From Larkinella rosea (GTDB lineage Bacteria; Bacteroidota; Bacteroidia; Cytophagales; Spirosomataceae), in the NCBI RefSeq assembly GCF_003858635.1, contig NZ_RQJO01000015.1, forward strand, positions 62,001 to 126,000: a DNA stretch of 64,000 bases, read 5' to 3'. This document shows, piece after piece, positions 1 through 64,000 of the stretch; positions within the stretch are counted from its first letter, which is position 1, and every line of letters starts with the position of its first letter. The translations under genes and the position numbers were made by a program. The notes under the pieces are model-generated. The model was not told the DNA's origin. It was given only the letters and a program-made list of their open reading frames with translations, and did no database searches.

Positions 1-627
1 CTCGCGGGTTTTCTTTTTGCCCGAATCGGCGTCGAAATAGGTTTCTTTCACCGAAATCGGCACAATCTCACCGTCGAACTTTCCGGCAGCCTGAGCCGCC
101 AGCGCTTTCTGATGCGATTCGTAGGCAAACTGGTCCTGCGCTTCCCGGTCAATTTTAAATTGCTCGGCTACCTGCTCGGCGGTTAGCCCCATGCCGATGT
201 AATAATCCGGGTGTTTCTGCGCGATTTCGAAGTTCAGAGCGGTTTTCCAGCCCATTACCGGCACCAGCGACATTGATTCCGTTCCTCCGGCAATGATGCA
301 ATCGGCTAGCCCCGCGTGGATTTTGGCCGAGGCAATGGCAATGGCTTCGAGTCCCGAGCCGCAATACCGGTTGATGGTCATCCCCGGCACACTTTTGGGC
401 AGCGACAGCAAGGCAATATACCGGGCGATTTGCATGCCCTGTTCGGCTTCCGGCACGGCATTACCGACAATCAGGTCTTCCACGCGGGCGGGATCGAAAT
501 TCGGAAGCTGCGCCAGCAAATGGTTGATGACTTCAGCCGCCAGGTCGTCCGGTCGGGTGAGTCGCAATCCGCCCCGGGGAGCTTTCCCGACGGCGGTTCT
601 ATATCCAGCTACGATGTATGCGTCCAT
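1..627 (-). CDS. fadA: Acetyl-CoA C-acyltransferase (thiolase), N-terminal 209 residues; runs off the window
   Basis: The reading frame stays open from an ATG at 625-627 down to base 1, so the C-terminal half lies outside the window. The start MDAYIVAGYRTAVGK is the classic thiolase N-terminus. The nucleophile is C89 in NRYCGSGLEAIA, followed by the substrate-loop motif IIAGGTESMS. Thiolases cleave 3-ketoacyl-CoA to acetyl-CoA and a shortened acyl-CoA, the last step of beta-oxidation. It is the last visible gene of a minus-strand set behind the MarR regulator and the FadB-like protein, which supports a fatty-acid degradation role rather than a biosynthetic acetoacetyl-CoA thiolase. The C-terminal CxG motif cannot be checked. 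Confidence 0.9.
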   Translation of the reverse strand, partial: MDAYIVAGYRTAVGKAPRGGLRLTRPDDLAAEVINHLLAQLPNFDPARVEDLIVGNAVPEAEQGMQIARYIALLSLPKSVPGMTINRYCGSGLEAIAIASAKIHAGLADCIIAGGTESMSLVPVMGWKTALNFEIAQKHPDYYIGMGLTAEQVAEQFKIDREAQDQFAYESHQKALAAQAAGKFDGEIVPISVKETYFDADSGKKKTRE

Positions 628-650
628 GTTTTATTGAGATTAAAGAGGGT

Positions 651-1095
651 AGACAAGAGACAAGAGATATTCTCACATTTAGGAAGAAATCGGACTTTCA
701 AACTTCTTATGCAGTGAGAATATCATTTTCTGGATCTCATGTAATCTCTGGGTTATTTCTAGAACAATAGTTTCTGTTAGAAAATTGAGACGATTTGCCA
801 CGATTAGCTGTGTTTCTAATTCGTAAGACGAAGCGAGCGAAATAGATAAGAAACGAGCGAATTCTTTATTGCTTCCGCGTCCGGAGCCTTCCGCAATATT
901 GGAAGGAATAGAAATCGCCGACCGCTTGATTTGAGAAATCAAACCGAATTTCTCTTCATTTGGAAACTGGGTAGTTAATAGGTAAACACTGGTCACAAAA
1001 TCTACCGATAACTGCCAAACTTTCAGGTTTCTAAAATTGTGTGTTTCCATTTTCTAAATGTGAGGTTACTGTGCAAGGTCTTTATTCTCTTGTCT
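651..1095. repeat. Nested inverted repeats flanking the four-helix-bundle gene
   Basis: Two pairs of exact inverted arms surround the small gene at 679-1050. The outer pair is agacaagaga (651-660) with tctcttgtct (1086-1095). The inner pair is ctcacatttag (672-682) with ctaaatgtgag (1054-1064). The inner left arm overlaps the stop codon of the gene. The arrangement sets the gene off as a unit between fadB and the thiolase gene, recalling the stem that surrounds intervening sequences in 23S rRNA genes. Confidence 0.7.
679..1050 (-). CDS. Four helix bundle protein (23S rRNA intervening-sequence protein family)
   Basis: This 123-residue protein has the family signature: a start NFRNLKVWQLSVDF, then the conserved IKRSAISIPSNIAEGSGR and a FLSISLASSYELETQL helix. 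The family takes its name from proteins encoded in 23S rRNA intervening sequences, but free-standing copies are common in Bacteroidota. It forms pentamers of four-helix bundles, and its biochemical role is unknown. Here it lies between the fadB-like gene (65 bp away) and the thiolase gene (51 bp away) on the same strand, inside a set of inverted repeats. It looks inserted into a metabolic operon and is probably unrelated to beta-oxidation. Confidence 0.88.
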   Translation of the reverse strand: METHNFRNLKVWQLSVDFVTSVYLLTTQFPNEEKFGLISQIKRSAISIPSNIAEGSGRGSNKEFARFLSISLASSYELETQLIVANRLNFLTETIVLEITQRLHEIQKMIFSLHKKFESPISS

Positions 1096-1115
1096 CACAT
1101 CTCGCTTCTAAAAAA

Positions 1116-3578
1116 TCAGTTTCTCGGCGGTTTTCCTCCGTTCAATAACCCCTGAAGCCGCTCCAGCGTCTTTTTCTCACCGGTTAAGGATAGAAAAGCT
1201 TCGCGCTCCAGATCGATCAAATACTGTTCGGATACGGTTTGCGGTGTGCTCAGATCACCTCCACAAATGACGTACGCCAGCTTTTCGGCGATTTTTTGAT
1301 CGTGGTCGGAAATGTAGCGACCCATGCGCATGGCCGTTATCCCGGCTTTGAACAACGCAATTCCGGTTTTGCCCTGTACTTTGATGTCGTTGCGTGGTTT
1401 GGGTTGCGTATACCCGTTTTCAGCCAGCTCGATGGCGACTTGTTTCGCTTCGGCAATCAGGCGGTTTCGGTTCAGCACTACCTGCGCCGAGGGCAGCAGG
1501 TAGTTCATCTCGCGGGCTTCCTGCGCCGAGGTCGAAACCTTCGCCGTGGCAATGTTCATGAAAATGCTTTGCAGAATGTTCAGTTCGGGATCACCGGTTT
1601 GGTAAAGATCGCTGGCGCGGGCGGCCATTTCCTTGGTTCCTCCCCCTGCCGGAATCAGGCCGACGCCCACTTCCACCAGACCCATGTACAGTTCTGAATG
1701 CGCCACCACGCGGTCGACGTGCAGATTCAGTTCACAGCCCCCGCCGAGCGCCAGCGAATGCGGAGCGCCGACGACCGGAATGGACGAATACCGTGCGCGC
1801 ATCATCGTTTGCTGGAATTGCGCAATCATGAGGTTGATCTCGTCAAATTCCTGTTCGATGGCAAACATAAAGAGCGTCGCCAGATTGGCTCCCGCCGTAT
1901 ACGCTTCCGACGATTCATTGCCGATCACCAAACCGCGAAAATCTTTCTCCGCCAGACTGATGGCTTTTTGAATGCCTTCGATTACCTCGGCACCCATCGT
2001 GTTCATTTTGCTGCGGAATTCCAGGTTCAGAATACCGTCGCCCAGATCGTAAAGGGCCGAACCGGCATTTTTCCAGACGATATTATTAGACAAACTCTCC
2101 AGTAAAATGAACTGCTCTGTTCCCGGAATGGCTTTATAGCTTTTCGTCGGAATGTCGTAGTATTTTCGAATACCACCTTCGACTTTGTAGAAACTTTCAA
2201 AACCGGCCTCGAGCATGTCATACACCCACTGCGCCGGTTTCGGCCCTTGTGATTCGATCAGCTCGATTCCTTTGCGAACGCCGATGGCATCCCAGGTTTC
2301 GAACAGACCCAACTGCCAGCCAAAACCGGCAGTGATGGCGGCATCGATGCGGTACAATTCATCCGAAATTTCGGGAATGCGCAAACTCGCGTACCGGAAC
2401 AGATCGGCGAAGGTTTTGCGGTAAAACTCCCCGGCTTTGTCCTGACCCGCCAGCAAAACCGAAAACCGCTTTTTGAGGTCGTTAATGCTTTTCGTACTTT
2501 CCAGCGTCGCAAATTTTACTTTCTCTGACGGTTTGTACTCGAACGTTTTCGGATCGAGCGCCAGAATCACCGACTGACCTTTTTCGTCCTTGATCTTTTT
2601 ATAAAATCCCTGACCGGTTTTGTCACCCAGCCACCGGTTTTCCATCAGTTTCTGCATGACGGGCGGCAACTGGAACGTGTCCTTCGACTCGTCGTTGGTC
2701 AGCACGTTCAGCAAATTGCCCGCGACATTGGCCGTCGTATCCAAACCGACGACATCCGACAGGCGGAACGTTCCCGATTTCGGCCGACCTACCACCGGCC
2801 CCGTCAGTTTATCGACCTCCTCGACCGTCAGCCCCATTTCTTCCGCCACGCGAATGGTTTGAATCATGGCATAGATGCCCAGACGGTTGGCGATGAATGC
2901 GGGCGTATCTTTACACAAAACCGTTGTTTTTCCCAGATACAGATCGCCGTACTTCATCAGAAAATCGATGATCGCCGGGTCGGTGTCGGGGCCGGGAATG
3001 ATCTCGAGCAGCCGCAGATACCGGGGCGGATTGAAAAAGTGGGTTCCGCAGAAATTCCGCCGGAAATCCTCGCTCCGGCCTTCGGTGAGCAGATGCATCG
3101 GAATGCCGGAGGTGTTTGACGTAATCAGCGTGCCCGGTTTTCGGTATTGCTCGACGCGCTCGTACAGTGATTTCTTGATGTCCAGCCGCTCCACCACCAC
3201 TTCGATCACCCAGTCGTGTTTGCCGATTTCTTTCAGGTTGTCGTCGAAGTTCCCCAGTGTAATGCGTTGGGCAAATTTCGGACTATACAACGCGGCCGGG
3301 CTGGCTTTCAGTAGATTCTGAAACGCATCGTTCACAATCCGGTTGCGAACGGCGGGTTTCTCAAGCGTCAGACCTTTGGCTTCTTCGGCGGGCGTCAGCG
3401 CATTGGGAACCATGTCCATCAGCAACACCTCCACGCCAATGTTGGCGAAATGGGCCGCAATGCGGGAACCCATAATACCGGAGCCTAAAACGGCCACCCG
3501 GCGAATGCTGCGGTTTTTAGCGGCCGGAATCCAGCCTTCAGATTGTGGTTTTGGAAGGGTTGTTTGCATACTATTCAT
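1116..3578 (-). CDS. fadB: 3-hydroxyacyl-CoA dehydrogenase / enoyl-CoA hydratase fusion (FadN/FadB type)
   Basis: This 820-residue enzyme carries the two middle steps of beta-oxidation. The N-terminal Rossmann fold shows RRVAVLGSGIMGSRIAAHFA near residues 26-45 for NAD binding and the dehydrogenase motif CGTHFFNPPRYLRLLEI, followed by the C-terminal dehydrogenase domain. The crotonase-type hydratase domain lies at about 500-720, with PHSLALGGGCELNLHVD as the oxyanion-hole region. The order dehydrogenase-then-hydratase matches Bacillus FadN, not E. coli FadB, so the symbol denotes function only. A second ATG three codons in (MQTT) is also possible. It lies behind marR with a repeat-filled gap and ahead of the thiolase gene. 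Confidence 0.93.
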   Translation of the reverse strand: MNSMQTTLPKPQSEGWIPAAKNRSIRRVAVLGSGIMGSRIAAHFANIGVEVLLMDMVPNALTPAEEAKGLTLEKPAVRNRIVNDAFQNLLKASPAALYSPKFAQRITLGNFDDNLKEIGKHDWVIEVVVERLDIKKSLYERVEQYRKPGTLITSNTSGIPMHLLTEGRSEDFRRNFCGTHFFNPPRYLRLLEIIPGPDTDPAIIDFLMKYGDLYLGKTTVLCKDTPAFIANRLGIYAMIQTIRVAEEMGLTVEEVDKLTGPVVGRPKSGTFRLSDVVGLDTTANVAGNLLNVLTNDESKDTFQLPPVMQKLMENRWLGDKTGQGFYKKIKDEKGQSVILALDPKTFEYKPSEKVKFATLESTKSINDLKKRFSVLLAGQDKAGEFYRKTFADLFRYASLRIPEISDELYRIDAAITAGFGWQLGLFETWDAIGVRKGIELIESQGPKPAQWVYDMLEAGFESFYKVEGGIRKYYDIPTKSYKAIPGTEQFILLESLSNNIVWKNAGSALYDLGDGILNLEFRSKMNTMGAEVIEGIQKAISLAEKDFRGLVIGNESSEAYTAGANLATLFMFAIEQEFDEINLMIAQFQQTMMRARYSSIPVVGAPHSLALGGGCELNLHVDRVVAHSELYMGLVEVGVGLIPAGGGTKEMAARASDLYQTGDPELNILQSIFMNIATAKVSTSAQEAREMNYLLPSAQVVLNRNRLIAEAKQVAIELAENGYTQPKPRNDIKVQGKTGIALFKAGITAMRMGRYISDHDQKIAEKLAYVICGGDLSTPQTVSEQYLIDLEREAFLSLTGEKKTLERLQGLLNGGKPPRN

Positions 3579-3583
3579 AATTC

Positions 3584-3720
3584 TGAACTGGGATTACGCA
3601 GATTAAAGGATTAACAGGATACGAAAGATTGCGGAAGCTAATCCTAGTTAATCCTTTAATCTGCGTAATCCCAGTTCAAGACATCTTAGTTAATCTCTTA
3701 ATCCGCGTAATCCGAGTTCA
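3584..3720. repeat. Three copies of a 32-bp repeat, two forming a perfect hairpin
   Basis: The segment 3584-3615 (tgaactgggattacgcagat...) and its exact reverse complement at 3647-3678 form a 32-bp stem with a 31-nt loop. A third, diverged copy at 3689-3720 has the orientation of the second. The array fills the gap between marR and fadB. The third copy provides the last seven codons and the stop of marR, giving the tail LNSDYAD. A hairpin of this size could act as an mRNA processing, stabilising or attenuating element between the two genes. Confidence 0.88.
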
Positions 3721-4210
3721 GGACGATGCCGCTGGCTTTGATTTTGGTATTTTCTTCATCCACCAGTCGGTTGATGTCCTTCATTACTTCGAAGAAAACC
3801 ACCAGTTTTTCCAGCGGAATGGTTTCCCGGATGGCGTTATTGAACTGAATGACGCCTTCGCGGGCAATTTCGCGTTTTTCTTTTCCCGCATCCGTCAGCA
3901 GAATGCGGACAAACCGCTTGTCGTTTTCGTCGATCACCCGCCGAATCCAGCCGCGTTCTTCGAGGCTTTTCAGCATCCGGACGAGGCTGCGGGGTTCCAT
4001 ACCCAGCAACGGACCGATTTTGGTAGCGGGCGTTCCCTGATCGATGTCGATGTTTAGCAAAACAAAACCGATTGCCATCGTCATATCGTAGCGGGCGGCA
4101 TAGGCATTATACATCCGCGAAATAGCATGCCAACCCGTTTTGATGTGATAATCGACGGTTTTCTCTTTTTTCATGTTCAGTATCGGTTGCTCGTGCGCTA
4201 TGTTGGCCAT
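3698..4210 (-). CDS. MarR-family transcriptional regulator, probable repressor of the beta-oxidation operon
   Basis: This 170-residue protein has a winged helix-turn-helix core: TPATKIGPLLGMEPRSLVRM as recognition region, then ERGWIRRVIDENDKRFVRI as the wing with the family DxRxx-type turn, then a helical dimerisation tail. MarR proteins usually bind small ligands, and several in Bacteroidota precede beta-oxidation genes and are thought to respond to acyl-CoA; that ligand is inferred here from context only. The gene is first in its operon, with palindromes just upstream. A downstream ATG (MKKEK) could be the true start, which would drop 12 residues. Its C-terminus is encoded by a dispersed repeat. 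Confidence 0.85.
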   Translation of the reverse strand: MANIAHEQPILNMKKEKTVDYHIKTGWHAISRMYNAYAARYDMTMAIGFVLLNIDIDQGTPATKIGPLLGMEPRSLVRMLKSLEERGWIRRVIDENDKRFVRILLTDAGKEKREIAREGVIQFNNAIRETIPLEKLVVFFEVMKDINRLVDEENTKIKASGIVLNSDYAD

Positions 4211-4221
4211 GAATTGTAAAG

Positions 4222-4253
4222 CTACTATTTTTAGTAGGTATTATGCAAGCATA
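4222..4253. promoter_or_regulatory. Candidate MarR operator: two adjacent palindromes upstream of marR
   Basis: ctacta-tttt-tagtag (4222-4237) and tatgc-aa-gcata (4242-4253) lie 12 to 43 bp upstream of the marR start codon, where an autoregulatory operator is expected. MarR dimers typically bind imperfect 16-20 bp palindromes. The assignment rests on position and symmetry alone. Confidence 0.5.
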
Positions 4254-4306
4254 CTATCGAAGAAATCGGGAGAAAACCGATAAAGCAGGGAAGAACTGAC
4301 AAAATG

Positions 4307-5344
4307 TTACTTCAGATTTTCGATCGTTGCAATGGCACCTTTCGCACCAACGGCCCAGCATTTGCTGCCCTCGCAATCAATGGAATGGAAAGCTGAGTCG
4401 TCGATTTTGGTCCAGGATTTTCCGAAGTCGGTTGTGTAGCAGGTGCCGGACGGGCCAACGGCGATGAGCCGGTTTCCCGACAGTCGCCCGACGGCTTCCT
4501 TCAAGCCGGGCGGATCGGTGGGCGCTCCGGCGGTCCAGGTTTTGCCGCGATCGGCGGTAACGGCTACATTTTGCCATTCGGCTTTTTCGTTTTTGTAATC
4601 CCCGCCAATGGCCATGCCATTTTCGCCCTGTGCATCGAACCACAACCCAAAAATTCCGGCGGTTGGTCCGGCCGGAATCGGTGTTTCGGTCACTTCCCAG
4701 TTTGAGGTCGGGGTTTGCGCCGAATACAGCCGTCCTTTACCCGCTCCACCCGAAGCGATCCAGGCGCGTTGGTAATTGTAGGTTTTCCATTTGTAACCCC
4801 GCGTAATCAGGCTCGTTCCACTGGCCGCAAAGGCGGCTTCACCTGCTTGCAGGGGCGGTAAATTTTCGGGCGGAACCCGTTTCCAGTTTTTGCCGCCGTT
4901 GGTTGTAAGCATCACAAACCATTTCCCGCCGATCGGGTCGCTGAAAACCAGGCCTTCCCAGCGGTTCCAGAAATCCATCGAGTCGAAAAAGACGCCAGCC
5001 TGTGCGGTTTGGTAGATCAATTGCCAGGTTTTACCGCCGTTGCTGGTTCGGTAGAGCCGGGCCTGGCCTTTTTCGGCGGGTCCGGCGGCCATCAGAATGG
5101 CTTCGTTCGCACTGAACGCCTGGACATCGCGGAAATCGCAGGTTTCGGCGCCCGGCACCGTTCCGGCTTTCCAGGTTTTGCCGCCATCCGTTGTTCGAAC
5201 AAACGTTCCTTTGCTGCCGCCCACCCAAACCACTTTTTTGCTCACGGCGCTGACAGCCCGGAAATTGGCATCGGTTCCGCTGGTTTGGGGTTGCCACTGC
5301 GCGAATAAAATGGAGGGAAAGAGAACGAACAAAAGCAGTTTCAT
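4307..5344 (-). CDS. Secreted BNR/YCF48-type beta-propeller protein (oxidoreductase-like)
   Basis: The start MKLLLFVLFPSILFAQ gives a clean signal peptide; an upstream ATG that adds 18 residues is less likely, as it buries the signal. The mature protein contains repeated BNR/Asp-box blades: FVRTTDGGKTW, LYRTSNGGKTW, MLTTNGGKNW, AVTADRGKTW and CYTTDFGKSW. This pattern defines photosystem-stability-factor-like and sialidase-type propellers; Bacteroidota homologues are often annotated as oxidoreductases without proof. No sialidase catalytic set is evident. Protein binding in the periplasm or outside the cell is plausible. It is a single gene, on the same strand as the fad operon but upstream of its regulator. 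Confidence 0.82.
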   Translation of the reverse strand: MKLLLFVLFPSILFAQWQPQTSGTDANFRAVSAVSKKVVWVGGSKGTFVRTTDGGKTWKAGTVPGAETCDFRDVQAFSANEAILMAAGPAEKGQARLYRTSNGGKTWQLIYQTAQAGVFFDSMDFWNRWEGLVFSDPIGGKWFVMLTTNGGKNWKRVPPENLPPLQAGEAAFAASGTSLITRGYKWKTYNYQRAWIASGGAGKGRLYSAQTPTSNWEVTETPIPAGPTAGIFGLWFDAQGENGMAIGGDYKNEKAEWQNVAVTADRGKTWTAGAPTDPPGLKEAVGRLSGNRLIAVGPSGTCYTTDFGKSWTKIDDSAFHSIDCEGSKCWAVGAKGAIATIENLK

Positions 5345-5520
5345 ACGACAAAAGAGCGGTTTTAACGGGGTTAAATGGCAATACAATCCGGTTGTCATTT
5401 TCGGAGCGAATCAGGCCGGTTATTTTTGTAAACGTCTTTTCGTGAATGGTAAGTCAATTTGTTACCGTTTCACGTATGTTTGTTTTGAATTATTGCTAAC
5501 AGGAACTAATACACATACTT

Positions 5521-6183
5521 ATGAAAAAGTTTTTCGCCCTTATTCTGACTTTCGGATGGAGCGTATTGACCTACGGACAAGCGCCGGAAAATACGGTTTC
5601 TGCCAAAATTAACGGGAAAGAGTGGCAGGCCAAAGCGCAGCGCTTAAATCTCCCGTTTACCGGTGTCAAATACCTGGCCATTGCCGGCATGAATGTAAGT
5701 CCGGATGTGCAGACCTGGATTCGCTTCGTGTATGTCGATCAGTTGAAACCGGGCACCTATCCGGTTATTGCGGAAAATGACCGCGAAATGGAGAAGAAAT
5801 ACAAAGACTCGAACGGGGGGGTAATCTGGGCCTGGGTCGATTATACGGAAGAATCGAAAGGATTAGGCCACGCGTTCCGCGATGGCGAGTCGTGGAAAGG
5901 CACGGTAACCATCACCAGCGTAACTGACAACAGCATTGAAGGAACCTTTGAAGCAACCTTAAAAGAAACGACGTATAAAAAACGGGCGCTGGCTACCATT
6001 TCCGGTTTTGGCCTCCGGCAGAATCTGGAAGACAAAGCCGTTACGGCAGCCGGTGGTGGTATGCTGACCAAGTCGGGGCCGCACGACCACGACAATACCA
6101 AGCGCACCGAAGGCAGTGGCGAAATCACCATCACCGACGGAAAATTTAAGGTGAGCTGGGGCAAGGATTCCGCCAAAAAATAG
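5521..6183 (+). CDS. Secreted protein of unknown function
   Basis: The 220-residue product begins MKKFFALILTFGWSVLTYGQ, a signal peptide with probable cleavage after YGQ. The mature part alternates short beta-rich stretches, among them SAKINGKEWQAK, a beginning typical of small Bacteroidota lipocalin-like or DUF6252-like secreted proteins that measure up a hydrophobic core after a KINGxxW motif. A His-Asp run (GPHDHDNTK) near residue 190 could bind metal. I cannot name the family with certainty. It is divergent from the BNR gene and followed by a strong terminator, so it is a single-gene unit. Confidence 0.75.
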   Translation: MKKFFALILTFGWSVLTYGQAPENTVSAKINGKEWQAKAQRLNLPFTGVKYLAIAGMNVSPDVQTWIRFVYVDQLKPGTYPVIAENDREMEKKYKDSNGGVIWAWVDYTEESKGLGHAFRDGESWKGTVTITSVTDNSIEGTFEATLKETTYKKRALATISGFGLRQNLEDKAVTAAGGGMLTKSGPHDHDNTKRTEGSGEITITDGKFKVSWGKDSAKK

Positions 6184-6664
6184 CGCTACCCTATTTCTGA
6201 AGTACCACGTCCTGCGGTTTTGCACCGGGCTCATGCTCTTGTGAAAACCGCAGGACGTTTTGGTTTTTTGTAAGCCAGAAAAGGGTTATCAGCCTACGGT
6301 TTGATCGCAACGGCGAACCGTCCGTGGGGCCGGATAAAATGAAAATTTATGCTGAACCGTTTCAACGGTTCCCAAACTCACAACTATTTGCCATTGGCCT
6401 GCGCTTGAAACCGTGGGCTGATATTCCCTTCTTTGTACACGCTGAGAAGGCCGGTTTTCTAGCAATTCTAAAGTGACTTAAAGTTACTGGATACTTGATA
6501 ATGTTACATTTGAAGGCGACAAATAACGACTTTCGCTGATTAAAATACAATTAATGCGTGCAGTCTACCGAACAAATAGAGTGCGTGCTGTGTTTAAAAT
6601 ATAGTGATCGATAGTGCGTTAGATAATATAAGTTTTCTAAAACCTTCAACAACAAAAAACATTA
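6184..6664. other. Intergenic region without a credible gene
   Basis: It holds the terminator of the preceding gene, a short perfect palindrome gaaccgtttcaacggttc at 6354-6371 and then an AT-rich leader before the S41 peptidase. The minus-strand frame here lacks family features and a ribosome-binding site. Confidence 0.5.
6207..6268 (+). terminator. Rho-independent terminator
   Basis: acgtcctgcggttttgcac (6207-6225) pairs with gtgaaaaccgcaggacgt (6241-6258) apart from one bulged base, and is followed by ttttggtttttt. It lies 24 bp beyond the stop of the secreted protein gene. Confidence 0.85.
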
Positions 6665-8107
6665 ATGAGACTTTCCTGGAATGCACGGCAGTGGGGTTCG
6701 ATTGTAGCGGTGGGCGCCGGTTTTTGGATGACAGCCTGTACGAAAGATCCTTCAGTTACACCACAATCACCCATCAGCAGTTCCCCTTCGACGGCTACGC
6801 AGTCAGTGGACGGCTGGATTCTGGAGAATATGCGGGCGGTTTATTACTGGAATGACAAAATTCCGGCCAAGCCGGACACGACTCTGGCACCTGAAGATTT
6901 TTTTTATTCGCTGCTTTACGATTATACGAACAAGGCCAATACCGAACGCGACCGGTTTTCGTGGATTCAGGAAAGCGCCGACGAACTGAAATCGTCGCTG
7001 AGTGGAGAAGAAAAAACGACCGGTCTGGAAGTGAAATATTATTTGCGGGCATCGGGTTCGACCGACGTGATTATGAAGGTGTTGTACGTGCTGCCCGGTT
7101 CGCCCGCAGCCAAAGCCGGTCTGAAACGGGGGAATATTATTACCTCTGTGAACGGCCAGAAGTTGACAACCAGCAATTATGCGTCGTTAGTCAATGACCC
7201 GACTACATTTAACTACGGGTTAGCCAAAGTGGAAAGCGGTAAAATTGTTGATACCGACGCTGTGAAAACGGTTACTGCCGAAGTGTTCCAGCAAAACCCG
7301 GTTTATCTGGATTCGGTTTACACCATTGGCAGCAAAAAGATCGGCTACCTGGTTTATAATCAGTTTATTCCCGGCCCGAATGGCAGCACGGCGACCACCT
7401 ACGATCAGAAACTGGAACAGGTTTTCAGTAAGTTCAAAGCGCAGGGGGTCAACGAGTTAGTACTTGATTTGCGCTACAATCCGGGCGGTTACGTATCGTC
7501 GTCGGTGAAGCTGGCGAGTATGATTGCCAAAGGCGTCGATAATACCAAAACGTATTACCGGATGGAATACAACAAAGACGTCATGGCGGAACTCAAAACG
7601 CAAAACAAAACCGATGAGCTGACGACCCGGTTTCAGGCCAAGTCGCAAAACATCGGTGCCAATCTGTCGCGGGTTTATGTCCTGACAACGGGTGGAACGG
7701 CCTCGGCCAGTGAGTTGATTATTAATGGCTTAAAACCGTTCATGCCGGTGATTACGATTGGCGAAACCACCTATGGCAAAAATGTCGGTTCGATCACGAT
7801 CTCGGATGAAACCGGTAAGATCAAGTGGGGAATGCAACCCATTGTGTTCAAGTCGTTTAACGCGCAGAATGAGTCAAATTATTCGACCGGATTTGTGCCG
7901 ACGATCGCCAAAAGCGAACCGCTTGACGTGAAACAATTGGGGGATATCGAAGAAACGTATCTGAGCACGGCTCTGGCGCAAATTACGGGCAGCAACGCCC
8001 GGATTTCAGCAGACCAGGGCCCGAAATTGCCCGCTATCGGTTCGTCGGTGGAACGCCGGGCGGGTGGCAGCAATATGTTTGACGACCGAAATCCGTTGCA
8101 TTTCTGA
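6665..8107 (+). CDS. S41-family (C-terminal processing type) peptidase, lipoprotein
   Basis: The protein has 480 residues with a lipobox WMTAC (lipid-modified C25), placing it in the periplasm on a membrane. A PDZ domain spans about 110-190 (VLPGSPAAKAGLKRGNIITSVNG). The S41 protease domain follows: VLDLRYNPGGYVSSSVKLA, then the nucleophile S349 in GGTASASELI and the general base K372 in TYGKNVGS. These are the Ser/Lys dyad of tail-specific proteases. Homologues in Bacteroidota degrade or process envelope proteins; the substrate is unknown. It stands alone, with its own long leader and a terminator shared with the convergent next gene. Confidence 0.9.
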   Translation: MRLSWNARQWGSIVAVGAGFWMTACTKDPSVTPQSPISSSPSTATQSVDGWILENMRAVYYWNDKIPAKPDTTLAPEDFFYSLLYDYTNKANTERDRFSWIQESADELKSSLSGEEKTTGLEVKYYLRASGSTDVIMKVLYVLPGSPAAKAGLKRGNIITSVNGQKLTTSNYASLVNDPTTFNYGLAKVESGKIVDTDAVKTVTAEVFQQNPVYLDSVYTIGSKKIGYLVYNQFIPGPNGSTATTYDQKLEQVFSKFKAQGVNELVLDLRYNPGGYVSSSVKLASMIAKGVDNTKTYYRMEYNKDVMAELKTQNKTDELTTRFQAKSQNIGANLSRVYVLTTGGTASASELIINGLKPFMPVITIGETTYGKNVGSITISDETGKIKWGMQPIVFKSFNAQNESNYSTGFVPTIAKSEPLDVKQLGDIEETYLSTALAQITGSNARISADQGPKLPAIGSSVERRAGGSNMFDDRNPLHF

Positions 8108-8139
8108 CGGTGTTGCTTTGTAAGCGCGTAAATTTGCAG

Positions 8140-8169
8140 CAAAAACCCGTCAGCAAAGGCGGGTTTTTG
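8140..8169. terminator. Bidirectional terminator between convergent genes
   Basis: caaaaacccg (8140-8149) and cgggtttttg (8160-8169) form a 10-bp stem with A and T tracts on the two sides. It lies between the S41 peptidase stop and the stop of the minus-strand gene that follows. Confidence 0.85.
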
Positions 8170-8178
8170 TATTTGAAG

Positions 8179-8574
8179 TCAACGAAAAAAACGCCCGGAG
8201 AAAATGCGCGGGAATGATTCGGTCGGCTGATTGAACACATACGTCCAGCACTGGATAAAACCGTTGGCGGTTTGAACCGGGACCAGGATTCGGTCGTATT
8301 CATCGCCTTCGTAGTCGTCGAGCGTTCGCAGTAACTTTTGATTTTTAAGGGCCGGTTCCGGGAAAAAATAGATTTCGCCGTGAACAAAACTGTCGGCTTC
8401 AGGATTGAAAACCGCGCCGGGATACGTGCCAAGATCGTATAATCGGCCGGGGAAAAAACCGGGTCCGACGAGCTGAGTATTACGACGTAAAAACTCCGCT
8501 ATAGGGTGTTTGGAGACACTGAGCAGCGTTCCGTAAACAAAAAGATGCCGAAAGGACGTTGTAGAAGTGGACAT
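8179..8574 (-). CDS. Gamma-glutamylcyclotransferase-family protein (AIG2/GGCT fold)
   Basis: The 131-residue protein carries the substrate-binding YGTL motif (HLFVYGTLLS, near residue 14) and, further on, GRLYDLGTYPGAV and a TLDDYEGDEYDRILV segment that contains the catalytic glutamate region of the family. Such enzymes convert gamma-glutamyl amines or peptides to 5-oxoproline; many bacterial members are of unproven substrate. The length fits the single-domain family. It is convergent with the S41 peptidase and divergent from the next gene, with about 90 bp between the start codons. Confidence 0.85.
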   Translation of the reverse strand: MSTSTTSFRHLFVYGTLLSVSKHPIAEFLRRNTQLVGPGFFPGRLYDLGTYPGAVFNPEADSFVHGEIYFFPEPALKNQKLLRTLDDYEGDEYDRILVPVQTANGFIQCWTYVFNQPTESFPRIFSGRFFR

Positions 8575-8663
8575 TCGATAGGCGATATTCGGAATGATAT
8601 GTGTAAATTTAAACCAAAAGTAGTCTGGCCCGTCGCATCTGAACCAGTATACTCGCCAACCGT

Positions 8664-10139
8664 ATGTACGATAAAACCATTGGAACCAAACAAAAAGGGC
8701 TGCGAATAAACCTTGACCGACGTATTTACGGCTCTTTTGCCGAAATCGGGGCCGGTCAGGAAACCGCAGCCATGTTTTTTAAAGCCGGGGGCGCGTCGGG
8801 AACCATTGCCAAAACCATGTCGGCTTACGACATGACCTTTAGCGACTCTATTTACGGCCATGAAGAAAGCGGTCGCTACGTGGTCGAATCGCGGCTGATC
8901 AAAATGCTGAGCAAAGAATACAGCCTGATGGAAAAACGGCTGGCCGAACAACGGGGTGAAACCACCACGTTCTTTGCATTTGCGAATACCGTCGTAGCAC
9001 TTAACTATCAGAAAACCAACGAGTCACATGGCTGGATTGGTCTGCGGTTTCAGCTGGAACCCCAGGCACCGTATAACGACGTGATTATCCACGTCCGGAT
9101 GCTCGATAACGAGAACGTGTTGCAGCAACAGGCACTGGGCGTGATTGGCGTCAATCTGATTTACGGCTGTTATTATTACTACAAATCGCCGGAAACGCTG
9201 CTGCTGTCGTTGATGGACGACCTGTCGCCGGAACGCATCGAAATTGATATGATCCGGTTCGATGGCCCGGATTTCCCGAACGTCGATAACCGGCTGATGA
9301 GCTTGTATCTAGTGCGGAACGGTTTTACCAATGCGGCTTTGTTTGGGCCGGACGGAAAGGTGCTGCAGCCTTCCGAAGCGCTTTATAAACGCCATATCGT
9401 GCTGTTGCGCGGGCGATTGCGCCCCGTTACGAATGTCCACATCGACATGCTCAGCAACGGCTTGAAGCAGTTTCTGGAAGAACCGGAAATCGATCCAACC
9501 CGGGTGGTGACCGTGGCCGAATTGACGCTGCACAACCTGGCCGCCAACGTCGATCACGGCATCGATGAAAAGGATTTTCTCGACCGGGTCGATATTCTGT
9601 GTTCGCTCGGGCAAACCGTGATGATTTCGAGTTTTCTGGAATATTACCGTCTGGTGGCTTATTTGTCGCGGTTGACGCGTCTGAAAATCGGCCTGATTCT
9701 GGGTATTCCAAACATGGAATATATTTTCGAAGAGCAACACTACAAAAACCTGCCGGGCGGGATTCTGGAATCTTTCGCGACGCTGTTCAGCCGGAAAGTG
9801 AAGCTGTTCGTGTATCCGACGCTGCTGTCCGATGGTGTAATTTACCGGTGTCAGGATTTTCAATTGCCGCCCCACTTGCAGCCATTGTACCAATACCTGA
9901 TCGCCAACGACAAAATTGAAGACATTACCGATTACAACGAGGAAAACCTGCACATTTCAACCGATCGCGTCCTGCAAATGGTAAAAGCCGGGGAAGACGG
10001 TTGGGAGACGATGGTGCCCGAGGGCGTTGCCAAGATCATCAAAGACAATTGCCTGTTTGGTTATCCGTGTGAGGTTATTTATCCGTCTGTACCCATTGCC
10101 CAGCAATTGCAAACGGCCACCGAAGCACCTTCATCATAA
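8664..10139 (+). CDS. Conserved cytoplasmic protein of unknown function (Bacteroidota family)
   Basis: The 491-residue product has no signal peptide or membrane segment. The strongly characteristic N-terminus contains GSFAEIGAGQETAAMFFKAG and KTMSAYDMTFSDSIYG. I recall this as a family that is very well conserved across Cytophagales and is annotated inconsistently, sometimes as a TonB-dependent receptor or nicotinate-nucleotide adenylyltransferase; neither label is supported by motifs here (no HxGH nucleotidyltransferase motif, no barrel). The start at MYDKTIG has an upstream region open for only a few codons. It is flanked by a terminator downstream and is a single-gene unit. No function is proposed. 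Confidence 0.8.
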   Translation: MYDKTIGTKQKGLRINLDRRIYGSFAEIGAGQETAAMFFKAGGASGTIAKTMSAYDMTFSDSIYGHEESGRYVVESRLIKMLSKEYSLMEKRLAEQRGETTTFFAFANTVVALNYQKTNESHGWIGLRFQLEPQAPYNDVIIHVRMLDNENVLQQQALGVIGVNLIYGCYYYYKSPETLLLSLMDDLSPERIEIDMIRFDGPDFPNVDNRLMSLYLVRNGFTNAALFGPDGKVLQPSEALYKRHIVLLRGRLRPVTNVHIDMLSNGLKQFLEEPEIDPTRVVTVAELTLHNLAANVDHGIDEKDFLDRVDILCSLGQTVMISSFLEYYRLVAYLSRLTRLKIGLILGIPNMEYIFEEQHYKNLPGGILESFATLFSRKVKLFVYPTLLSDGVIYRCQDFQLPPHLQPLYQYLIANDKIEDITDYNEENLHISTDRVLQMVKAGEDGWETMVPEGVAKIIKDNCLFGYPCEVIYPSVPIAQQLQTATEAPSS

Positions 10140-10165
10140 ACCGTCCTTGGAATCTGATTCCTATT

Positions 10166-10197
10166 AAAAACCGCAGCCCGACCCGGCTGCGGTTTTT
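10166..10197 (+). terminator. Rho-independent terminator
   Basis: aaaaaccgcagcc and ggctgcggttttt form a 13-bp stem with a short loop (cgaccc) and a terminal T run, 26 bp past the stop of the preceding gene. Confidence 0.9.
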
Positions 10198-10291
10198 GTT
10201 TGCCGATATTCCGGCCTATACCACCCGGAAAGTTGAAAACAAATGGAAATAGTTCTATTTTGCCGTTCTTTTGACATAGACCTACTGAGGA

Positions 10292-11926
10292 ATGAACCAC
10301 CTTCAGACCGCCGATTATGCGGTGTTCCTGCTTTATTTTGTCATTGTATCCAGCTATGGCTACTGGATTTACCGCCGTCGGAAAGCCGCTGAAACCAACA
10401 CCAAAGATTTTTTTCTGGCTGAAGGGTCGCTGACCTGGTGGGCCATTGGAGCCTCGCTGATTGCGTCGAACATTTCTGCCGAACACTTCATCGGCATGGC
10501 GGGCTCCGGTTTTGCAATGGGGCTGGCCATTTCGTCCTATGAGTGGTTTGCGGCTGCCGTATTGATCGTCGTGGCGGTTTTTTTCATCCCGATTTACCTC
10601 AAAAACCGCATTTACACGATGCCGCAGTTTTTGGCGCAGCGGTATAACGATACGGTGAGTACAATTCTCGCGATTTTCTGGCTGGTGGTTTACGTGCTGG
10701 TCAACCTGACTTCCATTTTGTATCTGGGTGCCATTGCCATCGAGTCGCTGGCCGGCATTTCGTTCACGACCTGTACGATTGGCTTAGCGGTTTTTGCTAT
10801 TTTCATTACCCTGGGCGGTATGAAAGTAATCGGTTATACCGATGTAATTCAGGTGGTTGTATTGATCACCGGCGGTTTGGTCGTTACGTATCTGGCGCTG
10901 GATCTGGTGGCCAATAAAATCGGGGTTTCCGGTGTCTGGAATGGGTTACTGTCTCTGCGCACAAATGCCGATTCGCACTTCCACATGTATTTTCCCGAAG
11001 GCCATCCGCACTACAGTGTGTTGCCCGGTATGGCGCTGGTCACGGGCGGGATGTGGGTGAATAATTTGTCGTATTGGGGTTGCAATCAGTACATTGTGCA
11101 GCGGGCGTTGGGTGCCGATCTGAAAACCGCCCGCAGCGGAATTCTCTTCGCGGCTTTTCTGAAATTGCTGATTCCGCTGATTGTCGTGATTCCGGGCATT
11201 GCGGCTTACGTCCTGTACCAGAACGGCACGTTTCAGACCGAAATGACCAGTAACGGGGCCGTTCGGCCCGATAATGCCTATCCGGTTTTGATGAATCTGC
11301 TGCCGGTGGGCATGAAAGGCTTGGCGTTTGCCGCGCTGACGGCCGCTGTAGTGGCCTCGCTGGCGGGCAAATGCAACAGCATTTCCACCATTTTTACACT
11401 CGATATTTACAAGAAATTCTTCGACAAAGACGCGTCGGAGCAGAAACTGGTGCGGGTGGGGCGTTATGCGGTGGTAGTGGCGTTCATCATCGCGATCATC
11501 ATTGCGCCGATGCTGCGGTCGTTCGATCAGGTGTACCAATACATTCAGGAATACACCAACTTCGTTTCGCCGGGCGTTTTCGCCATTTTTCTGCTCGGTT
11601 TTTTCTGGAAACGCACCACCACGCGGGCGGCTTTAACGGCTGCGATTCTGAGCATTCCGCTGTCAGTTTTGCTCAAATTTTGGCCGGAGGTGATGAATCT
11701 GTTCGGAGTCAAAGCTGCCGAAATTCCGTTTTTGCACCGCACGATGTGGGTTTTCTGCCTTGACATCGCCCTGATGGTCGTCGTTACGCTCACTGATCCG
11801 GCCAGTCACCACAACGCCAAAGGGCTGGAAATCGACCAAAAGATGTTCAAGGTAACACCATCGTTCATTTTTGGCTCAGTGGTGATTCTGACGATTCTGG
11901 CGGTTTTGTATACGAATTTCTGGTGA
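10292..11926 (+). CDS. Sodium/solute symporter (SSS family, SGLT-like)
   Basis: The 544-residue protein has about 14 hydrophobic segments and the SSS hallmarks: an N-terminal DYAVFLLYFVIVSSYGYW helix, the unwound first core helix LTWWAIGASLIASNISAEHFIG, the LGGMKVIGYTDVIQ loop, and MWVNNLSYWGCNQYIVQRAL, typical of the sugar-transporting vSGLT subgroup. It would import a sugar or related polyol with sodium across the inner membrane. No hydrolase or kinase neighbour indicates the substrate. It is monocistronic, between a terminator and a REP-like repeat cluster. Confidence 0.92.
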   Translation: MNHLQTADYAVFLLYFVIVSSYGYWIYRRRKAAETNTKDFFLAEGSLTWWAIGASLIASNISAEHFIGMAGSGFAMGLAISSYEWFAAAVLIVVAVFFIPIYLKNRIYTMPQFLAQRYNDTVSTILAIFWLVVYVLVNLTSILYLGAIAIESLAGISFTTCTIGLAVFAIFITLGGMKVIGYTDVIQVVVLITGGLVVTYLALDLVANKIGVSGVWNGLLSLRTNADSHFHMYFPEGHPHYSVLPGMALVTGGMWVNNLSYWGCNQYIVQRALGADLKTARSGILFAAFLKLLIPLIVVIPGIAAYVLYQNGTFQTEMTSNGAVRPDNAYPVLMNLLPVGMKGLAFAALTAAVVASLAGKCNSISTIFTLDIYKKFFDKDASEQKLVRVGRYAVVVAFIIAIIIAPMLRSFDQVYQYIQEYTNFVSPGVFAIFLLGFFWKRTTTRAALTAAILSIPLSVLLKFWPEVMNLFGVKAAEIPFLHRTMWVFCLDIALMVVVTLTDPASHHNAKGLEIDQKMFKVTPSFIFGSVVILTILAVLYTNFW

Positions 11927-11936
11927 TTGTATTTTA

Positions 11937-12065
11937 AATCCAGCCCACGGATTAATCCGTGGGTCAACGAATAAGTGCCTACTAAAAGAAAACCGTTTAA
12001 ACGGTTTTATGCCTGCAATCACCCCGATTGACCCCACGACTAAAGTCAAAGTCATGGGCTGGAAA
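11937..12065. repeat. REP-like cluster of palindromes after the symporter gene
   Basis: The outer parts mirror each other imperfectly: aaatccagcccacgg at 11936 and gtcatgggctggaaatt ending at 12067. Inside lie cccacggattaatccgtggg (11944-11963), the 20-nt perfect palindrome aaaaccgtttaaacggtttt (11989-12008), and cccacgactaaagtc near 12033. The motif cacggactaaagtccgtg seen near 16,975 is of the same type, so this is a dispersed family in this genome. Confidence 0.7.
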
Positions 12066-12189
12066 TTCATTTCCTGCTTACTATTTTCTATTTGATCCCA
12101 ATATAATCAAATCCATTCTGCTAAAATTATAATCAACTTTTAATCATATATATGGTGTTTTTCTGTAGATTTCTTAAAAAATCTCGACG

Positions 12190-12834
12190 ATGAAAACGCT
12201 ATACGTTCTGTTACTGATGTGGCCCGTCGGAGTATGGGCGCAACAAGAGCCGCTAAAACCCATTGAAACCACTACGTATTCAGTGCCCCAATATACCCGG
12301 TACGGTTACCGACAGGGTTACACCTCCCGCTACCTATATGACGGTGTCGAAGTTCGAAGATCGACGGAACTGGGCAAATACATTCTGGCTTCCGGCGATC
12401 CCAACGCGATCAATGAATACCGGCAGTTCAAAACCGGGCGCAGCATTGGCACCACACTGATGGTGACGGGTGGAATTGCCTCCATTGTCGGACTCATCAT
12501 TGCGGCCACCCCAAAAGAGACCCAAAATCTAAACGGTGTTCCGCCTGGGCTGACGTACTACAATGGCGCCTGGTACGGCAACGGGATGGTTTACCTCGGT
12601 AACCCGTACGCGAATACCGAAACGAAAAAAGAACCCAGAAAAGGCGGTATGGTTACGTTCGGGGTCGGTTTTGGCGCTGCCCTAATCGGTACATTGATCC
12701 GGACACCCGGTTTTCATTTCCGCCGTTCCATTCAGTATTACAACAAATCGTTGCAAACCAAAGACGTTTCGCTGCGGCTCGAACCGCATTGGGAATCCAG
12801 CAATTCCGGACTGGGTTTGGTCGCGCGGTTTTGA
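12190..12834 (+). CDS. Exported protein of unknown function with membrane segments
   Basis: The 214-residue product starts MKTLYVLLLMWPVGVWAQQ, a signal peptide. Two hydrophobic glycine-rich stretches follow at about 96-116 (IGTTLMVTGGIASIVGLIIA) and 158-174 (TFGVGFGAALIGTLI), separated by a Tyr/Asn/Gly-rich loop. The N-terminal part is rich in Tyr and Arg, and the end (GLGLVARF) terminates in Phe, as outer-membrane proteins often do. Small proteins of this plan are common in Cytophagales and have no assigned role. It is monocistronic, with asd about 110 bp downstream. Confidence 0.72.
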   Translation: MKTLYVLLLMWPVGVWAQQEPLKPIETTTYSVPQYTRYGYRQGYTSRYLYDGVEVRRSTELGKYILASGDPNAINEYRQFKTGRSIGTTLMVTGGIASIVGLIIAATPKETQNLNGVPPGLTYYNGAWYGNGMVYLGNPYANTETKKEPRKGGMVTFGVGFGAALIGTLIRTPGFHFRRSIQYYNKSLQTKDVSLRLEPHWESSNSGLGLVARF

Positions 12835-12947
12835 TAACGAGCGAATTATCCGGAAATTTTCGAATTCTTTCCCCGTTCTCTCAGCATTTCTCCGTATTTT
12901 TGCACCCAATTTTTAAGAATACTTTCACTTAATTGATTGGTACAAAA

Positions 12948-13940
12948 ATGAAAATTGCAGTAGTAGGCTCCACCGGCCTGGTCGGTGGCGAAATCCTGAA
13001 AGTGCTCGAAGAGCGTAACTTCCCGGTAACGGAACTGATTCCTGTCGCGTCAGAACGCTCGGTGGGTAAACAGATTACGTTCAAGGGTAAACAGGTTACG
13101 GTCGTGAGCTTTGAGGATGCTATTGCGGCCAAACCGGCTATTGCGATTTTTTCAGCGGGTGGCGGCACATCACTCAAACTGGCTCCGTTGTTTGCCGAAG
13201 CCGGGATTACGGTCGTCGATAACTCGTCGGCCTGGCGGATGGACCCGACCAAAAAACTGGTCGTGCCGGAAATCAACGCCCACACGCTGACGAAAGAAGA
13301 TAAAATCATCGCCAATCCGAACTGCTCGACGATTCAGATGGTAGTCGTACTGAACCCGTTGCACAAACGGTACGGCGTGAAACGCGTCGTGGTTTCAACG
13401 TATCAATCGGTCACCGGAACCGGAAAAGCCGCCGTCGATCAGTTGTATGCCGAGCGTGCGGGCGATTATTCCAATCCGAAAGTGTATCCGCACCCCATCG
13501 ACCTCAACGTGTTGCCGCACATCGACGTGTTTCTGGATAACGGCTACACGAAAGAGGAGATGAAGATGGTGAACGAAACCAAAAAAATCATGGGCGACGA
13601 CACCATTCAGGTAACGGCCACAACCGTGCGGATTCCGACCATCGGCGGTCACTCCGAAGCCGTAAACATCGAGTTTGAGAACGATTTCGATGTGGCGGAT
13701 GTCACGAAAATCCTGAGCGAATCGGAAAGTGTGATTGTTCAGGATGAGCCGAAAAAAAATCTGTACCCCATGCCGCTGACGGCCCACGGAAAAGATGAGG
13801 TATTTGTTGGCCGGATTCGGCGCGACGAAAGCCAGGAAAATACACTGAACCTCTGGATCGTTGCCGATAACCTGCGGAAAGGTGCCGCCACCAACGCCGT
13901 TCAGATTGCGGAGTATCTAGCCGAAAACAATTTGGTCTAA
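12948..13940 (+). CDS. asd: Aspartate-semialdehyde dehydrogenase
   Basis: This 330-residue enzyme reduces L-aspartyl-4-phosphate to aspartate semialdehyde with NADPH, feeding lysine/diaminopimelate, threonine and methionine synthesis. It shows the nucleotide-binding MKIAVVGSTGLVGGE, the catalytic C126 in ANPNCSTIQ, and the substrate-binding TIGGHSEAVNIEF with its active-site His. The ATG at 12948 is preferred over an in-frame TTG 15 bp upstream because MKIAVVG is the normal beginning of the family. It is monocistronic with a terminator. Confidence 0.96.
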   Translation: MKIAVVGSTGLVGGEILKVLEERNFPVTELIPVASERSVGKQITFKGKQVTVVSFEDAIAAKPAIAIFSAGGGTSLKLAPLFAEAGITVVDNSSAWRMDPTKKLVVPEINAHTLTKEDKIIANPNCSTIQMVVVLNPLHKRYGVKRVVVSTYQSVTGTGKAAVDQLYAERAGDYSNPKVYPHPIDLNVLPHIDVFLDNGYTKEEMKMVNETKKIMGDDTIQVTATTVRIPTIGGHSEAVNIEFENDFDVADVTKILSESESVIVQDEPKKNLYPMPLTAHGKDEVFVGRIRRDESQENTLNLWIVADNLRKGAATNAVQIAEYLAENNLV

Positions 13941-13959
13941 CAGCCTGTTATACAATTAT

Positions 13960-13992
13960 AAGCCTGTCGGTGTAATGCTGACAGGCTTTTTT
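13960..13992 (+). terminator. Rho-independent terminator of asd
   Basis: agcctgtc (13961-13968) pairs with gacaggct (13980-13987), followed by a T run. It lies 20 bp beyond the stop codon of asd. Confidence 0.85.
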
Positions 13993-14177
13993 ATTTATAG
14001 CCCGATGCGTTCAAAAACCGCCCGTACGCGGCCTCAGAACTGAAAAACCGTACCTAATTCCTCTAAATTTTCGGACAAAGGACTGTAATTCCGGTTTATT
14101 CGGGAATACTGCTTTTTTATGCCATTTCGGGAAATACAAAATCATTATTCGATAGATACAATTTCTTTTTGCACACC

Positions 14178-16883
14178 ATGAAAGAATCTGCGGTTATTTT
14201 TTTGATAAGTTGTCTGGTCGGATTCAGGTCTGAAACTGCCTTTGCACAGCAACCGGCCCCGGTTTCCAATGTCATAATGGAGGCCATCGGCCTGGAACCG
14301 GATACGACCCAGCCCGCAGCGCCGACGCGCCCGGACACCACGCTGCGGAATGTGGCTGACCGCCCGGATACCGTTCGTTCCCTGACCACGCAACCGGCCG
14401 TTCCGGCTACCACACCGACGACGTCCCCGCAAACCGATGGTACCAACGCGCCAGCGGGACGCCGGGCAACTGCAAATGGACCCGAGCCGGTGGTGGGTGC
14501 CGGAAAAATCAGCGGGAAACTGGTAGCTCCGCAGGGCGGAAAAAACCAGCCCGTCGAATTTGCCAGCATCGGCCTGTTTCGCTCGCGGGATTCGAGTTCG
14601 GTGACGGGCGCGCTGACCGATGAGAGAGGCTTTTTTCAAATGGCCAATCTGGCGCCGGATGCGTATTACCTGATGATTCAAAGCCTCGGTTTTGCGAACA
14701 AACGATTGCCGCGAATCGTGATCAGTGCCGACAAACCGACCGTCGATCTGGGCAACATTCTGATGACCGAAACCGCTAAACAGCTTCAGGAAGTGGTGGT
14801 GCAGGGGCAGAAACAGGCGTATGAATATTCGCTCGACCGCAAAATTGTGAACGTCGATCAGTTGCCGATTGCGCAGGGCGGCTCGGCCATCGATATTTTG
14901 CAAAACGTGCCGTCGGTGACGGTGGATGTGGACGGTACGCTGAGTTTGCGCGGCAGTAGCAACGTGATTGTACTGGTTGATGGAAAACCGTCGGGTTTGA
15001 CCGGGTTGGATCGGCAGGCGATTCTGGACCAGATTCCGGCCAGCAGCATTGACCGGATCGAGATGATTACCAACCCGTCGTCGCGCTACGATGCCGATGG
15101 AGCCGCCGGGATTATCAATATTGTCCTGAAAAAAGAACGCGGCCCCGGTTTTAATGGCAACGTGCAGGTGAACGTCGGAACGCGGGACAAATACAATGCG
15201 TCGATCAATCTGAATTCGCGGTTCAAGAAACTGAACCTGTTCAGCAGTTATAATTTTCGGCAAAACCGGCGGTTTCAATACCGGATTTCAGAACGCCAGA
15301 ATTTGTTCGAGGATTCGACGAGTTACCTGGCGCAGCGCAACGACGCCATCCGCCGGAGTGTGAACAACAACCTCCGGTTTGGCTTCGATTACGCGCTTTC
15401 GCCCCGAAATAACGTGACAGCGTCGATTCTGTACCGTCCGCAATACAGTTATGATTCGGAAGTGGAGAATTTCAATACGCTGGATGCGAATCGGATTTCA
15501 TTGGGCCAAACCGTTCGGACCACCGAAGAAACCGAACCGGAACGCGGGCTGGATTACGCCTTTGGGTATCGCCGAACGTTTGACAAAAAAGGCCGGGAAC
15601 TGACGTTTGACGCCACGATGTCGAACAACAAAAGCAACGAATTTCAGAACTTCAGCAACACAACGACCTTGCCCGTAAACCTGCTAACGCCCAATTTTCT
15701 GATTGGTCAGCAGCGCGCCGACAACAACCGGCAAAACCGGGTGGCGGTTTTACAACTGGATTTTACGGAGCCATTAAAAGACAAGAAAAAGCTCGAAACC
15801 GGTTTGAAACACACCTATCGCCGACTTGCTTCCGACTATGTTTTCGAGAATTTGCTGAACGAAGCCTGGACCGTCAACCCGGCCATCAGCAATAACTTTA
15901 TTTACGATGAACGAACGAGCGCGGCTTATGTCAATTTTGGTGATGAAATCAAAAAAGTCAGTTATCAGGTGGGTTTACGGACGGAATACACCGCCATCGA
16001 AACCGATCAGCGAACGACGAATGTAAAAAGCCAGCGCGATTATATTTACCTGTTTCCCAGTGTTTTTCTGAACTACAACGCCAGCCAGGCGCAGAAGATG
16101 CAGATCAATTACAGCCGACGGATCAACCGGCCGTCGACCTGGTCGCTGAATCCGTTCATCGATTTGTCCGATCCGCTGAACATCCGGTTTGGGAACCCGA
16201 ATCTGAACCCTGAACTGATCAATTCGTTTGAACTGAGCCATTTGCTGTACGGTAAAAACACGACGCTGACGTCTACGCTTTTCTTCCGGCAGACGAACAA
16301 CGAAATCACCAATTACCGGACATTGCGCCCCGATGGAATTACGGAGCAAACGTCGCTCAACCTGAATCGTTCGCAGAACTACGGGTTAGAAATTGTGCTG
16401 AGTCAGGAAATTACGCGCTGGTGGAAAGTGAACGGTAACTTCTCGTTTTTCCAGCGAAACATTCAGGCCAGTGCCGACATTCCCGGTATTCTGACGCGTA
16501 CCAACCGAAGCTGGACCACGCGCGTAACGTCCAACATGAACCCGAGAAAGGGCACCGATATTCAGGTGGCGCTCAACTACCGGTCGCCGTTCATTGTGGC
16601 GCAGGGGACCATCAAGGCCATGACCAACGTCGATCTGGGGGTTAAACAAAGCATTCTGAAAGGACGCGGAACCGTGAGCCTCCGGGTGAGTGATATTTTC
16701 AATACGATGCAGTTCCGGAACGAGAGTTTTGGCCCGAACTTCAACTCGACCAGCCGCAACAAGCGCGAAAGCCGCATCGGTTTTATCGGTTTCAGCTACC
16801 GCCTGAGCCGGGAAGTTACTCGCGAAAAGGACCGCGATCAGGAGAAAGAACGGGATGACACGCCAACCGAAAACGATTTCTAA
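14178..16883 (+). CDS. TonB-dependent outer-membrane receptor with carboxypeptidase-regulatory-like domain
   Basis: The 901-residue protein begins MKESAVIFLISCLVGF with signal cleavage near TAFAQQ. A low-complexity Pro/Thr/Asp-rich linker (about 35-105) precedes a carboxypeptidase-regulatory-like beta-sandwich (about 115-195), a plug domain (SLDRKIVNVDQL... IEMITNPSSRYDADGAAGI) and a C-terminal beta barrel rich in aromatic-alternating strands. The plug ending in NPSSRYDADGAAGIINIVLKK is typical of the outer-membrane beta-barrel family that resembles FecA/SusC-less receptors in Bacteroidota. The ligand is unknown; there is no SusD partner. ATG at 14178 is preferred over a TTG 9 bp upstream. 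The C-terminus is a charged tail rather than an aromatic residue. Confidence 0.9.
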   Translation: MKESAVIFLISCLVGFRSETAFAQQPAPVSNVIMEAIGLEPDTTQPAAPTRPDTTLRNVADRPDTVRSLTTQPAVPATTPTTSPQTDGTNAPAGRRATANGPEPVVGAGKISGKLVAPQGGKNQPVEFASIGLFRSRDSSSVTGALTDERGFFQMANLAPDAYYLMIQSLGFANKRLPRIVISADKPTVDLGNILMTETAKQLQEVVVQGQKQAYEYSLDRKIVNVDQLPIAQGGSAIDILQNVPSVTVDVDGTLSLRGSSNVIVLVDGKPSGLTGLDRQAILDQIPASSIDRIEMITNPSSRYDADGAAGIINIVLKKERGPGFNGNVQVNVGTRDKYNASINLNSRFKKLNLFSSYNFRQNRRFQYRISERQNLFEDSTSYLAQRNDAIRRSVNNNLRFGFDYALSPRNNVTASILYRPQYSYDSEVENFNTLDANRISLGQTVRTTEETEPERGLDYAFGYRRTFDKKGRELTFDATMSNNKSNEFQNFSNTTTLPVNLLTPNFLIGQQRADNNRQNRVAVLQLDFTEPLKDKKKLETGLKHTYRRLASDYVFENLLNEAWTVNPAISNNFIYDERTSAAYVNFGDEIKKVSYQVGLRTEYTAIETDQRTTNVKSQRDYIYLFPSVFLNYNASQAQKMQINYSRRINRPSTWSLNPFIDLSDPLNIRFGNPNLNPELINSFELSHLLYGKNTTLTSTLFFRQTNNEITNYRTLRPDGITEQTSLNLNRSQNYGLEIVLSQEITRWWKVNGNFSFFQRNIQASADIPGILTRTNRSWTTRVTSNMNPRKGTDIQVALNYRSPFIVAQGTIKAMTNVDLGVKQSILKGRGTVSLRVSDIFNTMQFRNESFGPNFNSTSRNKRESRIGFIGFSYRLSREVTREKDRDQEKERDDTPTENDF

Positions 16884-16911
16884 CGTATTCGCGGTCGGAC
16901 GGTCGATACCG

Positions 16912-16992
16912 CTTTAGTCCGTGTTTTTTTACAGCTAGTTTACATTAAATTAGCGGTAATTATTGGATCAAAAACACGGACTAAAGTCCGTG
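16912..16992. repeat. REP-like double hairpin just upstream of the M28 peptidase gene
   Basis: ctttagtccgtgttttt (16912-16928) is the exact reverse complement of aaaaacacggactaaag (16970-16986). The right arm also folds on itself, as cacggact-aa-agtccgtg (16975-16992) is symmetric. The two structures are mutually exclusive. The small hairpin ends 10 bp before the ATG at 17003, so it covers the place of a ribosome-binding site. Confidence 0.75.
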
Positions 16993-17002
16993 GGTACGAA
17001 TT

Positions 17003-18619
17003 ATGCGCCTTCTTATCTTCTTCCTTTTTATAGGAAACTACGCTTTCGCGGCCGCCGACAGCGTTGCCATTGACGGCAAAGCGTTTACCAAACACATTCA
17101 GATTCTGGCTTCGGATGCCTTCGAAGGCCGAAAACCGTTCACGGAAGGGGAGAAGAAAACCGTTGCTTACCTGAAAGCCGAATTTCAAAAAGCCGGTTTG
17201 CAGCCGGGGAACGGGAAAAGCTATTTTCAGGACGTTCCAATGGTGAATATTGCCTCAACACCAGCGGGCCCGCTGGTGTTGAAAGGAAAAACCGGTACGG
17301 TTTCGCTGGCAAATCTGACGGATTTTGTGGCTACCTCGCCCCACGTACAGAATCAGGTCAAATTGAACGACTCGGAACTGGTGTTTGTCGGCTATGGCAT
17401 TGTGGCGCCCGAATACAACTGGAACGATTACGCGGGGCTGGATGTGAAGGGTAAAACCGTAGTGGTGATGGTGAACGATCCGGGAATGATCGACAGCACC
17501 TTGTTCAAGGGGAATATCATGACGTATTACGGTCGCTGGACGTATAAATACGAAGAAGCCGCCCGGCAGGGAGCGGCTGGTGTCTTGATCGTCCATGAAT
17601 CGAAAGCCGCCAGTTACGGCTGGTCGGTGATTCGGAGCAGTTTTTCGAAATCAAAAATGCACCTGCAAACGGCCGACAACAATAAATCGCGGGCGGTTTT
17701 GGAAGGCTGGATCACGCAGGATGCGGCCAAAAACCTGTTCAAACTCGCGGGCGTGTCGCCGGAATTGTTCCGGGAAGCGGGCGTTCGGGGATTCAAACCG
17801 GTTAAACTGGGCGTTACGACCTCGCTGGTGATCGACAACCAGATTACCAAATCGACCTCGCAGAATGTGCTGGCGTTACTTCCCGGTACAACGCGCCGGA
17901 ACGAATACATCATTTATACGTCGCACTGGGATCATTTGGGCAAAAGCGAAGCCATCAAAGGCGATTCGATTTACAACGGTGCGTCCGACAATGCATCGGG
18001 AACGGCGGCTTTGCTGGAAATGGCGGAAGTTTTTGCCAAACTGAAAAAGAAACCGGCACGCTCCATTCTGTTTCTGGCCGTCACGGCGGAGGAGCAGGGG
18101 CTTTTGGGGAGTGAATACTACGCGACGCACCCGGTTTTTCCGCTCGACAAAACCGTTGCCAACATCAACATGGACGCATTTATTCCGCTGGGCCGCACGA
18201 AAGACGTGGTGCTGGTCGGGAAAGGGCAGTCGGATCTGGAAGATTATGCCGCAGCTATTGCGTCCAGACAGGGCCGCACGATTCGGGGCGATTTCAATCC
18301 GTCGGCGGGGAGTTATTTCCGGTCCGATCACTTCAATTTTGCCAAAGTGGGTGTTCCGGCGCTGTACCTCAAAACCGGGGTTAATTCCGTTAAAAACGGC
18401 GAAGCCTGGGGCAAAGCCCAACTCGAAGATCACAACCTAAACCGCTACCACGCACCGTCGGACGAATATTCGTCATCGTGGGATCTGTCCGGTATCATCG
18501 AAGACATGAATCTGTTGTTCGCGGTGGGGTATCAGCTGAGCAACGAATCCACCTTTCCCGGCTGGAAAACCGGTTCTGAGTTTAAGGCGATTCGGGAAAA
18601 GGGAGTCGGCAAGAAATGA
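17003..18619 (+). CDS. M28-family zinc aminopeptidase with PA domain, exported
   Basis: The 538-residue protein starts MRLLIFFLFIGNYAFAAAD, a signal peptide. A protease-associated domain occupies about 130-260 (ELVFVGYGIVAPEYNWNDYAG). The M28 catalytic domain contains the zinc ligands HWDHLG (H308), the ASDNASGTAALLEMA segment with the bridging Asp, and VTAEEQGLLGSEYY with the catalytic Glu pair; later RSDHFNFAKVGVPAL gives the final His. The family removes N-terminal residues from peptides in the periplasm or outside the cell. The gene lies directly behind a repeat hairpin and is monocistronic. Confidence 0.92.
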   Translation: MRLLIFFLFIGNYAFAAADSVAIDGKAFTKHIQILASDAFEGRKPFTEGEKKTVAYLKAEFQKAGLQPGNGKSYFQDVPMVNIASTPAGPLVLKGKTGTVSLANLTDFVATSPHVQNQVKLNDSELVFVGYGIVAPEYNWNDYAGLDVKGKTVVVMVNDPGMIDSTLFKGNIMTYYGRWTYKYEEAARQGAAGVLIVHESKAASYGWSVIRSSFSKSKMHLQTADNNKSRAVLEGWITQDAAKNLFKLAGVSPELFREAGVRGFKPVKLGVTTSLVIDNQITKSTSQNVLALLPGTTRRNEYIIYTSHWDHLGKSEAIKGDSIYNGASDNASGTAALLEMAEVFAKLKKKPARSILFLAVTAEEQGLLGSEYYATHPVFPLDKTVANINMDAFIPLGRTKDVVLVGKGQSDLEDYAAAIASRQGRTIRGDFNPSAGSYFRSDHFNFAKVGVPALYLKTGVNSVKNGEAWGKAQLEDHNLNRYHAPSDEYSSSWDLSGIIEDMNLLFAVGYQLSNESTFPGWKTGSEFKAIREKGVGKK

Positions 18620-18622
18620 GCA

Positions 18623-18658
18623 GGTCCTGCATGACATTATTTCAAGTCATACAGGACC
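18623..18658 (+). terminator. Hairpin after the M28 peptidase gene, possible terminator
   Basis: ggtcctg (18623-18629) pairs with caggacc (18652-18658) and the inner part catgac/gtcat continues the stem. No T run follows, so intrinsic termination is uncertain. Confidence 0.5.
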
Positions 18659-18718
18659 CTGATCGGTAGGTACAGATTGTTGGGTTACACTAATTTTTGA
18701 AGATTAAAATTTGAGCGG

Positions 18719-19144
18719 CTAAATGTCGGTGGCCCCTAGTTTTTTTACAAATCGACGCAATGTATGCTGACTGACGGGCGTGGGAATTCGCTTATTAACG
18801 TGTTCCAAAACCTGGTAATAATTCCCGGAGTACATCTGAAAAGCCTGTTTTACCTCCTTTACATGGTCCCGGCTCAATAAACTCAATTTGGGTTTCAGGC
18901 CACGACCCGGTTTATCCATAAGTGCTTCAAGACCTCCTTCGTTCCAGCGGTTCATCCAGTTGTAAATACTGCGCCGATCCACATTGAACATTTGCATAAG
19001 ATCATTGACCAGCATACCCTGGAAACTGTAGAGAATACACTGGCATCGCCGTCTAAGTGCCTCATTTTTACTGGTATTAATTACATGGCGAAGCTCCTGC
19101 ATTTCTTCAGGTGTTAGTGTTTTAATATTTCTCATCGTTTTCAA
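18719..19144 (-). CDS. Helix-turn-helix protein resembling the N-terminal half of an IS630-type transposase
   Basis: The 141-residue product matches the IS630 N-terminal DNA-binding region: TPEEMQELRHVINTSKNEAL, RRRCQCILYSFQGM, VNDLMQMFNVDRRSIYNWMNRW and LEALMDKPGRGLKPKL, finishing with a second winged-helix segment (VSQHTLRRFVKKLG). A complete element would continue with a DDE domain; here the frame stops and no DDE motif is found in the flank. Some Bacteroidota elements place the two halves in separate frames, but no second frame is visible here, so this is most likely a remnant. Flanking inverted repeats were not recognised. Confidence 0.7.
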   Translation of the reverse strand: MKTMRNIKTLTPEEMQELRHVINTSKNEALRRRCQCILYSFQGMLVNDLMQMFNVDRRSIYNWMNRWNEGGLEALMDKPGRGLKPKLSLLSRDHVKEVKQAFQMYSGNYYQVLEHVNKRIPTPVSQHTLRRFVKKLGATDI

Positions 19145-19782
19145 ATTTGGGCAACCAGACTACGGATAAGGGATACGATAAATTCAGATTTATAAATCTG
19201 ATTCCTTAGCATAATCGTTTGCTGTACACGTTTCGGTTACAAAGATACTAGTGCAAAATAAGGTGATAAACAGTACGTTACAACTAACCGTTAGTTTTTA
19301 TCGGAAAGATTATATCCTGGTAAAAATGAAAGTCTTTATACTTATTTAGAATGAATTGAAGCAACAGGGGCGTTTTTATAAAATTTTAATAATGCATTAT
19401 TTTTTATTTAAAAAACTGAAAAGTGATTTAACTATTACAAGATTGAGCTTCGGTTATTAGATTATTCGTGTATATAGTTGGTTACTTAAATACTAATAGA
19501 AATGATCATAAATGAGTTCTTTTTTAATAAGCGTTTCCATACCAAATAATCACTTCTAAAAATAATCCCAAAAAACCGTTTAGATAGGTAACAAAATCGG
19601 ATTCTCCCTGGATTATGCTCTATTGCAACGAATTAAATACGCATCCCGTCCAATAAACCGGGGTGGTGTTGAAACCAATTCGGGAGAAAGAGGTTGAAAA
19701 GAACGAATGGCCTTATATTCGTAGGCCAATTGGTTACGGTTAAATGACCTGCTTTTAACGACCTAATTTATTCATCCATTTT
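19145..19782. other. AT-rich intergenic region, no gene seen
   Basis: About 640 bp between the IS630 remnant and the alcohol dehydrogenase gene. It is noticeably AT-richer than the neighbouring core genes. No open frame with family features, RNA gene or repeat was recognised; it may be the eroded rest of the element to its left. Confidence 0.4.
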
Positions 19783-20826
19783 ATGATTGCAGCGAAAGGC
19801 TACGCGGCACAGGATGCCCATTCAAATTTAGCGCCGTTTCAGTTCGAACGGCGGGAGGTTAAACCGCATGATGTTCAGTTCGACATTCTCTATTGCGGAG
19901 TTTGTCACTCGGATTTGCACCAGATTCGCGACGAATGGGGCGGGTCGATTTTTCCGATGGTGCCAGGCCACGAAATTGTGGGGCGGGTGACACGGGTCGG
20001 CTCCCACGTGACCAAATTCAACGTAGGCGATCTGGCCGGGGTGGGTTGTATGGTCGATTCGTGCCGCCAGTGCGAAAACTGCCGGGAAGGCCTGGAGCAA
20101 TATTGCCTGAACGGGAATTCGCAAACCTACAACGGCCGGGAGCAGGACGGTAAAACGCCCACCTACGGCGGTTATTCCAACCTGATTGTGGTTCACGAGG
20201 ATTTTGCGCTGCACATTTCCGAAACGCTGGATCTGGCCGCCGTGGCTCCGTTGCTGTGCGCCGGAATCACGACGTATTCGCCCCTGCGGCATTGGAAAGT
20301 GGGTAAAGGCCATAAAGTTGCCGTGTTGGGCCTGGGCGGTTTGGGACACATGGCGGTCAAATTTGCCGTTGCGTTCGGGGCCGAAGTAACCATGCTGAGC
20401 ACGTCGCCCTCCAAGGAAGAGGACGCCAAACGGCTGGGTGCTCATCACTTTGTGCTGACCAGCGACCGCGATCAGGTTAGAGCAGTCAAAGGCTCTTTCG
20501 ATTTTATCATCGACACGGTTTCGGCTCCGCACGATTACAATCTGTACCTGTCGTTACTCAGAACCAACGGCGTACACATTTGCGTGGGTGCGCCCCCAAC
20601 GCCGGCCGAAATCCGGGGTTTCAGCCTGATTGGTGGCCGGAAGAGTATTGCCGGTTCGGGAATCGGCGGGATTCCCGAAACCCAGGAAATGCTGGATTTC
20701 TGCGCCGAACACCACATCGTTTCGGACATTGAATTGATTGATATCAAAGACATTCACACGGCGTACGATCGGATGCTGCAAGGCGATGTCCGTTACCGGT
20801 TTGTCATTGATATGAAGTCGTTGTAA
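19783..20826 (+). CDS. Zinc-dependent NAD(P) alcohol dehydrogenase (YahK/cinnamyl-alcohol type)
   Basis: The 347-residue medium-chain dehydrogenase has catalytic zinc ligands C41 (GVCHSDLH) and H63-E64 (VPGHEIVGRV), and structural zinc cysteines in SCRQCENCREGLEQYC. The Rossmann motif is GLGGLGHMAVKFA. This arrangement and the GYAAQDAHSNLAPF start fit the YahK/CAD subgroup, which reduces a wide range of aldehydes with NADPH. The physiological substrate is unknown. The ATG follows a short leader; a strong terminator lies 4 bp past the stop, so the gene is transcribed alone. Confidence 0.92.
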   Translation: MIAAKGYAAQDAHSNLAPFQFERREVKPHDVQFDILYCGVCHSDLHQIRDEWGGSIFPMVPGHEIVGRVTRVGSHVTKFNVGDLAGVGCMVDSCRQCENCREGLEQYCLNGNSQTYNGREQDGKTPTYGGYSNLIVVHEDFALHISETLDLAAVAPLLCAGITTYSPLRHWKVGKGHKVAVLGLGGLGHMAVKFAVAFGAEVTMLSTSPSKEEDAKRLGAHHFVLTSDRDQVRAVKGSFDFIIDTVSAPHDYNLYLSLLRTNGVHICVGAPPTPAEIRGFSLIGGRKSIAGSGIGGIPETQEMLDFCAEHHIVSDIELIDIKDIHTAYDRMLQGDVRYRFVIDMKSL

Positions 20827-20829
20827 CTG

Positions 20830-20866
20830 AAAAACCGTCAATCGTTCCGGTTGATTGACGGTTTTT
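20830..20866. terminator. Rho-independent terminator (works for both flanking genes)
   Basis: aaaaaccgtcaatc and gattgacggttttt form a 14-bp stem around a 9-nt loop. It separates the dehydrogenase gene from the convergent lipoprotein gene that ends at 20881. Confidence 0.9.
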
Positions 20867-20880
20867 CTTTCGTTCCCGTT

Positions 20881-21597
20881 CTATTTGGTTGGCAGTTTTT
20901 GCAATTTTTGGAGTGTTTCGGGGAGTAGTTTGCCAGTTTCGGTCACTTCCCAAACGCCTTCCTGAACGACGTGTTGCTGTTGGTAGTACGTCAATTCATC
21001 GGCGGTTTCGCCGTGGTTGATTTTCTTGTCGGACACCAACTGAAAAAGGCTGTTCATGCTCGCCAGATCCAGAATAATCGGTTGCGGGTCGTAGCTATCG
21101 CCGTGAGACGCTTCGTGCCGATCGGAATTTAGGCAATACGTCCCCAGCCGAACGCGGGTGGTGGCTTTTGCGGGAAGTTCAAACTGTACCGGTTTGACTT
21201 CCAGCCCATTCTGCACCGTTAAATCATCCGAAATCCAGACCAATCCTGCCGGGAATTCGACCTTAATGGGGTTCGCCGTGCCGTTGGCCAAATCGAGGCA
21301 AAACCGGACAAGTTCGCCACTGCCCAGCATTTTTGAAAGGCTCAGATCTTCCTGCCGCATCGTCGGCCGACCGACGACCGTTACGCCCGGAGGAAAGGAA
21401 AAAAGCTTGCCACCCGGTTTTTGTTTGGACGTTCCCAAACCGGGCGCGGCCGATTTGGCCGGTACCGTCGGATCCGTTTGCGTTGGAGTTTTGCCCGGAT
21501 CGCCCGGTTGGGATTGCGGCAGTGGTTCCGGGTTAGCCGATTTACAGGCACTCAGAAACAGGCACAAACCCAAAAAATAAATAAAAAATGATTTCAT
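20881..21597 (-). CDS. Lipoprotein of unknown function
   Basis: The 238-residue product has the lipobox LFLSAC (Cys near residue 18) after a short hydrophobic start, then a Pro/Gln/Thr-rich linker to about residue 60. The globular part from about 65 has an IgG-like beta-sandwich feel (LVRFCLDLANGTANPIKVEF, PAGLVWISDDLTVQNG) with two cysteines (RFCLDL and GTYCLNS) that could form a disulfide. No family was recognised. It is convergent with the alcohol dehydrogenase and stands alone. Confidence 0.75.
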   Translation of the reverse strand: MKSFFIYFLGLCLFLSACKSANPEPLPQSQPGDPGKTPTQTDPTVPAKSAAPGLGTSKQKPGGKLFSFPPGVTVVGRPTMRQEDLSLSKMLGSGELVRFCLDLANGTANPIKVEFPAGLVWISDDLTVQNGLEVKPVQFELPAKATTRVRLGTYCLNSDRHEASHGDSYDPQPIILDLASMNSLFQLVSDKKINHGETADELTYYQQQHVVQEGVWEVTETGKLLPETLQKLQKLPTK

Positions 21598-21735
21598 GTC
21601 AGGTGTTCATCAGAGTTGTTGCCCAAAATTGGCGGACAATACCCCGTAAACCATGCCTAACCTGACTGAATTGACCAAAACCCGTAGTCAACGGGTACTG
21701 AAACTGATTAAATTGAAAATCGCTACTCCGGCGTT

Positions 21736-22242
21736 TTAAAGCAGAAATACGAGTTGACCCAGGTGATAGCTCTGGTGGTTGGTTCGGTTGATGAGCACGT
21801 TGAGTTTATTCCGGATCGGATCTCTGGCGAAATCTTCGTCGGTCACGGCGGTGTGTTTGGCAAACCAGTCTTCGGGTTGTAATGCCTCAATATGTTGGCT
21901 GAGCGTTGCATTCAACGTATGCCAGTAACTCCTCAATTCACTGACCGTAGGAAATTCAATCCCGGATTTGTCGGGTGTCGTGATAAAACCGGTCGCTAAT
22001 TGCGGGTATAGTTTGTCTCCAAAACCGAGGAGCGGCAGCATTCCGTCGTTTACCGCAATCAAATGGCCCAGCAGATAAATACCCCGGTTTCGGCCCGGTG
22101 CCACTTCCGCTAATAGCGCTTCATCGGAAAGTTTATCGAGGAGGGTAGTAATGCGTTTGGTCTGCGTATCCCAGGCCGCAATGGCCATTTTAACAAATAC
22201 TTCTTCGGACGGAATCGCAGGCGTTTTCAATTGATTTTCCAT
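21736..22242 (-). CDS. DinB-family four-helix metal-binding protein
   Basis: The 168-residue protein has the DinB/YfiT-like layout with three metal-ligand histidines in expected places: the GHLIAVNDGMLPLLG helix near residue 59, and NRTNHQSYHLGQLVFLL at the C-terminus. DinB proteins bind a divalent metal; some act as bacillithiol or mycothiol transferases, while most are uncharacterised. The shorter final helix is at the normal end of the family. It is a single gene on the minus strand. Confidence 0.85.
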   Translation of the reverse strand: MENQLKTPAIPSEEVFVKMAIAAWDTQTKRITTLLDKLSDEALLAEVAPGRNRGIYLLGHLIAVNDGMLPLLGFGDKLYPQLATGFITTPDKSGIEFPTVSELRSYWHTLNATLSQHIEALQPEDWFAKHTAVTDEDFARDPIRNKLNVLINRTNHQSYHLGQLVFLL

Positions 22243-22519
22243 AGTAAATTTCGTTTAAAACCGGGGTTGTAAACAGGTGAAGTAATTTTAAGCAGCGGAA
22301 GTTCCGTTCATCCACAAACGAACGTATTCTGGAAAATGATTTGCTGGACGCTACTTTTGCCCGGAACAATTCGCTACTTGTATGTAGTTGGTTTGCAAAG
22401 GATTATGCCGGGTATCGCATTGGTAGGGCTGTTGACCGTAAATGTTTAGAATACCGAGTTGGCGATTAGCTTCTTTTGCATTCCTGCATTTTGTTATTTG
22501 CGATTTAAACTGGTATAAA

Positions 22520-23872
22520 ATGACCGTACAACAAGCATTGGCAAAGCTGGGCCAGCTGAATGCGCAGAAAGTAAAGCTGGCTGTGACCGACATTGATGGC
22601 ATCCTGCGGGGCAAAGTGGTCAGCTTTGAAAAATTTGCCTCCATTGCCGAAAAAGGGTTTGGCTTTTGTGATGTGGTATTTGGCTGGGATAGCGGTGATA
22701 CCGCTTACGATAATGCCACCTACACCGGCTGGCATACCGGCTACCCCGATGCACAGGCCAAAATAGACCTTACGACCTTCCGGCAAATTCCCTGGGAGCA
22801 GGATATGCCTTTTTTCCTCGCCGGTTTCAGCGATGAAAAAGGCGCCGATCTGCCCGTTTGTCCCCGGAGTTTATTGAAAAAAATAATTGCCGAGGCTGAA
22901 GCTGCCGGTTTTCTGCCTTTTTTTTCCGAAGAGTTTGAATGGTTCAATTTCAAGGCCGACAATGGTGGCGAAAAAGACATGCACGGCCATGTACCGCTGA
23001 CCAGTGGGATGTTTGGCTATTCGGTGCTGAGAGCATCGCAAAACAGCGCTTTCTTCAACGACCTGTTTGATTTGCTGAAAAAGTTTAACGTGCCGCTCGA
23101 AGGCATCCATACCGAAACCGGACCCGGCGTGTACGAAGCCGCCATTACCTACAGCACGGCGCTGGAAGCTGCCGACCGGGCCGTCCTGTTTAAGAGCAGT
23201 GTCAAAGAAATTGGCCACCGGCATGGGGTAATTCCCACTTTTATGGCCAAATACCACGAAAGTCTACCCGGCTGCAGCGGCCACGTACACCAGAGCCTTT
23301 GGGACGCTGAGGGCAAGAAAAACCGGTTTTACGATGCTTCGAAGCCCGATGCCATCAGTGAAACCATGCAGCAATACATAGCCGGACAGCTGCATTGCCT
23401 GCCGTATATCCTGCCCATGGTTGCGCCTACCATCAACAGCTACAAGCGGCTGGTCGAAGGTGCCTGGGCACCAACCACGCTGACCTGGGCGGTGGATAAT
23501 CGCACGGTGGCTTTACGAGCCCTGCCTGGAAGCAGCACTGCTACCCGCCTGGAAACCAGGGTGGTGGGCAGCGATGTAAACCCCTACCTGGCCATTGCGG
23601 CCTGTCTGGCGGCTGGGTTGTACGGTATCAAGAACAAACTGCCGCTCACCGTGGCTGCCACCAAAGGCAATGGTTACACCAATTTGGACAACGGTATTTT
23701 GCCCGGCAATCTGGCGGCTGCTACCAGCGCCATGAAACAGTCGCCCCTTTCCCGGGAATTGTTTGGCGATGAATTTGTCAATCACTTTGTAGCCACCCGG
23801 GAATGGGAATGCCGCCAATACGCCAAAGCCGTTACCGACTGGGAGGTAAAGCGGTATTTTGAAATCATATGA
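22520..23872 (+). CDS. Glutamine-synthetase-family ligase, probable gamma-glutamyl-amine synthetase
   Basis: The 450-residue GS-type enzyme has the N-terminal beta-Grasp (VKLAVTDIDGILRGKVV), the catalytic ESGP-equivalent HTETGPGVYEAAI and the ATP-site ATFM/KYHESLPGCSGHVHQSLWD segment. True glutamine synthetase I has NRxxSxRIP and a regulatory adenylylation Tyr loop; here the corresponding region reads ALRALPGSSTATRLETRV, as in GlnA-like gamma-glutamyl-amine ligases (PuuA, IpuC, GlnA4). ATG at 22520 (MTVQQAL) is preferred over an upstream ATG that adds 26 atypical residues. It opens a four-gene cluster with an amidotransferase-like hydrolase and two dehydrogenases, which indicates amine catabolism rather than nitrogen assimilation. 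Confidence 0.85.
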   Translation: MTVQQALAKLGQLNAQKVKLAVTDIDGILRGKVVSFEKFASIAEKGFGFCDVVFGWDSGDTAYDNATYTGWHTGYPDAQAKIDLTTFRQIPWEQDMPFFLAGFSDEKGADLPVCPRSLLKKIIAEAEAAGFLPFFSEEFEWFNFKADNGGEKDMHGHVPLTSGMFGYSVLRASQNSAFFNDLFDLLKKFNVPLEGIHTETGPGVYEAAITYSTALEAADRAVLFKSSVKEIGHRHGVIPTFMAKYHESLPGCSGHVHQSLWDAEGKKNRFYDASKPDAISETMQQYIAGQLHCLPYILPMVAPTINSYKRLVEGAWAPTTLTWAVDNRTVALRALPGSSTATRLETRVVGSDVNPYLAIAACLAAGLYGIKNKLPLTVAATKGNGYTNLDNGILPGNLAAATSAMKQSPLSRELFGDEFVNHFVATREWECRQYAKAVTDWEVKRYFEII

Positions 23873-23961
23873 GGTCAACGTAAATTTCAATCCAATACTG
23901 GCCTGAACGTAAGTTTCTGTTCAATTTTGCACTCCATCGTTTTCAACTTGTACTACATTCC

Positions 23962-25113
23962 ATGATTGATTTCTCCACCATCCGTCAGTTTAATTTTCCA
24001 ACCGTTATCCGCTTTGGGGCGGGTGTTATCAACGAATTGCCCGACCATCTTCTTTCGCATGGCTTTACAAAACCACTGCTGGTGACCGATCCCACCATTG
24101 CCGGGCTGGATTTTTTCAAAAAAATAGTAGCCTTGCTGGAAACAAAAAACCTATCGGTTGAGGTGTTCAGCGATATTCATAAAAACCCGATCAAGCAGGA
24201 TGTTCTGAAGGGTGGCGACGCCTTTGCTGCGGCCGAACGGGACTGCATTGTGGGCATTGGGGGTGGCGCTGCGCTGGATGTGGCCCGTGCGATTGTGCTG
24301 CGCATTCACCACCGCCGGGATCTGTTTGACTACGACGACCTGATTGGTGGCGATAAATACGTAACCGAAGACGTACCCTACTTTATCACCGTACCGACGA
24401 CCAGCGGTACCGGCAGCGAGGTGGGCCGCAGTGCCATCATTGCCGACGATGTTACCCACCAGAAAAAAATACTGTTTTCGCCGAAATTAATGGCTAAAAT
24501 CGTGTTTGCCGACCCCATGCTGACCATGGAACTGCCGCCTTTTATAACGGCCGCTACCGGTATGGATGCACTGACGCACAATCTCGAAGCCTTTCTGGTC
24601 AACAGCTTTCACCCCATGTGCGATGGCATTGCGCTGGAAGGCATTCGGCTGATCAACGAATCGATCGAAAAGGCAGTACACCGGCCCGATCTGGAAAGCC
24701 GCAGCAAAATGCTGATGGCTTCGATGATGGGGGCGGTGGCTTTTCAGAAAGGGCTGGGCGTGGTCCACTCGCTGGCCCATCCCATGAGCAGTCTGCTGGA
24801 TACCCACCACGGTTTGGCGAATGCCGTAAATCTGCCGTATGGCATGCGCTTTAACAGCAGCGTCAGCAACGACAAATTTGTGAAAATAGCGCACGCCATG
24901 AACCTGAACGACACCCGTGCCGAAGCGGTAGTCAACCATTTGTTCGAGTTGAACAATACGCTGAAACTACCGCTGAAGCTTTCGGACGTAGGCGTAAAGG
25001 CAGAGCACCTTGACACCCTGAGCGAGCTGGCACTGGCCGACTTTTGCCACCCTTCCAACCCCCGCCCCGTCAGCAAAGAAGACTTTAGGGCATTGTATGA
25101 AGAGGCCTTGTAA
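23962..25113 (+). CDS. Iron-containing (type III) alcohol dehydrogenase
   Basis: The 383-residue protein has the NAD-binding GIGGGAALDVARAI, the TVPTTSGTGSEVGRSAII motif and the metal site HSLAHPMSSLLDTHHGLANAVNLP, all diagnostic of the Fe-ADH family. Members interconvert alcohols and aldehydes. It is 89 bp behind the GS-like ligase and 60 bp ahead of the hydrolase on the same strand. In the putrescine (Puu) pathway the second step is an oxidase; replacing it by an alcohol dehydrogenase suggests that the glutamylated substrate carries a hydroxyl group. That substrate is an inference from gene content. Confidence 0.9.
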   Translation: MIDFSTIRQFNFPTVIRFGAGVINELPDHLLSHGFTKPLLVTDPTIAGLDFFKKIVALLETKNLSVEVFSDIHKNPIKQDVLKGGDAFAAAERDCIVGIGGGAALDVARAIVLRIHHRRDLFDYDDLIGGDKYVTEDVPYFITVPTTSGTGSEVGRSAIIADDVTHQKKILFSPKLMAKIVFADPMLTMELPPFITAATGMDALTHNLEAFLVNSFHPMCDGIALEGIRLINESIEKAVHRPDLESRSKMLMASMMGAVAFQKGLGVVHSLAHPMSSLLDTHHGLANAVNLPYGMRFNSSVSNDKFVKIAHAMNLNDTRAEAVVNHLFELNNTLKLPLKLSDVGVKAEHLDTLSELALADFCHPSNPRPVSKEDFRALYEEAL

Positions 25114-25173
25114 AAGCCGCGCAAACAACCCCTCGATAGCCGTAAAACAGCCTCGTGAATACGATCCGCTACC

Positions 25174-25884
25174 ATGAAATTGGCACTTACCTATACCGGA
25201 CATCCGCATAAGCATGTTAATTACTGTACCTGGCTGCAGCAGCACGACCAAACAATCGAAATTGTTACCCTGAGTTCGGAAAACAACAACCTGGATTTGC
25301 TGGATGCATGCAGTGGACTGGTAGTATCAGGTGGAGTCGATATAGCACCAACGGCCTATCATATGGACGCCAATTATGCCGAACGCCCCGAGGTTTTTGA
25401 GCCCGAAAGGGATGCCTTTGAAACCGCTGCCTTTTACCGGGCCCAGCAGCGGCAACTGCCCGTGCTGGGGATTTGCCGGGGGTTGCAGTTGATCAACTGT
25501 ATTTTAGGCGGCACCTTGCGGCAAGACCTTGCTGCCGCCAATGTTATCCACAAGGCCGTGGTGCATCCGCAAACCCACCGGCAATTTGATAAGGTCCACG
25601 GACTACATATTAATCCCGATACGTACCTGCATCAGCTTACCGGCCACGATCGGGCGGTGGTAAACAGTGCACACCACCAATGTGCAGATGTAATTGCCGA
25701 TGAGCTGATGGTTACCTGCTTTTCCGACGATGGTGTACCGGAAGGGCTGGAATGGAAACACAAAACAAACCGGCCATTTTTGCTTTGTGTGCAGTGGCAT
25801 CCCGAGCGGATGTACGAGTTTGACCTGCAACAAGCACCGCTATCGCTGGGGTTACGGGACCTTTTTATTCAACAATGCCAATAG
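25174..25884 (+). CDS. Class I glutamine-amidotransferase-like gamma-glutamyl hydrolase (PuuD type)
   Basis: The 236-residue protein has the nucleophile C101 in VLGICRGLQLIN and the His-Glu pair in VQWHPERM, forming the Cys-His-Glu triad. SGGVDIAP and the GGTLRQDL segment are typical of the peptidase C26/PuuD group, which hydrolyses gamma-glutamyl amides to glutamate. It would release the product of the upstream glutamylation. It lies 60 bp after the Fe-ADH gene and 39 bp before the aldehyde dehydrogenase gene. Confidence 0.87.
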   Translation: MKLALTYTGHPHKHVNYCTWLQQHDQTIEIVTLSSENNNLDLLDACSGLVVSGGVDIAPTAYHMDANYAERPEVFEPERDAFETAAFYRAQQRQLPVLGICRGLQLINCILGGTLRQDLAAANVIHKAVVHPQTHRQFDKVHGLHINPDTYLHQLTGHDRAVVNSAHHQCADVIADELMVTCFSDDGVPEGLEWKHKTNRPFLLCVQWHPERMYEFDLQQAPLSLGLRDLFIQQCQ

Positions 25885-25923
25885 GGAGAAAAGTACTCAT
25901 TCACAATTCATTCATACAAAGAA

Positions 25924-27288
25924 ATGGACATCATCAATCCCGCTACAGGAGCCTTAATGACCACCGTACAGGAAGATAACGCTGCTGCGATAAAGGAAAA
26001 GTACGTGAGCCTGAAAAAAGGGCAGCCAGCCTGGGCGGCCAAAACCGTAGCCGAGCGGGTCGCCATCATTGAAACGTTTTACCAACTGCTGGATGCCGAA
26101 AAGGATGAACTGGCGCAAACCCTGACGGCTGAAATGGGAAAACCGCTGCAGCAATCGTACAATGAAATAAACGGTGCCCGGGCCCGCATCCTTTTTTTTA
26201 TAACCAACTCCGAAAAATACCTGGCCGAAGAATGGATCACCACCGAAGGCGGCACGCAGGAAAAAATAAGCTACGACCCCCTGGGCGTAATCGCCAATAT
26301 TTCGGCCTGGAACTATCCTTACCTGGTGGGAACCAATGTATTTGTACCGGCGCTGATTGCCGGTAATGCCGTGCTGTACAAGCCATCGGAATATACCCTG
26401 CTGACCGGTCTGCACATCCAGCGGCTGCTCTACAAGGCTGGTGTGCCACCACAGGCATTTGACGTAGCCATTGGGGCTGCCGCTGCCGGTGAAGCCATTC
26501 TGGAATTGCCGCTCAATGGCTATTTTTTCACCGGCAGCTACAATACCGGTAAATACATTGCTCAAAAAGTGGCTCACAAGCTGGTGCCCTGTCAGTTGGA
26601 GTTGGGTGGCAAAGACCCCCTCTACATCGCGGACGATATTGCCGACATTAGCGGGGTAGCTGCCGGTACAGCCGATGGCGCTTTTTACAACAATGGCCAA
26701 AGCTGCTGCAGTGTAGAACGGATTTATGTGCACGAAACTATCTACGACCAGTATGTGCAGGCTTTTGTAAAGGAGGTAAAAAGCTGGAAAACCGGCTTGC
26801 CTACCGACGAAGGCGTGTACATAGGCGCCCTCACCCGGCCTGCTCAAATCACCGTGCTGGAGCAGCAGATAGAAGATGCCCTCGCCAAAGGCGCTGAACT
26901 GGCTACGGGTGGCAAACGAATCAATCGGGAGGGTAACTATTTTGAACCTACGGTGCTGCTCAATGTAACCAACCAGATGGACCTGATGCAGGAAGAATCG
27001 TTCGGGCCCATTATTGGCATTATGAAAGTAAGCAGCGACGAAGAAGCCATCGAGCTGATGAACGATACAAGCTACGGGCTTACGGCCGGTGTATTTACCA
27101 GCAACCAGCCACGGGCCGAAGCCATTTTACAGCAAATTAACTCAGGCACCGCCTACTGGAACTGCTGCGACCGGGTATCGGCCGCCTTGCCTTGGAGTGG
27201 CCGCCAGCATTCGGGATTGGGAACAACCCTATCGCACCTGGGAATCCGGGCCTTTGCACAGCCGAAAGGCTGGCACCTGCGCCGATAG
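25924..27288 (+). CDS. Aldehyde dehydrogenase (NAD(P)-dependent)
   Basis: The 454-residue enzyme carries the general base E226 in LELGGKDP and the catalytic C261 in NNGQSCCSVERIYV; PWNY-equivalent AWNYPY and KPSEYT for cofactor binding are present. It is most like succinate-semialdehyde and AldA-type enzymes. In this cluster it would oxidise a gamma-glutamylated aldehyde to the acid before hydrolysis by the PuuD-like enzyme. It closes the cluster, and the core-like GC content ends immediately after it. Confidence 0.9.
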   Translation: MDIINPATGALMTTVQEDNAAAIKEKYVSLKKGQPAWAAKTVAERVAIIETFYQLLDAEKDELAQTLTAEMGKPLQQSYNEINGARARILFFITNSEKYLAEEWITTEGGTQEKISYDPLGVIANISAWNYPYLVGTNVFVPALIAGNAVLYKPSEYTLLTGLHIQRLLYKAGVPPQAFDVAIGAAAAGEAILELPLNGYFFTGSYNTGKYIAQKVAHKLVPCQLELGGKDPLYIADDIADISGVAAGTADGAFYNNGQSCCSVERIYVHETIYDQYVQAFVKEVKSWKTGLPTDEGVYIGALTRPAQITVLEQQIEDALAKGAELATGGKRINREGNYFEPTVLLNVTNQMDLMQEESFGPIIGIMKVSSDEEAIELMNDTSYGLTAGVFTSNQPRAEAILQQINSGTAYWNCCDRVSAALPWSGRQHSGLGTTLSHLGIRAFAQPKGWHLRR

Positions 27289-27760
27289 TAGGCTACCAAC
27301 TTTTCTTCAGAAAGGCCGTCAACGAATCATTAGGCAAGATCTGCCCGTCGTCAAATAAAATAAGGCATAACCAGGGTGATTTAGGGGAGCGGGGTCACCT
27401 GTGCGATTACTGAATTTTTTAAACCCACTTTGTCCACTTTTATTTGACGACGTACAGTATCCCAACAAAAAATCTTTCAGTCCTTGATTTAGAGCAGGCT
27501 ATTACTCGCCACAATTTTTTCACCCATATAATGAAACCGGGTGTTGTATCAATGAAAAAGGTAACTACAATTTTAAAGTAGTGATAGGTGAAATTGAACC
27601 ACCGACACAAGGATTTTCAGTTCTAATGATACTGGTTTGATATGGTTCAATATGAAGTCAAATGTCTGAATATCAATAATTTGTAAATCATATCGCGACG
27701 CCAGAAACCAAGTAAAACCGCAGTTTGTTGTACCTATGTTGTACCAACTTTGGAGGTTAA
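27289..27760. other. Left border of the accessory island
   Basis: This 470-bp gap separates core-like DNA from the integrase gene and becomes AT-rich from about 27,400. No gene was found. It contains a short direct repeat ttgtacctatgttgtacc at 27728-27745 and inverted pieces tgaacca/tggttca near 27,595 and 27,642 that could be recombinase arm sites. No tRNA gene or exact attachment repeat was recognised. Confidence 0.4.
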
Positions 27761-28990
27761 ATGGCTGAATTTAAGCTCGTTCTACGTAAGAAGCCGAATA
27801 GGGAAGGTAAGCTTCCACTTACGCTACGCATTACCAAAGATAGGAAATCTTCGTTTATTCATCTTGGGTATCATCTTCACGAAGATGAATGGGATGATAA
27901 AAACCAGCGTGTCAAGAAGTCTCATCCCAACAGTGCGCGGCTCAACAACCTTATCCGTAAAAAGTTATCTGAAGCTAACGACCATTCAATTGAGCTTGAG
28001 ACACAAAAGTCCTATGTCTCAGCAACAGCTGTTAAACAAAAAGTCAAACCAGCCGCTGGAAGTACATTTTTTGCGCAGGCTGAGGTCTGGCAACAACGTT
28101 TGAAAGAGGCTGGTAAATACAATCAGTACACTGCCGACAAGCCGCGCATCAAGCACTTTAAAGAGTTCCTGAAACAGGATATTGCCTTTGCTGACATTAC
28201 GGTTGCCATGCTAGAACGGTTTAAGGCTTATCTCCAAACGAAACACGGTCATTCCGAGAGATCCGCTGTCAATCACATTGTGATGATCCGGTCAGTTTTT
28301 AGCCATGCCATCAAGGAAGAGGTGATTGATCCAAAGTATTACCCGTTTGGGAAGGGTAAGATGAAAATCAAATTTCCTGAATCTAGCAAGATTGGCCTGA
28401 CCCAAGACGAAATTACACGATTAGAAAACGTTCCCTTGGAAGGCACGCTCGATCACGTCCGTAATCTTTGGCTATTCTCTTATTACTTCGCTGGTATGCG
28501 TATAAGCGACCTTTTACGCCTGAAATGGAGCGATTTCCAGGATGATCGGCTACATTATGAAATGGGTAAGAACAGTAAAAGCGGTTCTCTTAAAATACCG
28601 GATAAAGCAGTCAAGATTATTAAACATTATAAGACGTTCCAGCAAAACAAGGACGATATGGTGTTCCCAGAGTTAAAGGGCGTTGACCTAAGTGACAAGT
28701 TTATCACTCAGCGTACAATCGCTTTTAAAACCAGTGCTATCGACAAGCAACTTAAAACGCAGGTAGCAACAGCTGCAAAAATCGAGAAGAAATTGACCAT
28801 GCACTTGGCACGTCATTCTTTTGCCCAAGTTGCTAGTGATAAAATACCCGTGCAAATTTTGCAAAAGCTCTATCGGCATAGCAGCATTTTGACGACAATG
28901 GGCTACCAGTCTAACTTTACCACTCAGCAAACCGACGACGCACTTGATGCTGTTTTGAACATGGAGCAGAAGCCTAAGCTGGAAAAATAG
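27761..28990 (+). CDS. Tyrosine recombinase / integrase (Bacteroidota type, Arm-DNA-binding domain)
   Basis: The 409-residue recombinase starts with an arm-binding beta domain (LVLRKKPNREGKLPLTLRIT... GYHLHEDEWD), followed by a SAM-like core-binding domain and the catalytic domain. The catalytic residues appear as Arg in FAGMRISDLLRLKW, Lys in GKNSKSGSLKI, HLARHSFA and the nucleophile Tyr in ILTTMGYQS. It is intact. An SD-like tttggaggt precedes the ATG. Such integrases insert islands and conjugative transposons; it faces into the accessory region. Confidence 0.93.
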   Translation: MAEFKLVLRKKPNREGKLPLTLRITKDRKSSFIHLGYHLHEDEWDDKNQRVKKSHPNSARLNNLIRKKLSEANDHSIELETQKSYVSATAVKQKVKPAAGSTFFAQAEVWQQRLKEAGKYNQYTADKPRIKHFKEFLKQDIAFADITVAMLERFKAYLQTKHGHSERSAVNHIVMIRSVFSHAIKEEVIDPKYYPFGKGKMKIKFPESSKIGLTQDEITRLENVPLEGTLDHVRNLWLFSYYFAGMRISDLLRLKWSDFQDDRLHYEMGKNSKSGSLKIPDKAVKIIKHYKTFQQNKDDMVFPELKGVDLSDKFITQRTIAFKTSAIDKQLKTQVATAAKIEKKLTMHLARHSFAQVASDKIPVQILQKLYRHSSILTTMGYQSNFTTQQTDDALDAVLNMEQKPKLEK

Positions 28991-29046
28991 TAACTCTATC
29001 GTTTTCAGTGCTTTGTATGTTTAGTGCTTATTTCCGGTAAAACATA

Positions 29047-29316
29047 ATGGAAGTTATCTGTCTACACGATGAGGCCTTTTATATTCTGATTGAGCAGGTT
29101 GTTGCTCGGATAAAAGAGAAAAATGGTCAACAAAAAGAGAAATGGGTGTCCGATGAAGAAGCTATGAAGCTTCTTAACATCAAATCTAAGACAACATTAC
29201 AGAAACTGCGTGACGAAGGAAAAATTCGATTTTCCCAACCGCAAAAGAAAATCATTCTCTATGATCGGGATTCAATCAACAGCTATCTTGAACAGAACTC
29301 TAGAAACACATTTTGA
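29047..29316 (+). CDS. Excisionase-like helix-turn-helix protein
   Basis: The 89-residue protein has a MerR/Xis-type winged helix: WVSDEEAMKLLNIKSKTTLQKLRDEGKI followed by IILYDRDSINSYLEQN. This is the HTH_17 type found beside Bacteroidota integrases, where it acts as a directionality or regulatory factor. It lies 56 bp after the integrase gene and overlaps the next frame. Confidence 0.82.
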   Translation: MEVICLHDEAFYILIEQVVARIKEKNGQQKEKWVSDEEAMKLLNIKSKTTLQKLRDEGKIRFSQPQKKIILYDRDSINSYLEQNSRNTF

Positions 29317-29318
29317 GG

Positions 29319-29600
29319 ATGGAAAAAGAGGATAAAGTTGATTCAGTTTACCTTAAGGGATTTAATGAGGGTTATATAATTGCTCAGAATATGCCAGAGT
29401 TAGCTGAGGTCTTAGCAAATGTTAAGAGCGACAGTATGCGGCTTAATGGCCTTAAAGCTGGCCGTGAACAATATAATAAAGAACAGATTGAGCAACTTAA
29501 GACCCATCTGCCTAGCTGGTTAAAAGGTGATCGTTTAACTAAAGGCCAAGATTCTACGGCCAAATCGAAAGATCGCGATAACGAGTTAGACAAAGACTGA
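29319..29600 (+). CDS. Small protein of unknown function
   Basis: The 93-residue product starts MEKEDKVDSVYLKGFNEGYI; the ATG lies 2 bp beyond the stop of the excisionase-like gene, which implies coupled translation (an in-frame TTG 6 bp earlier overlaps that stop). The sequence is charged, predicted helical, with an NAGY-like repeat-module segment and a basic tail. No family was recognised. It probably belongs to the integration module. Confidence 0.6.
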   Translation: MEKEDKVDSVYLKGFNEGYIIAQNMPELAEVLANVKSDSMRLNGLKAGREQYNKEQIEQLKTHLPSWLKGDRLTKGQDSTAKSKDRDNELDKD

Positions 29601-29605
29601 CCCTA

Positions 29606-30238
29606 TCAATCCCGCTCTAAATCTTTATGTCTTTCTGGAGATCGGCCGGATTGTTCAGCCGCCTGCGTGTAGCTTAGCCCTTGTGAAAAGCGAGTAGACA
29701 TGGAAACTGGTTTCTTATCGGGTTCACCTGCTTTTTCTTGGATCAAATTCGCTTTTTGTGCTGAAAGCATCGCCTTCATGTAATCTTGAGATTGGTTCAT
29801 ATCCTTTGTGTTGTTGTCTGGTATCTGTTTCTGTCCGTGATCCGTTTGTTTGAATGGATTGGAGAAAACAGTTCGAGAGGATTGAACTGTTGGCGTATCA
29901 TTCTCTTTTGTTTCCTTTTCGTTTTGGCTCAAGATGGGCTCAGTTTCTCGTAAGTAGAAAGGAAGTTGAATCGGTTTTTCCATTGAAGATGGAGCTTCGT
30001 GATAGACTTCCCATTGTTGATTATGTCCTTGGGATAGCTCTATTAGCTCTTGATTAAACTGAGCCTCTAAAGCTTCTTTTTCCTGTTGAAGCAATATGTC
30101 TGCATAGGTTGCTCCATATTTTTGGGAATACTCTCCCCGGCGTTTCTGAAATTTATCCCATGCCTTAGCGTGTTGGACAGTTATATCCACCCGCTCTTTA
30201 TGTTGCTGAGCATGAAGTTCTCGTTCGTTCTGATCCAT
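29606..30238 (-). CDS. Charged, largely helical protein of unknown function
   Basis: The 210-residue product has a Gln/Glu/Lys-rich coiled-coil N-terminal third (KAWDKFQKRRGEYSQKYG, LLQQEKEALEAQFNQEL), then a low-complexity central part rich in Asn/Gln/Thr and a basic tail. It has no signal peptide. Its composition resembles C-terminal regions of mobilisation proteins, but no relaxase motif is seen, so no function is given. It is convergent with the preceding small gene and divergent from the next one. Confidence 0.55.
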   Translation of the reverse strand: MDQNERELHAQQHKERVDITVQHAKAWDKFQKRRGEYSQKYGATYADILLQQEKEALEAQFNQELIELSQGHNQQWEVYHEAPSSMEKPIQLPFYLRETEPILSQNEKETKENDTPTVQSSRTVFSNPFKQTDHGQKQIPDNNTKDMNQSQDYMKAMLSAQKANLIQEKAGEPDKKPVSMSTRFSQGLSYTQAAEQSGRSPERHKDLERD

Positions 30239-30336
30239 ATTAACCCTGGGAATAGTCTAGCTTATAGATTGACAATCAGTTATATTATGCTAATATAAAT
30301 AAGCTAGATCAAAATTGCAGCGGAGATTAAAATGGA

Positions 30337-30987
30337 TTGGTGGCAAAAGTGACTGATGAAAAACATACTGGAGATGTAGCTCGTTTTGAAACTGATTTTG
30401 CTATTGATGTCCAGTTAGGCCGATTGCATGCAATAAGCTGGAATGACTTATTGCTTGATGCTACGACATTAACTCATTTGAAAAAGGAAGCCCATAGGCT
30501 GATAGAGCATTATCTTGGGTATCTGCCATCTGACACTGCCATTCTCCCTTTTGAACCTTATCTACGAGCGCTGATCCAAAGTTATCGTCAAAGCCAGTTG
30601 ACGCAGTATGATTACTGCCATCAGCTTGAAGAACATATCAAACTTATTCGCAATAAGGATATGGAGTCTACTTACAATACGTATGTAACCGATGATAAAA
30701 CAATTTACAAAAATTACGAGGAAACCTTTATTCCCTTTGGTCAGGTTGCGAAAAGTAGACTTATGGGGTTTTTGGGCTACGAGCCTAAATTAGAACATTC
30801 AGTTGTGGCTGAGATGTGGCTGCGCCATATGATAGCGAATGATACTATTGATTTGCCGGATGCGATGACGTCTATAGATCAAAAAGCGGCTGCAATGATT
30901 AAATACCGAGAGATTTTACTGGAAAGCGGTCGGGCTATAGCTGACTCATCACCATTATTTCGGTTAACTGTATCGCAGCAGCTATAA
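30337..30987 (+). CDS. Protein of unknown function, probable TTG start
   Basis: The 216-residue frame lacks an upstream ATG in phase: an in-frame stop lies at 30328 and the only early start codons are TTG (30337) or GTG (30340), preceded by ggag at 30322-30325. The protein is soluble with Leu/Tyr-rich helices (HRLIEHYLGYLPSDTAILPF, ALIQSYRQSQLTQYDYCHQL). An ATG 5 bp upstream opens only a seven-codon frame. No family was recognised. It is followed by a hairpin shared with the convergent XRE gene. Confidence 0.55.
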   Translation: MVAKVTDEKHTGDVARFETDFAIDVQLGRLHAISWNDLLLDATTLTHLKKEAHRLIEHYLGYLPSDTAILPFEPYLRALIQSYRQSQLTQYDYCHQLEEHIKLIRNKDMESTYNTYVTDDKTIYKNYEETFIPFGQVAKSRLMGFLGYEPKLEHSVVAEMWLRHMIANDTIDLPDAMTSIDQKAAAMIKYREILLESGRAIADSSPLFRLTVSQQL

Positions 30988-30998
30988 CGACTTACCCT

Positions 30999-31027
30999 TA
31001 ATTAGGTAGATAGCGGTTACCTAATTA
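30999..31027. terminator. Bidirectional hairpin between convergent genes
   Basis: taattaggta (30999-31008) is exactly complementary to tacctaatta (31018-31027). It lies just past the stop of the plus-strand gene and overlaps the stop of the minus-strand XRE gene. Confidence 0.6.
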
Positions 31028-31432
31028 GGATTCTTCTTTTGATTTTAAAAGCTTTTGCAGCAATTCGTTTTTCTCTCGTTCAGCCTGAAGCAGCCGTTCA
31101 TATAGTTTTTTATTTTCTTCAATTGCCTCTAACCATTTATCGGCCAGATTGAATGATGGAAAGTAGTTAACAATCCCATTGGTGTGATGGAGAGTACTTG
31201 AAATAATGTTGACAGCAGCATCATCAGAGAAGTTTTTTATTGCTTCTTCAGAAACACCTAACGCTTTAGATACTTTCTCAAGAATAGGAGCTTCAAGGAC
31301 TTCTTTGTGTTCTAATTGAGAGATAGCCTGCTGACTAAGCCCTAAAGCTGTAGCTAGGGTGTCTTGCTTGATACCCAGCATTTCCCGAATGCGTTTGACG
31401 TTGCGCCCGTGGTGTATTGTGTGCGTGTCCAT
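31025..31432 (-). CDS. XRE-family transcriptional regulator with C-terminal coiled coil
   Basis: The 135-residue protein (start MDTHTIHHGRN; an upstream ATG adds 8 residues) has a lambda-Cro-type helix-turn-helix: VKRIREMLGIKQDTLATALG and SQQAISQLEHKEV. A central segment (VNIISSTLHHTNGIVNYFP) is followed by a C-terminal coiled coil of Glu/Lys/Leu heptads (YERLLQAEREKNELLQKLL). Proteins of this plan are abundant in Bacteroidota. It is transcribed away from the precursor peptide and radical SAM genes, with 128 bp between starts, so it is a good candidate for their regulator. Confidence 0.85.
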   Translation of the reverse strand: MDTHTIHHGRNVKRIREMLGIKQDTLATALGLSQQAISQLEHKEVLEAPILEKVSKALGVSEEAIKNFSDDAAVNIISSTLHHTNGIVNYFPSFNLADKWLEAIEENKKLYERLLQAEREKNELLQKLLKSKEES

Positions 31433-31560
31433 GCACAAATCTAAGTGAAAACACACTGGTAAAAAACAAGCAGTTGCGTTGTGCGATACAAGGGTTCTCG
31501 TTGCTTAGAACCCAACATCAACCCGTATTTTTAACTACACAACGCTAGACACTTGTTTCC

Positions 31561-31791
31561 ATGACTTCAATTACTGCCTTAGATATTCTCTTTGATGATT
31601 TTGCTTTACTAGAACAACGCATAGGTCGTCAGCAACTGATTGCTACATCAGTTAATGCCAATTGCGATTGTGATAGTTCACCCGCCCGCAGCACCGACGG
31701 GGATCGTATGGACTATGTTTTTCCGACTAGCGACAGTGATTCTATAAACTATCTTTCAACGTTACGTCATGGTTTCCGCGATCCCTATTAA
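31561..31791 (+). CDS. Candidate RiPP precursor peptide (76 residues)
   Basis: It is a small acidic peptide encoded directly before, and overlapping by 23 bp, a radical SAM/SPASM maturase gene. The first 27 residues (ITALDILFDDFALLEQ) look like a helical, hydrophobic-acidic leader of the kind bound by PqqD-like recognition elements. The rest is a low-complexity polar core with Cys35-Asp-Cys37, repeated Asp/Ser residues and aromatic residues Y52, F54, Y64, F72 and Y76. The aromatic-x-polar triplet FRD (72-74) is of the kind cross-linked in triceptides. No known precursor family was recognised; the assignment depends on context and size. Confidence 0.6.
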   Translation: MTSITALDILFDDFALLEQRIGRQQLIATSVNANCDCDSSPARSTDGDRMDYVFPTSDSDSINYLSTLRHGFRDPY

Positions 31792-33103
31792 ATCGCCCAA
31801 TCTGTTGATCAGACCGATTGATGATAAGCATTTTTATGTTGTTAATTGCGCCTATCCCCATTCATTGCGGATTTTAAATCAGACACAACATGAAATTATT
31901 AGCGCGATTGACAATCAGGCCAACATAGTAACTCTTGCCGACAGGCTATCTATGCCGCTTATCGCTTTAGAGCAATTCATAGAGCTTCTATCGAAAACCG
32001 AGATTATCCGGTTTGATAACCACTTCAGCAAACCGCAGAAGCCAGCTAGTACGAAATCCCTGAATTTTTGGATTCACACCACCAACAGTTGCAATTTGAC
32101 TTGTGGATACTGCTACATATCCACGCTGAATACGACGGGTGGAATGCAGGAGGCTACAAAGAAAAAACTATTACAGAAGCTGGTTGAAACGGTTAAGAAG
32201 CGAAAGCTCACCAACATTAAGTTTAGGCTGGCTGGGGGGGAGCCATTGACGCAATTCAAATCATGGAAAAGCTTTATTACTGAAGTAAAGCAAGCATTGA
32301 ACGAATTGGATTGTGAACTGCAATGCTCGTTCATTACCAATCTGACCATTTTAACCGATGAGATCATCCAATTTTCGAAAGCGAATAACATTAGCTACGG
32401 CGTTTCAATTGACGGTGTCGAACGGCATCATAATACAACACGCGCTTTTCGGTCGGGTGTAGGGAGCTTTAAAACGGTTGATGCAAACCTTCGAAAACTC
32501 CTAGCTCATAATATTCCGGTGTCGACTAGCACGGTTGTTAGCAATGTTAATCTGGAGGGATTACCAGACTTAACTAGATATTTGATCGACCTGGATCTTC
32601 CATTTCGATATTCAATTGTTAAAGGCGAGGGGATTGATGGTGAACTCTTGGATCGGTACTTATCCCAATCATATTTGCTGATGAAGGAAGCCCTCCAAAC
32701 TGGCTGGCGCTTTTCGACGCGGCACCAGTTTTGCGATCTCAAACCAAGTGAGTTAGGCTTTCAGACTTGTGCTTCTGGGTTTTCAGGAGGAGCCGTTTAC
32801 GTGGATGGCACCGTTAATTACTGTCATGTTCACTTTGGCGATACCACAAAACAAGCTCATTCCATTTTTGACGATCAGCGAGATTTAGTGGATATGGTCG
32901 AACAAACCAGCCACTACGAGGGTATGAAGTCGCAAGATTGCCAATCCTGCCGTTATAAATCAGTCTGTACCAGCGGCTGTCCGGTGTACCGGATTGAAGG
33001 GAAAGACCCGCAATGTAGCCTTTACCACAAGTTTATTCCCCTGATTTACGAGCTTCAGGCCAAAGAACGGTTGAAATTACTGCGGGATTATCAGATGATA
33101 TAG
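31769..33103 (+). CDS. Radical SAM/SPASM peptide maturase
   Basis: The 444-residue enzyme has three parts. Residues about 20-90 (LRILNQTQHEIISAIDNQ, IEFLLSKTEII-like) resemble a PqqD-like winged-helix peptide-recognition element. The radical SAM core contains the iron-sulfur motif C108-x3-C112-x2-C115 (SCNLTCGYCY) and the SAM-binding FRLAGGEPL. The C-terminal SPASM region has multiple cysteines (FQTCASGFSGG, VNYCHVHF, CQSCRYKSVCTSGC, PQCSLY) for auxiliary clusters. Such enzymes install C-C, C-S or C-O cross-links on ribosomal peptides. Its ATG lies inside the precursor gene, so the two are translationally coupled. Confidence 0.9.
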   Translation: MVSAIPIKSPNLLIRPIDDKHFYVVNCAYPHSLRILNQTQHEIISAIDNQANIVTLADRLSMPLIALEQFIELLSKTEIIRFDNHFSKPQKPASTKSLNFWIHTTNSCNLTCGYCYISTLNTTGGMQEATKKKLLQKLVETVKKRKLTNIKFRLAGGEPLTQFKSWKSFITEVKQALNELDCELQCSFITNLTILTDEIIQFSKANNISYGVSIDGVERHHNTTRAFRSGVGSFKTVDANLRKLLAHNIPVSTSTVVSNVNLEGLPDLTRYLIDLDLPFRYSIVKGEGIDGELLDRYLSQSYLLMKEALQTGWRFSTRHQFCDLKPSELGFQTCASGFSGGAVYVDGTVNYCHVHFGDTTKQAHSIFDDQRDLVDMVEQTSHYEGMKSQDCQSCRYKSVCTSGCPVYRIEGKDPQCSLYHKFIPLIYELQAKERLKLLRDYQMI

Positions 33104-33139
33104 CGTCCTTTTCCTCGTTTCAGGCAGTGGTGGTTTATC

Positions 33140-33640
33140 TTGTTAGCTGCGATCTCAATCATTATTTCGGTCTTAGCCTTTCTGGTTACTGTAGGACAGT
33201 GGCATTTGCAACGCGTTCATAACGAAAAGTCAGTGAAGCCGTTAGGCCAGGTTTATTTTTGGGATCGCGATAAAACTATTGCGGTTCGCGTCGTCAATAA
33301 TGGGTTAGGTCCGTTGATTATTGACCAACTCACATTCAATAAGAGTGGTATTTCCTATTTGCGCATTGAAGACTGCGTTGATCTTGATCCAACTTCCTAC
33401 AGGCGGATTTCGGCCAATGACTCAGTGCAAAGGGTTATTTTACCCAACTCACATCTGACAATTTTTGAAACCATATTTGAAGATTCTGACTGTGACGCCT
33501 ACATGGATCGAGTCAGATTAGAACTAAGTGCTATAAGCTTGAACGTTAACTGTCGTGACATTTACGACAATAAAATCGGTCTGGAGCGCAGCTTTCAATG
33601 GTTCTCCCGATATATTTTGAAAGATACTACGAACCAATAA
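33140..33640 (+). CDS. Membrane-anchored protein of unknown function, TTG start
   Basis: The 166-residue frame begins at a TTG (an in-frame stop is at 33101, and no ATG or GTG lies between). One N-terminal membrane helix, AISIIISVLAFLVTVGQW, is followed by a beta-rich domain with NNGLGPLIIDQLTF and conserved-looking cysteines (RIEDCVD, EDSDCDAY, NVNCRD). It has no lipobox. It lies 36 bp behind the maturase gene and may be part of the same transcript, for example for immunity or export, but no transporter signature is present. Confidence 0.6.
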   Translation: MLAAISIIISVLAFLVTVGQWHLQRVHNEKSVKPLGQVYFWDRDKTIAVRVVNNGLGPLIIDQLTFNKSGISYLRIEDCVDLDPTSYRRISANDSVQRVILPNSHLTIFETIFEDSDCDAYMDRVRLELSAISLNVNCRDIYDNKIGLERSFQWFSRYILKDTTNQ

Positions 33641-33729
33641 ATACTAGAATTGGAAAAATACCAAAAGTGGACTCAGTGAGTTTTATCAAACTAATTCAAT
33701 GGCTTAGGCTAAAAGGTAAAAGATAACTG

Positions 33730-33803
33730 CAAGTAATGTCAAGTTTATTGATCAATAAACTTGACATTACTTGTTTCTACTTGTATACTTGGCAAATGCC
33801 AAG
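33730..33803 (+). promoter_or_regulatory. AbiE promoter with 44-bp perfect palindromic operator; leaderless start predicted
   Basis: caagtaatgtcaagtttattga (33730-33751) is followed without spacer by its exact reverse complement (33752-33773). The right half contains TTGACA (33761-33766), and 17 bp later TATACT (33784-33789), a near-ideal sigma-70-type pair. The ATG at 33796 lies 7 bp beyond the -10 element, where transcription would begin, so the mRNA should be leaderless. A second symmetric element, cttggca-aa-tgccaag (33788-33803), covers the start codon. Both suit autorepression by the AbiEi antitoxin. Confidence 0.8.
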
Positions 33804-34524
33804 TATTGCCCAAAAAATAGCACAACGGATTCAAGGCTTGCCCGAAGACATCAGCTTCGGGTACGAGCAGCTTGATATTACCAGAGAGGAATATTCAACG
33901 GCTGCTAAGGTGTTGGAACGCCTTCAGAAAAAGGGAGAGATTAAAAAACTCTCTAAAGGCATTTTCTACAAACCCAAAAAAACTGTTTTTGGTGAGAAAA
34001 GACCGGATGAACAGCAGTTACTGAAACCTTATCTCTATCAAAATGGGCAGCGAACAGCCTATATTACTGGGGATTATCTCTATAATCAGTTGGGTTTGAC
34101 AACTCAGTTGCCTGCCGTGATTAAAATAGCGAGCAGGCATCGAAGAATTTTTATCAACACAGGTGCCATCAAAGCAACGGCTATCAAAAGCTATGTAGAT
34201 GTCACAGAAGATAACTATCAACTATTGGGATTTCTGGATGCTATGAAAGACCTAAAACAAATAGCCGATGTCGACATTGAGAATGCAATTACCATCTTTA
34301 AGGACAGAGTAGGGGCGTTGGATAAGCAACAACGGCAAGCTATGATCCAATATGCCCTGGCATATCCACCACGCGTTAGAGCACTGCTTGGTGCTATATT
34401 GACGGATCTAGATCAACAAGATGGTGTAGATGATCTGCGCAATAGCATTAATCCACTGACAACGTTTAAATTAGCACTCCCCAATCAGCTATTGACGAGT
34501 GCTACAGACTGGAACATCCAATGA
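33796..34524 (+). CDS. AbiEi-like antitoxin / transcriptional regulator (DUF6088 type)
   Basis: The 242-residue protein begins MPSIAQKIAQRIQGLPEDIS and contains an N-terminal winged helix (LERLQKKGEIKKLSKGIFYKPKK), a pattern typical of AbiEi-type antitoxins of the DUF6088 group. An upstream in-frame ATG at 33736 would translate the palindromic operator and is rejected. AbiEi proteins repress their operon by binding inverted repeats and counteract the AbiEii nucleotidyltransferase. The last codons overlap the toxin start by 4 bp (ATGA), the normal layout of type IV abortive-infection systems. Confidence 0.88.
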   Translation: MPSIAQKIAQRIQGLPEDISFGYEQLDITREEYSTAAKVLERLQKKGEIKKLSKGIFYKPKKTVFGEKRPDEQQLLKPYLYQNGQRTAYITGDYLYNQLGLTTQLPAVIKIASRHRRIFINTGAIKATAIKSYVDVTEDNYQLLGFLDAMKDLKQIADVDIENAITIFKDRVGALDKQQRQAMIQYALAYPPRVRALLGAILTDLDQQDGVDDLRNSINPLTTFKLALPNQLLTSATDWNIQ

Positions 34525-35501
34525 AGTTACATGAAGATCAGAATCTTTTCGCCGACGCAGTGACGATCACCGCCCAGCAGATGAATTTGCCTGAGATTTA
34601 TGTCGAGAAGGATTATTGGGTAACACTTGCACTGCAACGTATTTTCACGGGGCCACTTGCCGAATTCACCATCTTTAAAGGGGGAACGGCATTATCAAAG
34701 TGCTTTTCGTTTATCAATCGCTTTTCAGAAGATGTAGATCTGGTACTGTTAAAAGAACCTGGTCTTTCGGCCAACCAATTAAAAGAACGCCTAAAACGTA
34801 TAAGCAATACCGTTTCTGAAGTTCTACCTGAAATCGAAGTCCCAGGCATTACCAACAAAAAGGGTATGATCAGAAAGACGGCGCATTCGTATTCGAGAGT
34901 ATTTAATGGGGAATTTGGGCAGGTACGAGACCTCATTATTCTAGAGTCCACTTGGCTAGGCTCACCAGAACCCGTTATCAAGGGCCAAATCAGTTCATTC
35001 GTTTATGAGATGATGCAATCAAGAGGGCAGGGCGAGTTAGCGAGCCAATACCATCTTTTGCCATTTGAGGTAACGCTATTAGCACCCACACGAACACTTT
35101 GCGAGAAGATCATGAGCCTGGTTCGCTTTTCCTATAGCGAAAAACCGCTTATTGATTTACGGAATAAGATTCGTCATGTCTATGATTTGCATCAGCTTTT
35201 AGAGCAAAAGGATATTTCTGATTTTTTCGATTCCGACAGCTTTGATATGATGCTGCATAAAGTGGGGCAAGACGATGAAATAAGCTTTAGAAACAACAAG
35301 GACTGGTTGTATATCCATCCGTCCCAAGCGTTGATTTTCTCCGAATTGAATCGCATTTGGCCAGAATTACAGCATACCTATAATGGGCCATTCAAAAGTC
35401 TGGTTTTTGGAAAATTACCGGCTGATAAGCTAGTCTTACAAACTCTGAAGCGTATTGCGAAGCGATTGTCTAGAATAAATTGGGTTCTGAAAACTAAATA
35501 A
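34521..35501 (+). CDS. AbiEii-family nucleotidyltransferase toxin
   Basis: The 326-residue protein has the nucleotidyltransferase signature FKGGTALSKCF (GGTALSK at 54-60) followed by the metal-binding RFSEDVDLVL (SEDVDL at 69-74), and the LAPTRTLCEKIMSLVR helix typical of the family. AbiEii toxins transfer nucleotides to tRNA acceptor ends or other targets and stop translation, giving abortive phage defence. The 4-bp overlap with the antitoxin gene supports strict coupling. It is intact. Confidence 0.92.
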   Translation: MKLHEDQNLFADAVTITAQQMNLPEIYVEKDYWVTLALQRIFTGPLAEFTIFKGGTALSKCFSFINRFSEDVDLVLLKEPGLSANQLKERLKRISNTVSEVLPEIEVPGITNKKGMIRKTAHSYSRVFNGEFGQVRDLIILESTWLGSPEPVIKGQISSFVYEMMQSRGQGELASQYHLLPFEVTLLAPTRTLCEKIMSLVRFSYSEKPLIDLRNKIRHVYDLHQLLEQKDISDFFDSDSFDMMLHKVGQDDEISFRNNKDWLYIHPSQALIFSELNRIWPELQHTYNGPFKSLVFGKLPADKLVLQTLKRIAKRLSRINWVLKTK

Positions 35502-35744
35502 CTCACTATGAACGATGCTTTGAAGCAAAACCCAAAAAGCTGATTTTGATACATTCAAAGAGCTATCAGGACGATTTTCGCATATATATGATTGTATCCT
35601 TTGTACTGTTTTATGAGTACAGGCTCATTCTTATTTTGCTATAAATTACTGTGAAAAGTTGAGAATTTTGGTGGTGAATTGTTCATGATAGCTTGTAGTA
35701 GTAATAAATAAACTATATTCAACCATTGAAAAATACCACACCTT

Positions 35745-37187
35745 ATGACGCAAGAGCAAGAAAGTTTTATTCGGGACTATCTGAAATTAATTATAAATGG
35801 AGAGGCTGCGATTTTTGCTGGAGCAGGTCTCTCTGTTGGCGTAGGTTATGTTGATTGGCGTGGACTGCTTCGAGATATAGCAACAGATATTGGCCTTGAG
35901 ATTGATAAAGAAACGGATTTAATATCTCTTGCTCAATTTCATGTGAATGAAAAAGGTGGACGAGGGAAGCTTAATCGAAAGATAATAGAAGAATTTACAG
36001 AGGAAACTGAGGTTTCCGAAAATCATAGAATTCTAGCTAGATTACCAATTCGGACGTTTTGGACAACGAACTATGATTCTTTAATAGAGGATGCTTTAGA
36101 AGAGACGTCGAAACGTGTTGATGTAAAACACACGGTAGATCAGCTACCCGATACTACATATAAGCGAGATGCGGTTGTCTACAAAATGCATGGGGATGCT
36201 AAGCACCCTTCTAAAGCTACAATTACAAAAGATGACTACGAGAAATATCACAAGAATAACGAAGGATTCATTACGACGCTAAGCTCTGACCTCGTTTCTA
36301 AAACGTTTCTCTTTCTGGGATTTAGCTTCACAGATCCTAACCTGGATTATGTTCTTAGCAGAGTGAGGTTGGTATTAGGCGAAAACGCTCGCCCGCATTA
36401 TTGTATCATTAGGCGTGTTAGTCGGAAAGACTACCCAACAGATGCTGATTTTGATTATAGTAAGCGTAGGCAACAATTATTAATTTCGGATCTTCGACGT
36501 TTTCAAATTGAAGCAATTATGATCGAAGATTATTCTGAAATAACTAATTTGTTAAGAGAAATCCAAAACCGTTTTAAACGTAATACAATTTTTATTTCCG
36601 GCAGTGCTGCAGATTATGCACCACATTCAGAAGACGATTCATTAGATTTCATTCATAGTTTAAGCAAAAAACTCGTACAAGAAAAATATTCTGTTGTAAA
36701 TGGCTTTGGTCTAGGTGTAGGCGATGCCATTATAAATGGAGCATTAGAAGCTATATATAGCTCTCCTAAGAAATTAAACGAAGAACAATTAATAATGCGC
36801 CCATTTCCGCAAAAGAAAACAGGAATTAAAGAGCTCGGTGAGCTATGGCAAGAATACCGAGAAAGAATGATATCGTTTGCAGGAATAGCAGTATTTATTT
36901 TTGGTAATAAAATAAATAAAGAAACTGGTAAGTTTGAATCTCTTGCTACAGGAGTTAAAAAAGAATTTGATATAGCTATAAAACAAGGAGTTATCCCAAT
37001 TCCTATTGGGATAACTGGTAGTATGGCCGCAGAGTTATGGGTAGAGGTTGAAAGAGAATTCGGGCAATATTATGCCGGCTTCGAAAATGTAAAATCGTCA
37101 TTTCTAGCCCTGAATGCTCCAGGCAAAAGTCTCAAACAATGCATTCCGTTAATCGTTTCAATTATCGATACAATCAATAAAAAATAA
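35745..37187 (+). CDS. thsA: ThsA: Thoeris NADase effector (SIR2 plus STALD/SLOG domains)
   Basis: The 480-residue protein has an N-terminal SIR2 domain with AIFAGAGLSVG (residues 22-32), N109 in WTTNYDSLIED and H149 in VVYKMHGDA. These correspond in spacing to the catalytic Asn and His of characterised Bacillus cereus ThsA (N112/H152). The C-terminal STALD domain begins near 281 (TIFISGSAADYAP) with the SVVNGFGLGVGDAII nucleotide-binding loop. On binding a cyclic ADP-ribose isomer made by ThsB, ThsA depletes NAD and kills the infected cell. The gene converges on the TIR gene at 37218, with both stops inside one hairpin. Confidence 0.93.
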   Translation: MTQEQESFIRDYLKLIINGEAAIFAGAGLSVGVGYVDWRGLLRDIATDIGLEIDKETDLISLAQFHVNEKGGRGKLNRKIIEEFTEETEVSENHRILARLPIRTFWTTNYDSLIEDALEETSKRVDVKHTVDQLPDTTYKRDAVVYKMHGDAKHPSKATITKDDYEKYHKNNEGFITTLSSDLVSKTFLFLGFSFTDPNLDYVLSRVRLVLGENARPHYCIIRRVSRKDYPTDADFDYSKRRQQLLISDLRRFQIEAIMIEDYSEITNLLREIQNRFKRNTIFISGSAADYAPHSEDDSLDFIHSLSKKLVQEKYSVVNGFGLGVGDAIINGALEAIYSSPKKLNEEQLIMRPFPQKKTGIKELGELWQEYRERMISFAGIAVFIFGNKINKETGKFESLATGVKKEFDIAIKQGVIPIPIGITGSMAAELWVEVEREFGQYYAGFENVKSSFLALNAPGKSLKQCIPLIVSIIDTINKK

Positions 37188-37219
37188 AAGAAATATACTA
37201 ATGGTCACTTCTTTTATTT
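37182..37219. terminator. Bidirectional terminator between thsA and thsB
   Basis: aaataaaagaa (37182-37192) pairs exactly with ttcttttattt (37209-37219). The stem covers the stop codons of both convergent genes, and A/T tracts lie on both sides. Confidence 0.65.
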
Positions 37220-37718
37220 ATATGGCTGTACCCTTGTAAATACCTCTAACTCTGATCGCTTCGTCGATCCAGCTATCAATATTATTTTTAATTGAATTGT
37301 AGGCATCTGTGGGTGTGGGATTGTAAACGGGTACAATAGATCCCATGTTCCAATACCCAACGTTGAATTGATCAAATGGATTTTTTCCTTGACTACACTT
37401 GCCGTTATTAGGGCAGTTCAAATTGTGGATATAAATCCCAACAACAGCCCGACCATCATTCCAGCCTTTTTTTATCTCATATTGTACCCAAGGCCGCTTA
37501 TGTGTTTCTTCGCCTATTAAGACCACTACGGCCTTACGATAATTCATGTTTTCTTGAATCCAGTTCTTTATGGCCTGATCACCACTACGTTTAATTTCTT
37601 CCCATTTATTAAAAGAAACAGGTTCATCACCATCTAAGATCCCCATGTTACGAATTTGTTGAACTCGCATTACGTCGTTATTAAAATGAAAGCTATAAAA
37701 AACACTTTTCTTGGCCAT
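37218..37718 (-). CDS. thsB: ThsB: TIR-like (DUF1863) signal synthase of Thoeris
   Basis: The 166-residue protein starts MAKKSVFYSFHFNNDVMRVQ, the trademark of the DUF1863 TIR-like family, with the catalytic glutamate E81 in RPWVQYEIKKGW (equivalent to the family's E85). KAVVVLIGEETH forms the central strand and loop. On phage infection ThsB proteins turn NAD into a cyclic ADP-ribose isomer that activates ThsA. Convergent placement is less usual than thsB-thsA co-directional operons, so each gene needs its own promoter. Upstream of its start lies a 350-bp AT-rich stretch. Confidence 0.92.
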   Translation of the reverse strand: MAKKSVFYSFHFNNDVMRVQQIRNMGILDGDEPVSFNKWEEIKRSGDQAIKNWIQENMNYRKAVVVLIGEETHKRPWVQYEIKKGWNDGRAVVGIYIHNLNCPNNGKCSQGKNPFDQFNVGYWNMGSIVPVYNPTPTDAYNSIKNNIDSWIDEAIRVRGIYKGTAI

Positions 37719-38070
37719 ACAACTATTAGTTAGCGGGAAAATTACTAGTTTAATGTATAACTATTATTTACATTTTTATACAAATCATATCGGCAATAAT
37801 CTTAATATTGGCTAATATAACATGTATATTATACTGAAAACAAAGTCGTGAAGAACGATGTTTTCCTTAAAGGGAATATTCTTATTTTAAACAGAAATAA
37901 AGATACAAGTAAAATCGTGATCAAAGAAATAGATCCATATATTCTTATTACAATATATGATGGATTTATACATAAAGATATAACTATATGCTTTTATTAA
38001 TCGGTAGGGTAAGGACCTTTGAATAACACCTTTATATTATCATCTTGTATAAATATCTCACCATCGTAAC
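37719..38070. other. AT-rich divergent promoter region, no gene seen
   Basis: It lies between thsB (minus) and the MazG-like gene (plus). A candidate promoter element ttgtataaatatctc is found at about 38,046-38,060, close to the ATG at 38071. There is no open frame or RNA gene that I can recognise; the AT content is among the highest in the window. Confidence 0.4.
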
Positions 38071-38958
38071 ATGACCTTAGACGAATACCAATCGAAGACA
38101 AAAACCACAATACAAAGCTACAATTCAGCCGACCAGAAAAACTTCTTCATGGGTTATTTGGGTCTTGCTGGTGAAGCTGGATCGGTTTTGACCACACTAA
38201 AGAAATTAATCCGAGACGGCGAGGGGTTTGGCAGCTTTGAGAAAGCGCTGAAAGAGGAACTGGGAGATGTACTATGGTATGTATCTGCCATCGCGTCGCA
38301 TTACGGATGTTCTTTAGAAGAGATTGCACAGCAGAATCTATCAAAAACCTACGATCGCTATGAGGAACTCAATTTATTGAGTATTCCGCGCTTTGATGAA
38401 AATTATGAGGAGAAGTTTCCGGACTCATTTGTCATCAGATTCGTTGAAGAACAAGGGGAATACTTTTTAACCGTCAAGATGGTTTGGGAGAATGAAACCA
38501 CTGGCCAATCAATTGAGTTAGGTGATCCATTGACAGATAATTCGTGGAAGCCTAACGATTACAGATATCACGATGTCTTCCATTTAGGCCATGTTGCATT
38601 CCTAGGTTGGTCTCCTGTGCTTAGACAACTAATGAAGCTTAAACGTAAAAGTGATCCTATTGCTTTAGATGCAGAAGATAGAGGGAGACCTCAAGTGGCA
38701 GAGGAAGCTATTACATTGATTGTTTATAACTATGCTAAAGGCAACAAAATGTTGCGTGCAAGTGACCGAATTGACACCGAGTTGCTTAAAATCATTAAAC
38801 AACTGGTTGTTGACCTTGAAGTTTCGTCGGTGACTTTGTATCAATGGGAAAAGACAATCATAGAGTCCTATAGGGTATTTCATCAAATTGTTGAAAATAA
38901 GGGCGGAAAAGTATTAGTCTCACCTAAGAATAGACAATTACAGTATATTGGTAAATAA
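38071..38958 (+). CDS. MazG-like nucleoside triphosphate pyrophosphohydrolase with C-terminal extension
   Basis: Residues 1-95 form the all-alpha NTP-pyrophosphohydrolase fold: LGLAGEAGSVLTTLKKLI and LKEELGDVLWYVSAIASHYG carry the acidic metal ligands (E-x-G and EExGD). The remaining 200 residues, including NDYRYHDVFHLGHVAFLGWS and DRGRPQVAEEAI, form a second domain found in a family of nucleotide pyrophosphohydrolases associated with defence and DNA-modification loci. The enzyme should hydrolyse an unusual (d)NTP to the monophosphate. It is the first gene of a four-gene operon; the next start is 43 bp downstream. Confidence 0.85.
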   Translation: MTLDEYQSKTKTTIQSYNSADQKNFFMGYLGLAGEAGSVLTTLKKLIRDGEGFGSFEKALKEELGDVLWYVSAIASHYGCSLEEIAQQNLSKTYDRYEELNLLSIPRFDENYEEKFPDSFVIRFVEEQGEYFLTVKMVWENETTGQSIELGDPLTDNSWKPNDYRYHDVFHLGHVAFLGWSPVLRQLMKLKRKSDPIALDAEDRGRPQVAEEAITLIVYNYAKGNKMLRASDRIDTELLKIIKQLVVDLEVSSVTLYQWEKTIIESYRVFHQIVENKGGKVLVSPKNRQLQYIGK

Positions 38959-39001
38959 CGACCAAACTGAACCGTTAATCACCTGTATAAAAGATTACAT
39001 C

Positions 39002-40015
39002 ATGTCTATTCATTTCACAAAACTGACAAAACCTAAAAAATCTTTAGCCTACAGCTCTTATTGGCGTTTTGCGGTTAAGCGTCACAACGTTTTCGTTAAA
39101 CGTCTGACCGATCCATATGGCCCTTGGACGGATGATCCGGCTATTCGCGACAACCGCTTCACGAATATTTTTAGAGCTTCTGATCGAGTAAGTCAGTATC
39201 TGATTGATTTACAGTATAATGAACAAGAAATAGCTCAGATATTTTTTAAAACGATTCTTTTCAAAATTTTCAATAAGATTGAAACATATCGCTATCTGGA
39301 ACGTGAGCTCGGTAAAGTAGATTCTATATCATTCTCTCTGGAGAAGTACGATGAATTATTGACACTACGAATGGCGAGTCAGCGCCCGATTTATTCAGCG
39401 GCCTATATCATGCCATCTGCTGGACGCGTATTCGGATACAAATTCAAACACACTAATCATTTGGCGCTGTTAGCCAAAATGATGAAAGATAAAGCGTATA
39501 ATAAAATTGTCGAAACAAAAAGTTTAGAGGAAGTCTACAAGATTTTACTTTCCTACCCATCGTTTGGTAACTTTTTAGCATTTCAATATACCATTGATTT
39601 AAACTATAGCTCCATAATTAACTTCTCCGAAATGGACTTTGTGGTAGCTGGCCCAGGGGCAAAGAGTGGGATCAATAAGTGCTTTGATCATCTTGGTGAT
39701 TACACCTATGAAGACGTCATAAAATTAATGGTAGAAAGCCAGGAAGAAGAGTGTGAACGCTTAGAGTTAGAACTGCCTACACTTTGGGGAAGACGGCTAC
39801 AATTAATTGATTGCCAGAACCTGTTTTGCGAGGTAGACAAATATTTGAGAGTTATTTGTCCTGAATTAAATGGATCGACAGGCCGAACCAGAATAAAACA
39901 GAAATACACTTTTTCTAAAGGGGCAATCTCGTTATTTTTCCCACCAAAATGGAACATTAATCATAAACTCACACCGCTATGCTTAACGAAGGCAAACGCC
40001 GACATGTTTTTATAA
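39002..40015 (+). CDS. Putative DNA base hypermodification protein (5-hmdU DNA kinase helical-domain-like)
   Basis: The 337-residue protein carries the pattern YWRFAVKRHNVFVKRL, PYGPWTDDPAIRDNRFTNIF and RASDRVSQYLIDLQY. I recognise this as the helical HMUDK domain that accompanies 5-hydroxymethyl-dU kinases and related thymine-hypermodification enzymes of phages; DNA-glycosylase-like folds of the aGPT-pyrophosphorylase group share it. No P-loop kinase domain is present. The ATG at 39002 is preferred over a TTG 54 bp upstream that overlaps the preceding gene. Its last 37 bp overlap the TIR gene. A role in DNA base modification or removal is inferred. Confidence 0.72.
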   Translation: MSIHFTKLTKPKKSLAYSSYWRFAVKRHNVFVKRLTDPYGPWTDDPAIRDNRFTNIFRASDRVSQYLIDLQYNEQEIAQIFFKTILFKIFNKIETYRYLERELGKVDSISFSLEKYDELLTLRMASQRPIYSAAYIMPSAGRVFGYKFKHTNHLALLAKMMKDKAYNKIVETKSLEEVYKILLSYPSFGNFLAFQYTIDLNYSSIINFSEMDFVVAGPGAKSGINKCFDHLGDYTYEDVIKLMVESQEEECERLELELPTLWGRRLQLIDCQNLFCEVDKYLRVICPELNGSTGRTRIKQKYTFSKGAISLFFPPKWNINHKLTPLCLTKANADMFL

Positions 40016-40476
40016 GCCATCATCATAAGGATGATGTGCATGTTGATAGTGTTACAAACCTACTCCATAAAAAAGGAGATGATATAAGAAATAGCTCATG
40101 GCGTCAACTTAAACCGGAAAACCAAGAGCGTATTAAGGACAAGCGTGTTAGCGATGAGGTTATTAGACGTTATCTTCGACGAAAAATTTCCTGGGCTGGA
40201 ACAGTTGTTGTTTTAATTGGTAAGGACACTCATACACGACCTTGGGTAAACTGGGAAATCGAAGAAGCAAATAGACAAGGGAAGCGGATAGTAGGAGTAT
40301 ATCTGCGTGGTGGTACGGAAGCTGATGTACCTGAAAGTTTAAAAGACCATGCTACTTCAATAGTTAATTGGAATACGGATAGCATTCAAAGTGCTATTAG
40401 TGGAGAGAATGTATTCAAAACTCCTGAAGGCGCTTCTCGTCCAGCACCATATGAAATGAAATCATCAACTTGCTAA
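39979..40476 (+). CDS. TIR-like (ThsB/DUF1863-like) protein
   Basis: The 165-residue protein reads RRHVFISHHHKDDVHVDSVT, a TIR beta-strand-alpha beginning, then AGTVVVLIGKDTHTRPWVNW with the catalytic glutamate E93 (NWEIEEANRQGK) and RIVGVYLRGG. It is a distant relative of the ThsB at 37218-37718 and has the active-site Glu, so NAD cleavage or cyclisation is likely. It is embedded in the MazG/HMUDK operon: it overlaps the upstream gene by 37 bp and ends 6 bp before the next. It could be an additional ThsB feeding the nearby ThsA or the effector of its own operon. Confidence 0.85.
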   Translation: MLNEGKRRHVFISHHHKDDVHVDSVTNLLHKKGDDIRNSSWRQLKPENQERIKDKRVSDEVIRRYLRRKISWAGTVVVLIGKDTHTRPWVNWEIEEANRQGKRIVGVYLRGGTEADVPESLKDHATSIVNWNTDSIQSAISGENVFKTPEGASRPAPYEMKSSTC

Positions 40477-40482
40477 TGTCTG

Positions 40483-41136
40483 ATGGCTAAAGTCTATATG
40501 TATGTAGTAGACCGAGACTTTGGCTTCGCGCCAAACCCATTTCATGGTTTCTGTACGCTAGCTACTTGTAAACCTAGAATAAGAAATGTAGCAGCACCTG
40601 ATGATTGGGTTATCGGTATGGGTGGAAAGAAGCTTAAAGCTACCGGAAGGTGTGTTTTCGCTATGAAGGTTACCCATGTAGTAACTTACAATGAGTATTG
40701 GACTAACCCTGATTATAATGATAAAAAGCCTATTCCAAATGGAAGTAAACGCATAATGTTAGGTGATAACATTTATTCTCAGCAAGAGAACAACCAATGG
40801 AAACAAGCTCATTCTCACCACAGTTACCCTGATGGCTCAACAAACATTCACAATTTAACTAGAGATACAAAATCTAATAAAGTTCTTATCTCTAAGCACT
40901 TCTATTATTTCGGTAGAGCGGCTCCGATTGTCCCTGATCTACTACTTGCTCGACTTGGCTTTAGAAATGCTATAGGACATAGGACCTTTCCCCTTGCAGA
41001 AGCAAGAGAAATGCTTTCATGGTTAGATCAAGAGTTTCTATATCAGCAGAACCAATTAATAGCTAACCCATTTAATTTTGATAAAGGTATAACTCATTAT
41101 TCTGTGGAGAATAACCGTATCACAGTCATAAAGTAA
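40483..41136 (+). CDS. Nucleotide-modification-associated protein (Nmad2-like)
   Basis: The 217-residue protein begins MAKVYMYVVDRDFGFAPNPF and contains HGFCTLATCKPRIRNVA and DDWVIGMGGKKLKATGRCVF, the hallmark of the Nmad2 group predicted to act in modified-nucleotide systems. A ASCH/PUA-like barrel with an LISKHFYYFGRAAP segment follows. No catalytic chemistry has been established for this group to my knowledge. It closes the operon 6 bp behind the TIR gene, implying coupled expression. Confidence 0.78.
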   Translation: MAKVYMYVVDRDFGFAPNPFHGFCTLATCKPRIRNVAAPDDWVIGMGGKKLKATGRCVFAMKVTHVVTYNEYWTNPDYNDKKPIPNGSKRIMLGDNIYSQQENNQWKQAHSHHSYPDGSTNIHNLTRDTKSNKVLISKHFYYFGRAAPIVPDLLLARLGFRNAIGHRTFPLAEAREMLSWLDQEFLYQQNQLIANPFNFDKGITHYSVENNRITVIK

Positions 41137-41283
41137 GACTGATAAATTGGTAGCGCTAAATAAATCTGCTAGATTAATTTAGCAATAATTGAAATAGCTT
41201 TGTCATTTAGGCTAAGAAACTAAATGATCACCCAAAGAATATTCCTACACCATTATATCTAATACTTTTTAATTGTCAAGAAT

Positions 41284-42558
41284 ATGGAAATTAAATGTTC
41301 AGTTTTTTTGCCATTTAGTGATCGTTTTACTTTTGTTTTTGACGCGTTGAATAAAGTAAAGCCTATTGTTTATAAAGAGACAACAATATATTTTACTTTT
41401 TTTAGAGCAGATGATGAATATGTGACCGATAGTTTAGCAATCGATAAAATCAAAGAGTTGATTAGAGAATGTGATATTGCCTTATTTGATTTAACCACCT
41501 TCAGGCCGAACGTTTGTTGGGAGTTAGGTTTTGCAGAAGGTATCGAAAAAGATATATTTATTCTTTATGATAAAAACTATCAAAAAAACATAAGAAAATT
41601 TAAGAAAATATTTCCATTGAACTTGAGTGGTAGGGAAAGAATTAATTATAAGTTTAGTGTTGAAGGCTTAAAGAACTTTGAGGCTGATATTGAATCTAAG
41701 CTAAAATCAACTATTCCCAAAATTATCGCAAAAAAAGAAACATTATATAAAGACAAAGATGTTGAAGATTATTTAAATAATATAAAATCTGGATTGAAAA
41801 AAATTAAAAATGATTCTCTATTGAAAAATTTAGCAAAAGGAGAATTACAACGATTAGGTAATCGGATTTCAAATTTACAAAAAGGAGTTTTTGACTTAAG
41901 GAATAGAAAACCTAGCAAAGATGTAATAAAATATTACGCCTTTTATTTGTCACAACTCGATAACGAAGATTGTAAATTTCTGACAATTACGCATTTCAAT
42001 TTTTGGAACTTTATAACTAGGAACGGACAAGATTGGTCTTACTTTGATAAGAATATAGAGGCCGTTAAAAAAGGAACATTACTTCAGAGAATATTTAGAG
42101 TACCTATTAATGAAAAAGGAGAGATAATTTATCGCCCTAATGAGGAAAAATTTGCAAAAGAATTATTGAATCGCCATTTTGGTGCAGCTAAAGATAACGC
42201 CCAATATAAAGGAAAATTAGAGCTAAAAATATCGTATGTCGAAGATAATCGGTCAATTGATAGATTTGGAAACATGGCTCTATGGTATAAAAAAGATCAG
42301 CGCATGATGTTTAAACCATCCTATGAATTGAAAGAAGAGTCTAACCCTTTAAAAGAAACAATTCTCACTTATTGGGAAAAGAAAAGAGACATTGAAAAGA
42401 AAGGAAATACTGAAAAGAATAAAAGTACGATAGAAAGTGGAGAAAATCAGGCCGAATTTATTTCAGCTGAAAATGATTTCAATTATGCTTGGAAAGAAAG
42501 CAAAATTCTTGACAAAGAGTTATTAAGTAAAATTTTAAAAAATCAAATAATTAAATAA
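41284..42558 (+). CDS. TIR/nucleoside 2-deoxyribosyltransferase-like protein with C-terminal extension
   Basis: The N-terminal domain (about 1-125) has the Rossmann-like plan of TIR and deoxyribosyltransferase folds: CSVFLPFSDRFTFVFDAL, FFRADDEYVTDSLAIDKIK, then IRECDIALFDLTTFRPNVCWELGFAEG with the putative catalytic E80. The D-L-T-x-N-P-N-V-x-x-E-L-G-like motif is typical of NAD-cleaving effectors and of nucleotide-binding TIR-like proteins. A linker (about 125-200, charged, helical) leads to a C-terminal domain of unknown type (FLTITHFNFWNFITRNG, LLQRIFRVPINEKGEII). It lies 17 bp ahead of the PEP-module gene on the same strand, so both should form a unit. Confidence 0.75.
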   Translation: MEIKCSVFLPFSDRFTFVFDALNKVKPIVYKETTIYFTFFRADDEYVTDSLAIDKIKELIRECDIALFDLTTFRPNVCWELGFAEGIEKDIFILYDKNYQKNIRKFKKIFPLNLSGRERINYKFSVEGLKNFEADIESKLKSTIPKIIAKKETLYKDKDVEDYLNNIKSGLKKIKNDSLLKNLAKGELQRLGNRISNLQKGVFDLRNRKPSKDVIKYYAFYLSQLDNEDCKFLTITHFNFWNFITRNGQDWSYFDKNIEAVKKGTLLQRIFRVPINEKGEIIYRPNEEKFAKELLNRHFGAAKDNAQYKGKLELKISYVEDNRSIDRFGNMALWYKKDQRMMFKPSYELKEESNPLKETILTYWEKKRDIEKKGNTEKNKSTIESGENQAEFISAENDFNYAWKESKILDKELLSKILKNQIIK

Positions 42559-42575
42559 ATAATCCTACGATAAAT

Positions 42576-44039
42576 ATGGTTGATAATAATATTATTGCTA
42601 CAGGTTATGGTGGACTAGATTTGTCTACTGGAGGAGAATTAGTAGTCTGGAATCGAACTAACTTAACTATTTTAGAAGGTAAAATAGTTTATGTAGGTAG
42701 TAGCTTGCCCTTATATCAAGCTGCATTAATAGCCAAATATAAACCAGCTGGTGTTATACTGGCGATAGGTAACCGAAATTACCATCCGCTTATATTTTTC
42801 AAAGATTTGCTAATTCCGTGTATAGCTGGTACTGGTCTTATAGATCCGCTACCATCCTATGTATTCATGAGCTGTAAAAAAGGAATTATATATAGCCACT
42901 CAATAATAGATGATCAAAAGAAAAATAATATATACGAAGTGATTGATACTGATAATGAAGAAGTATTTGCAAATATAGGATCAGAAGAAGCTATTGAAAT
43001 ATCATATAAAATAGGTGCAGCAGGTATAGGTATATTTAGAACTGAGTTTACTGCTGTTAGAATGTTAGCGGAACACCTCAATTACCTTCTTAAGCCAAAC
43101 TATACTTTAGAGAATTATATTATAGAGAATTCAGAAGCTGACGCGATTTATCTTGTTGCTAATCATTCTCAATTGCAGATATATTTAAAAGAGGCATTTA
43201 TTAAAGTAATAAGATTAGCACTGCGTTATTTTCCAGAGAAATCAATAATAATTAGATCTATCGATATTGAAAGAGATGAAAGAGATAGCCTTGGTTATAG
43301 AGGTATAAGAAGATGCATAGCTGAGAATGGAGGAGTATTGAAAATAATAATCCAGGCATTGAAAGAGATTTCTTTGGAAACTAATCATAAAAATATTTCT
43401 CTTATATTTCCTTTAGTTTCAGAATACAGTCAAATATCAATTGCAACAAATATGGTACTTGATAGTGGCTTGCAAATTTCAAATAGCTCTTTAAGGAATT
43501 ATATTAAAATTGGTTGGAAAATTGAACAACCATCTTCAGCTTTAAATACTAATATTTGGTTGAATACGTTTTTTTTAGATTTTGATGTTTTTCCGCATTA
43601 TTTGGGAATAGGTACTAATGACCTAACTCAATTTACGCTTGGTGTAGGAAGATATATTCCCTTCACTGTAGAAACTAGTGTAGTTAGAAAATATATAGAT
43701 AATTTATACAATGAATTTGATTTTGCTATAATTAAACAACTTATACTTATTTCCAGAAGTGTTGCTAATAAAAACACTATAGTAATAATACATGGCGAAC
43801 TAGCTGCTGATAATCGTATTGCAAGGCTGTTGAATTTTTTAAAGATATATCCTTCTGTTACTGTTTTAAAATTAAATGATGTATTTAATTCATTTCGCAA
43901 ATTAAGACATTTTGATGTTTCTTTTGAAGAAGCGCTGAATGATATTATTGATAATGAGGTTGTTTCTTTAAGAGAAAAAGATTTTATAAAAAAAGATTTA
44001 AAATTTTGGCTACAAAGTCTGTCGTATTTAGATCAATAA
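42576..44039 (+). CDS. Stand-alone PEP-phosphotransfer module (swivel plus PEP-binding barrel) of unknown role
   Basis: The 487-residue protein aligns by motif with the C-terminal parts of PTS enzyme I and PEP synthase. A swivel domain holds H70 (GNRNYHPLIFFKDLLIPCIAGT), with the 11-residue His-to-Pro spacing of the phosphorylated histidine in enzyme I. The TIM-barrel shows GIGIFRTEF (R155), IIRSID (R227), GYRGIRRCIAENG, IGWKIEQPSSA (E317), GTNDLTQFTLGVGR (N348, D349, R359). The acid/base Cys of the family (CGEL/CGEM) is replaced by His406 in IIHGELAAD. It has neither the HPr-binding helices nor an ATP-grasp domain. Base composition is strongly AT-rich. A phosphoryl acceptor is unknown. Confidence 0.8.
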   Translation: MVDNNIIATGYGGLDLSTGGELVVWNRTNLTILEGKIVYVGSSLPLYQAALIAKYKPAGVILAIGNRNYHPLIFFKDLLIPCIAGTGLIDPLPSYVFMSCKKGIIYSHSIIDDQKKNNIYEVIDTDNEEVFANIGSEEAIEISYKIGAAGIGIFRTEFTAVRMLAEHLNYLLKPNYTLENYIIENSEADAIYLVANHSQLQIYLKEAFIKVIRLALRYFPEKSIIIRSIDIERDERDSLGYRGIRRCIAENGGVLKIIIQALKEISLETNHKNISLIFPLVSEYSQISIATNMVLDSGLQISNSSLRNYIKIGWKIEQPSSALNTNIWLNTFFLDFDVFPHYLGIGTNDLTQFTLGVGRYIPFTVETSVVRKYIDNLYNEFDFAIIKQLILISRSVANKNTIVIIHGELAADNRIARLLNFLKIYPSVTVLKLNDVFNSFRKLRHFDVSFEEALNDIIDNEVVSLREKDFIKKDLKFWLQSLSYLDQ

Positions 44040-44242
44040 ATTATAATTTATTGATAATTATTATGTGGCTCTAGAGTTGAATAGAAATAAAATATTTTAA
44101 ACATAAATAGCTATTACTTCTCTTGATGGTGCTCTCTAACTGTTGGACAGTTAGTGGGTCAATTTAAAATGATTCCAGCCGACTAGGAAATTGTATTTTT
44201 CTTCCCTATTGTACCATCAATATATCATTGGGCTGGAGTTTG

Positions 44243-44518
44243 CTAATCCAGCGACTGGAGTTTGCGGCCATAGTTATAAAAATGAAAATACTTGGCCAAA
44301 CCACGCTCTAGATCTAAACTGTCTGGATAAGCATGTAAATATATATGCTCGTATTTCACGGTTCGCCACAGTCGCTCGATAAAAATATTGTCGATGGCCC
44401 TACCTTTGCCATCCATACTGATTTGTATTTCAGCCGCTTTTAGGGGCGTTAAAAAACGAGGGCTTGTGAATTGGCTGCCTTGATCGGTATTAAAAATCCG
44501 AGGCTTACCCCATTGCTT
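44243..44518 (-). pseudogene. C-terminal fragment of an IS3-family orfB transposase
   Basis: The minus strand reads SKQWGKPRIFNTDQGSQF, RAIDNIFIERLWRTVKYEHI and YNYGRKLQSLD before a stop at 44243-44245; beyond it the expected continuation QTPAQ is still readable. The DQGSQF and DNxFxERxWRxxKYE segments are the second Asp and the Glu of the IS3-type DDE domain. The upstream two thirds of the protein are missing; the frame ends exactly where the IS5-type element begins (44519). The N-terminal portion of an equivalent element is found at 54,800-55,340 on the same strand. Confidence 0.82.
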
Positions 44519-45378
44519 AGAGCGTGTTGGGGAATTGAAAAACGCTGGTAGTCAGGTCATCTTTGTGGCGACCAAGCTACAAAAGGATGACTTCGCAGTT
44601 CACTAAACTGACTGACTACCAGTGGGCTACAGTTTCGCCCTTTTTACTCATTAAACGCAAGCGAAAACTAGACTTGCGTGACGTTGTGAACGCCATTTTA
44701 TGGCTTTTGCGGACCGGTTGCTAATGGCGCAATCTACCTGAAAATTATCCCCATTAGCAGGCGGTGTATTGTTATTTTAACCAATAGAAAACCAAGGGCA
44801 TCTTCGAGCAGATTAATCGAAAATTGAATCAATTAGATCGGCAAAATGAAGGGAGGGAGGAGTACTTATCTGTGTTCTATGTTGATAGTCACAGTGTTAA
44901 ACTGTCTCCTATGATTTGGGAATATCGGGAACTTGATGCCCATAAACTTGTTAACGGACGCAAACGGCAGTTGCTGGTTGACACGGGCGGGCGGCTTTGG
45001 GCAGCCCAAGTACACGCAGCCAACGCAAGTGATGGGCCAGTAGCCAAGCCACTCGTAAGTGATATTTTGTGGTATGGCGAACGAGTGGAAACGGTATTTG
45101 GTGATGGGGGTTATGGGGGTGAGTTTGCCAAAGAGTTAGCCAATTGGGGCGTCGACTTTGAGCGGGTTTCCCGCCCTGAGTCAACTCATGGTCTTGTACC
45201 AGTTGCCAAACGAAGGGTAGTCGAACGCAGTATCGCTTGGACTAACTTTTTCCGACGCATTGTCAAGGATTATGAGTTCACGTTGTCCTCATCCGTAGCT
45301 TGGTTGCTTCTAGGCAACACTCAAATAATGCTGCAACGCATTGATCGTAAGTCTAAAATATAATCCCCAACACGCTCT
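44519..45378. mobile_element. IS5-family insertion sequence (860 bp), decayed
   Basis: The ends agagcgtgttgggga (44519-44533) and tccccaacacgctct (45364-45378) are exact 15-bp inverted repeats. Between them lies one transposase frame with nonsense mutations. The element sits at the edge of the IS3 orfB fragment. No clear target duplication flanks it (left ...attgctt, right ggaatgc...), so a deletion next to the element is likely. Confidence 0.88.
44587..45363 (+). pseudogene. IS5-family transposase with three in-frame stop codons
   Basis: The frame begins MTSQFTKLTDYQWATVSPFL and would be 258 residues. Stops interrupt it where family conservation expects RTGCQWRNLP (TAA for Gln), a Trp and another Trp (two TAG). 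The DDE triad itself is intact: FYVDSHSVKL, VFGDGGYGGEFAKE and VVERSIAWTNFFRRIVKDYE. All three stops can be explained by G:C to A:T transitions (CAA to TAA, TGG to TAG twice). The 179-residue 3' part remains open from an internal ATG at 44824 but lacks the N-terminal region. Confidence 0.85.
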
Positions 45379-45534
45379 GGAATGCAATAGCTTACATTTC
45401 CGAGAAGTTCAAAGATCTGCGTCAATCTCTGCTGGTTACATTAATCGGCGGAACCATGATCGTACCTATCCGCTAAAAGCATTTCGATTCTAAAATAAAA
45501 TATATAATATTGTCAAAAATAGACAAGTCAAAAA

Positions 45535-45843
45535 GTGGAAACTATGCGACTAGGAAAGCAACTAAAATTATTAAGAGAGCAAAAAGGACTCCTGCAAAGG
45601 GAACTGGCAGCCGAGCTTAAAATAGATACGCCCATGTATAGTAAGATTGAACGAGGAACCAGAAGGGCAAAAAAACAGCAAGTGATACAACTAGCAGCAT
45701 TCTTTAGCATAAAGGAAGAAGTATTGGTTTCTATCTGGCTGGCTGATCAGATTGTTGACCTATTAAAAGAAGAAAAACACGGTCAAAGCGGCCTCCTGAT
45801 AGCTGGCAGAGACCTGTACCCAAACTGTAAAACCTGGAAATAA
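45535..45843 (+). CDS. XRE-family regulator of the restriction cassette
   Basis: The 102-residue protein (GTG start; an ATG 9 bp inside is equally possible) has a helix-turn-helix, LGKQLKLLREQKGLLQRELA and PMYSKIERGTRRAKKQQVIQL, of the type in small controller proteins. It lies 11 bp before hsdR on the same strand and is most likely a timing regulator of the restriction genes. The C-terminal part may support dimerisation. Confidence 0.8.
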   Translation: METMRLGKQLKLLREQKGLLQRELAAELKIDTPMYSKIERGTRRAKKQQVIQLAAFFSIKEEVLVSIWLADQIVDLLKEEKHGQSGLLIAGRDLYPNCKTWK

Positions 45844-45854
45844 ATACAGCATAG

Positions 45855-48644
45855 GTGAACAACGAAAAACAAACCCGGCAGCAGCTCATCGACCACCGCT
45901 TACAAGAAGCGGGCTGGAATGTAGCCGATCGCACCCAGGTGGTCGAGGAGTTTTTCGTACCCATCAATACCCTTAAACTGAACGAGCCGGAAGTGCACTA
46001 TCATACGCAATTCTGTGATTATATTTTATTAGGCAAAGATGGCAAACCCTTAGCCCTTGTGGAGGCTAAGAAATCAACGGTAGACGCGAATATTGGAAGA
46101 GAGCAAGCTAAGCAATACTGTTACCGTATCAAAGAACAGCAGGATGGCGAGCTGCCCTTCTGCTTTTATACCAACGGGCAGGATATTTATTTTTGGGACC
46201 TGGAACAATATCCTCCTAAAAAAGTGTATGGATTTCCTACACGAGACGACCTGGAGCGTTATGCTTATTTAAGAAAACATCGCAAAAGCCTATCGCAGGA
46301 GTTCATCAATACCAAAATTGCTGGGCGCGAATACCAGGTACGTGCCATCCGCTCTGTGATGGAAGCTCTGGAAAAAAAGCGCACTAAATTTTTGCTGGTA
46401 ATGGCCACTGGTACCGGCAAGACCCGTACGGTAATTGCTTTGATCGACGCCCTAATGCGTGGCGGATGGATAGAAAAAGTATTATTTTTAGTGGATCGCA
46501 TTGCCTTACAGGGACAGGCATTGGACGACTTTAAAGAGTATTTGCCCAACGAACCGCGTTGGCCTCATTACCAGGAAACGAATTTTGTAGCTGACCGTAG
46601 AATTTACGTGTCCACTTATCCAACTATGCTCAATATCATAAGGGATAAGGCTCAGTCATTAAGTCCACATTTCTTCGACCTAGTGGTGGTAGATGAAAGC
46701 CATCGCAGCATTTACAATACCTACCAGGAAGTATTACAGTACTTTAATACCACTACCCTGGGACTTACCGCTACACCTACCGATGTTATCGATCACAATA
46801 CCTTCAAACTCTTCGATTGCGAAGATGGCCTGCCCACATTTGCCTATTCTTACGAGGAAGCCGTAAACCATATACCGCCTTACCTATGCGACTTCCAAGT
46901 AATGAAAATCAAAACCAAATTTCAGGTAGAAGGCATTAATAAAAGAACCGTTTCTTTAGAAGATCAGAAAAAGCTGATACTGGAAGGGAAAGAAATTTCA
47001 GAGATCAATTATGAAGGCACTGACCTGGAGCGTAGGGTCATTAACAAAGGCACCAACACGCTTATTGTGCGCGAGTTTATGGAAGAATCCATCAAAGACC
47101 ATAACGGCGTACTGCCCGGCAAAACCATTTTTTTCTGCATCAGCAAAGCCCATGCAAGGCGTGTAGAAGACATCTTCAACTCCCTGTATCCCGAATACAA
47201 GGGAGAGTTGGCCAAAGTCATCGTATCCGACGATCCTCGGATATATGGCAAAGGTGGTCTATTGGACCAATTTAAAAATCAGGACTTTCCCCGCGTAGCC
47301 ATCAGCGTGGATATGTTGGACACCGGTATTGATGTTCGTGAAATTACCAACTTGGTATTTGCCAAGCCCGTATATTCCTATACCAAATTCTGGCAAATGA
47401 TCGGCAGGGGCACCCGTTTACTAGACGAATGGAAAAAACATTCCTGGTGCACCGAAAAGGATCGCTTTTTAATACTGGACTGCTGGGACAATTTTGAATA
47501 TTTTAAGCTCAATCCCAAAGGAAAAGGCTTGAATAACCAGGTGCCTTTGCCGGTACGTTTATTCGGTTTATATACCGACAAATTGGCCATAGCACTGGAT
47601 TTGGGCGAGGCTGGCTTAATACAGCAAACCATCTCAAAGATCAAAGCCAATATACAGACATTGCCCGCCCAGTCCATCGTGGTTCGGGATGCCCAACAAG
47701 AATTGGAGGAGGTAAAAAAAGACCTATTTTTTGAAGATGTAACCGGCGATAAGATCGACTTTTTACGCAATCATATCCAGCCCTTGTTTCGTACCATTAG
47801 CGGGGCCGATTTCAAAGCCATGCGTTTTGAAAAAGACATTGTAGAAACTTCCATTGCCCATTGGACCAAGGACGAAGACAAGGTGAAAGCCTTAAAAGAT
47901 GCCCTAATAGAGGAAATATCGGAACTGCCTTTAAGTGTAAATACGGTAGCGAGGGAAAAAGAACTGATACAACTGGCACAGACCGATTACTTCTGGAACA
48001 CCCTGACGGAAGAAAAGCTGGAATTGCTCAAAGAGCGTCTGGCTTCTTTAATGATTTACAGAGCGGGTACTACGTCCATTGCTCCATCATCTTTCAATTT
48101 TAAAGATATAGTCGCCGAAAAGGAAAAAGTGCTGTTCGGCCCGCAAAATGAAGCCGTAAGCATACAGCGCTACAAGGAAATGGTGGAAGAGAAAATCAGG
48201 ATCCTGTTGGCAGAACTGCCGGTTTTACAAAAAATAAAAAACAAAGAACCGATTACCGATATAGAGATAGAAGAGCTAGCCTGGCTGTTATCGCACGAGA
48301 GTCCGCACATTACCGTGGACCTGCTCCGGCGGGTATACAACAATAAAACTGTTGCACTCATCCAGTTTATCAGACACATCCTGGGACTGGAAATATTGGA
48401 AGATTATCCCACTATGGTTGCCCGCACTTTTGATTCCTTTATACAGCAGCACAGCGACCTCAACAACAAGCAGCTAGATTTTTTACAGCTATTGCAAACA
48501 TATATTATCGAGAAAGGAAGCGTGGAGCGCAAAGACCTGGTATCCGCGCCCTTTATCCGCATTCACCCCAATGGCATCCGGGGTGTTTTCAGCAGGCCGA
48601 TGATGGAAACCATTCTAGCATTTATTGAAAAAATTGCCGCATAA
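45855..48644 (+). CDS. hsdR: Type I restriction enzyme, R subunit (HsdR)
   Basis: The 929-residue protein (GTG start) has an N-terminal PD-(D/E)xK nuclease (CDYILLG...PLALVEAKKS: D55, E70, K72), then superfamily 2 helicase motifs: Walker A MATGTGKT (183-190), DEAD-box variant VVVDESHRS (280-283), TATPT (motif III) and the C-terminal helicase GRGTRLL motif VI. It translocates DNA and cleaves unmodified invading DNA with HsdM and HsdS. It is 11 bp after the XRE gene, and hsdM begins 10 bp after its stop. GC content is visibly higher than in the neighbours to the left. Confidence 0.95.
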   Translation: MNNEKQTRQQLIDHRLQEAGWNVADRTQVVEEFFVPINTLKLNEPEVHYHTQFCDYILLGKDGKPLALVEAKKSTVDANIGREQAKQYCYRIKEQQDGELPFCFYTNGQDIYFWDLEQYPPKKVYGFPTRDDLERYAYLRKHRKSLSQEFINTKIAGREYQVRAIRSVMEALEKKRTKFLLVMATGTGKTRTVIALIDALMRGGWIEKVLFLVDRIALQGQALDDFKEYLPNEPRWPHYQETNFVADRRIYVSTYPTMLNIIRDKAQSLSPHFFDLVVVDESHRSIYNTYQEVLQYFNTTTLGLTATPTDVIDHNTFKLFDCEDGLPTFAYSYEEAVNHIPPYLCDFQVMKIKTKFQVEGINKRTVSLEDQKKLILEGKEISEINYEGTDLERRVINKGTNTLIVREFMEESIKDHNGVLPGKTIFFCISKAHARRVEDIFNSLYPEYKGELAKVIVSDDPRIYGKGGLLDQFKNQDFPRVAISVDMLDTGIDVREITNLVFAKPVYSYTKFWQMIGRGTRLLDEWKKHSWCTEKDRFLILDCWDNFEYFKLNPKGKGLNNQVPLPVRLFGLYTDKLAIALDLGEAGLIQQTISKIKANIQTLPAQSIVVRDAQQELEEVKKDLFFEDVTGDKIDFLRNHIQPLFRTISGADFKAMRFEKDIVETSIAHWTKDEDKVKALKDALIEEISELPLSVNTVAREKELIQLAQTDYFWNTLTEEKLELLKERLASLMIYRAGTTSIAPSSFNFKDIVAEKEKVLFGPQNEAVSIQRYKEMVEEKIRILLAELPVLQKIKNKEPITDIEIEELAWLLSHESPHITVDLLRRVYNNKTVALIQFIRHILGLEILEDYPTMVARTFDSFIQQHSDLNNKQLDFLQLLQTYIIEKGSVERKDLVSAPFIRIHPNGIRGVFSRPMMETILAFIEKIAA

Positions 48645-48653
48645 ACATATATC

Positions 48654-50222
48654 ATGGACAATAAAGAGATTAAGAGTAAGGTAAACGAGCTCTGGGACAA
48701 ATTCTGGTCGGGCGGGCTAACCAATCCTATCGATGCCATTCAGCAAATTACCTATTTGCTGTTTATGAAGCAGTTAGACGAGAATGATCAGAAACGGCAG
48801 GGTGATGCTGATTTTTTGCAGACGGAATACCAATCCATCTTTAGTGGGAAATTTTATTTGCCCGGCGAAGAATCCGATAAAGGCATAGAAAAAGAAGAAC
48901 TGCGCTGGAAAAATTTTTCGCGCAAACCTTCGGAGGAAATGTACCAGTTAGTGCAAACCCGGGTATTCCCTTTTATAAAAACCTTGGGAGAAAAAGAATC
49001 GCCCTTTGCCAAACATATGGACAATGCGGTTTTCATCATTCCCAAACCCAGTTTGCTGACAGAGGCTGTTAAAAAGATCAACGAAATATGGGAAGTGCTG
49101 AATGCTCAGGCGCGGTTTACAGATGCGCAGGGAGATATTTACGAATATCTCTTGCAGCAGCTAAGCACTGCGGGTAAAAACGGGCAGTTTCGTACCCCCA
49201 CGCATATTATAGAAATGATCGTGGAGCTGGTAAAACCGCAACTGGGCCATAAAATAGCCGATCCTGCCTGTGGTACTGCGGGCTTCTTACTATCCGCCTA
49301 TCAATACATCCTCACCCAATATACCTCGTTCGAGCACCTGGAGGTGGATAATTATGGCTTTACCCGGGGCACCCTGGCTGACAGGTTAGTAGAAGATGCC
49401 GCCAAGGATCAGCTAAACAAACATACTTTTTATGGTTTTGACATTGACCAGAACATGATCCGCATCGGGTTGATGAACCTGATGATGCACGGCATTGAGC
49501 ATCCCAATATTGACTATACCGATACCCTCAGCAAGTTTTACAACGAGGACAATGCCTACCATGTTGTATTGGCTAACCCGCCTTTTACGGGCAGCCTGGA
49601 CAAAGCAGAAATCAACGAAAGCTTTACCACTGATACTAAGAAGACCGAATTACTGTTCTTGGAGCGCATTTACAAAATGCTGCGCATGGGTGGCACGGCG
49701 GGGGTCATAATTCCGCAAGGCGTACTGTTTGGTTCAGGTAAGGCTTTTCAAAACGTGCGTAGCATATTGATAGACAAATGCGAGTTGAAAGCGGTGATCA
49801 ACTTACCTTCAGGTGTGTTTAAGCCTTATGCTGGAGTAGCCACGGCCATCTTGATTTTTACCAAGGGCGGGGAAACAGAAAAAGTGTGGTTTTATAATAT
49901 GGATCACGATGGCAAAACCCTGGATGATAAACGCAACGATCGTTTTGACAAAGCCGGTAACCGTGACTATGGCGATGTGCACAAAATTATTGAACGCTTT
50001 AATAACCGGGAAGCAGAAAACCCAAGCGACCGGGGCCAGCGTTATTTTTATGTGCCCAAGCAGGAGCTGGCAAATAAAGGCTATGACTTGAGCTTTAACC
50101 GCTACCGGGAGGATGTGTATGAAGAAATAGTGTACCGACCCACGCCCGAAATTATAAACGAGCTAAAAGAAAAGCAAAGCCGTATTTCGGAATTAATGGA
50201 TCAACTGGAAAATATATTATAA
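48654..50222 (+). CDS. hsdM: Type I restriction-modification DNA methyltransferase (HsdM)
   Basis: The 522-residue N6-adenine methyltransferase has the HsdM N-terminal helical domain (ELWDKFWSGGLTNPIDAIQQ), SAM-binding motif I ADPACGTAGFLL (residues 202-213) and catalytic NPPF (308-311). It methylates the host recognition site in complex with HsdS. The stop codon overlaps the hsdS start (TAATG), giving coupled translation. Confidence 0.96.
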   Translation: MDNKEIKSKVNELWDKFWSGGLTNPIDAIQQITYLLFMKQLDENDQKRQGDADFLQTEYQSIFSGKFYLPGEESDKGIEKEELRWKNFSRKPSEEMYQLVQTRVFPFIKTLGEKESPFAKHMDNAVFIIPKPSLLTEAVKKINEIWEVLNAQARFTDAQGDIYEYLLQQLSTAGKNGQFRTPTHIIEMIVELVKPQLGHKIADPACGTAGFLLSAYQYILTQYTSFEHLEVDNYGFTRGTLADRLVEDAAKDQLNKHTFYGFDIDQNMIRIGLMNLMMHGIEHPNIDYTDTLSKFYNEDNAYHVVLANPPFTGSLDKAEINESFTTDTKKTELLFLERIYKMLRMGGTAGVIIPQGVLFGSGKAFQNVRSILIDKCELKAVINLPSGVFKPYAGVATAILIFTKGGETEKVWFYNMDHDGKTLDDKRNDRFDKAGNRDYGDVHKIIERFNNREAENPSDRGQRYFYVPKQELANKGYDLSFNRYREDVYEEIVYRPTPEIINELKEKQSRISELMDQLENIL

Positions 50223-51991
50223 TGGAGATGATTAAAATAGGGGCTGTTTTTAGTGTTATTAGAAATGGAGCAAGCATAAGTCAGACCCCTGGTAAATCTG
50301 GCATTCCTATTACAAGGATTGAAACCATTATTGATAATAGGCTGGATTTTTCAAGAGTAGGCTTTGCAGATATTATTGATGATCGATATGAAGTTTATTA
50401 TTTAGCAGAGGGGGATATTTTAATGTCCCATATTAATAGCGTTACACATTTAGGGAAAGTCGGAATTGTCGAAGATATCGATACCGATGTAATACACGGA
50501 ATGAATCTTTTACTTTTAAAAGCAGATTCAAAGCGCGCTTTTCCAAAATATCTCTATTATTATTTTACTACCACTGATTTTAAACGAAAATTAATTCCCA
50601 TTACGAAAAAATCAGTAAATCAGGCAAGTTTCAATATTTCAGATCTTAAAGAAATTGAAATCCCACTGCCTTCCTATGCCGATCAAATACGCATTGCCCA
50701 TCTTTTAGAAAAGATAGAAGTTCTAATCGCTGACCGAAAAAGGAGCATTGAATTGCTGGAAGAACTAGTAAAAGCCGCTTTTTATCAGCTCTTTGGCGAT
50801 CCGGTAAAAAATGAGAAAGGGTGGAAGAAGGAGAGGTTGAATAATATTACTAAGATAGGAACAGGTGGTACCCCAAGTCGAGCCAATGAAAGTGAATATT
50901 ATAATGGTGATACCCCATGGGTTAAAACAACTGAAGTCAACGGGAAATACATTTTTAATACTGAGGAAAAAATAACAGAAAGGGCATTAAATGATACTAA
51001 TTGTCGTGTATATCCTATTAATACTATTTTATTGGCAATGTATGGCCAAGGTAAAACGAGAGGCAATGTAGGGCTATTAAAAATTGAAGCCGCCACAAAT
51101 CAGGCATGTGCTGCCATTTTACCAAGTTCTTCGTTGAATGAATTATTTTCTTTCCATTTTTTAAGGAATTCTTATTTAGCCATAAGAAGCCTGGGAAGAG
51201 GAGGAAATCAAGAAAATTTGAATTTATCTATAGTAGGTAATATTGAAATATTTATTCCACCTCTCGACCTCCAAGACCAATTTGCCAGCATTGCGCAAAA
51301 AATAGAAGCCATCAAAAATGAGCAGGAAACGCAGGTGATGGTGATGGAAGAATTATATGCTTCTATCAGCCAAAAAGTATTTGCAGGTGGGCTAGAACTT
51401 TCCAGAATTCCGATTGATGAAGCTTTACTGCCAAAAGAAATAATCATTAATCAATCAGCGATTGTAGAAGACGCGGGAAAAGAAGAAGATGCTTCGCCAA
51501 TTATAAAAGAAGAATATGTGCCACAGCCTCAAAAGGGTAAAGCAGGCCAAGCAGAAGGGCCAAAAGAAGCCCCTAAGTCTAGTATAGTAAAAGATTCTAA
51601 ACGTAGCTCCCCAGTCAGCTGGAATACTGTTAGCTATAAAGAAGTATCTACCTATATCGGCCAGCATTTTGGCCAGCACTATTTCAATACCGAAATGCTG
51701 CTGCGTTACTTGGAAGAAGAGCGGGGCATCTTCGTACATTATTTTACTTCGGCAGAGCAAAAGAAAAGTCCGCAATATGAACAGGCTGATGATTTTTTAA
51801 GCTTTGTGTCGGGCGCCTTAACTGGGCAACATACCTTCCTGCAACTGGAACAGGTTTTTTACAATGCCGAAACAGAAAACATTCCCGGCATAAGCTTTAC
51901 AATTAACGATTTAGAAACCCTTGCCAGCAAAACCAAAAAGGAGCGCTCGGGCATTTATTTCCGTATAAAAGATGAAGTTACTCCGGGTTAA
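50222..51991 (+). CDS. hsdS: Type I restriction specificity subunit (HsdS) with a long C-terminal extension
   Basis: The 589-residue protein holds two target-recognition domains (about 1-170 and 200-385), each followed by a conserved coiled-coil helix: IPLPSYADQIRIAHLLEKIE for the first and FIPPLDLQDQFASIAQKIEA for the second. These define a two-part recognition site. After residue 400 comes a low-complexity Lys/Pro/Glu linker and a 130-residue domain (SYKEVSTYIGQHFGQHYFNT to the end) not expected in an ordinary HsdS of about 400 residues. It overlaps the AAA ATPase gene by 20 bp. Confidence 0.92.
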   Translation: MEMIKIGAVFSVIRNGASISQTPGKSGIPITRIETIIDNRLDFSRVGFADIIDDRYEVYYLAEGDILMSHINSVTHLGKVGIVEDIDTDVIHGMNLLLLKADSKRAFPKYLYYYFTTTDFKRKLIPITKKSVNQASFNISDLKEIEIPLPSYADQIRIAHLLEKIEVLIADRKRSIELLEELVKAAFYQLFGDPVKNEKGWKKERLNNITKIGTGGTPSRANESEYYNGDTPWVKTTEVNGKYIFNTEEKITERALNDTNCRVYPINTILLAMYGQGKTRGNVGLLKIEAATNQACAAILPSSSLNELFSFHFLRNSYLAIRSLGRGGNQENLNLSIVGNIEIFIPPLDLQDQFASIAQKIEAIKNEQETQVMVMEELYASISQKVFAGGLELSRIPIDEALLPKEIIINQSAIVEDAGKEEDASPIIKEEYVPQPQKGKAGQAEGPKEAPKSSIVKDSKRSSPVSWNTVSYKEVSTYIGQHFGQHYFNTEMLLRYLEEERGIFVHYFTSAEQKKSPQYEQADDFLSFVSGALTGQHTFLQLEQVFYNAETENIPGISFTINDLETLASKTKKERSGIYFRIKDEVTPG

Positions 51992-53603
51992 AATACTAGG
52001 CGATCGCTTCCGGAGTCTGCCTGCTAATAAAGACTTCGAGTTCAATTGGACGGTTTCAGAAAACAAGCTGTCCACTAAGGTATTTGCCGGGTTGAATGGC
52101 AGCGGTAAGTCCAATTTCCTAGAATTGCTGGCAGAGATATTTTATTACCTGGAGCTTTGCCATTTACCGGCTACTACACAGGCATATAAGAAGAACAAAA
52201 ATATCGGTTTTGAAATAGAATACATTTTACCGCAGAAAAATATTGAAACCCGGCACAAATCAATAAGCGTCGTTGATGATACGATTACAGGGGACATTCA
52301 TGTAAAAATCATGAAGCAGTTGGATGAGCTGCCGGAGTTTTCTTATGCGGCAGCAGGAAGTGCGGATTTTGTACGCCAAGATAAAAATGTGGAACAACTG
52401 TTGCCCAATAAAATTATCGCCTACACTTCCGGTCAAAACGAATTGCTGAGCAACCCCTTTATCCGCCTGCGTTACCATTACTTTAAGGAAATGCTGAAGA
52501 GCGGGGAAGGGGATAGCAACCATCGCTTGTATTTCCTGGATTCCGAAAGTAATTATGCCATTTTCATCGCCAATATGCTACTGGGCCCCGCGGTACCTCT
52601 GCAATATATTAGATCAATCTTCAAAGTAGAAGACCTTCATGCCTTCCGGCTTACCTTTAATTATAAACATACCACCCAGGAGGCTGCGCAAATTTTTAAA
52701 AGCAAAAGGTCCTTACTAACACCACTTAAGGCCTGCGCCACCTGTTGGAAGGACGATGAAAAAAAGAAATGTTTAGTCCTAGATTTTGTAGTAAACCAAG
52801 CTACACACGAGGCCTTTACTTACTATTTTGGTACGGCCTTTCGCCTGTTCCAAACCTTGTATGAATTGCAAAGCCTGAACCTGTTGGTGGAAAAACAAGA
52901 GGTGCGCCATTTTGTGACCAACGCTTCGAAAAACATCAATATCACGGATGAGTTATCCCGGCCCGAACCATCGGATTGGGTATTCCGCATTGAAAAAATC
53001 CGCATTAAAAAAAAACCAGCCGGAGAAGATACAGAAGGACCTGTTATCTACTATAAGTCCTTTTCGGACGGCGAGCACCAGTTCAACGAGATTATTGGCT
53101 CCGTAATGATGATGGAAGAGGAAGGCAGCCTGTTCCTGATGGATGAGCCCGATACCCATTTTAATCCCAAATGGCGGGCCAAAATGGTGTTAATGCTCAA
53201 CAAGGTTTCCGGCCAGGCTTACGACGCTGAAGGCAATCCCGAGAACATTCGCCGGCACGAGGTGATCATGACCACGCACTCGCCCTTTGTCATCAGCGAT
53301 AATCAAAAAGAGGATGTATATAAATTCATCCGTCAGGGCGAAGAGGTGGTATTGGAAAATCCCAGGCACGAAACCTATGGTGCTTCCATTACCTTTTTAA
53401 TGAAAGAAATATTCGAGCGGGATATTACCATTTCTGATTTTGCCTATAAAGAATTGGAAGGGTTTAAAGAAGGACTTAAAAGTAAAATTATAGGGCGGAA
53501 AGAACGGATTGATGAGATAAAGGAACGCCTGCTGGACTTTGGCGAAAGCGTGGAGAAGTTTGATTTGTACAACTATTTAAGCCAGTTAAATTCGGAAGAA
53601 TAA
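51972..53603 (+). CDS. Restriction-system-associated AAA ATPase (RecF/SMC-like, PtuA-like)
   Basis: The 543-residue ATPase has a Walker A GLNGSGKSNFL (residues 40-50), a signature-type segment KSFSDGEHQFNEIIG, and Walker B with catalytic Glu in GSLFLMDEPDTHFNPKW (about 386-402), then a THSPFVISD loop. This is the OLD/RecF-like AAA_21 type. It corresponds to a known family that travels with type I restriction genes, and to PtuA of Septu by partner: the next gene is an HNH nuclease. It overlaps both neighbours (20 bp and TAATG), implying a fixed complex. Confidence 0.88.
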   Translation: MKLLRVKILGDRFRSLPANKDFEFNWTVSENKLSTKVFAGLNGSGKSNFLELLAEIFYYLELCHLPATTQAYKKNKNIGFEIEYILPQKNIETRHKSISVVDDTITGDIHVKIMKQLDELPEFSYAAAGSADFVRQDKNVEQLLPNKIIAYTSGQNELLSNPFIRLRYHYFKEMLKSGEGDSNHRLYFLDSESNYAIFIANMLLGPAVPLQYIRSIFKVEDLHAFRLTFNYKHTTQEAAQIFKSKRSLLTPLKACATCWKDDEKKKCLVLDFVVNQATHEAFTYYFGTAFRLFQTLYELQSLNLLVEKQEVRHFVTNASKNINITDELSRPEPSDWVFRIEKIRIKKKPAGEDTEGPVIYYKSFSDGEHQFNEIIGSVMMMEEEGSLFLMDEPDTHFNPKWRAKMVLMLNKVSGQAYDAEGNPENIRRHEVIMTTHSPFVISDNQKEDVYKFIRQGEEVVLENPRHETYGASITFLMKEIFERDITISDFAYKELEGFKEGLKSKIIGRKERIDEIKERLLDFGESVEKFDLYNYLSQLNSEE

Positions 53604-54688
53604 TGTTGTACACCTACCGTGAGATTGATCATCCCATTCAGCATTTGCAGAACCAGATTAGTTACTACTTTGAGCGGCTCTTTGATTTGGAGCCCAATCC
53701 TTATGATATCGAGCTGGTACTCAGGCCAGAGTTTATTGAGTTTATTGACTCTTCCAATAAATTTAAAAATTACCTGGAAGGCATTGCAGTGAGTTATGTA
53801 GCATTGCCCGATGATGAAAAAGATCTTGTAAAACAGGCTTATGCGCATCATTCCAATATTGAACAGCTTTGTAATAATACTGCTGTGACAGTAGTGAAAT
53901 ACGCCGAAGTTGTTAATGAGGCTTTCAGGGAACTATTAAAAGAATTTCTAACCTGGTTGTGGGAGGGCTATGATAAACTGCCTCAAGCTCTACGAGATGA
54001 ATACGGAGATTTACAGGATCATTTCAGTGCTTTTAAAAAACAGCAAAAAGGAAAAGTTTGTCCCTTTTGTGGAATTCAGGGTTTGAAACCGCCTACAGAC
54101 AGGAAGCGAAGAAATGCTTATGATCATTACATTCCAAAGGCTACTTATCCCTTTGTGTCCATCAATTTTAAAAACCTTTTTCCTGCCTGCCATGAATGTA
54201 ATTCGGATGAGAAAAGCAGCTATGATACACCTTACAGAAATGGGGTTCGCCAAAAAATACTGTTTCCTTTCGATACCACTTATACCATTGACAATTTAAC
54301 TATCTACATTGATCCGAAAGAAGTTTTTGATGCCGCAAGCCTAAGTACATTGCTTAGTAGTATAAACTGGGACATTGCCTTTTCCATTGAGGCTGGTACG
54401 ATGGATATTTATGACGCCTGGGATGATATTTTCAAAATTAAAACGCGATATAAGGAATATATAATAGACTATGAGGATACTTGGGTACGTGATTTTGTAT
54501 TAGGCAAATATCGGGAGGATGTGATGGAGGACGGTTTAACTTTTGACCGTTATAAATTTAAACTGATTAATGGCTCTAAAAAAAGCATGTTTGACGATGA
54601 TAAAGCCATACTAAGATTAATCTATTTCAATTTTGTTTTCAGCATAGCCGATATAGAAGACAAACTCAAAAAGGTGCTGGGGGTGTAA
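53603..54688 (+). CDS. HNH endonuclease partner of the AAA ATPase (PtuB-like)
   Basis: The 361-residue protein carries an HNH motif with zinc cysteines: VCPFCGIQG (about 153-156), NAYDHYIPKA (His near 173) and FPACHECNSDEKSS (about 193-203). Regions outside are helical, with no further domain recognised. Together with the ATPase it forms a Septu-like nuclease pair inside the restriction operon. The start overlaps the ATPase stop; the IS3 remnant begins soon after the stop. Confidence 0.88.
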   Translation: MLYTYREIDHPIQHLQNQISYYFERLFDLEPNPYDIELVLRPEFIEFIDSSNKFKNYLEGIAVSYVALPDDEKDLVKQAYAHHSNIEQLCNNTAVTVVKYAEVVNEAFRELLKEFLTWLWEGYDKLPQALRDEYGDLQDHFSAFKKQQKGKVCPFCGIQGLKPPTDRKRRNAYDHYIPKATYPFVSINFKNLFPACHECNSDEKSSYDTPYRNGVRQKILFPFDTTYTIDNLTIYIDPKEVFDAASLSTLLSSINWDIAFSIEAGTMDIYDAWDDIFKIKTRYKEYIIDYEDTWVRDFVLGKYREDVMEDGLTFDRYKFKLINGSKKSMFDDDKAILRLIYFNFVFSIADIEDKLKKVLGV

Positions 54689-54799
54689 AGGTATACATGC
54701 CAAAACAGATTTATAAGATAATAAGCTATTTGATAATCGTGAGCCCCACCTTAGTTTTCTCACGATTGAAAGTAGAGATCCTCCTGTCCTTACCTCGTT

Positions 54800-55076
54800 T
54801 GGTGAGCCATCTAAACGTCCGTACAAATGCCTGATCCGCTTATGATTCATCAACTCGCCCTGTTTGCGCAACCGGCGATAGATCTTTAGTAAACCCCACT
54901 GCTTATGCTGGCAAGCCAACTGCTCGATCCGGCTTGCCATCGCTTTATCCTTGTCTTTGATAGCCACGGGCTTACTAAGGGCATTCTGGCTCAGGCCCAC
55001 GCAACGACAAGCTTTGCACTGACTAATCTGTTTCTAATCAATCAGCATCTACAGGCCTTACCGCAACGGCGGAGCG
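54800..55076 (-). pseudogene. N-terminal fragment of an IS3-family orfB transposase
   Basis: Reading the minus strand gives VGLSQNALSKPVAI, IEQLACQHKQWGLLKIYRRL and NHKRIRHLYGRL, the HTH_21 DNA-binding portion of IS3-type orfB. After that the frame no longer resembles a transposase, and the DDE core is absent. Its orientation and position fit the C-terminal fragment at 44,243-44,518, some 10 kb away. The edges are approximate. Confidence 0.75.
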
Positions 55077-55340
55077 TCACTTTTTTGCCAGTGCCTCTTT
55101 GATAATTTTGTTTTGCAAACTTAGTTCGGCGTAGGTCTATTTTAGCCGGCGATTTTCGTCTTCCAGTTCTTCTATCCGCTTGACTTCAGCGATTTGTATG
55201 CCGCCATATTTGGCTCGCCAATTATAAAATATGGCTTCTCTAATGCTATGTTCGTGAGTGATCTGAGTAACGGTTTGACCGCTGTCCTGCTGCTTAAGAA
55301 TCGCCGCGATTTGCGATTCAGGGAATCGAGCTTGTTTCAT
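55077..55340 (-). pseudogene. IS3-family (IS407-like) orfA with one nonsense codon
   Basis: It starts MKQARFPESQIAAILKQQDS and continues EHSIREAIFYNWRAKYGG and EELEDENRRLK before TAG at 55137-55139. Past the stop the same frame reads TYAELSLQNKIIKEALAKK and ends at TGA (55077-55079), exactly as in intact orfA proteins, so one codon has mutated. Orf A supplies the leucine-zipper and helix-turn-helix part of the transposase. Confidence 0.82.
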
Positions 55341-55893
55341 TACCCCTTTGTTTACCAATGAAATTAAAGTGTTTTTTACTCTATAATTCAATGGCTCACT
55401 TTTATGGGTTTAGGACACCATAAATGATCGTTTTTAGAGATTTCCTACTAGCGAAATAATCTTATTTGAAGAATAAAGCATTCATTTTAAATTTGAATGA
55501 ATTAGGCTGTACGCAGATAAATGAAGATTAATAGTTGAATTGAGAAGTGGATTGATTTATACTTTAAATAGTCTTTGGGGACTAAATGGGGGATCTGGCA
55601 AAGAATAGAAACCCTAAAAACAGAATAGTTTAAGGAACATAGGTGGTCAAAATGGTATCCTGCTCGAGGAGCCAAAACTCTCTTTATCCGACATTGTTTG
55701 ATCTTAATCCGCTTGAAAAAACGCCGATTTTTCAAGGCTTTCAGCGTATTATTTCTTTTACCAAACTTTACCCACATATCGCCACATTAAGACAATTTGG
55801 GGGACCTTTTGGGGGCTTTTTTACTATTTACATAGTTAAGGTCCCCCACCATTTTCTCATAAACAATCTATGGAATAGAAGGGATAGAACACC
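55341..55893. other. Non-coding stretch with G-rich inverted repeats before the P4-type integrase
   Basis: No gene is seen. gggggacctt (55799-55808) is inverted as aaggtccccc (55838-55847), and related runs (ctttggggac near 55,572, gggggatc near 55,586, tgggggc near 55,811) recur. Direct and inverted G-runs of this kind upstream of an integrase gene could be its arm-type binding sites. The terminal repeat of the IS3 element is probably near 55,410-55,425 (ttaggacacca). Confidence 0.5.
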
Positions 55894-57087
55894 GTGCCAT
55901 TGACCGACATGCAGTGCCGAACTGCTAAACCCAAGGACAAGATTTACAAACTTTCCGATGGGGAAGGACTCTACTTAGAGGTAAGGCCATCTGGTAATCG
56001 AAGTTGGCGTCTGAAATATCGCATCCACAATAAGGAAAAGCGAATTTCAATTGGTGGCTATCCCAAAATCTCGTTATTGGAAGCACGTAAAGAACGAGAA
56101 CGCATTAAAACCGAATTGAAAGGCGGCTTTGACCCAGTTTTTGTCAAGTTAGAACGAAAGCATACAGCTGTATTCAATAGCCAACAAACCTTCGAAACCA
56201 TTGCACGCGAATGGCATAGTAAAGGCTTGGAAAGCTGGTCCCCGCGTTACGCTCAAACTGTTTTGCATCGATTGGAGAAATACACATTTCATGAAATCGG
56301 CCAATTTCCTCTGACCAGCTTGAAGCCTATTGTTATTTTGGCTTGCTTGCAAAAAATTGAGAAGACCGCTCCTGACATGGCGCGACGTATTAAACAGCTA
56401 ATTAGTCATGTGTGTCGCTATGCAATTGTGACAGATCGTTTGGATCGAGATTTGACGATAGGCTTAGAAATGGCTTTGAAAAAGTATAATAAAGGGCATT
56501 TTGCTTCGATTGACCTAGATGAGCTACCTCAATTTTTGGTGGCTTTACACGGTCACAAAGCACGTTTATATCGTCAGACCTATTTAGCTGTTCGCTTATT
56601 GTTTCTAACGTTTGTGCGTACGAGTGAATTGGTTGAAGCTAAATGGTCTGAAGTCGATTTAGAAAAGGGGCTTTGGACTATTCCTGCCGAACGAATGAAA
56701 ATGCGATCCCCACACCTAGTTCCTCTTTCTAGACAATCACTTGAGATTCTAATGGAATTAAAAGAATTAAATAGACATCGTGAGTATATATTTCCTAGCC
56801 TGCCCAGACCCCGAAAGCCGATGAGTAAAGGAACAATATTAGTGGCCTTAAAGCGCATGGGATATTGTAACCAAATGACAGGCCATGGATTTCGTGCGCT
56901 AGCGTTAGGAATTTTGAAAGAGAAGCTAAACTTTTCGCATGAGATTGCTGATAGGCAATTAGCGCATGCGCCTAAAAGCAGCACAGACCGAGCATATGAC
57001 CGTGCGAAGTTTTTACCCCAACGTATAGTGATGATGCAACAATATGCCGATTATTTGGATGAGGTGTATCGTAAAGCATGGCTGTAA
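55894..57087 (+). CDS. P4-type tyrosine integrase (DUF4102/Arm-DNA-binding)
   Basis: The 397-residue integrase (GTG start) has the DUF4102 N-terminus: LTDMQCRTAKPKDKIYKLSD, GLYLEVRPSGNRSWRLKYR and KRISIGGYPKISLLEARKE. The catalytic domain shows Arg in FVRTSELVEAKW, TGHGFRALAL and a Tyr near KSSTDRAYDRAKFL. The family integrates prophages and pathogenicity-type islands, commonly at tRNA 3' ends, and is better known in Proteobacteria. It is unlike the integrase at 27,761, so the region has seen at least two integration events. It is intact. Confidence 0.92.
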   Translation: MPLTDMQCRTAKPKDKIYKLSDGEGLYLEVRPSGNRSWRLKYRIHNKEKRISIGGYPKISLLEARKERERIKTELKGGFDPVFVKLERKHTAVFNSQQTFETIAREWHSKGLESWSPRYAQTVLHRLEKYTFHEIGQFPLTSLKPIVILACLQKIEKTAPDMARRIKQLISHVCRYAIVTDRLDRDLTIGLEMALKKYNKGHFASIDLDELPQFLVALHGHKARLYRQTYLAVRLLFLTFVRTSELVEAKWSEVDLEKGLWTIPAERMKMRSPHLVPLSRQSLEILMELKELNRHREYIFPSLPRPRKPMSKGTILVALKRMGYCNQMTGHGFRALALGILKEKLNFSHEIADRQLAHAPKSSTDRAYDRAKFLPQRIVMMQQYADYLDEVYRKAWL

Positions 57088-57158
57088 ACCTTTAGCAGTT
57101 CCTGATTTTTCCGCGTAATTATTCACAAAGTATTGAGAAGTGCAAAGTCGTCTTTAGG

Positions 57159-58275
57159 TGTGATGGTTCGATAGATACGCTACAGTTAGCTATTGTCTAG
57201 TCTTGGTACTTTTCTAAGTTGAAGATTTCCGTTTACGACTAGCCACTTGTTTGTCGCGAACATAATGTTGCTCGCGAATCCGTTCTTTACTGGGATAATA
57301 ACGAGCAATTACATCATCCCAGAACGGCGTTTCGGGCCCTTTTTCAGCTACGGCCAAAGCAGGCGTCTTTCCATTCAATGAACTGTGAGAACGCTGATAA
57401 TTATAGTAAAACTGCCACTCTTCTAAGCGGTCGTTTAGGTGAGCATCCTTCAGGTCAGCAGTACGATAAAACTCTTGAAGATCGGTCTGTTGGCTACGCT
57501 CGACTTTGCCATTGAGGTGAGGGGAGCGAGGTTTGATAGGGCGAAATTTGATGTGATACTCCATTAACCGCTCCTGAAAGCAATAGGCGAAAAACTCTCG
57601 GCCTCGATCAGTTTGAATCCGTTGAATGGGAAACGGCATCTGCTCAATTAAGCGATCTAAGAAGTCAATGGTATTAGCCGCCGTTCGACGTTTATAAGTA
57701 TACATGACTCGAAAACGGCTGCAATCATCAATAGCGGTATACTGATAGATACCTGTGGTAATTTTACAGACATCCATTTGAACTCGGTCACCGGGTATTG
57801 GTCGGGAATAACGGATAAAGGGCTGCTGTTTGTGAAAGCGTTTAATGGGTGGGCAATCGTATTTTTTTAGAATGCGTCCTACAGTGGCCACGGATACTTG
57901 AATGGAGTGCTGTTGAAATAAAAAAGAGCAGATACGAATCTTACCGATGTTTTGAGTCTGCCGAATTTGCAAGACTAGATTTTCCACTTCATCGTCGAAC
58001 TGCTGACGGGCTAAATGGTGAGGCCGACGCGAACGATCTTCCAACCCTTCTAGCTCTTTTCGTTTAATCCATCGCTGGAGCGTGGATCGGGCAATGCCAC
58101 ATCGTCGGGCGGCCACACTAATTGAGCCTACTTGATAATAAACAGCCAGCCACTTTTGTCGAGTCTGAGCTGATGCAGAGTCAGGTGCCATGAGGAGAAG
58201 TTTTTGTCCTCAATATAGTACATTACCAAGAAATCCCATAAGGCCCTAGTGTAGCGCATCTATCGAGCCATCACA
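57159..58275 (-). mobile_element. Complete IS481-type insertion sequence with target duplication
   Basis: The left end tgtgatggttcgatagatac... (57159-57184) and the right end (58250-58275) are 26-bp inverted repeats with two mismatches. Both are flanked by ctttagg (57152-57158 and 58276-58282), a perfect 7-bp target duplication. The 1,117-bp element contains one intact transposase and is therefore a recent insertion. Confidence 0.93.
57214..58191 (-). CDS. IS481-family transposase
   Basis: The 325-residue transposase begins with a helix-turn-helix (ISVAARRCGIARSTLQRWIK, then LEGLEDRSRRPHH) and carries a rve-type DDE core: VQMDVCKITTGIYQYTAIDD, RIQTDRGREFFAY and SPHLNGKVERSQQTDLQEFY. The frame is complete and within intact inverted repeats, so the element is probably active. 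It is on the minus strand. Confidence 0.94.
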   Translation of the reverse strand: MAPDSASAQTRQKWLAVYYQVGSISVAARRCGIARSTLQRWIKRKELEGLEDRSRRPHHLARQQFDDEVENLVLQIRQTQNIGKIRICSFLFQQHSIQVSVATVGRILKKYDCPPIKRFHKQQPFIRYSRPIPGDRVQMDVCKITTGIYQYTAIDDCSRFRVMYTYKRRTAANTIDFLDRLIEQMPFPIQRIQTDRGREFFAYCFQERLMEYHIKFRPIKPRSPHLNGKVERSQQTDLQEFYRTADLKDAHLNDRLEEWQFYYNYQRSHSSLNGKTPALAVAEKGPETPFWDDVIARYYPSKERIREQHYVRDKQVASRKRKSST

Positions 58276-58282
58276 CTTTAGG

Positions 58283-58612
58283 CTAAAGTACAGCCGAGTT
58301 TCCTGTAGAAAACATTAAACTTAAATAGGTGTCATTGTTCTGCATTAGTAGGACAATTAAAGGTTAAGTTACTATTGTTTTTAATATGATTAATTAGGGC
58401 GTTCGAACTTTGAAATAAAGCTATGAAATATTTCATACTTTTTAAATTTTAGCGCTTGTAAATATATATATATATGGGTGATTTCAGATGAATTAATATA
58501 ATAATCATGTTAGTGTTGGAAATATTACCTTAATTATATTGTCTTTTGCGAGATTTTTTTGTAAATTTTTGATGTTATAATTTTTGTGATTTGTTGAAAT
58601 TTATGAAATAAT
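58283..58612. other. AT-rich intergenic region with no gene seen
   Basis: It contains a short TA-repeat atatatatatat (58,463-58,474) and T-rich tracts. It may be the promoter region of the acetyltransferase, with no specific element that I can defend. Confidence 0.4.
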
Positions 58613-59167
58613 ATGCTGCTACCCAAAATCCAAACAGAAAGATTGATTTTGAATAAATATACAGAGGCTGATTTAGATAATATTAAATTGTTATTATCTG
58701 AACCATTAGTCTGGGAATTTTCGTCTGAACAATTTAGTTCCGGTATATATCCAGAAAGAATATATTTACAAAAAATGCTTCAAAGATACTCGGATGGAAA
58801 ATGTTCAATGTTTGCGTTAAAATTAAACGACAGCAGAACTTATATTGGTGAAGCAGGATTGTTACTCTTTGATGAGAAAATTAATAAGGTTGAAATAGGG
58901 TTCAATATATTGCCTAAATATTGGTATAATGGGTACGCTACTGAAATAATAAAAGCTATAATAGATTTCTTATTCTTAAGTATACAAATAGAAAGAATAG
59001 AGGCAATAACTGTAGTAGGAAATGTTAGATCTGAAAAAGCCTTATTAAAAGCTGGATTAAAAAAAGAAAAAACTATTGAAAACTACAATAAAATAGACGG
59101 AAACAGTATAGATGTGTTTTTGTATTCAATATTAAATCAAACTATATATAAAATTACGACGTCGTAA
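58613..59167 (+). CDS. GNAT-family N-acetyltransferase (RimJ/RimL-like)
   Basis: The 184-residue protein starts with the typical IQTERLILNKYTEADLDNIK and contains the acetyl-CoA-binding strand-turn IGFNILPKYWYNGYATEIIK and the C-terminal VVGNVRSEKALLKAGLKKEK. The acceptor (a protein N-terminus or small amine) is unknown. The final codons and the stop lie inside a 64-bp perfect palindrome, so the C-terminal residues (IYKITTS) may be derived from it rather than belonging to the ancestral gene. Confidence 0.88.
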   Translation: MLLPKIQTERLILNKYTEADLDNIKLLLSEPLVWEFSSEQFSSGIYPERIYLQKMLQRYSDGKCSMFALKLNDSRTYIGEAGLLLFDEKINKVEIGFNILPKYWYNGYATEIIKAIIDFLFLSIQIERIEAITVVGNVRSEKALLKAGLKKEKTIENYNKIDGNSIDVFLYSILNQTIYKITTS

Positions 59168-59192
59168 TTTTATATATAGTTTGATTTAATAT
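59129..59192. repeat. 64-bp perfect palindrome without spacer
   Basis: Bases 59129-59160 are the exact reverse complement of 59161-59192, centred on acgac|gtcgt. It overlaps the end of the acetyltransferase gene. As RNA it would fold as a 32-bp hairpin and could act as a terminator; no T run follows. Confidence 0.92.
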
Positions 59193-59303
59193 GTTTGTTA
59201 TCGGAGATTCAATAATAAATGCAATTTTCTTAATAATTATTATTAAATAGAGTTTTTGTATTATATACGGATACTTCTTGTGTATAAATTGTGAGATATT
59301 TAT

Positions 59304-59846
59304 CTACCTTGAAATGTCTTTCAAAAGGTTGGTAAATTCGCTAAATCCATTTGAGAATTTTTCTATTCTTGTAATTAATGAATCCTTTGGTAAGAATTCG
59401 TCATTTAAATCTTCTTGATTAAGGTAAACATGAATTGGATATATTAAGGCGTGACTGTCAAAAATAAGGCTTCCCATTATATCTCTAACTGCGAGAAAGC
59501 TATTCTTTCCTGAAGCCGCAGTTACAAAACCTATGGGTTTCTTACGTAATGGAGTAAATAATATCTCAGTTATAATTTTAGCTGTGCTGGGCACTGTGTA
59601 ACAATGAACAGGCATAAATAATATATATCCATCACTTTTCTTTAAGTCCTCTGATAAGATAGAATATTCTGATGGGTAATTCTCTGGAGAAGAACTATCC
59701 ACCCAGACGGGTGGATAGTCTCTAATGTCCATTTTCGCTGTAGAATGGCCTGCTTTTTCAAGGACTGATTGAACGGGCTCTAAGCATGCTCTGCTTACCG
59801 AGTGAGCACTTGCTGAAAGTGAAAGCAGATGAATACGAGTAGTCAT
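59304..59846 (-). CDS. NADPH-dependent FMN reductase-like flavoprotein
   Basis: The 180-residue protein (start MTTRIHLLSLSASAHSVS; an upstream ATG adds 10 residues) shows the flavodoxin-fold P-loop for FMN phosphate SASAHSVSRACL and the GYILFMPVHCYTVPSTAKII segment characteristic of the NADPH-dependent FMN/quinone reductase family. It would reduce flavin, quinone or another small electron acceptor in the cytoplasm. It lies 48 bp downstream of the beta-propeller gene on the same strand and may be co-transcribed with it. Confidence 0.83.
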   Translation of the reverse strand: MTTRIHLLSLSASAHSVSRACLEPVQSVLEKAGHSTAKMDIRDYPPVWVDSSSPENYPSEYSILSEDLKKSDGYILFMPVHCYTVPSTAKIITEILFTPLRKKPIGFVTAASGKNSFLAVRDIMGSLIFDSHALIYPIHVYLNQEDLNDEFLPKDSLITRIEKFSNGFSEFTNLLKDISR

Positions 59847-59893
59847 TATAAAACCTATACTAGTACGAAAAATCACTTGATCATTTTATTGAA

Positions 59894-60814
59894 TTATGAT
59901 ATTTTATGCAAGTCGAAAGTAAGTTTATAAACTGTTCCAACTGCTCGATCGCATACATAGGCTATACTACCATCTTTTATAAAACGAATGCAACTGCAAT
60001 CTTTAAAGCCCGTTACAAGCGGTTGAGCAAAGCGTGAGTAACCACCATGAATATTAATTATTTTTATGTCCCCATTGCCGCGTTCACAAACAAATAATTG
60101 CCTATTAATAGGATCAATTGTCATTCCAAGAGGCAAATTTAACCCCCAAGCGTACAATGAATTTCTATATTGATCATAAGAGCCTCCTTCAGAAACGTCA
60201 TAAATAGCCCCAAGTGCCGCATGAGAAAACATCAATTTATCATCTAAAACCGCAGTAGACCAGCTTCCTCCGCATCCTGCTAATGAACGATAAGGCTCAA
60301 GAGTTAAAACCACAGGAAACCCAAAGACATATGCATGTGTTTTGAAATCAAATATCTGGCCTTCTTCTATCTGTGCAATTCCAGACATTTCATTATTAGA
60401 AAAAGACGTATAAAGTTTATTCCGAAATTCTATTACGCCATAAGGGTGAGAAATACCTTCAAAAATTTTTGTATAATCGCCTGCATTGCCACCTGCTGAG
60501 ATATCATATACTTTTCCTGTACCAGAGTCAGCAGCAATTATTCTCTTATTTTTTAACTGTGTTATCCCACCGGGATGCTTCATGCCTGAAACAAAAACAT
60601 CTTTATTTGTATCAGAATAATCGCCACCTTTAGTTACATCACGAATAACTCCTCTCGCAAATTCGCTAACTAATACGGAATCATCGTCTAAAACTGCCAT
60701 GTGGCTCGGTAACGCAAGACCTGTTGCGTGTGGTTCTACACTTTGTAACTTGTAGAATATATTCTCCTTTGATGTTTGCTCTAACGAACACGAACTTTTT
60801 AATTGAGAAATCAT
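59894..60814 (-). CDS. NHL/SMP-30-like beta-propeller protein
   Basis: The 306-residue protein consists of repeated propeller blades: DDDSVLVSEFARGVIRDVTK, KRIIAADSGTGKVYDISAGG, HAALGAIYDVSEGGSYDQYR, RQLFVCERGNGDIKIINIHG and GSIAYVCDRAVGTVYKLTFD. No signal peptide is evident (starts MISQLKSSCSLE), so it is probably cytoplasmic. NHL-type propellers either bind proteins or act as gluconolactonase-like hydrolases; no metal site is clear. It lies next to the flavoprotein gene, but its role is unknown. Confidence 0.75.
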   Translation of the reverse strand: MISQLKSSCSLEQTSKENIFYKLQSVEPHATGLALPSHMAVLDDDSVLVSEFARGVIRDVTKGGDYSDTNKDVFVSGMKHPGGITQLKNKRIIAADSGTGKVYDISAGGNAGDYTKIFEGISHPYGVIEFRNKLYTSFSNNEMSGIAQIEEGQIFDFKTHAYVFGFPVVLTLEPYRSLAGCGGSWSTAVLDDKLMFSHAALGAIYDVSEGGSYDQYRNSLYAWGLNLPLGMTIDPINRQLFVCERGNGDIKIINIHGGYSRFAQPLVTGFKDCSCIRFIKDGSIAYVCDRAVGTVYKLTFDLHKIS

Positions 60815-61040
60815 AAAATTATAGTTTGTTTTATGTTAAAGTATTCCTTGAGAGTTTTTGCTTTTGAACTATACATCCAATATAGATATCCATAAAGCCA
60901 TCCGGTTTATAAAATACCCCAATCTTAGATTTGATTTCCCCGAATGCCGGTTTGACAAATCAAAACCCACATGTTCTTGTAGGGTTTGGCTTAAATTTGT
61001 CATGAATTACTATTCTATCCTTCCTTAAACCTTACACCTA

Positions 61041-61802
61041 ATGGAACCACATCGAATTTTGATCGTGGAAGATCAGTTATTGACAGCCCACGTGCTTAAA
61101 GAGCATTTGCTCAAGCAAGGCTATAACGTTTGTGGGATTGCTTCAAACTATGGTGAGGCTATGAAACTCCTCATCTCGGAAGATCCTGATTTAGCGTTAA
61201 TTGATATAATTCTAGAAGGTCCGCTTGATGGCATTGCAACAGCACTCGCTTTGCTGCGTCAAAAAGATATACCAGTTATATATTTGACAAGCAATTCGGA
61301 AGAGGAAACGTTTAAGCGCGCAAAAATCACGAATCCGGCCTCTTTTTTATATAAGCCTTACCGGGAAAGTGAACTGATCAATCAGGTTGAATTGGCGATT
61401 CATAATTTTTATTCAACCTCAGCCACTGATAATTCGGGCATTGATGATCGATTATTTATTCCATTCGACAAATCTCATGTGCGAATAGATAAAAGTGATA
61501 TTATTTACATCGAGGCTCAACGGAATTACTCCACTCTCTATCTGACCTCAGATGGCTACCAGCGTGTATACGGCGATAAAAGAAAACATTTACCGTTGGT
61601 TGTAACCTTTAATCTAGGTTATTTATCAAACTCTCTGTCTGCTAACTTCTATCGTCTTTCCAATTCAATACTCATTAATTTAGCCCATATAAATCGTATT
61701 GATAACGAGGTTATCTATTTAGGTATATATCAAGTTCCAATGCCAGACGGGAAGTATAAAAAATTATTGGAACAAGTAAATACGATAAAAAATCGCCAAT
61801 AA
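61041..61802 (+). CDS. LytTR-family response regulator
   Basis: The 253-residue protein has an N-terminal receiver domain (HRILIVEDQLLTAHVLKEHL) with phospho-acceptor D55 in ALIDIIL, a conserved Thr/Ser in YLTSNSEEE and Lys in LYKPYRESEL. The C-terminal LytTR DNA-binding domain (about 145-250) shows SDIIYIEAQRNYSTLYLTS and FYRLSNSILINLAHINRID. It likely activates or represses local targets. It lies 44 bp before the histidine kinase gene, forming a two-component pair. Confidence 0.93.
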   Translation: MEPHRILIVEDQLLTAHVLKEHLLKQGYNVCGIASNYGEAMKLLISEDPDLALIDIILEGPLDGIATALALLRQKDIPVIYLTSNSEEETFKRAKITNPASFLYKPYRESELINQVELAIHNFYSTSATDNSGIDDRLFIPFDKSHVRIDKSDIIYIEAQRNYSTLYLTSDGYQRVYGDKRKHLPLVVTFNLGYLSNSLSANFYRLSNSILINLAHINRIDNEVIYLGIYQVPMPDGKYKKLLEQVNTIKNRQ

Positions 61803-61846
61803 ATGTATTTCACATCTACGCCTATTTCCATACATGCCTTACTATC

Positions 61847-63658
61847 ATGGATCGTTTTTACATTATATTGTTACTCTTGCTAATAGGGTTTGATCGTCAA
61901 CTACCAGCTCAATCAGAAGGGCTCTCAGCTTTATCGGACTCACTCGCTTACTTGCCTGCTATTAGTAAGTCTGAGAAATTCATGGAGTTGAGAGCGTCTT
62001 TACATCAAGCTCAAGTAAATCATGATATAGCTGAACTGGGTGAAGTTTGCTATCGGCTTGGGAAATTCTATACAGGTGTTGCTTACTATAAGACTGGCCG
62101 TTATTGGTTCTTGCAATCTTTGCGCATTCGTGAGCCTCGAGGTCCATCTGCCGATTTAGTTAAGCTTTATGTTCAATTGTCTGGTAGTTCTTACCAAACG
62201 TCTGGGATTGAAAAACGCAATCACTATATACGATTAGCTTTAAAAACCGCTCAAAATATTCATACACCTGACTCAACAAAAGCTTTAGAGAGTGCATATG
62301 CCATGATGGGCAGGCTTCATATGGAGGCTTGCCGTCAGTCGTCAAAAAAACTCGTTGCCTATAGCGATAAACAAACGAATACACTTCTATCTATCTCGCC
62401 TAGTAATTTGAATAAGGAAGAGGCCTGTGACAGCTGTTTTTATTACTACCGCTTAGCCCGTCAGAAACTTCGAGTCCTAAAAGATTTTAATGCGATAAAG
62501 GATAACTTAGCCACTATTTGCTTGCTTAAAGGAGATACATTACAAGCTATTCGATACTATAAATCTCTTTGGGTAGATCAAATCCGCTTAAAGCAAACTG
62601 GGGCAACGATAATAACACAGGCCAATTTAGCACAACTCTATATTTCCATTAAAAAACCCAAACAAGCACAATACTTGTTAGATGACGCTCTAAAAAAATA
62701 TAATCAATATCAACTTAACTCGGCTCCACTACTTATACCTATTTATCACAACTATTTTCATTTATATAGACTAACAAAGAACTACAGCAAAGCTATTACT
62801 TACCAAGACCTATCGTATGGGCATCAATTAAAAATGGTCAGTGAAGATCGCAATGGAGCGATTGAACGGCTAGGTGTTGAATACGATGCTGAAAAGCGAG
62901 ATGCTGAAATCAAAAATCAACAAAAACTCATTCAAGTTAGAGATACTCGGCTCGCTGCTGAACGAAAGGTCATGTATGGTTTGTCTGGTGGTTTACTCAT
63001 GGCCATTGGTGTAGGCATCGCCTTTTATCGCCTAAACCAAAAAAATCGACGGATCAGTGAGCATAATGCTGCGCTAGTAAAAGAGCAAAACCACCGAGTT
63101 AAAAATAACCTACAAGCAGTATCTGATTTGCTCACATTACAGAAATTTCAACTAACAGATAAAGTCGCCCATGAAGCCATTACAGAAAGCCAGTTGCGCA
63201 TCCAATCCATTGAGCTACTGCATAAACGACTTTATGATAACGCTGAGCGCTTGGTGGCTGTCGAACTGAATCGCTACATTCATGAACTCGTTACCTATAT
63301 TCTTGAAACGTACGGTCTAAATTATATTGATTCAGTTTATCAGATTGACAGCATCTGGCTATCGGCGGATCAAATGCTGCCATTGGGTCTCATTTTGACC
63401 GAGACGGTCACCAATTCTTGTAAATATGCTTTTCTCAGCCATGATACTCCTAGATTAACTATACAAGCGCAGAAAACAGCGGCCACAGTTCGATTGATTG
63501 TACAGGATAACGGGCCTGGATTTAACTTGCCACAAGAGGAAGAAACAACTTATGGACTTAAACTTATAAAAATACAGGCGCAGCAGCTTCATGGAGAGTA
63601 CACATTCAGATGCGATAACGGTACACGATTTGAGTTAATCTTTACCTTAGATAATTAG
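61847..63658 (+). CDS. TPR sensor histidine kinase (HisKA_2/HWE-like), membrane-bound
   Basis: The 603-residue protein has a signal peptide (IILLLLLIGFDRQLPAQ), a periplasmic domain with several tetratricopeptide repeats (about 50-360; for example AICLLKGDTLQAIRYYK-type segments), one membrane helix near 375-397 (VMYGLSGGLLMAIGVGIAFY) and a cytoplasmic HisKA_2 domain with phospho-acceptor H416 (EQNHRVKNNLQAVSDLL). The ATPase domain shows TNSCKYAF (N-box) and DNGPGFNLP (G1). It would phosphorylate the LytTR regulator encoded just upstream. This TPR-kinase plan is standard in Cytophagales. Confidence 0.92.
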   Translation: MDRFYIILLLLLIGFDRQLPAQSEGLSALSDSLAYLPAISKSEKFMELRASLHQAQVNHDIAELGEVCYRLGKFYTGVAYYKTGRYWFLQSLRIREPRGPSADLVKLYVQLSGSSYQTSGIEKRNHYIRLALKTAQNIHTPDSTKALESAYAMMGRLHMEACRQSSKKLVAYSDKQTNTLLSISPSNLNKEEACDSCFYYYRLARQKLRVLKDFNAIKDNLATICLLKGDTLQAIRYYKSLWVDQIRLKQTGATIITQANLAQLYISIKKPKQAQYLLDDALKKYNQYQLNSAPLLIPIYHNYFHLYRLTKNYSKAITYQDLSYGHQLKMVSEDRNGAIERLGVEYDAEKRDAEIKNQQKLIQVRDTRLAAERKVMYGLSGGLLMAIGVGIAFYRLNQKNRRISEHNAALVKEQNHRVKNNLQAVSDLLTLQKFQLTDKVAHEAITESQLRIQSIELLHKRLYDNAERLVAVELNRYIHELVTYILETYGLNYIDSVYQIDSIWLSADQMLPLGLILTETVTNSCKYAFLSHDTPRLTIQAQKTAATVRLIVQDNGPGFNLPQEEETTYGLKLIKIQAQQLHGEYTFRCDNGTRFELIFTLDN

Positions 63659-63986
63659 ACTAATCTAATTGGATCTGAAGCGATGTCGCAAGTTTGAACA
63701 AACGGTCCTTATGAAGTCGAGCTAGGGCAATGATGGCATTTTTTATATCTGGACTTATGCAAGCGGGTGTTTTGCGGTGCATTAAAGTTGGCAAAGGACA
63801 TGCAATCGTAACCAAATCTTGAAAACGAAATTCATGTGTATGCCAATCGGTTTATTGCTCATCGGCTTATTAATCTAGTTTATTGGAGTGTAACAATTCA
63901 ACGTTGAATTGACATTCATGTAGAGAAAGCATTAACTGCCTCTGTTCAGATTAACTGATTTTTGTTTGTCGACTAAGGAGTCAACA
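63659..63986. other. Intergenic region, no intact gene seen
   Basis: It contains the perfect 18-bp palindrome caattcaacgttgaattg (63894-63911) and a short open stretch near 63,822-63,900 that does not form a credible gene. Near its end, an SD-like aaggag (63,975-63,980) precedes the ATG of the next frame. Confidence 0.4.
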
Positions 63987-64000
63987 ATGCCCCAAGGCAA
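63987..64000 (+). CDS. Possible start of a gene continuing beyond the window
   Basis: ATG at 63987 is preceded by aaggag seven bases upstream, a good Shine-Dalgarno sequence for this organism. Only MPQG can be read, so no identity can be given. Confidence 0.35.

Follow-up and report, generated by a model that had tools for sequence, protein, structure and literature searches.

The window, by which we mean the whole 64,000-nucleotide stretch of Larkinella rosea DNA analysed here, contains four open reading frames that lie on the forward strand in the order MazG, HMUDK, TIR and Nmad2 (38071-38958, 39002-40015, 39979-40476 and 40483-41136) and are spaced by a 43 bp gap, a 37 bp overlap and a 6 bp gap. 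A preliminary description had reported the same frames and spacing, which our recomputed coordinates match, and had proposed the four family names, each of which scores above its curated Pfam cut-off; the HMM search that it had suggested places 39002-40015 in HMUDK_hel (324.1 bits) and 40483-41136 in Nmad2 (240.1 bits). For the HMUDK gene we preferred the ATG at 39002, which fits the family alignment, over the TTG at 38948 chosen by mechanical ORF calling. No NCBIfam family matched any of the four proteins at E 1e-3. Directly upstream of the operon are genes for ThsA and a second ThsB, neither of which appears in the preliminary description. The features of the region are:

35745..37187, forward strand: ThsA, a SIR2 NADase with a STALD SLOG ligand sensor, the proposed effector (Pfam SIR2_2 106 bits, STALD 246)
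37218..37718, reverse strand: canonical ThsB TIR of the adjoining Thoeris pair (Pfam ThsB_TIR 87.9 bits; PADLOC ThsB 227 bits)
38071..38958, forward strand: MazG and MazG_C protein (Pfam MazG_C PF18722 189 bits, MazG PF03819 32.6 bits)
39002..40015, forward strand: HMUDK_hel protein (PF18723; helical domain only)
39979..40015, forward strand: 37 bp HMUDK/TIR overlap
39979..40476, forward strand: Nmad2-linked ThsB-type TIR, called TIR2 below (ThsB_TIR PF08937 76.2 bits; PADLOC PDLC00418 172.8 bits)
40255..40257, forward strand: codon of TIR2 Glu93, which aligns with the Glu of solved ThsB proteins
40471..40473, forward strand: codon of the C-terminal Cys165 of TIR2
40483..41136, forward strand: Nmad2 (PF18753)

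The ThsA protein matches PADLOC ThsA1 with 670 bits and the solved ThsA 6lhx at E 7e-152, with KomC also among its PDB matches, and the ThsA/ThsB pair is preceded by AbiEi/AbiEii (PADLOC); these neighbours bear out the defence setting that had been proposed for the operon. G+C content is 0.37-0.40 for ThsA through Nmad2, compared with 0.44 for the window. Between 37600 and 41400 there are 18 promoter-like sites (shuffled mean 13.4, sd 3.9), and no terminator-like sites were found. No CD-NTase gene, the hallmark of CBASS, was found among the 10 window proteins scanned by Pfam.

HMUDK_hel is present in 7 of 395 genomes of a phylum sample, and a profile scan of a genome collection, from which the best 80 loci of at least 252 confirmed HMUDK_hel relatives were used, returned Bacteroidota, Bacillota, Pseudomonadota, Cyanobacteriota, Planctomycetota, Chloroflexota and others among the matches listed. 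The resulting set of 98 loci comprises these 80, six HMUDK regions from the phylum sample, the Nmad2-anchored loci L110 and L111, nine Nmad2 regions from plasmids (nine of 16 records were taken in, H7 and H9 were used by coordinates only, and H10, H12, H13, H15 and H16 were left out) and the window. A same-strand TIR gene lies directly upstream of Nmad2 in 41 of the 98 loci (30 reached through HMUDK, including the window, and 11 through Nmad2), in keeping with the earlier expectation that the genes co-occur elsewhere; our iterated HMM labels do not separate the single-domain TIR families from one another, nor HMUDK from kinase-HMUDK fusions. The other 57 are HMUDK loci without a TIR-Nmad2 pair, mostly with an HTH gene, an IrrE-like gene and one unnamed gene upstream, labels that were Pfam-checked in L010 only, where the unnamed gene has no Pfam match; L010 and L035 encode identical HMUDK proteins and probably represent a single genome that entered the 57 twice.

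On plasmids, all 11 records in which at least 80% of the TIR is covered have Nmad2 beside it. PDLC00418 scores in the phylum sample reach 139-212 bits in five genomes and 72 bits in the next, and those five are the same five whose Nmad2 adjoins TIR. Together with the 41-locus tally and the conservation within the window's clade, these results led us to reject the idea that the genes are chance neighbours. We also rejected the idea that all Nmad2 genes are alike, since 9 of 14 phylum-sample Nmad2 genomes (L112-L120, held outside the 41/57 tally) have no TIR seed match nearby at E 1e-4; an Nmad3 gene adjoins Nmad2 in L112 (155 bits) and, by eye, in L116.

The window belongs to a seven-member clade (SH-aLRT 99) that keeps MazG, HMUDK, TIR and Nmad2, the exceptions being two inserted genes in L013 and a MazG gene cut by the contig end in L017. 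Counted from the family ATG, the HMUDK and TIR genes of five of the seven members (the window, L013, L015, L018 and L019) overlap by 37 bp, those of L017 by 34 bp and those of L016 by 7 bp (37 bp only with an upstream GTG start), a recurrence that is more than chance. While this core stays constant, the effector alternates within the clade between ThsA and pairs of TIR and SLOG genes. In L019, ThsA ends 16 bp before MazG and TIR2 is the sole PF08937 match reported for the genome, which has two further TIR genes, one scoring 20.7 bits for PF08937, just below the cut-off.

When genes within 8 kb were scored, with classes that depend on thresholds set in the analysis, a SLOG, ThsA or TIR effector was found near 26 of the 41 TIR-Nmad2 loci (22/30 HMUDK-anchored and 4/11 Nmad2-anchored) and near 0 of the 57 others, a zero that leaves out a ThsA-like match more than 8 kb away in L032 and a sub-threshold SLOG-like match (75 bits) in L034. 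The contrast has a Fisher p of 1.7e-13, which ignores shared descent and is descriptive only. By class, the 41 loci contain ThsA in 6, SLOG in 18, TIR effectors in 18, patatin in 3, TM proteins in 4 and Pat129, an unnamed family, in 2; if any effector-like gene is counted, extra TIRs included, the figures are 34/41 and 2/57 (L028 and L085). Pfam assigned SLOG LD_cluster2 in L013, L074, L090, L122 and L127 and SLOG LD_cluster3 in L015, L017, L018, L061, L094, L124 and L128, and the remaining SLOG assignments were made by our own HMMs.

CBASS and Thoeris both combine a constant sensor and signal core with effectors that can be exchanged. Because the operon and its relatives follow this pattern, we propose, with a probability of about one half, that the operon performs sensing and signalling in a modular abortive-infection system of Thoeris-like type, in which a thymidine-modification sensor module would here drive ThsA. 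From the observed gene content, linkage, conserved residues and effector swapping, we infer the input, the messenger, the catalytic and regulatory steps and phage defence itself as follows. The substrate of MazG and the HMUDK_hel protein would be a thymidine-type nucleotide or DNA base, and thymidylate synthase, thymidylate-kinase-like, dCTP-deaminase-like or UDG genes may take part elsewhere. Nmad2 would read the resulting, or a phage-borne, modified base or nucleotide, and its regular partner, the ThsB-type TIR, would then turn NAD+ into an ADP-ribose messenger. A SLOG effector would bind this messenger; in the window it would be ThsA, whose SIR2 domain would destroy NAD+ and stop the cell.

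Alternatively, the window could contain two independent neighbours, an ordinary Thoeris system (ThsA and the ThsB at 37218) and a four-gene system in which the TIR would be an NADase effector gated by Nmad2. The window's ThsA and ThsB do form a complete pair, ThsA occurs in G070 without the MazG/HMUDK/TIR2/Nmad2 cassette, 7 of the 41 TIR-Nmad2 loci have no scored effector, and the nearby AbiE genes mark the neighbourhood as a defence island. However, L019 and L084 have ThsA inside the cassette operon itself, and the concentration of SLOG, ThsA and TIR effectors near TIR-Nmad2 loci also argues against independence, so we regard this alternative as unlikely.

TIR2 is labelled ThsB by PADLOC (PDLC00418), its catalytic-type Glu is invariant in 42 of 42 TIR2 proteins, and in a quick tree of 78 TIRs, in which long branches meet, the TIR2 label requires 2 changes (shuffled mean 26). 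All 42 also have a Cys within their last six residues, a feature that none of the 36 other single-domain TIRs of the surveyed loci shares. The preliminary description had cast the TIR protein as the killing or signalling arm. Signalling appears more likely than killing because TIR2 is ThsB-type and separate SLOG, ThsA, patatin or TM genes are frequent at such loci; the killing arm in the window is likely ThsA, which lies outside the operon as first described. For the same reasons, the matches to ThsB families and the effector-like genes alongside, we set aside a generic TIR killer. Two features of a type I Thoeris locus are present, a SIR2-SLOG ThsA and a ThsB-family TIR with the catalytic Glu, the latter being TIR2, with ThsA close by. 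Unlike in type I Thoeris, TIR2 carries the C-terminal Cys and is tied to Nmad2 and nucleotide-modifying genes, and other TIR2 loci have TIR and SLOG, patatin or membrane genes instead of ThsA.

The partners of TIR-Nmad2 pairs include MazG, HMUDK, thymidylate synthase, thymidylate-kinase-like, dCTP-deaminase-like, DUF1599 (Nmad1), UDG, radical SAM and methyltransferase genes, labels based on one example each by Pfam or record annotation and otherwise on our own HMMs. HMUDK is common yet not obligate, since just 5 of the 11 Nmad2-anchored loci have it (MazG is in 8 and UDG in 3; some loci are cut by contig ends). In L122, L124 and L128, where HMUDK was not found, MazG with UDG replaces MazG with HMUDK. 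A quick HMUDK tree of 92 rows, with SH-aLRT as its sole support measure, requires 18 changes of the TIR2 label, at least 8 of them forced by starred branches, with a shuffled mean of 28, suggesting that TIR2 was joined to HMUDK repeatedly and also inherited in places. Distance correlations are 0.73 for TIR-Nmad2 (n 41) and for HMUDK-MazG (n 19), 0.62 for Nmad2-MazG (n 22), 0.57 for TIR-MazG (n 22), 0.49 for Nmad2-HMUDK (n 35) and 0.22 for TIR-HMUDK (n 35), which suggests that the cassette is roughly two modules with a border blurred by MazG.

This modularity would also suit a different role for MazG and HMUDK_hel, namely an antitoxin-like off-switch that would keep the TIR silent by clearing the nucleotide or messenger that activates it: the correlations look as if two modules were exchanged, except for the blurring by MazG, and MazG itself has conserved acidic residues. 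Of 29 aligned relatives, all keep E35, E62 and D66 and 28 keep E63, while 17 have Ser and 7 have Glu at position 38. These acidic positions may bind metal, as in MazG pyrophosphohydrolases. We nevertheless consider an off-switch very unlikely, as the 57 other HMUDK loci have no found TIR-Nmad2 pair to restrain.

The HMUDK_hel protein had been described as an HMUDK-like base-hypermodification protein. The family assignment stands, but a Pfam search of the window protein with a limit of E 1 found neither a P-loop kinase domain nor any family besides HMUDK_hel, so by itself this protein is not a complete 5-hmdU DNA kinase. Its predicted fold weakly resembles phage PUGT, the nearest match, and HhH DNA glycosylases. 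The predicted fold of Nmad2 is weakly like PUA-like readers (YTH/ASCH, with the EVE class compared), making a modified-base reader possible; a PDB sequence search gave no credible relative for either protein. HMUDK_hel relatives occur in 390 of 50,697 phage records, among which Nmad2 had no match. The phage records, the UDG genes that stand beside MazG in L122, L124 and L128 and the known defensive use of DNA glycosylases (in the available part of PMC11078745) would all suit a restriction-like system against phages with 5-hmdU-type thymidine modifications, in which HMUDK_hel, or UDG, would finish, excise or bind the phage base and the TIR would abort infection. This explanation seems to us distinctly improbable, since many relatives carry thymidylate-synthase and kinase-like genes, suggesting that the host itself makes the modified nucleotide.

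Under the Thoeris-like reading, the cassette bears partial similarity to several known systems. Like the phage thymidine hypermodification enzymes (HMUDK, aGPT-Pplase/PUGT), it has an HMUDK_hel domain, with a predicted fold nearest PUGT, but the window protein is bacterial, is without the P-loop kinase domain and is coupled to TIR and Nmad2. Kongming (KomABC) is reportedly a nucleotide-sensing SIR2 defence in which an unusual nucleotide switches on an NADase. The logic proposed here is similar, and KomC is the ThsA match noted above, but the window's enzymes differ and a TIR messenger would act in between. We know of no TIR signalling in Brig1-type systems. The likeness to these defensive DNA glycosylases, as far as the available part of PMC11078745 describes them, is a base-recognising enzyme in phage defence. 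Phage capsids are reported, in the available part of PMC12578639, as a trigger of a staphylococcal Thoeris system.

The preliminary description also knew of no described system with this gene set. Literature searches, mostly of papers outside subscription, likewise turned up no account of this TIR-coupled architecture, either of the TIR-Nmad2 core or of a link between it and SLOG effectors. The domains, in contrast, had already been flagged as defensive. The available text of PMC13092281 assigns aGPT-Pplase, MazG, MazG-C, the Nmad domain and UDG to predicted defence systems, citing Burroughs 2015 for several of them, and reports a validated E. coli defence system with a 5-hmU kinase. Its DefensePredictor systems (5-hmdU kinase, TS, dNMP kinase, NMAD, MazG/MazG-C, UDG) draw on the domain families seen here, in systems whose defensive role is predicted or demonstrated. 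A comparison by text shows no mention of TIR, ThsB or Thoeris in the available main text of PMC13092281. What our data add is a TIR group of many phyla that is joined to thymidine-processing enzymes and a putative modified-base reader, so that a triggering role of nucleotide or base modification becomes directly testable. If our reading is true, it suggests a role for the bacterial HMUDK_hel, MazG_C and Nmad2 families and a single signalling core that feeds SIR2, TIR, patatin and membrane effectors.

Four IMG/VR contigs match Nmad2. L191 repeats the Parabacteroides locus L129, and L192 carries TIR-Nmad2-MazG-UDG plus SLOG, TIR and ThsB-type genes. In L190 and L193, which have Nmad2, MazG and UDG, the place of the TIR is taken by a small protein that is too diverged for a Pfam match and ends in or near a Cys; L193 adjoins a primase with a Zn_Ribbon_Prim domain, presumably P4-type. 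A search of an E. coli collection with two DNA probes (L074 and L193) gave no match.

It is conceivable, though we consider it a long shot, that Cys165 is a chemical handle: an activated thymidine of the 5-phosphomethyl-dU type, handled by a PUGT-like HMUDK_hel, would be coupled to or contact the thiol, so that the TIR would be tethered to, or loaded with, the modified base held by Nmad2, and this loading would activate an NAD+ signal that reaches ThsA or another effector. If true, this would be an immune alarm fired by covalent capture of a modified nucleobase. The observations named for it are the distribution of the Cys among TIRs (42/42 and 0/36), the Cys ends of the L190 and L193 proteins and the predicted PUGT-like fold. 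A thiol parallel with ACP/AcpS was given no weight because the ACP label was assigned by eye and the DSL motif is kept in just 14 of 40 such ORFs; the ACP-like protein of L010 has no Pfam match. HMUDK loci without TIR often carry AcpS (PF01648 in L057) together with small genes that look ACP-like by eye.

In the window an AbiEi/AbiEii pair adjoins Thoeris upstream of the four-gene operon, which marks the region as a defence island. Two further genes follow Nmad2:

33736-35501, AbiEi/AbiEii type IV toxin-antitoxin pair, adjoining the Thoeris pair (Pfam and PADLOC)
41284-42558, same strand as Nmad2 and after it, nucleoside-deoxyribosyltransferase-like protein (weak match, 24.1 bits, below the Pfam cut-off); G+C 0.285
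42576-44039, same strand, second gene after Nmad2, PEP-utilising-enzyme C-terminal-domain protein

A comparison of the two downstream proteins with the ORFs of the surveyed loci gave no match for either at E 0.01, so both genes seem to lie outside the system.

In the phylum sample of 395 genomes, high scores with PDLC00418, the PADLOC 'ThsB' model that labels the operon TIR, were limited to Nmad2-linked TIRs (five matches above 139 bits, the next at 72), and annotation pipelines may therefore tally such loci as plain Thoeris.

Small proteins, membrane-spanning by eye, adjoin TIR genes in three surveyed loci:

L060:18944-19465
L124:1179-1661
L129:6989-7489

They resemble one another by look, Pfam gave no convincing match for them, and they are possible new membrane effectors. 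A further arrangement, on an IMG/VR contig outside the 98-locus tally, is possibly a satellite defence hotspot:

L193:5718-8594, MazG, UDG, a small unassigned protein and Nmad2, adjoining a Zn_Ribbon_Prim primase, with an integrase also alongside by eye

Many HMUDK loci without the TIR-Nmad2 pair (among L009-L012 and L024-L093) share a second widespread layout, its labels checked with Pfam on single examples; it comprises a small ACP-like gene (an assignment by eye), HTH, IrrE-like and unassigned genes, a kinase and HMUDK fused or neighbouring, MazG or thymidylate synthase, and AcpS. AcpS occurs in 25 of the 98 tallied loci and ACP-like ORFs in 40, only 14 of these 40 ORFs keeping the DSL motif.
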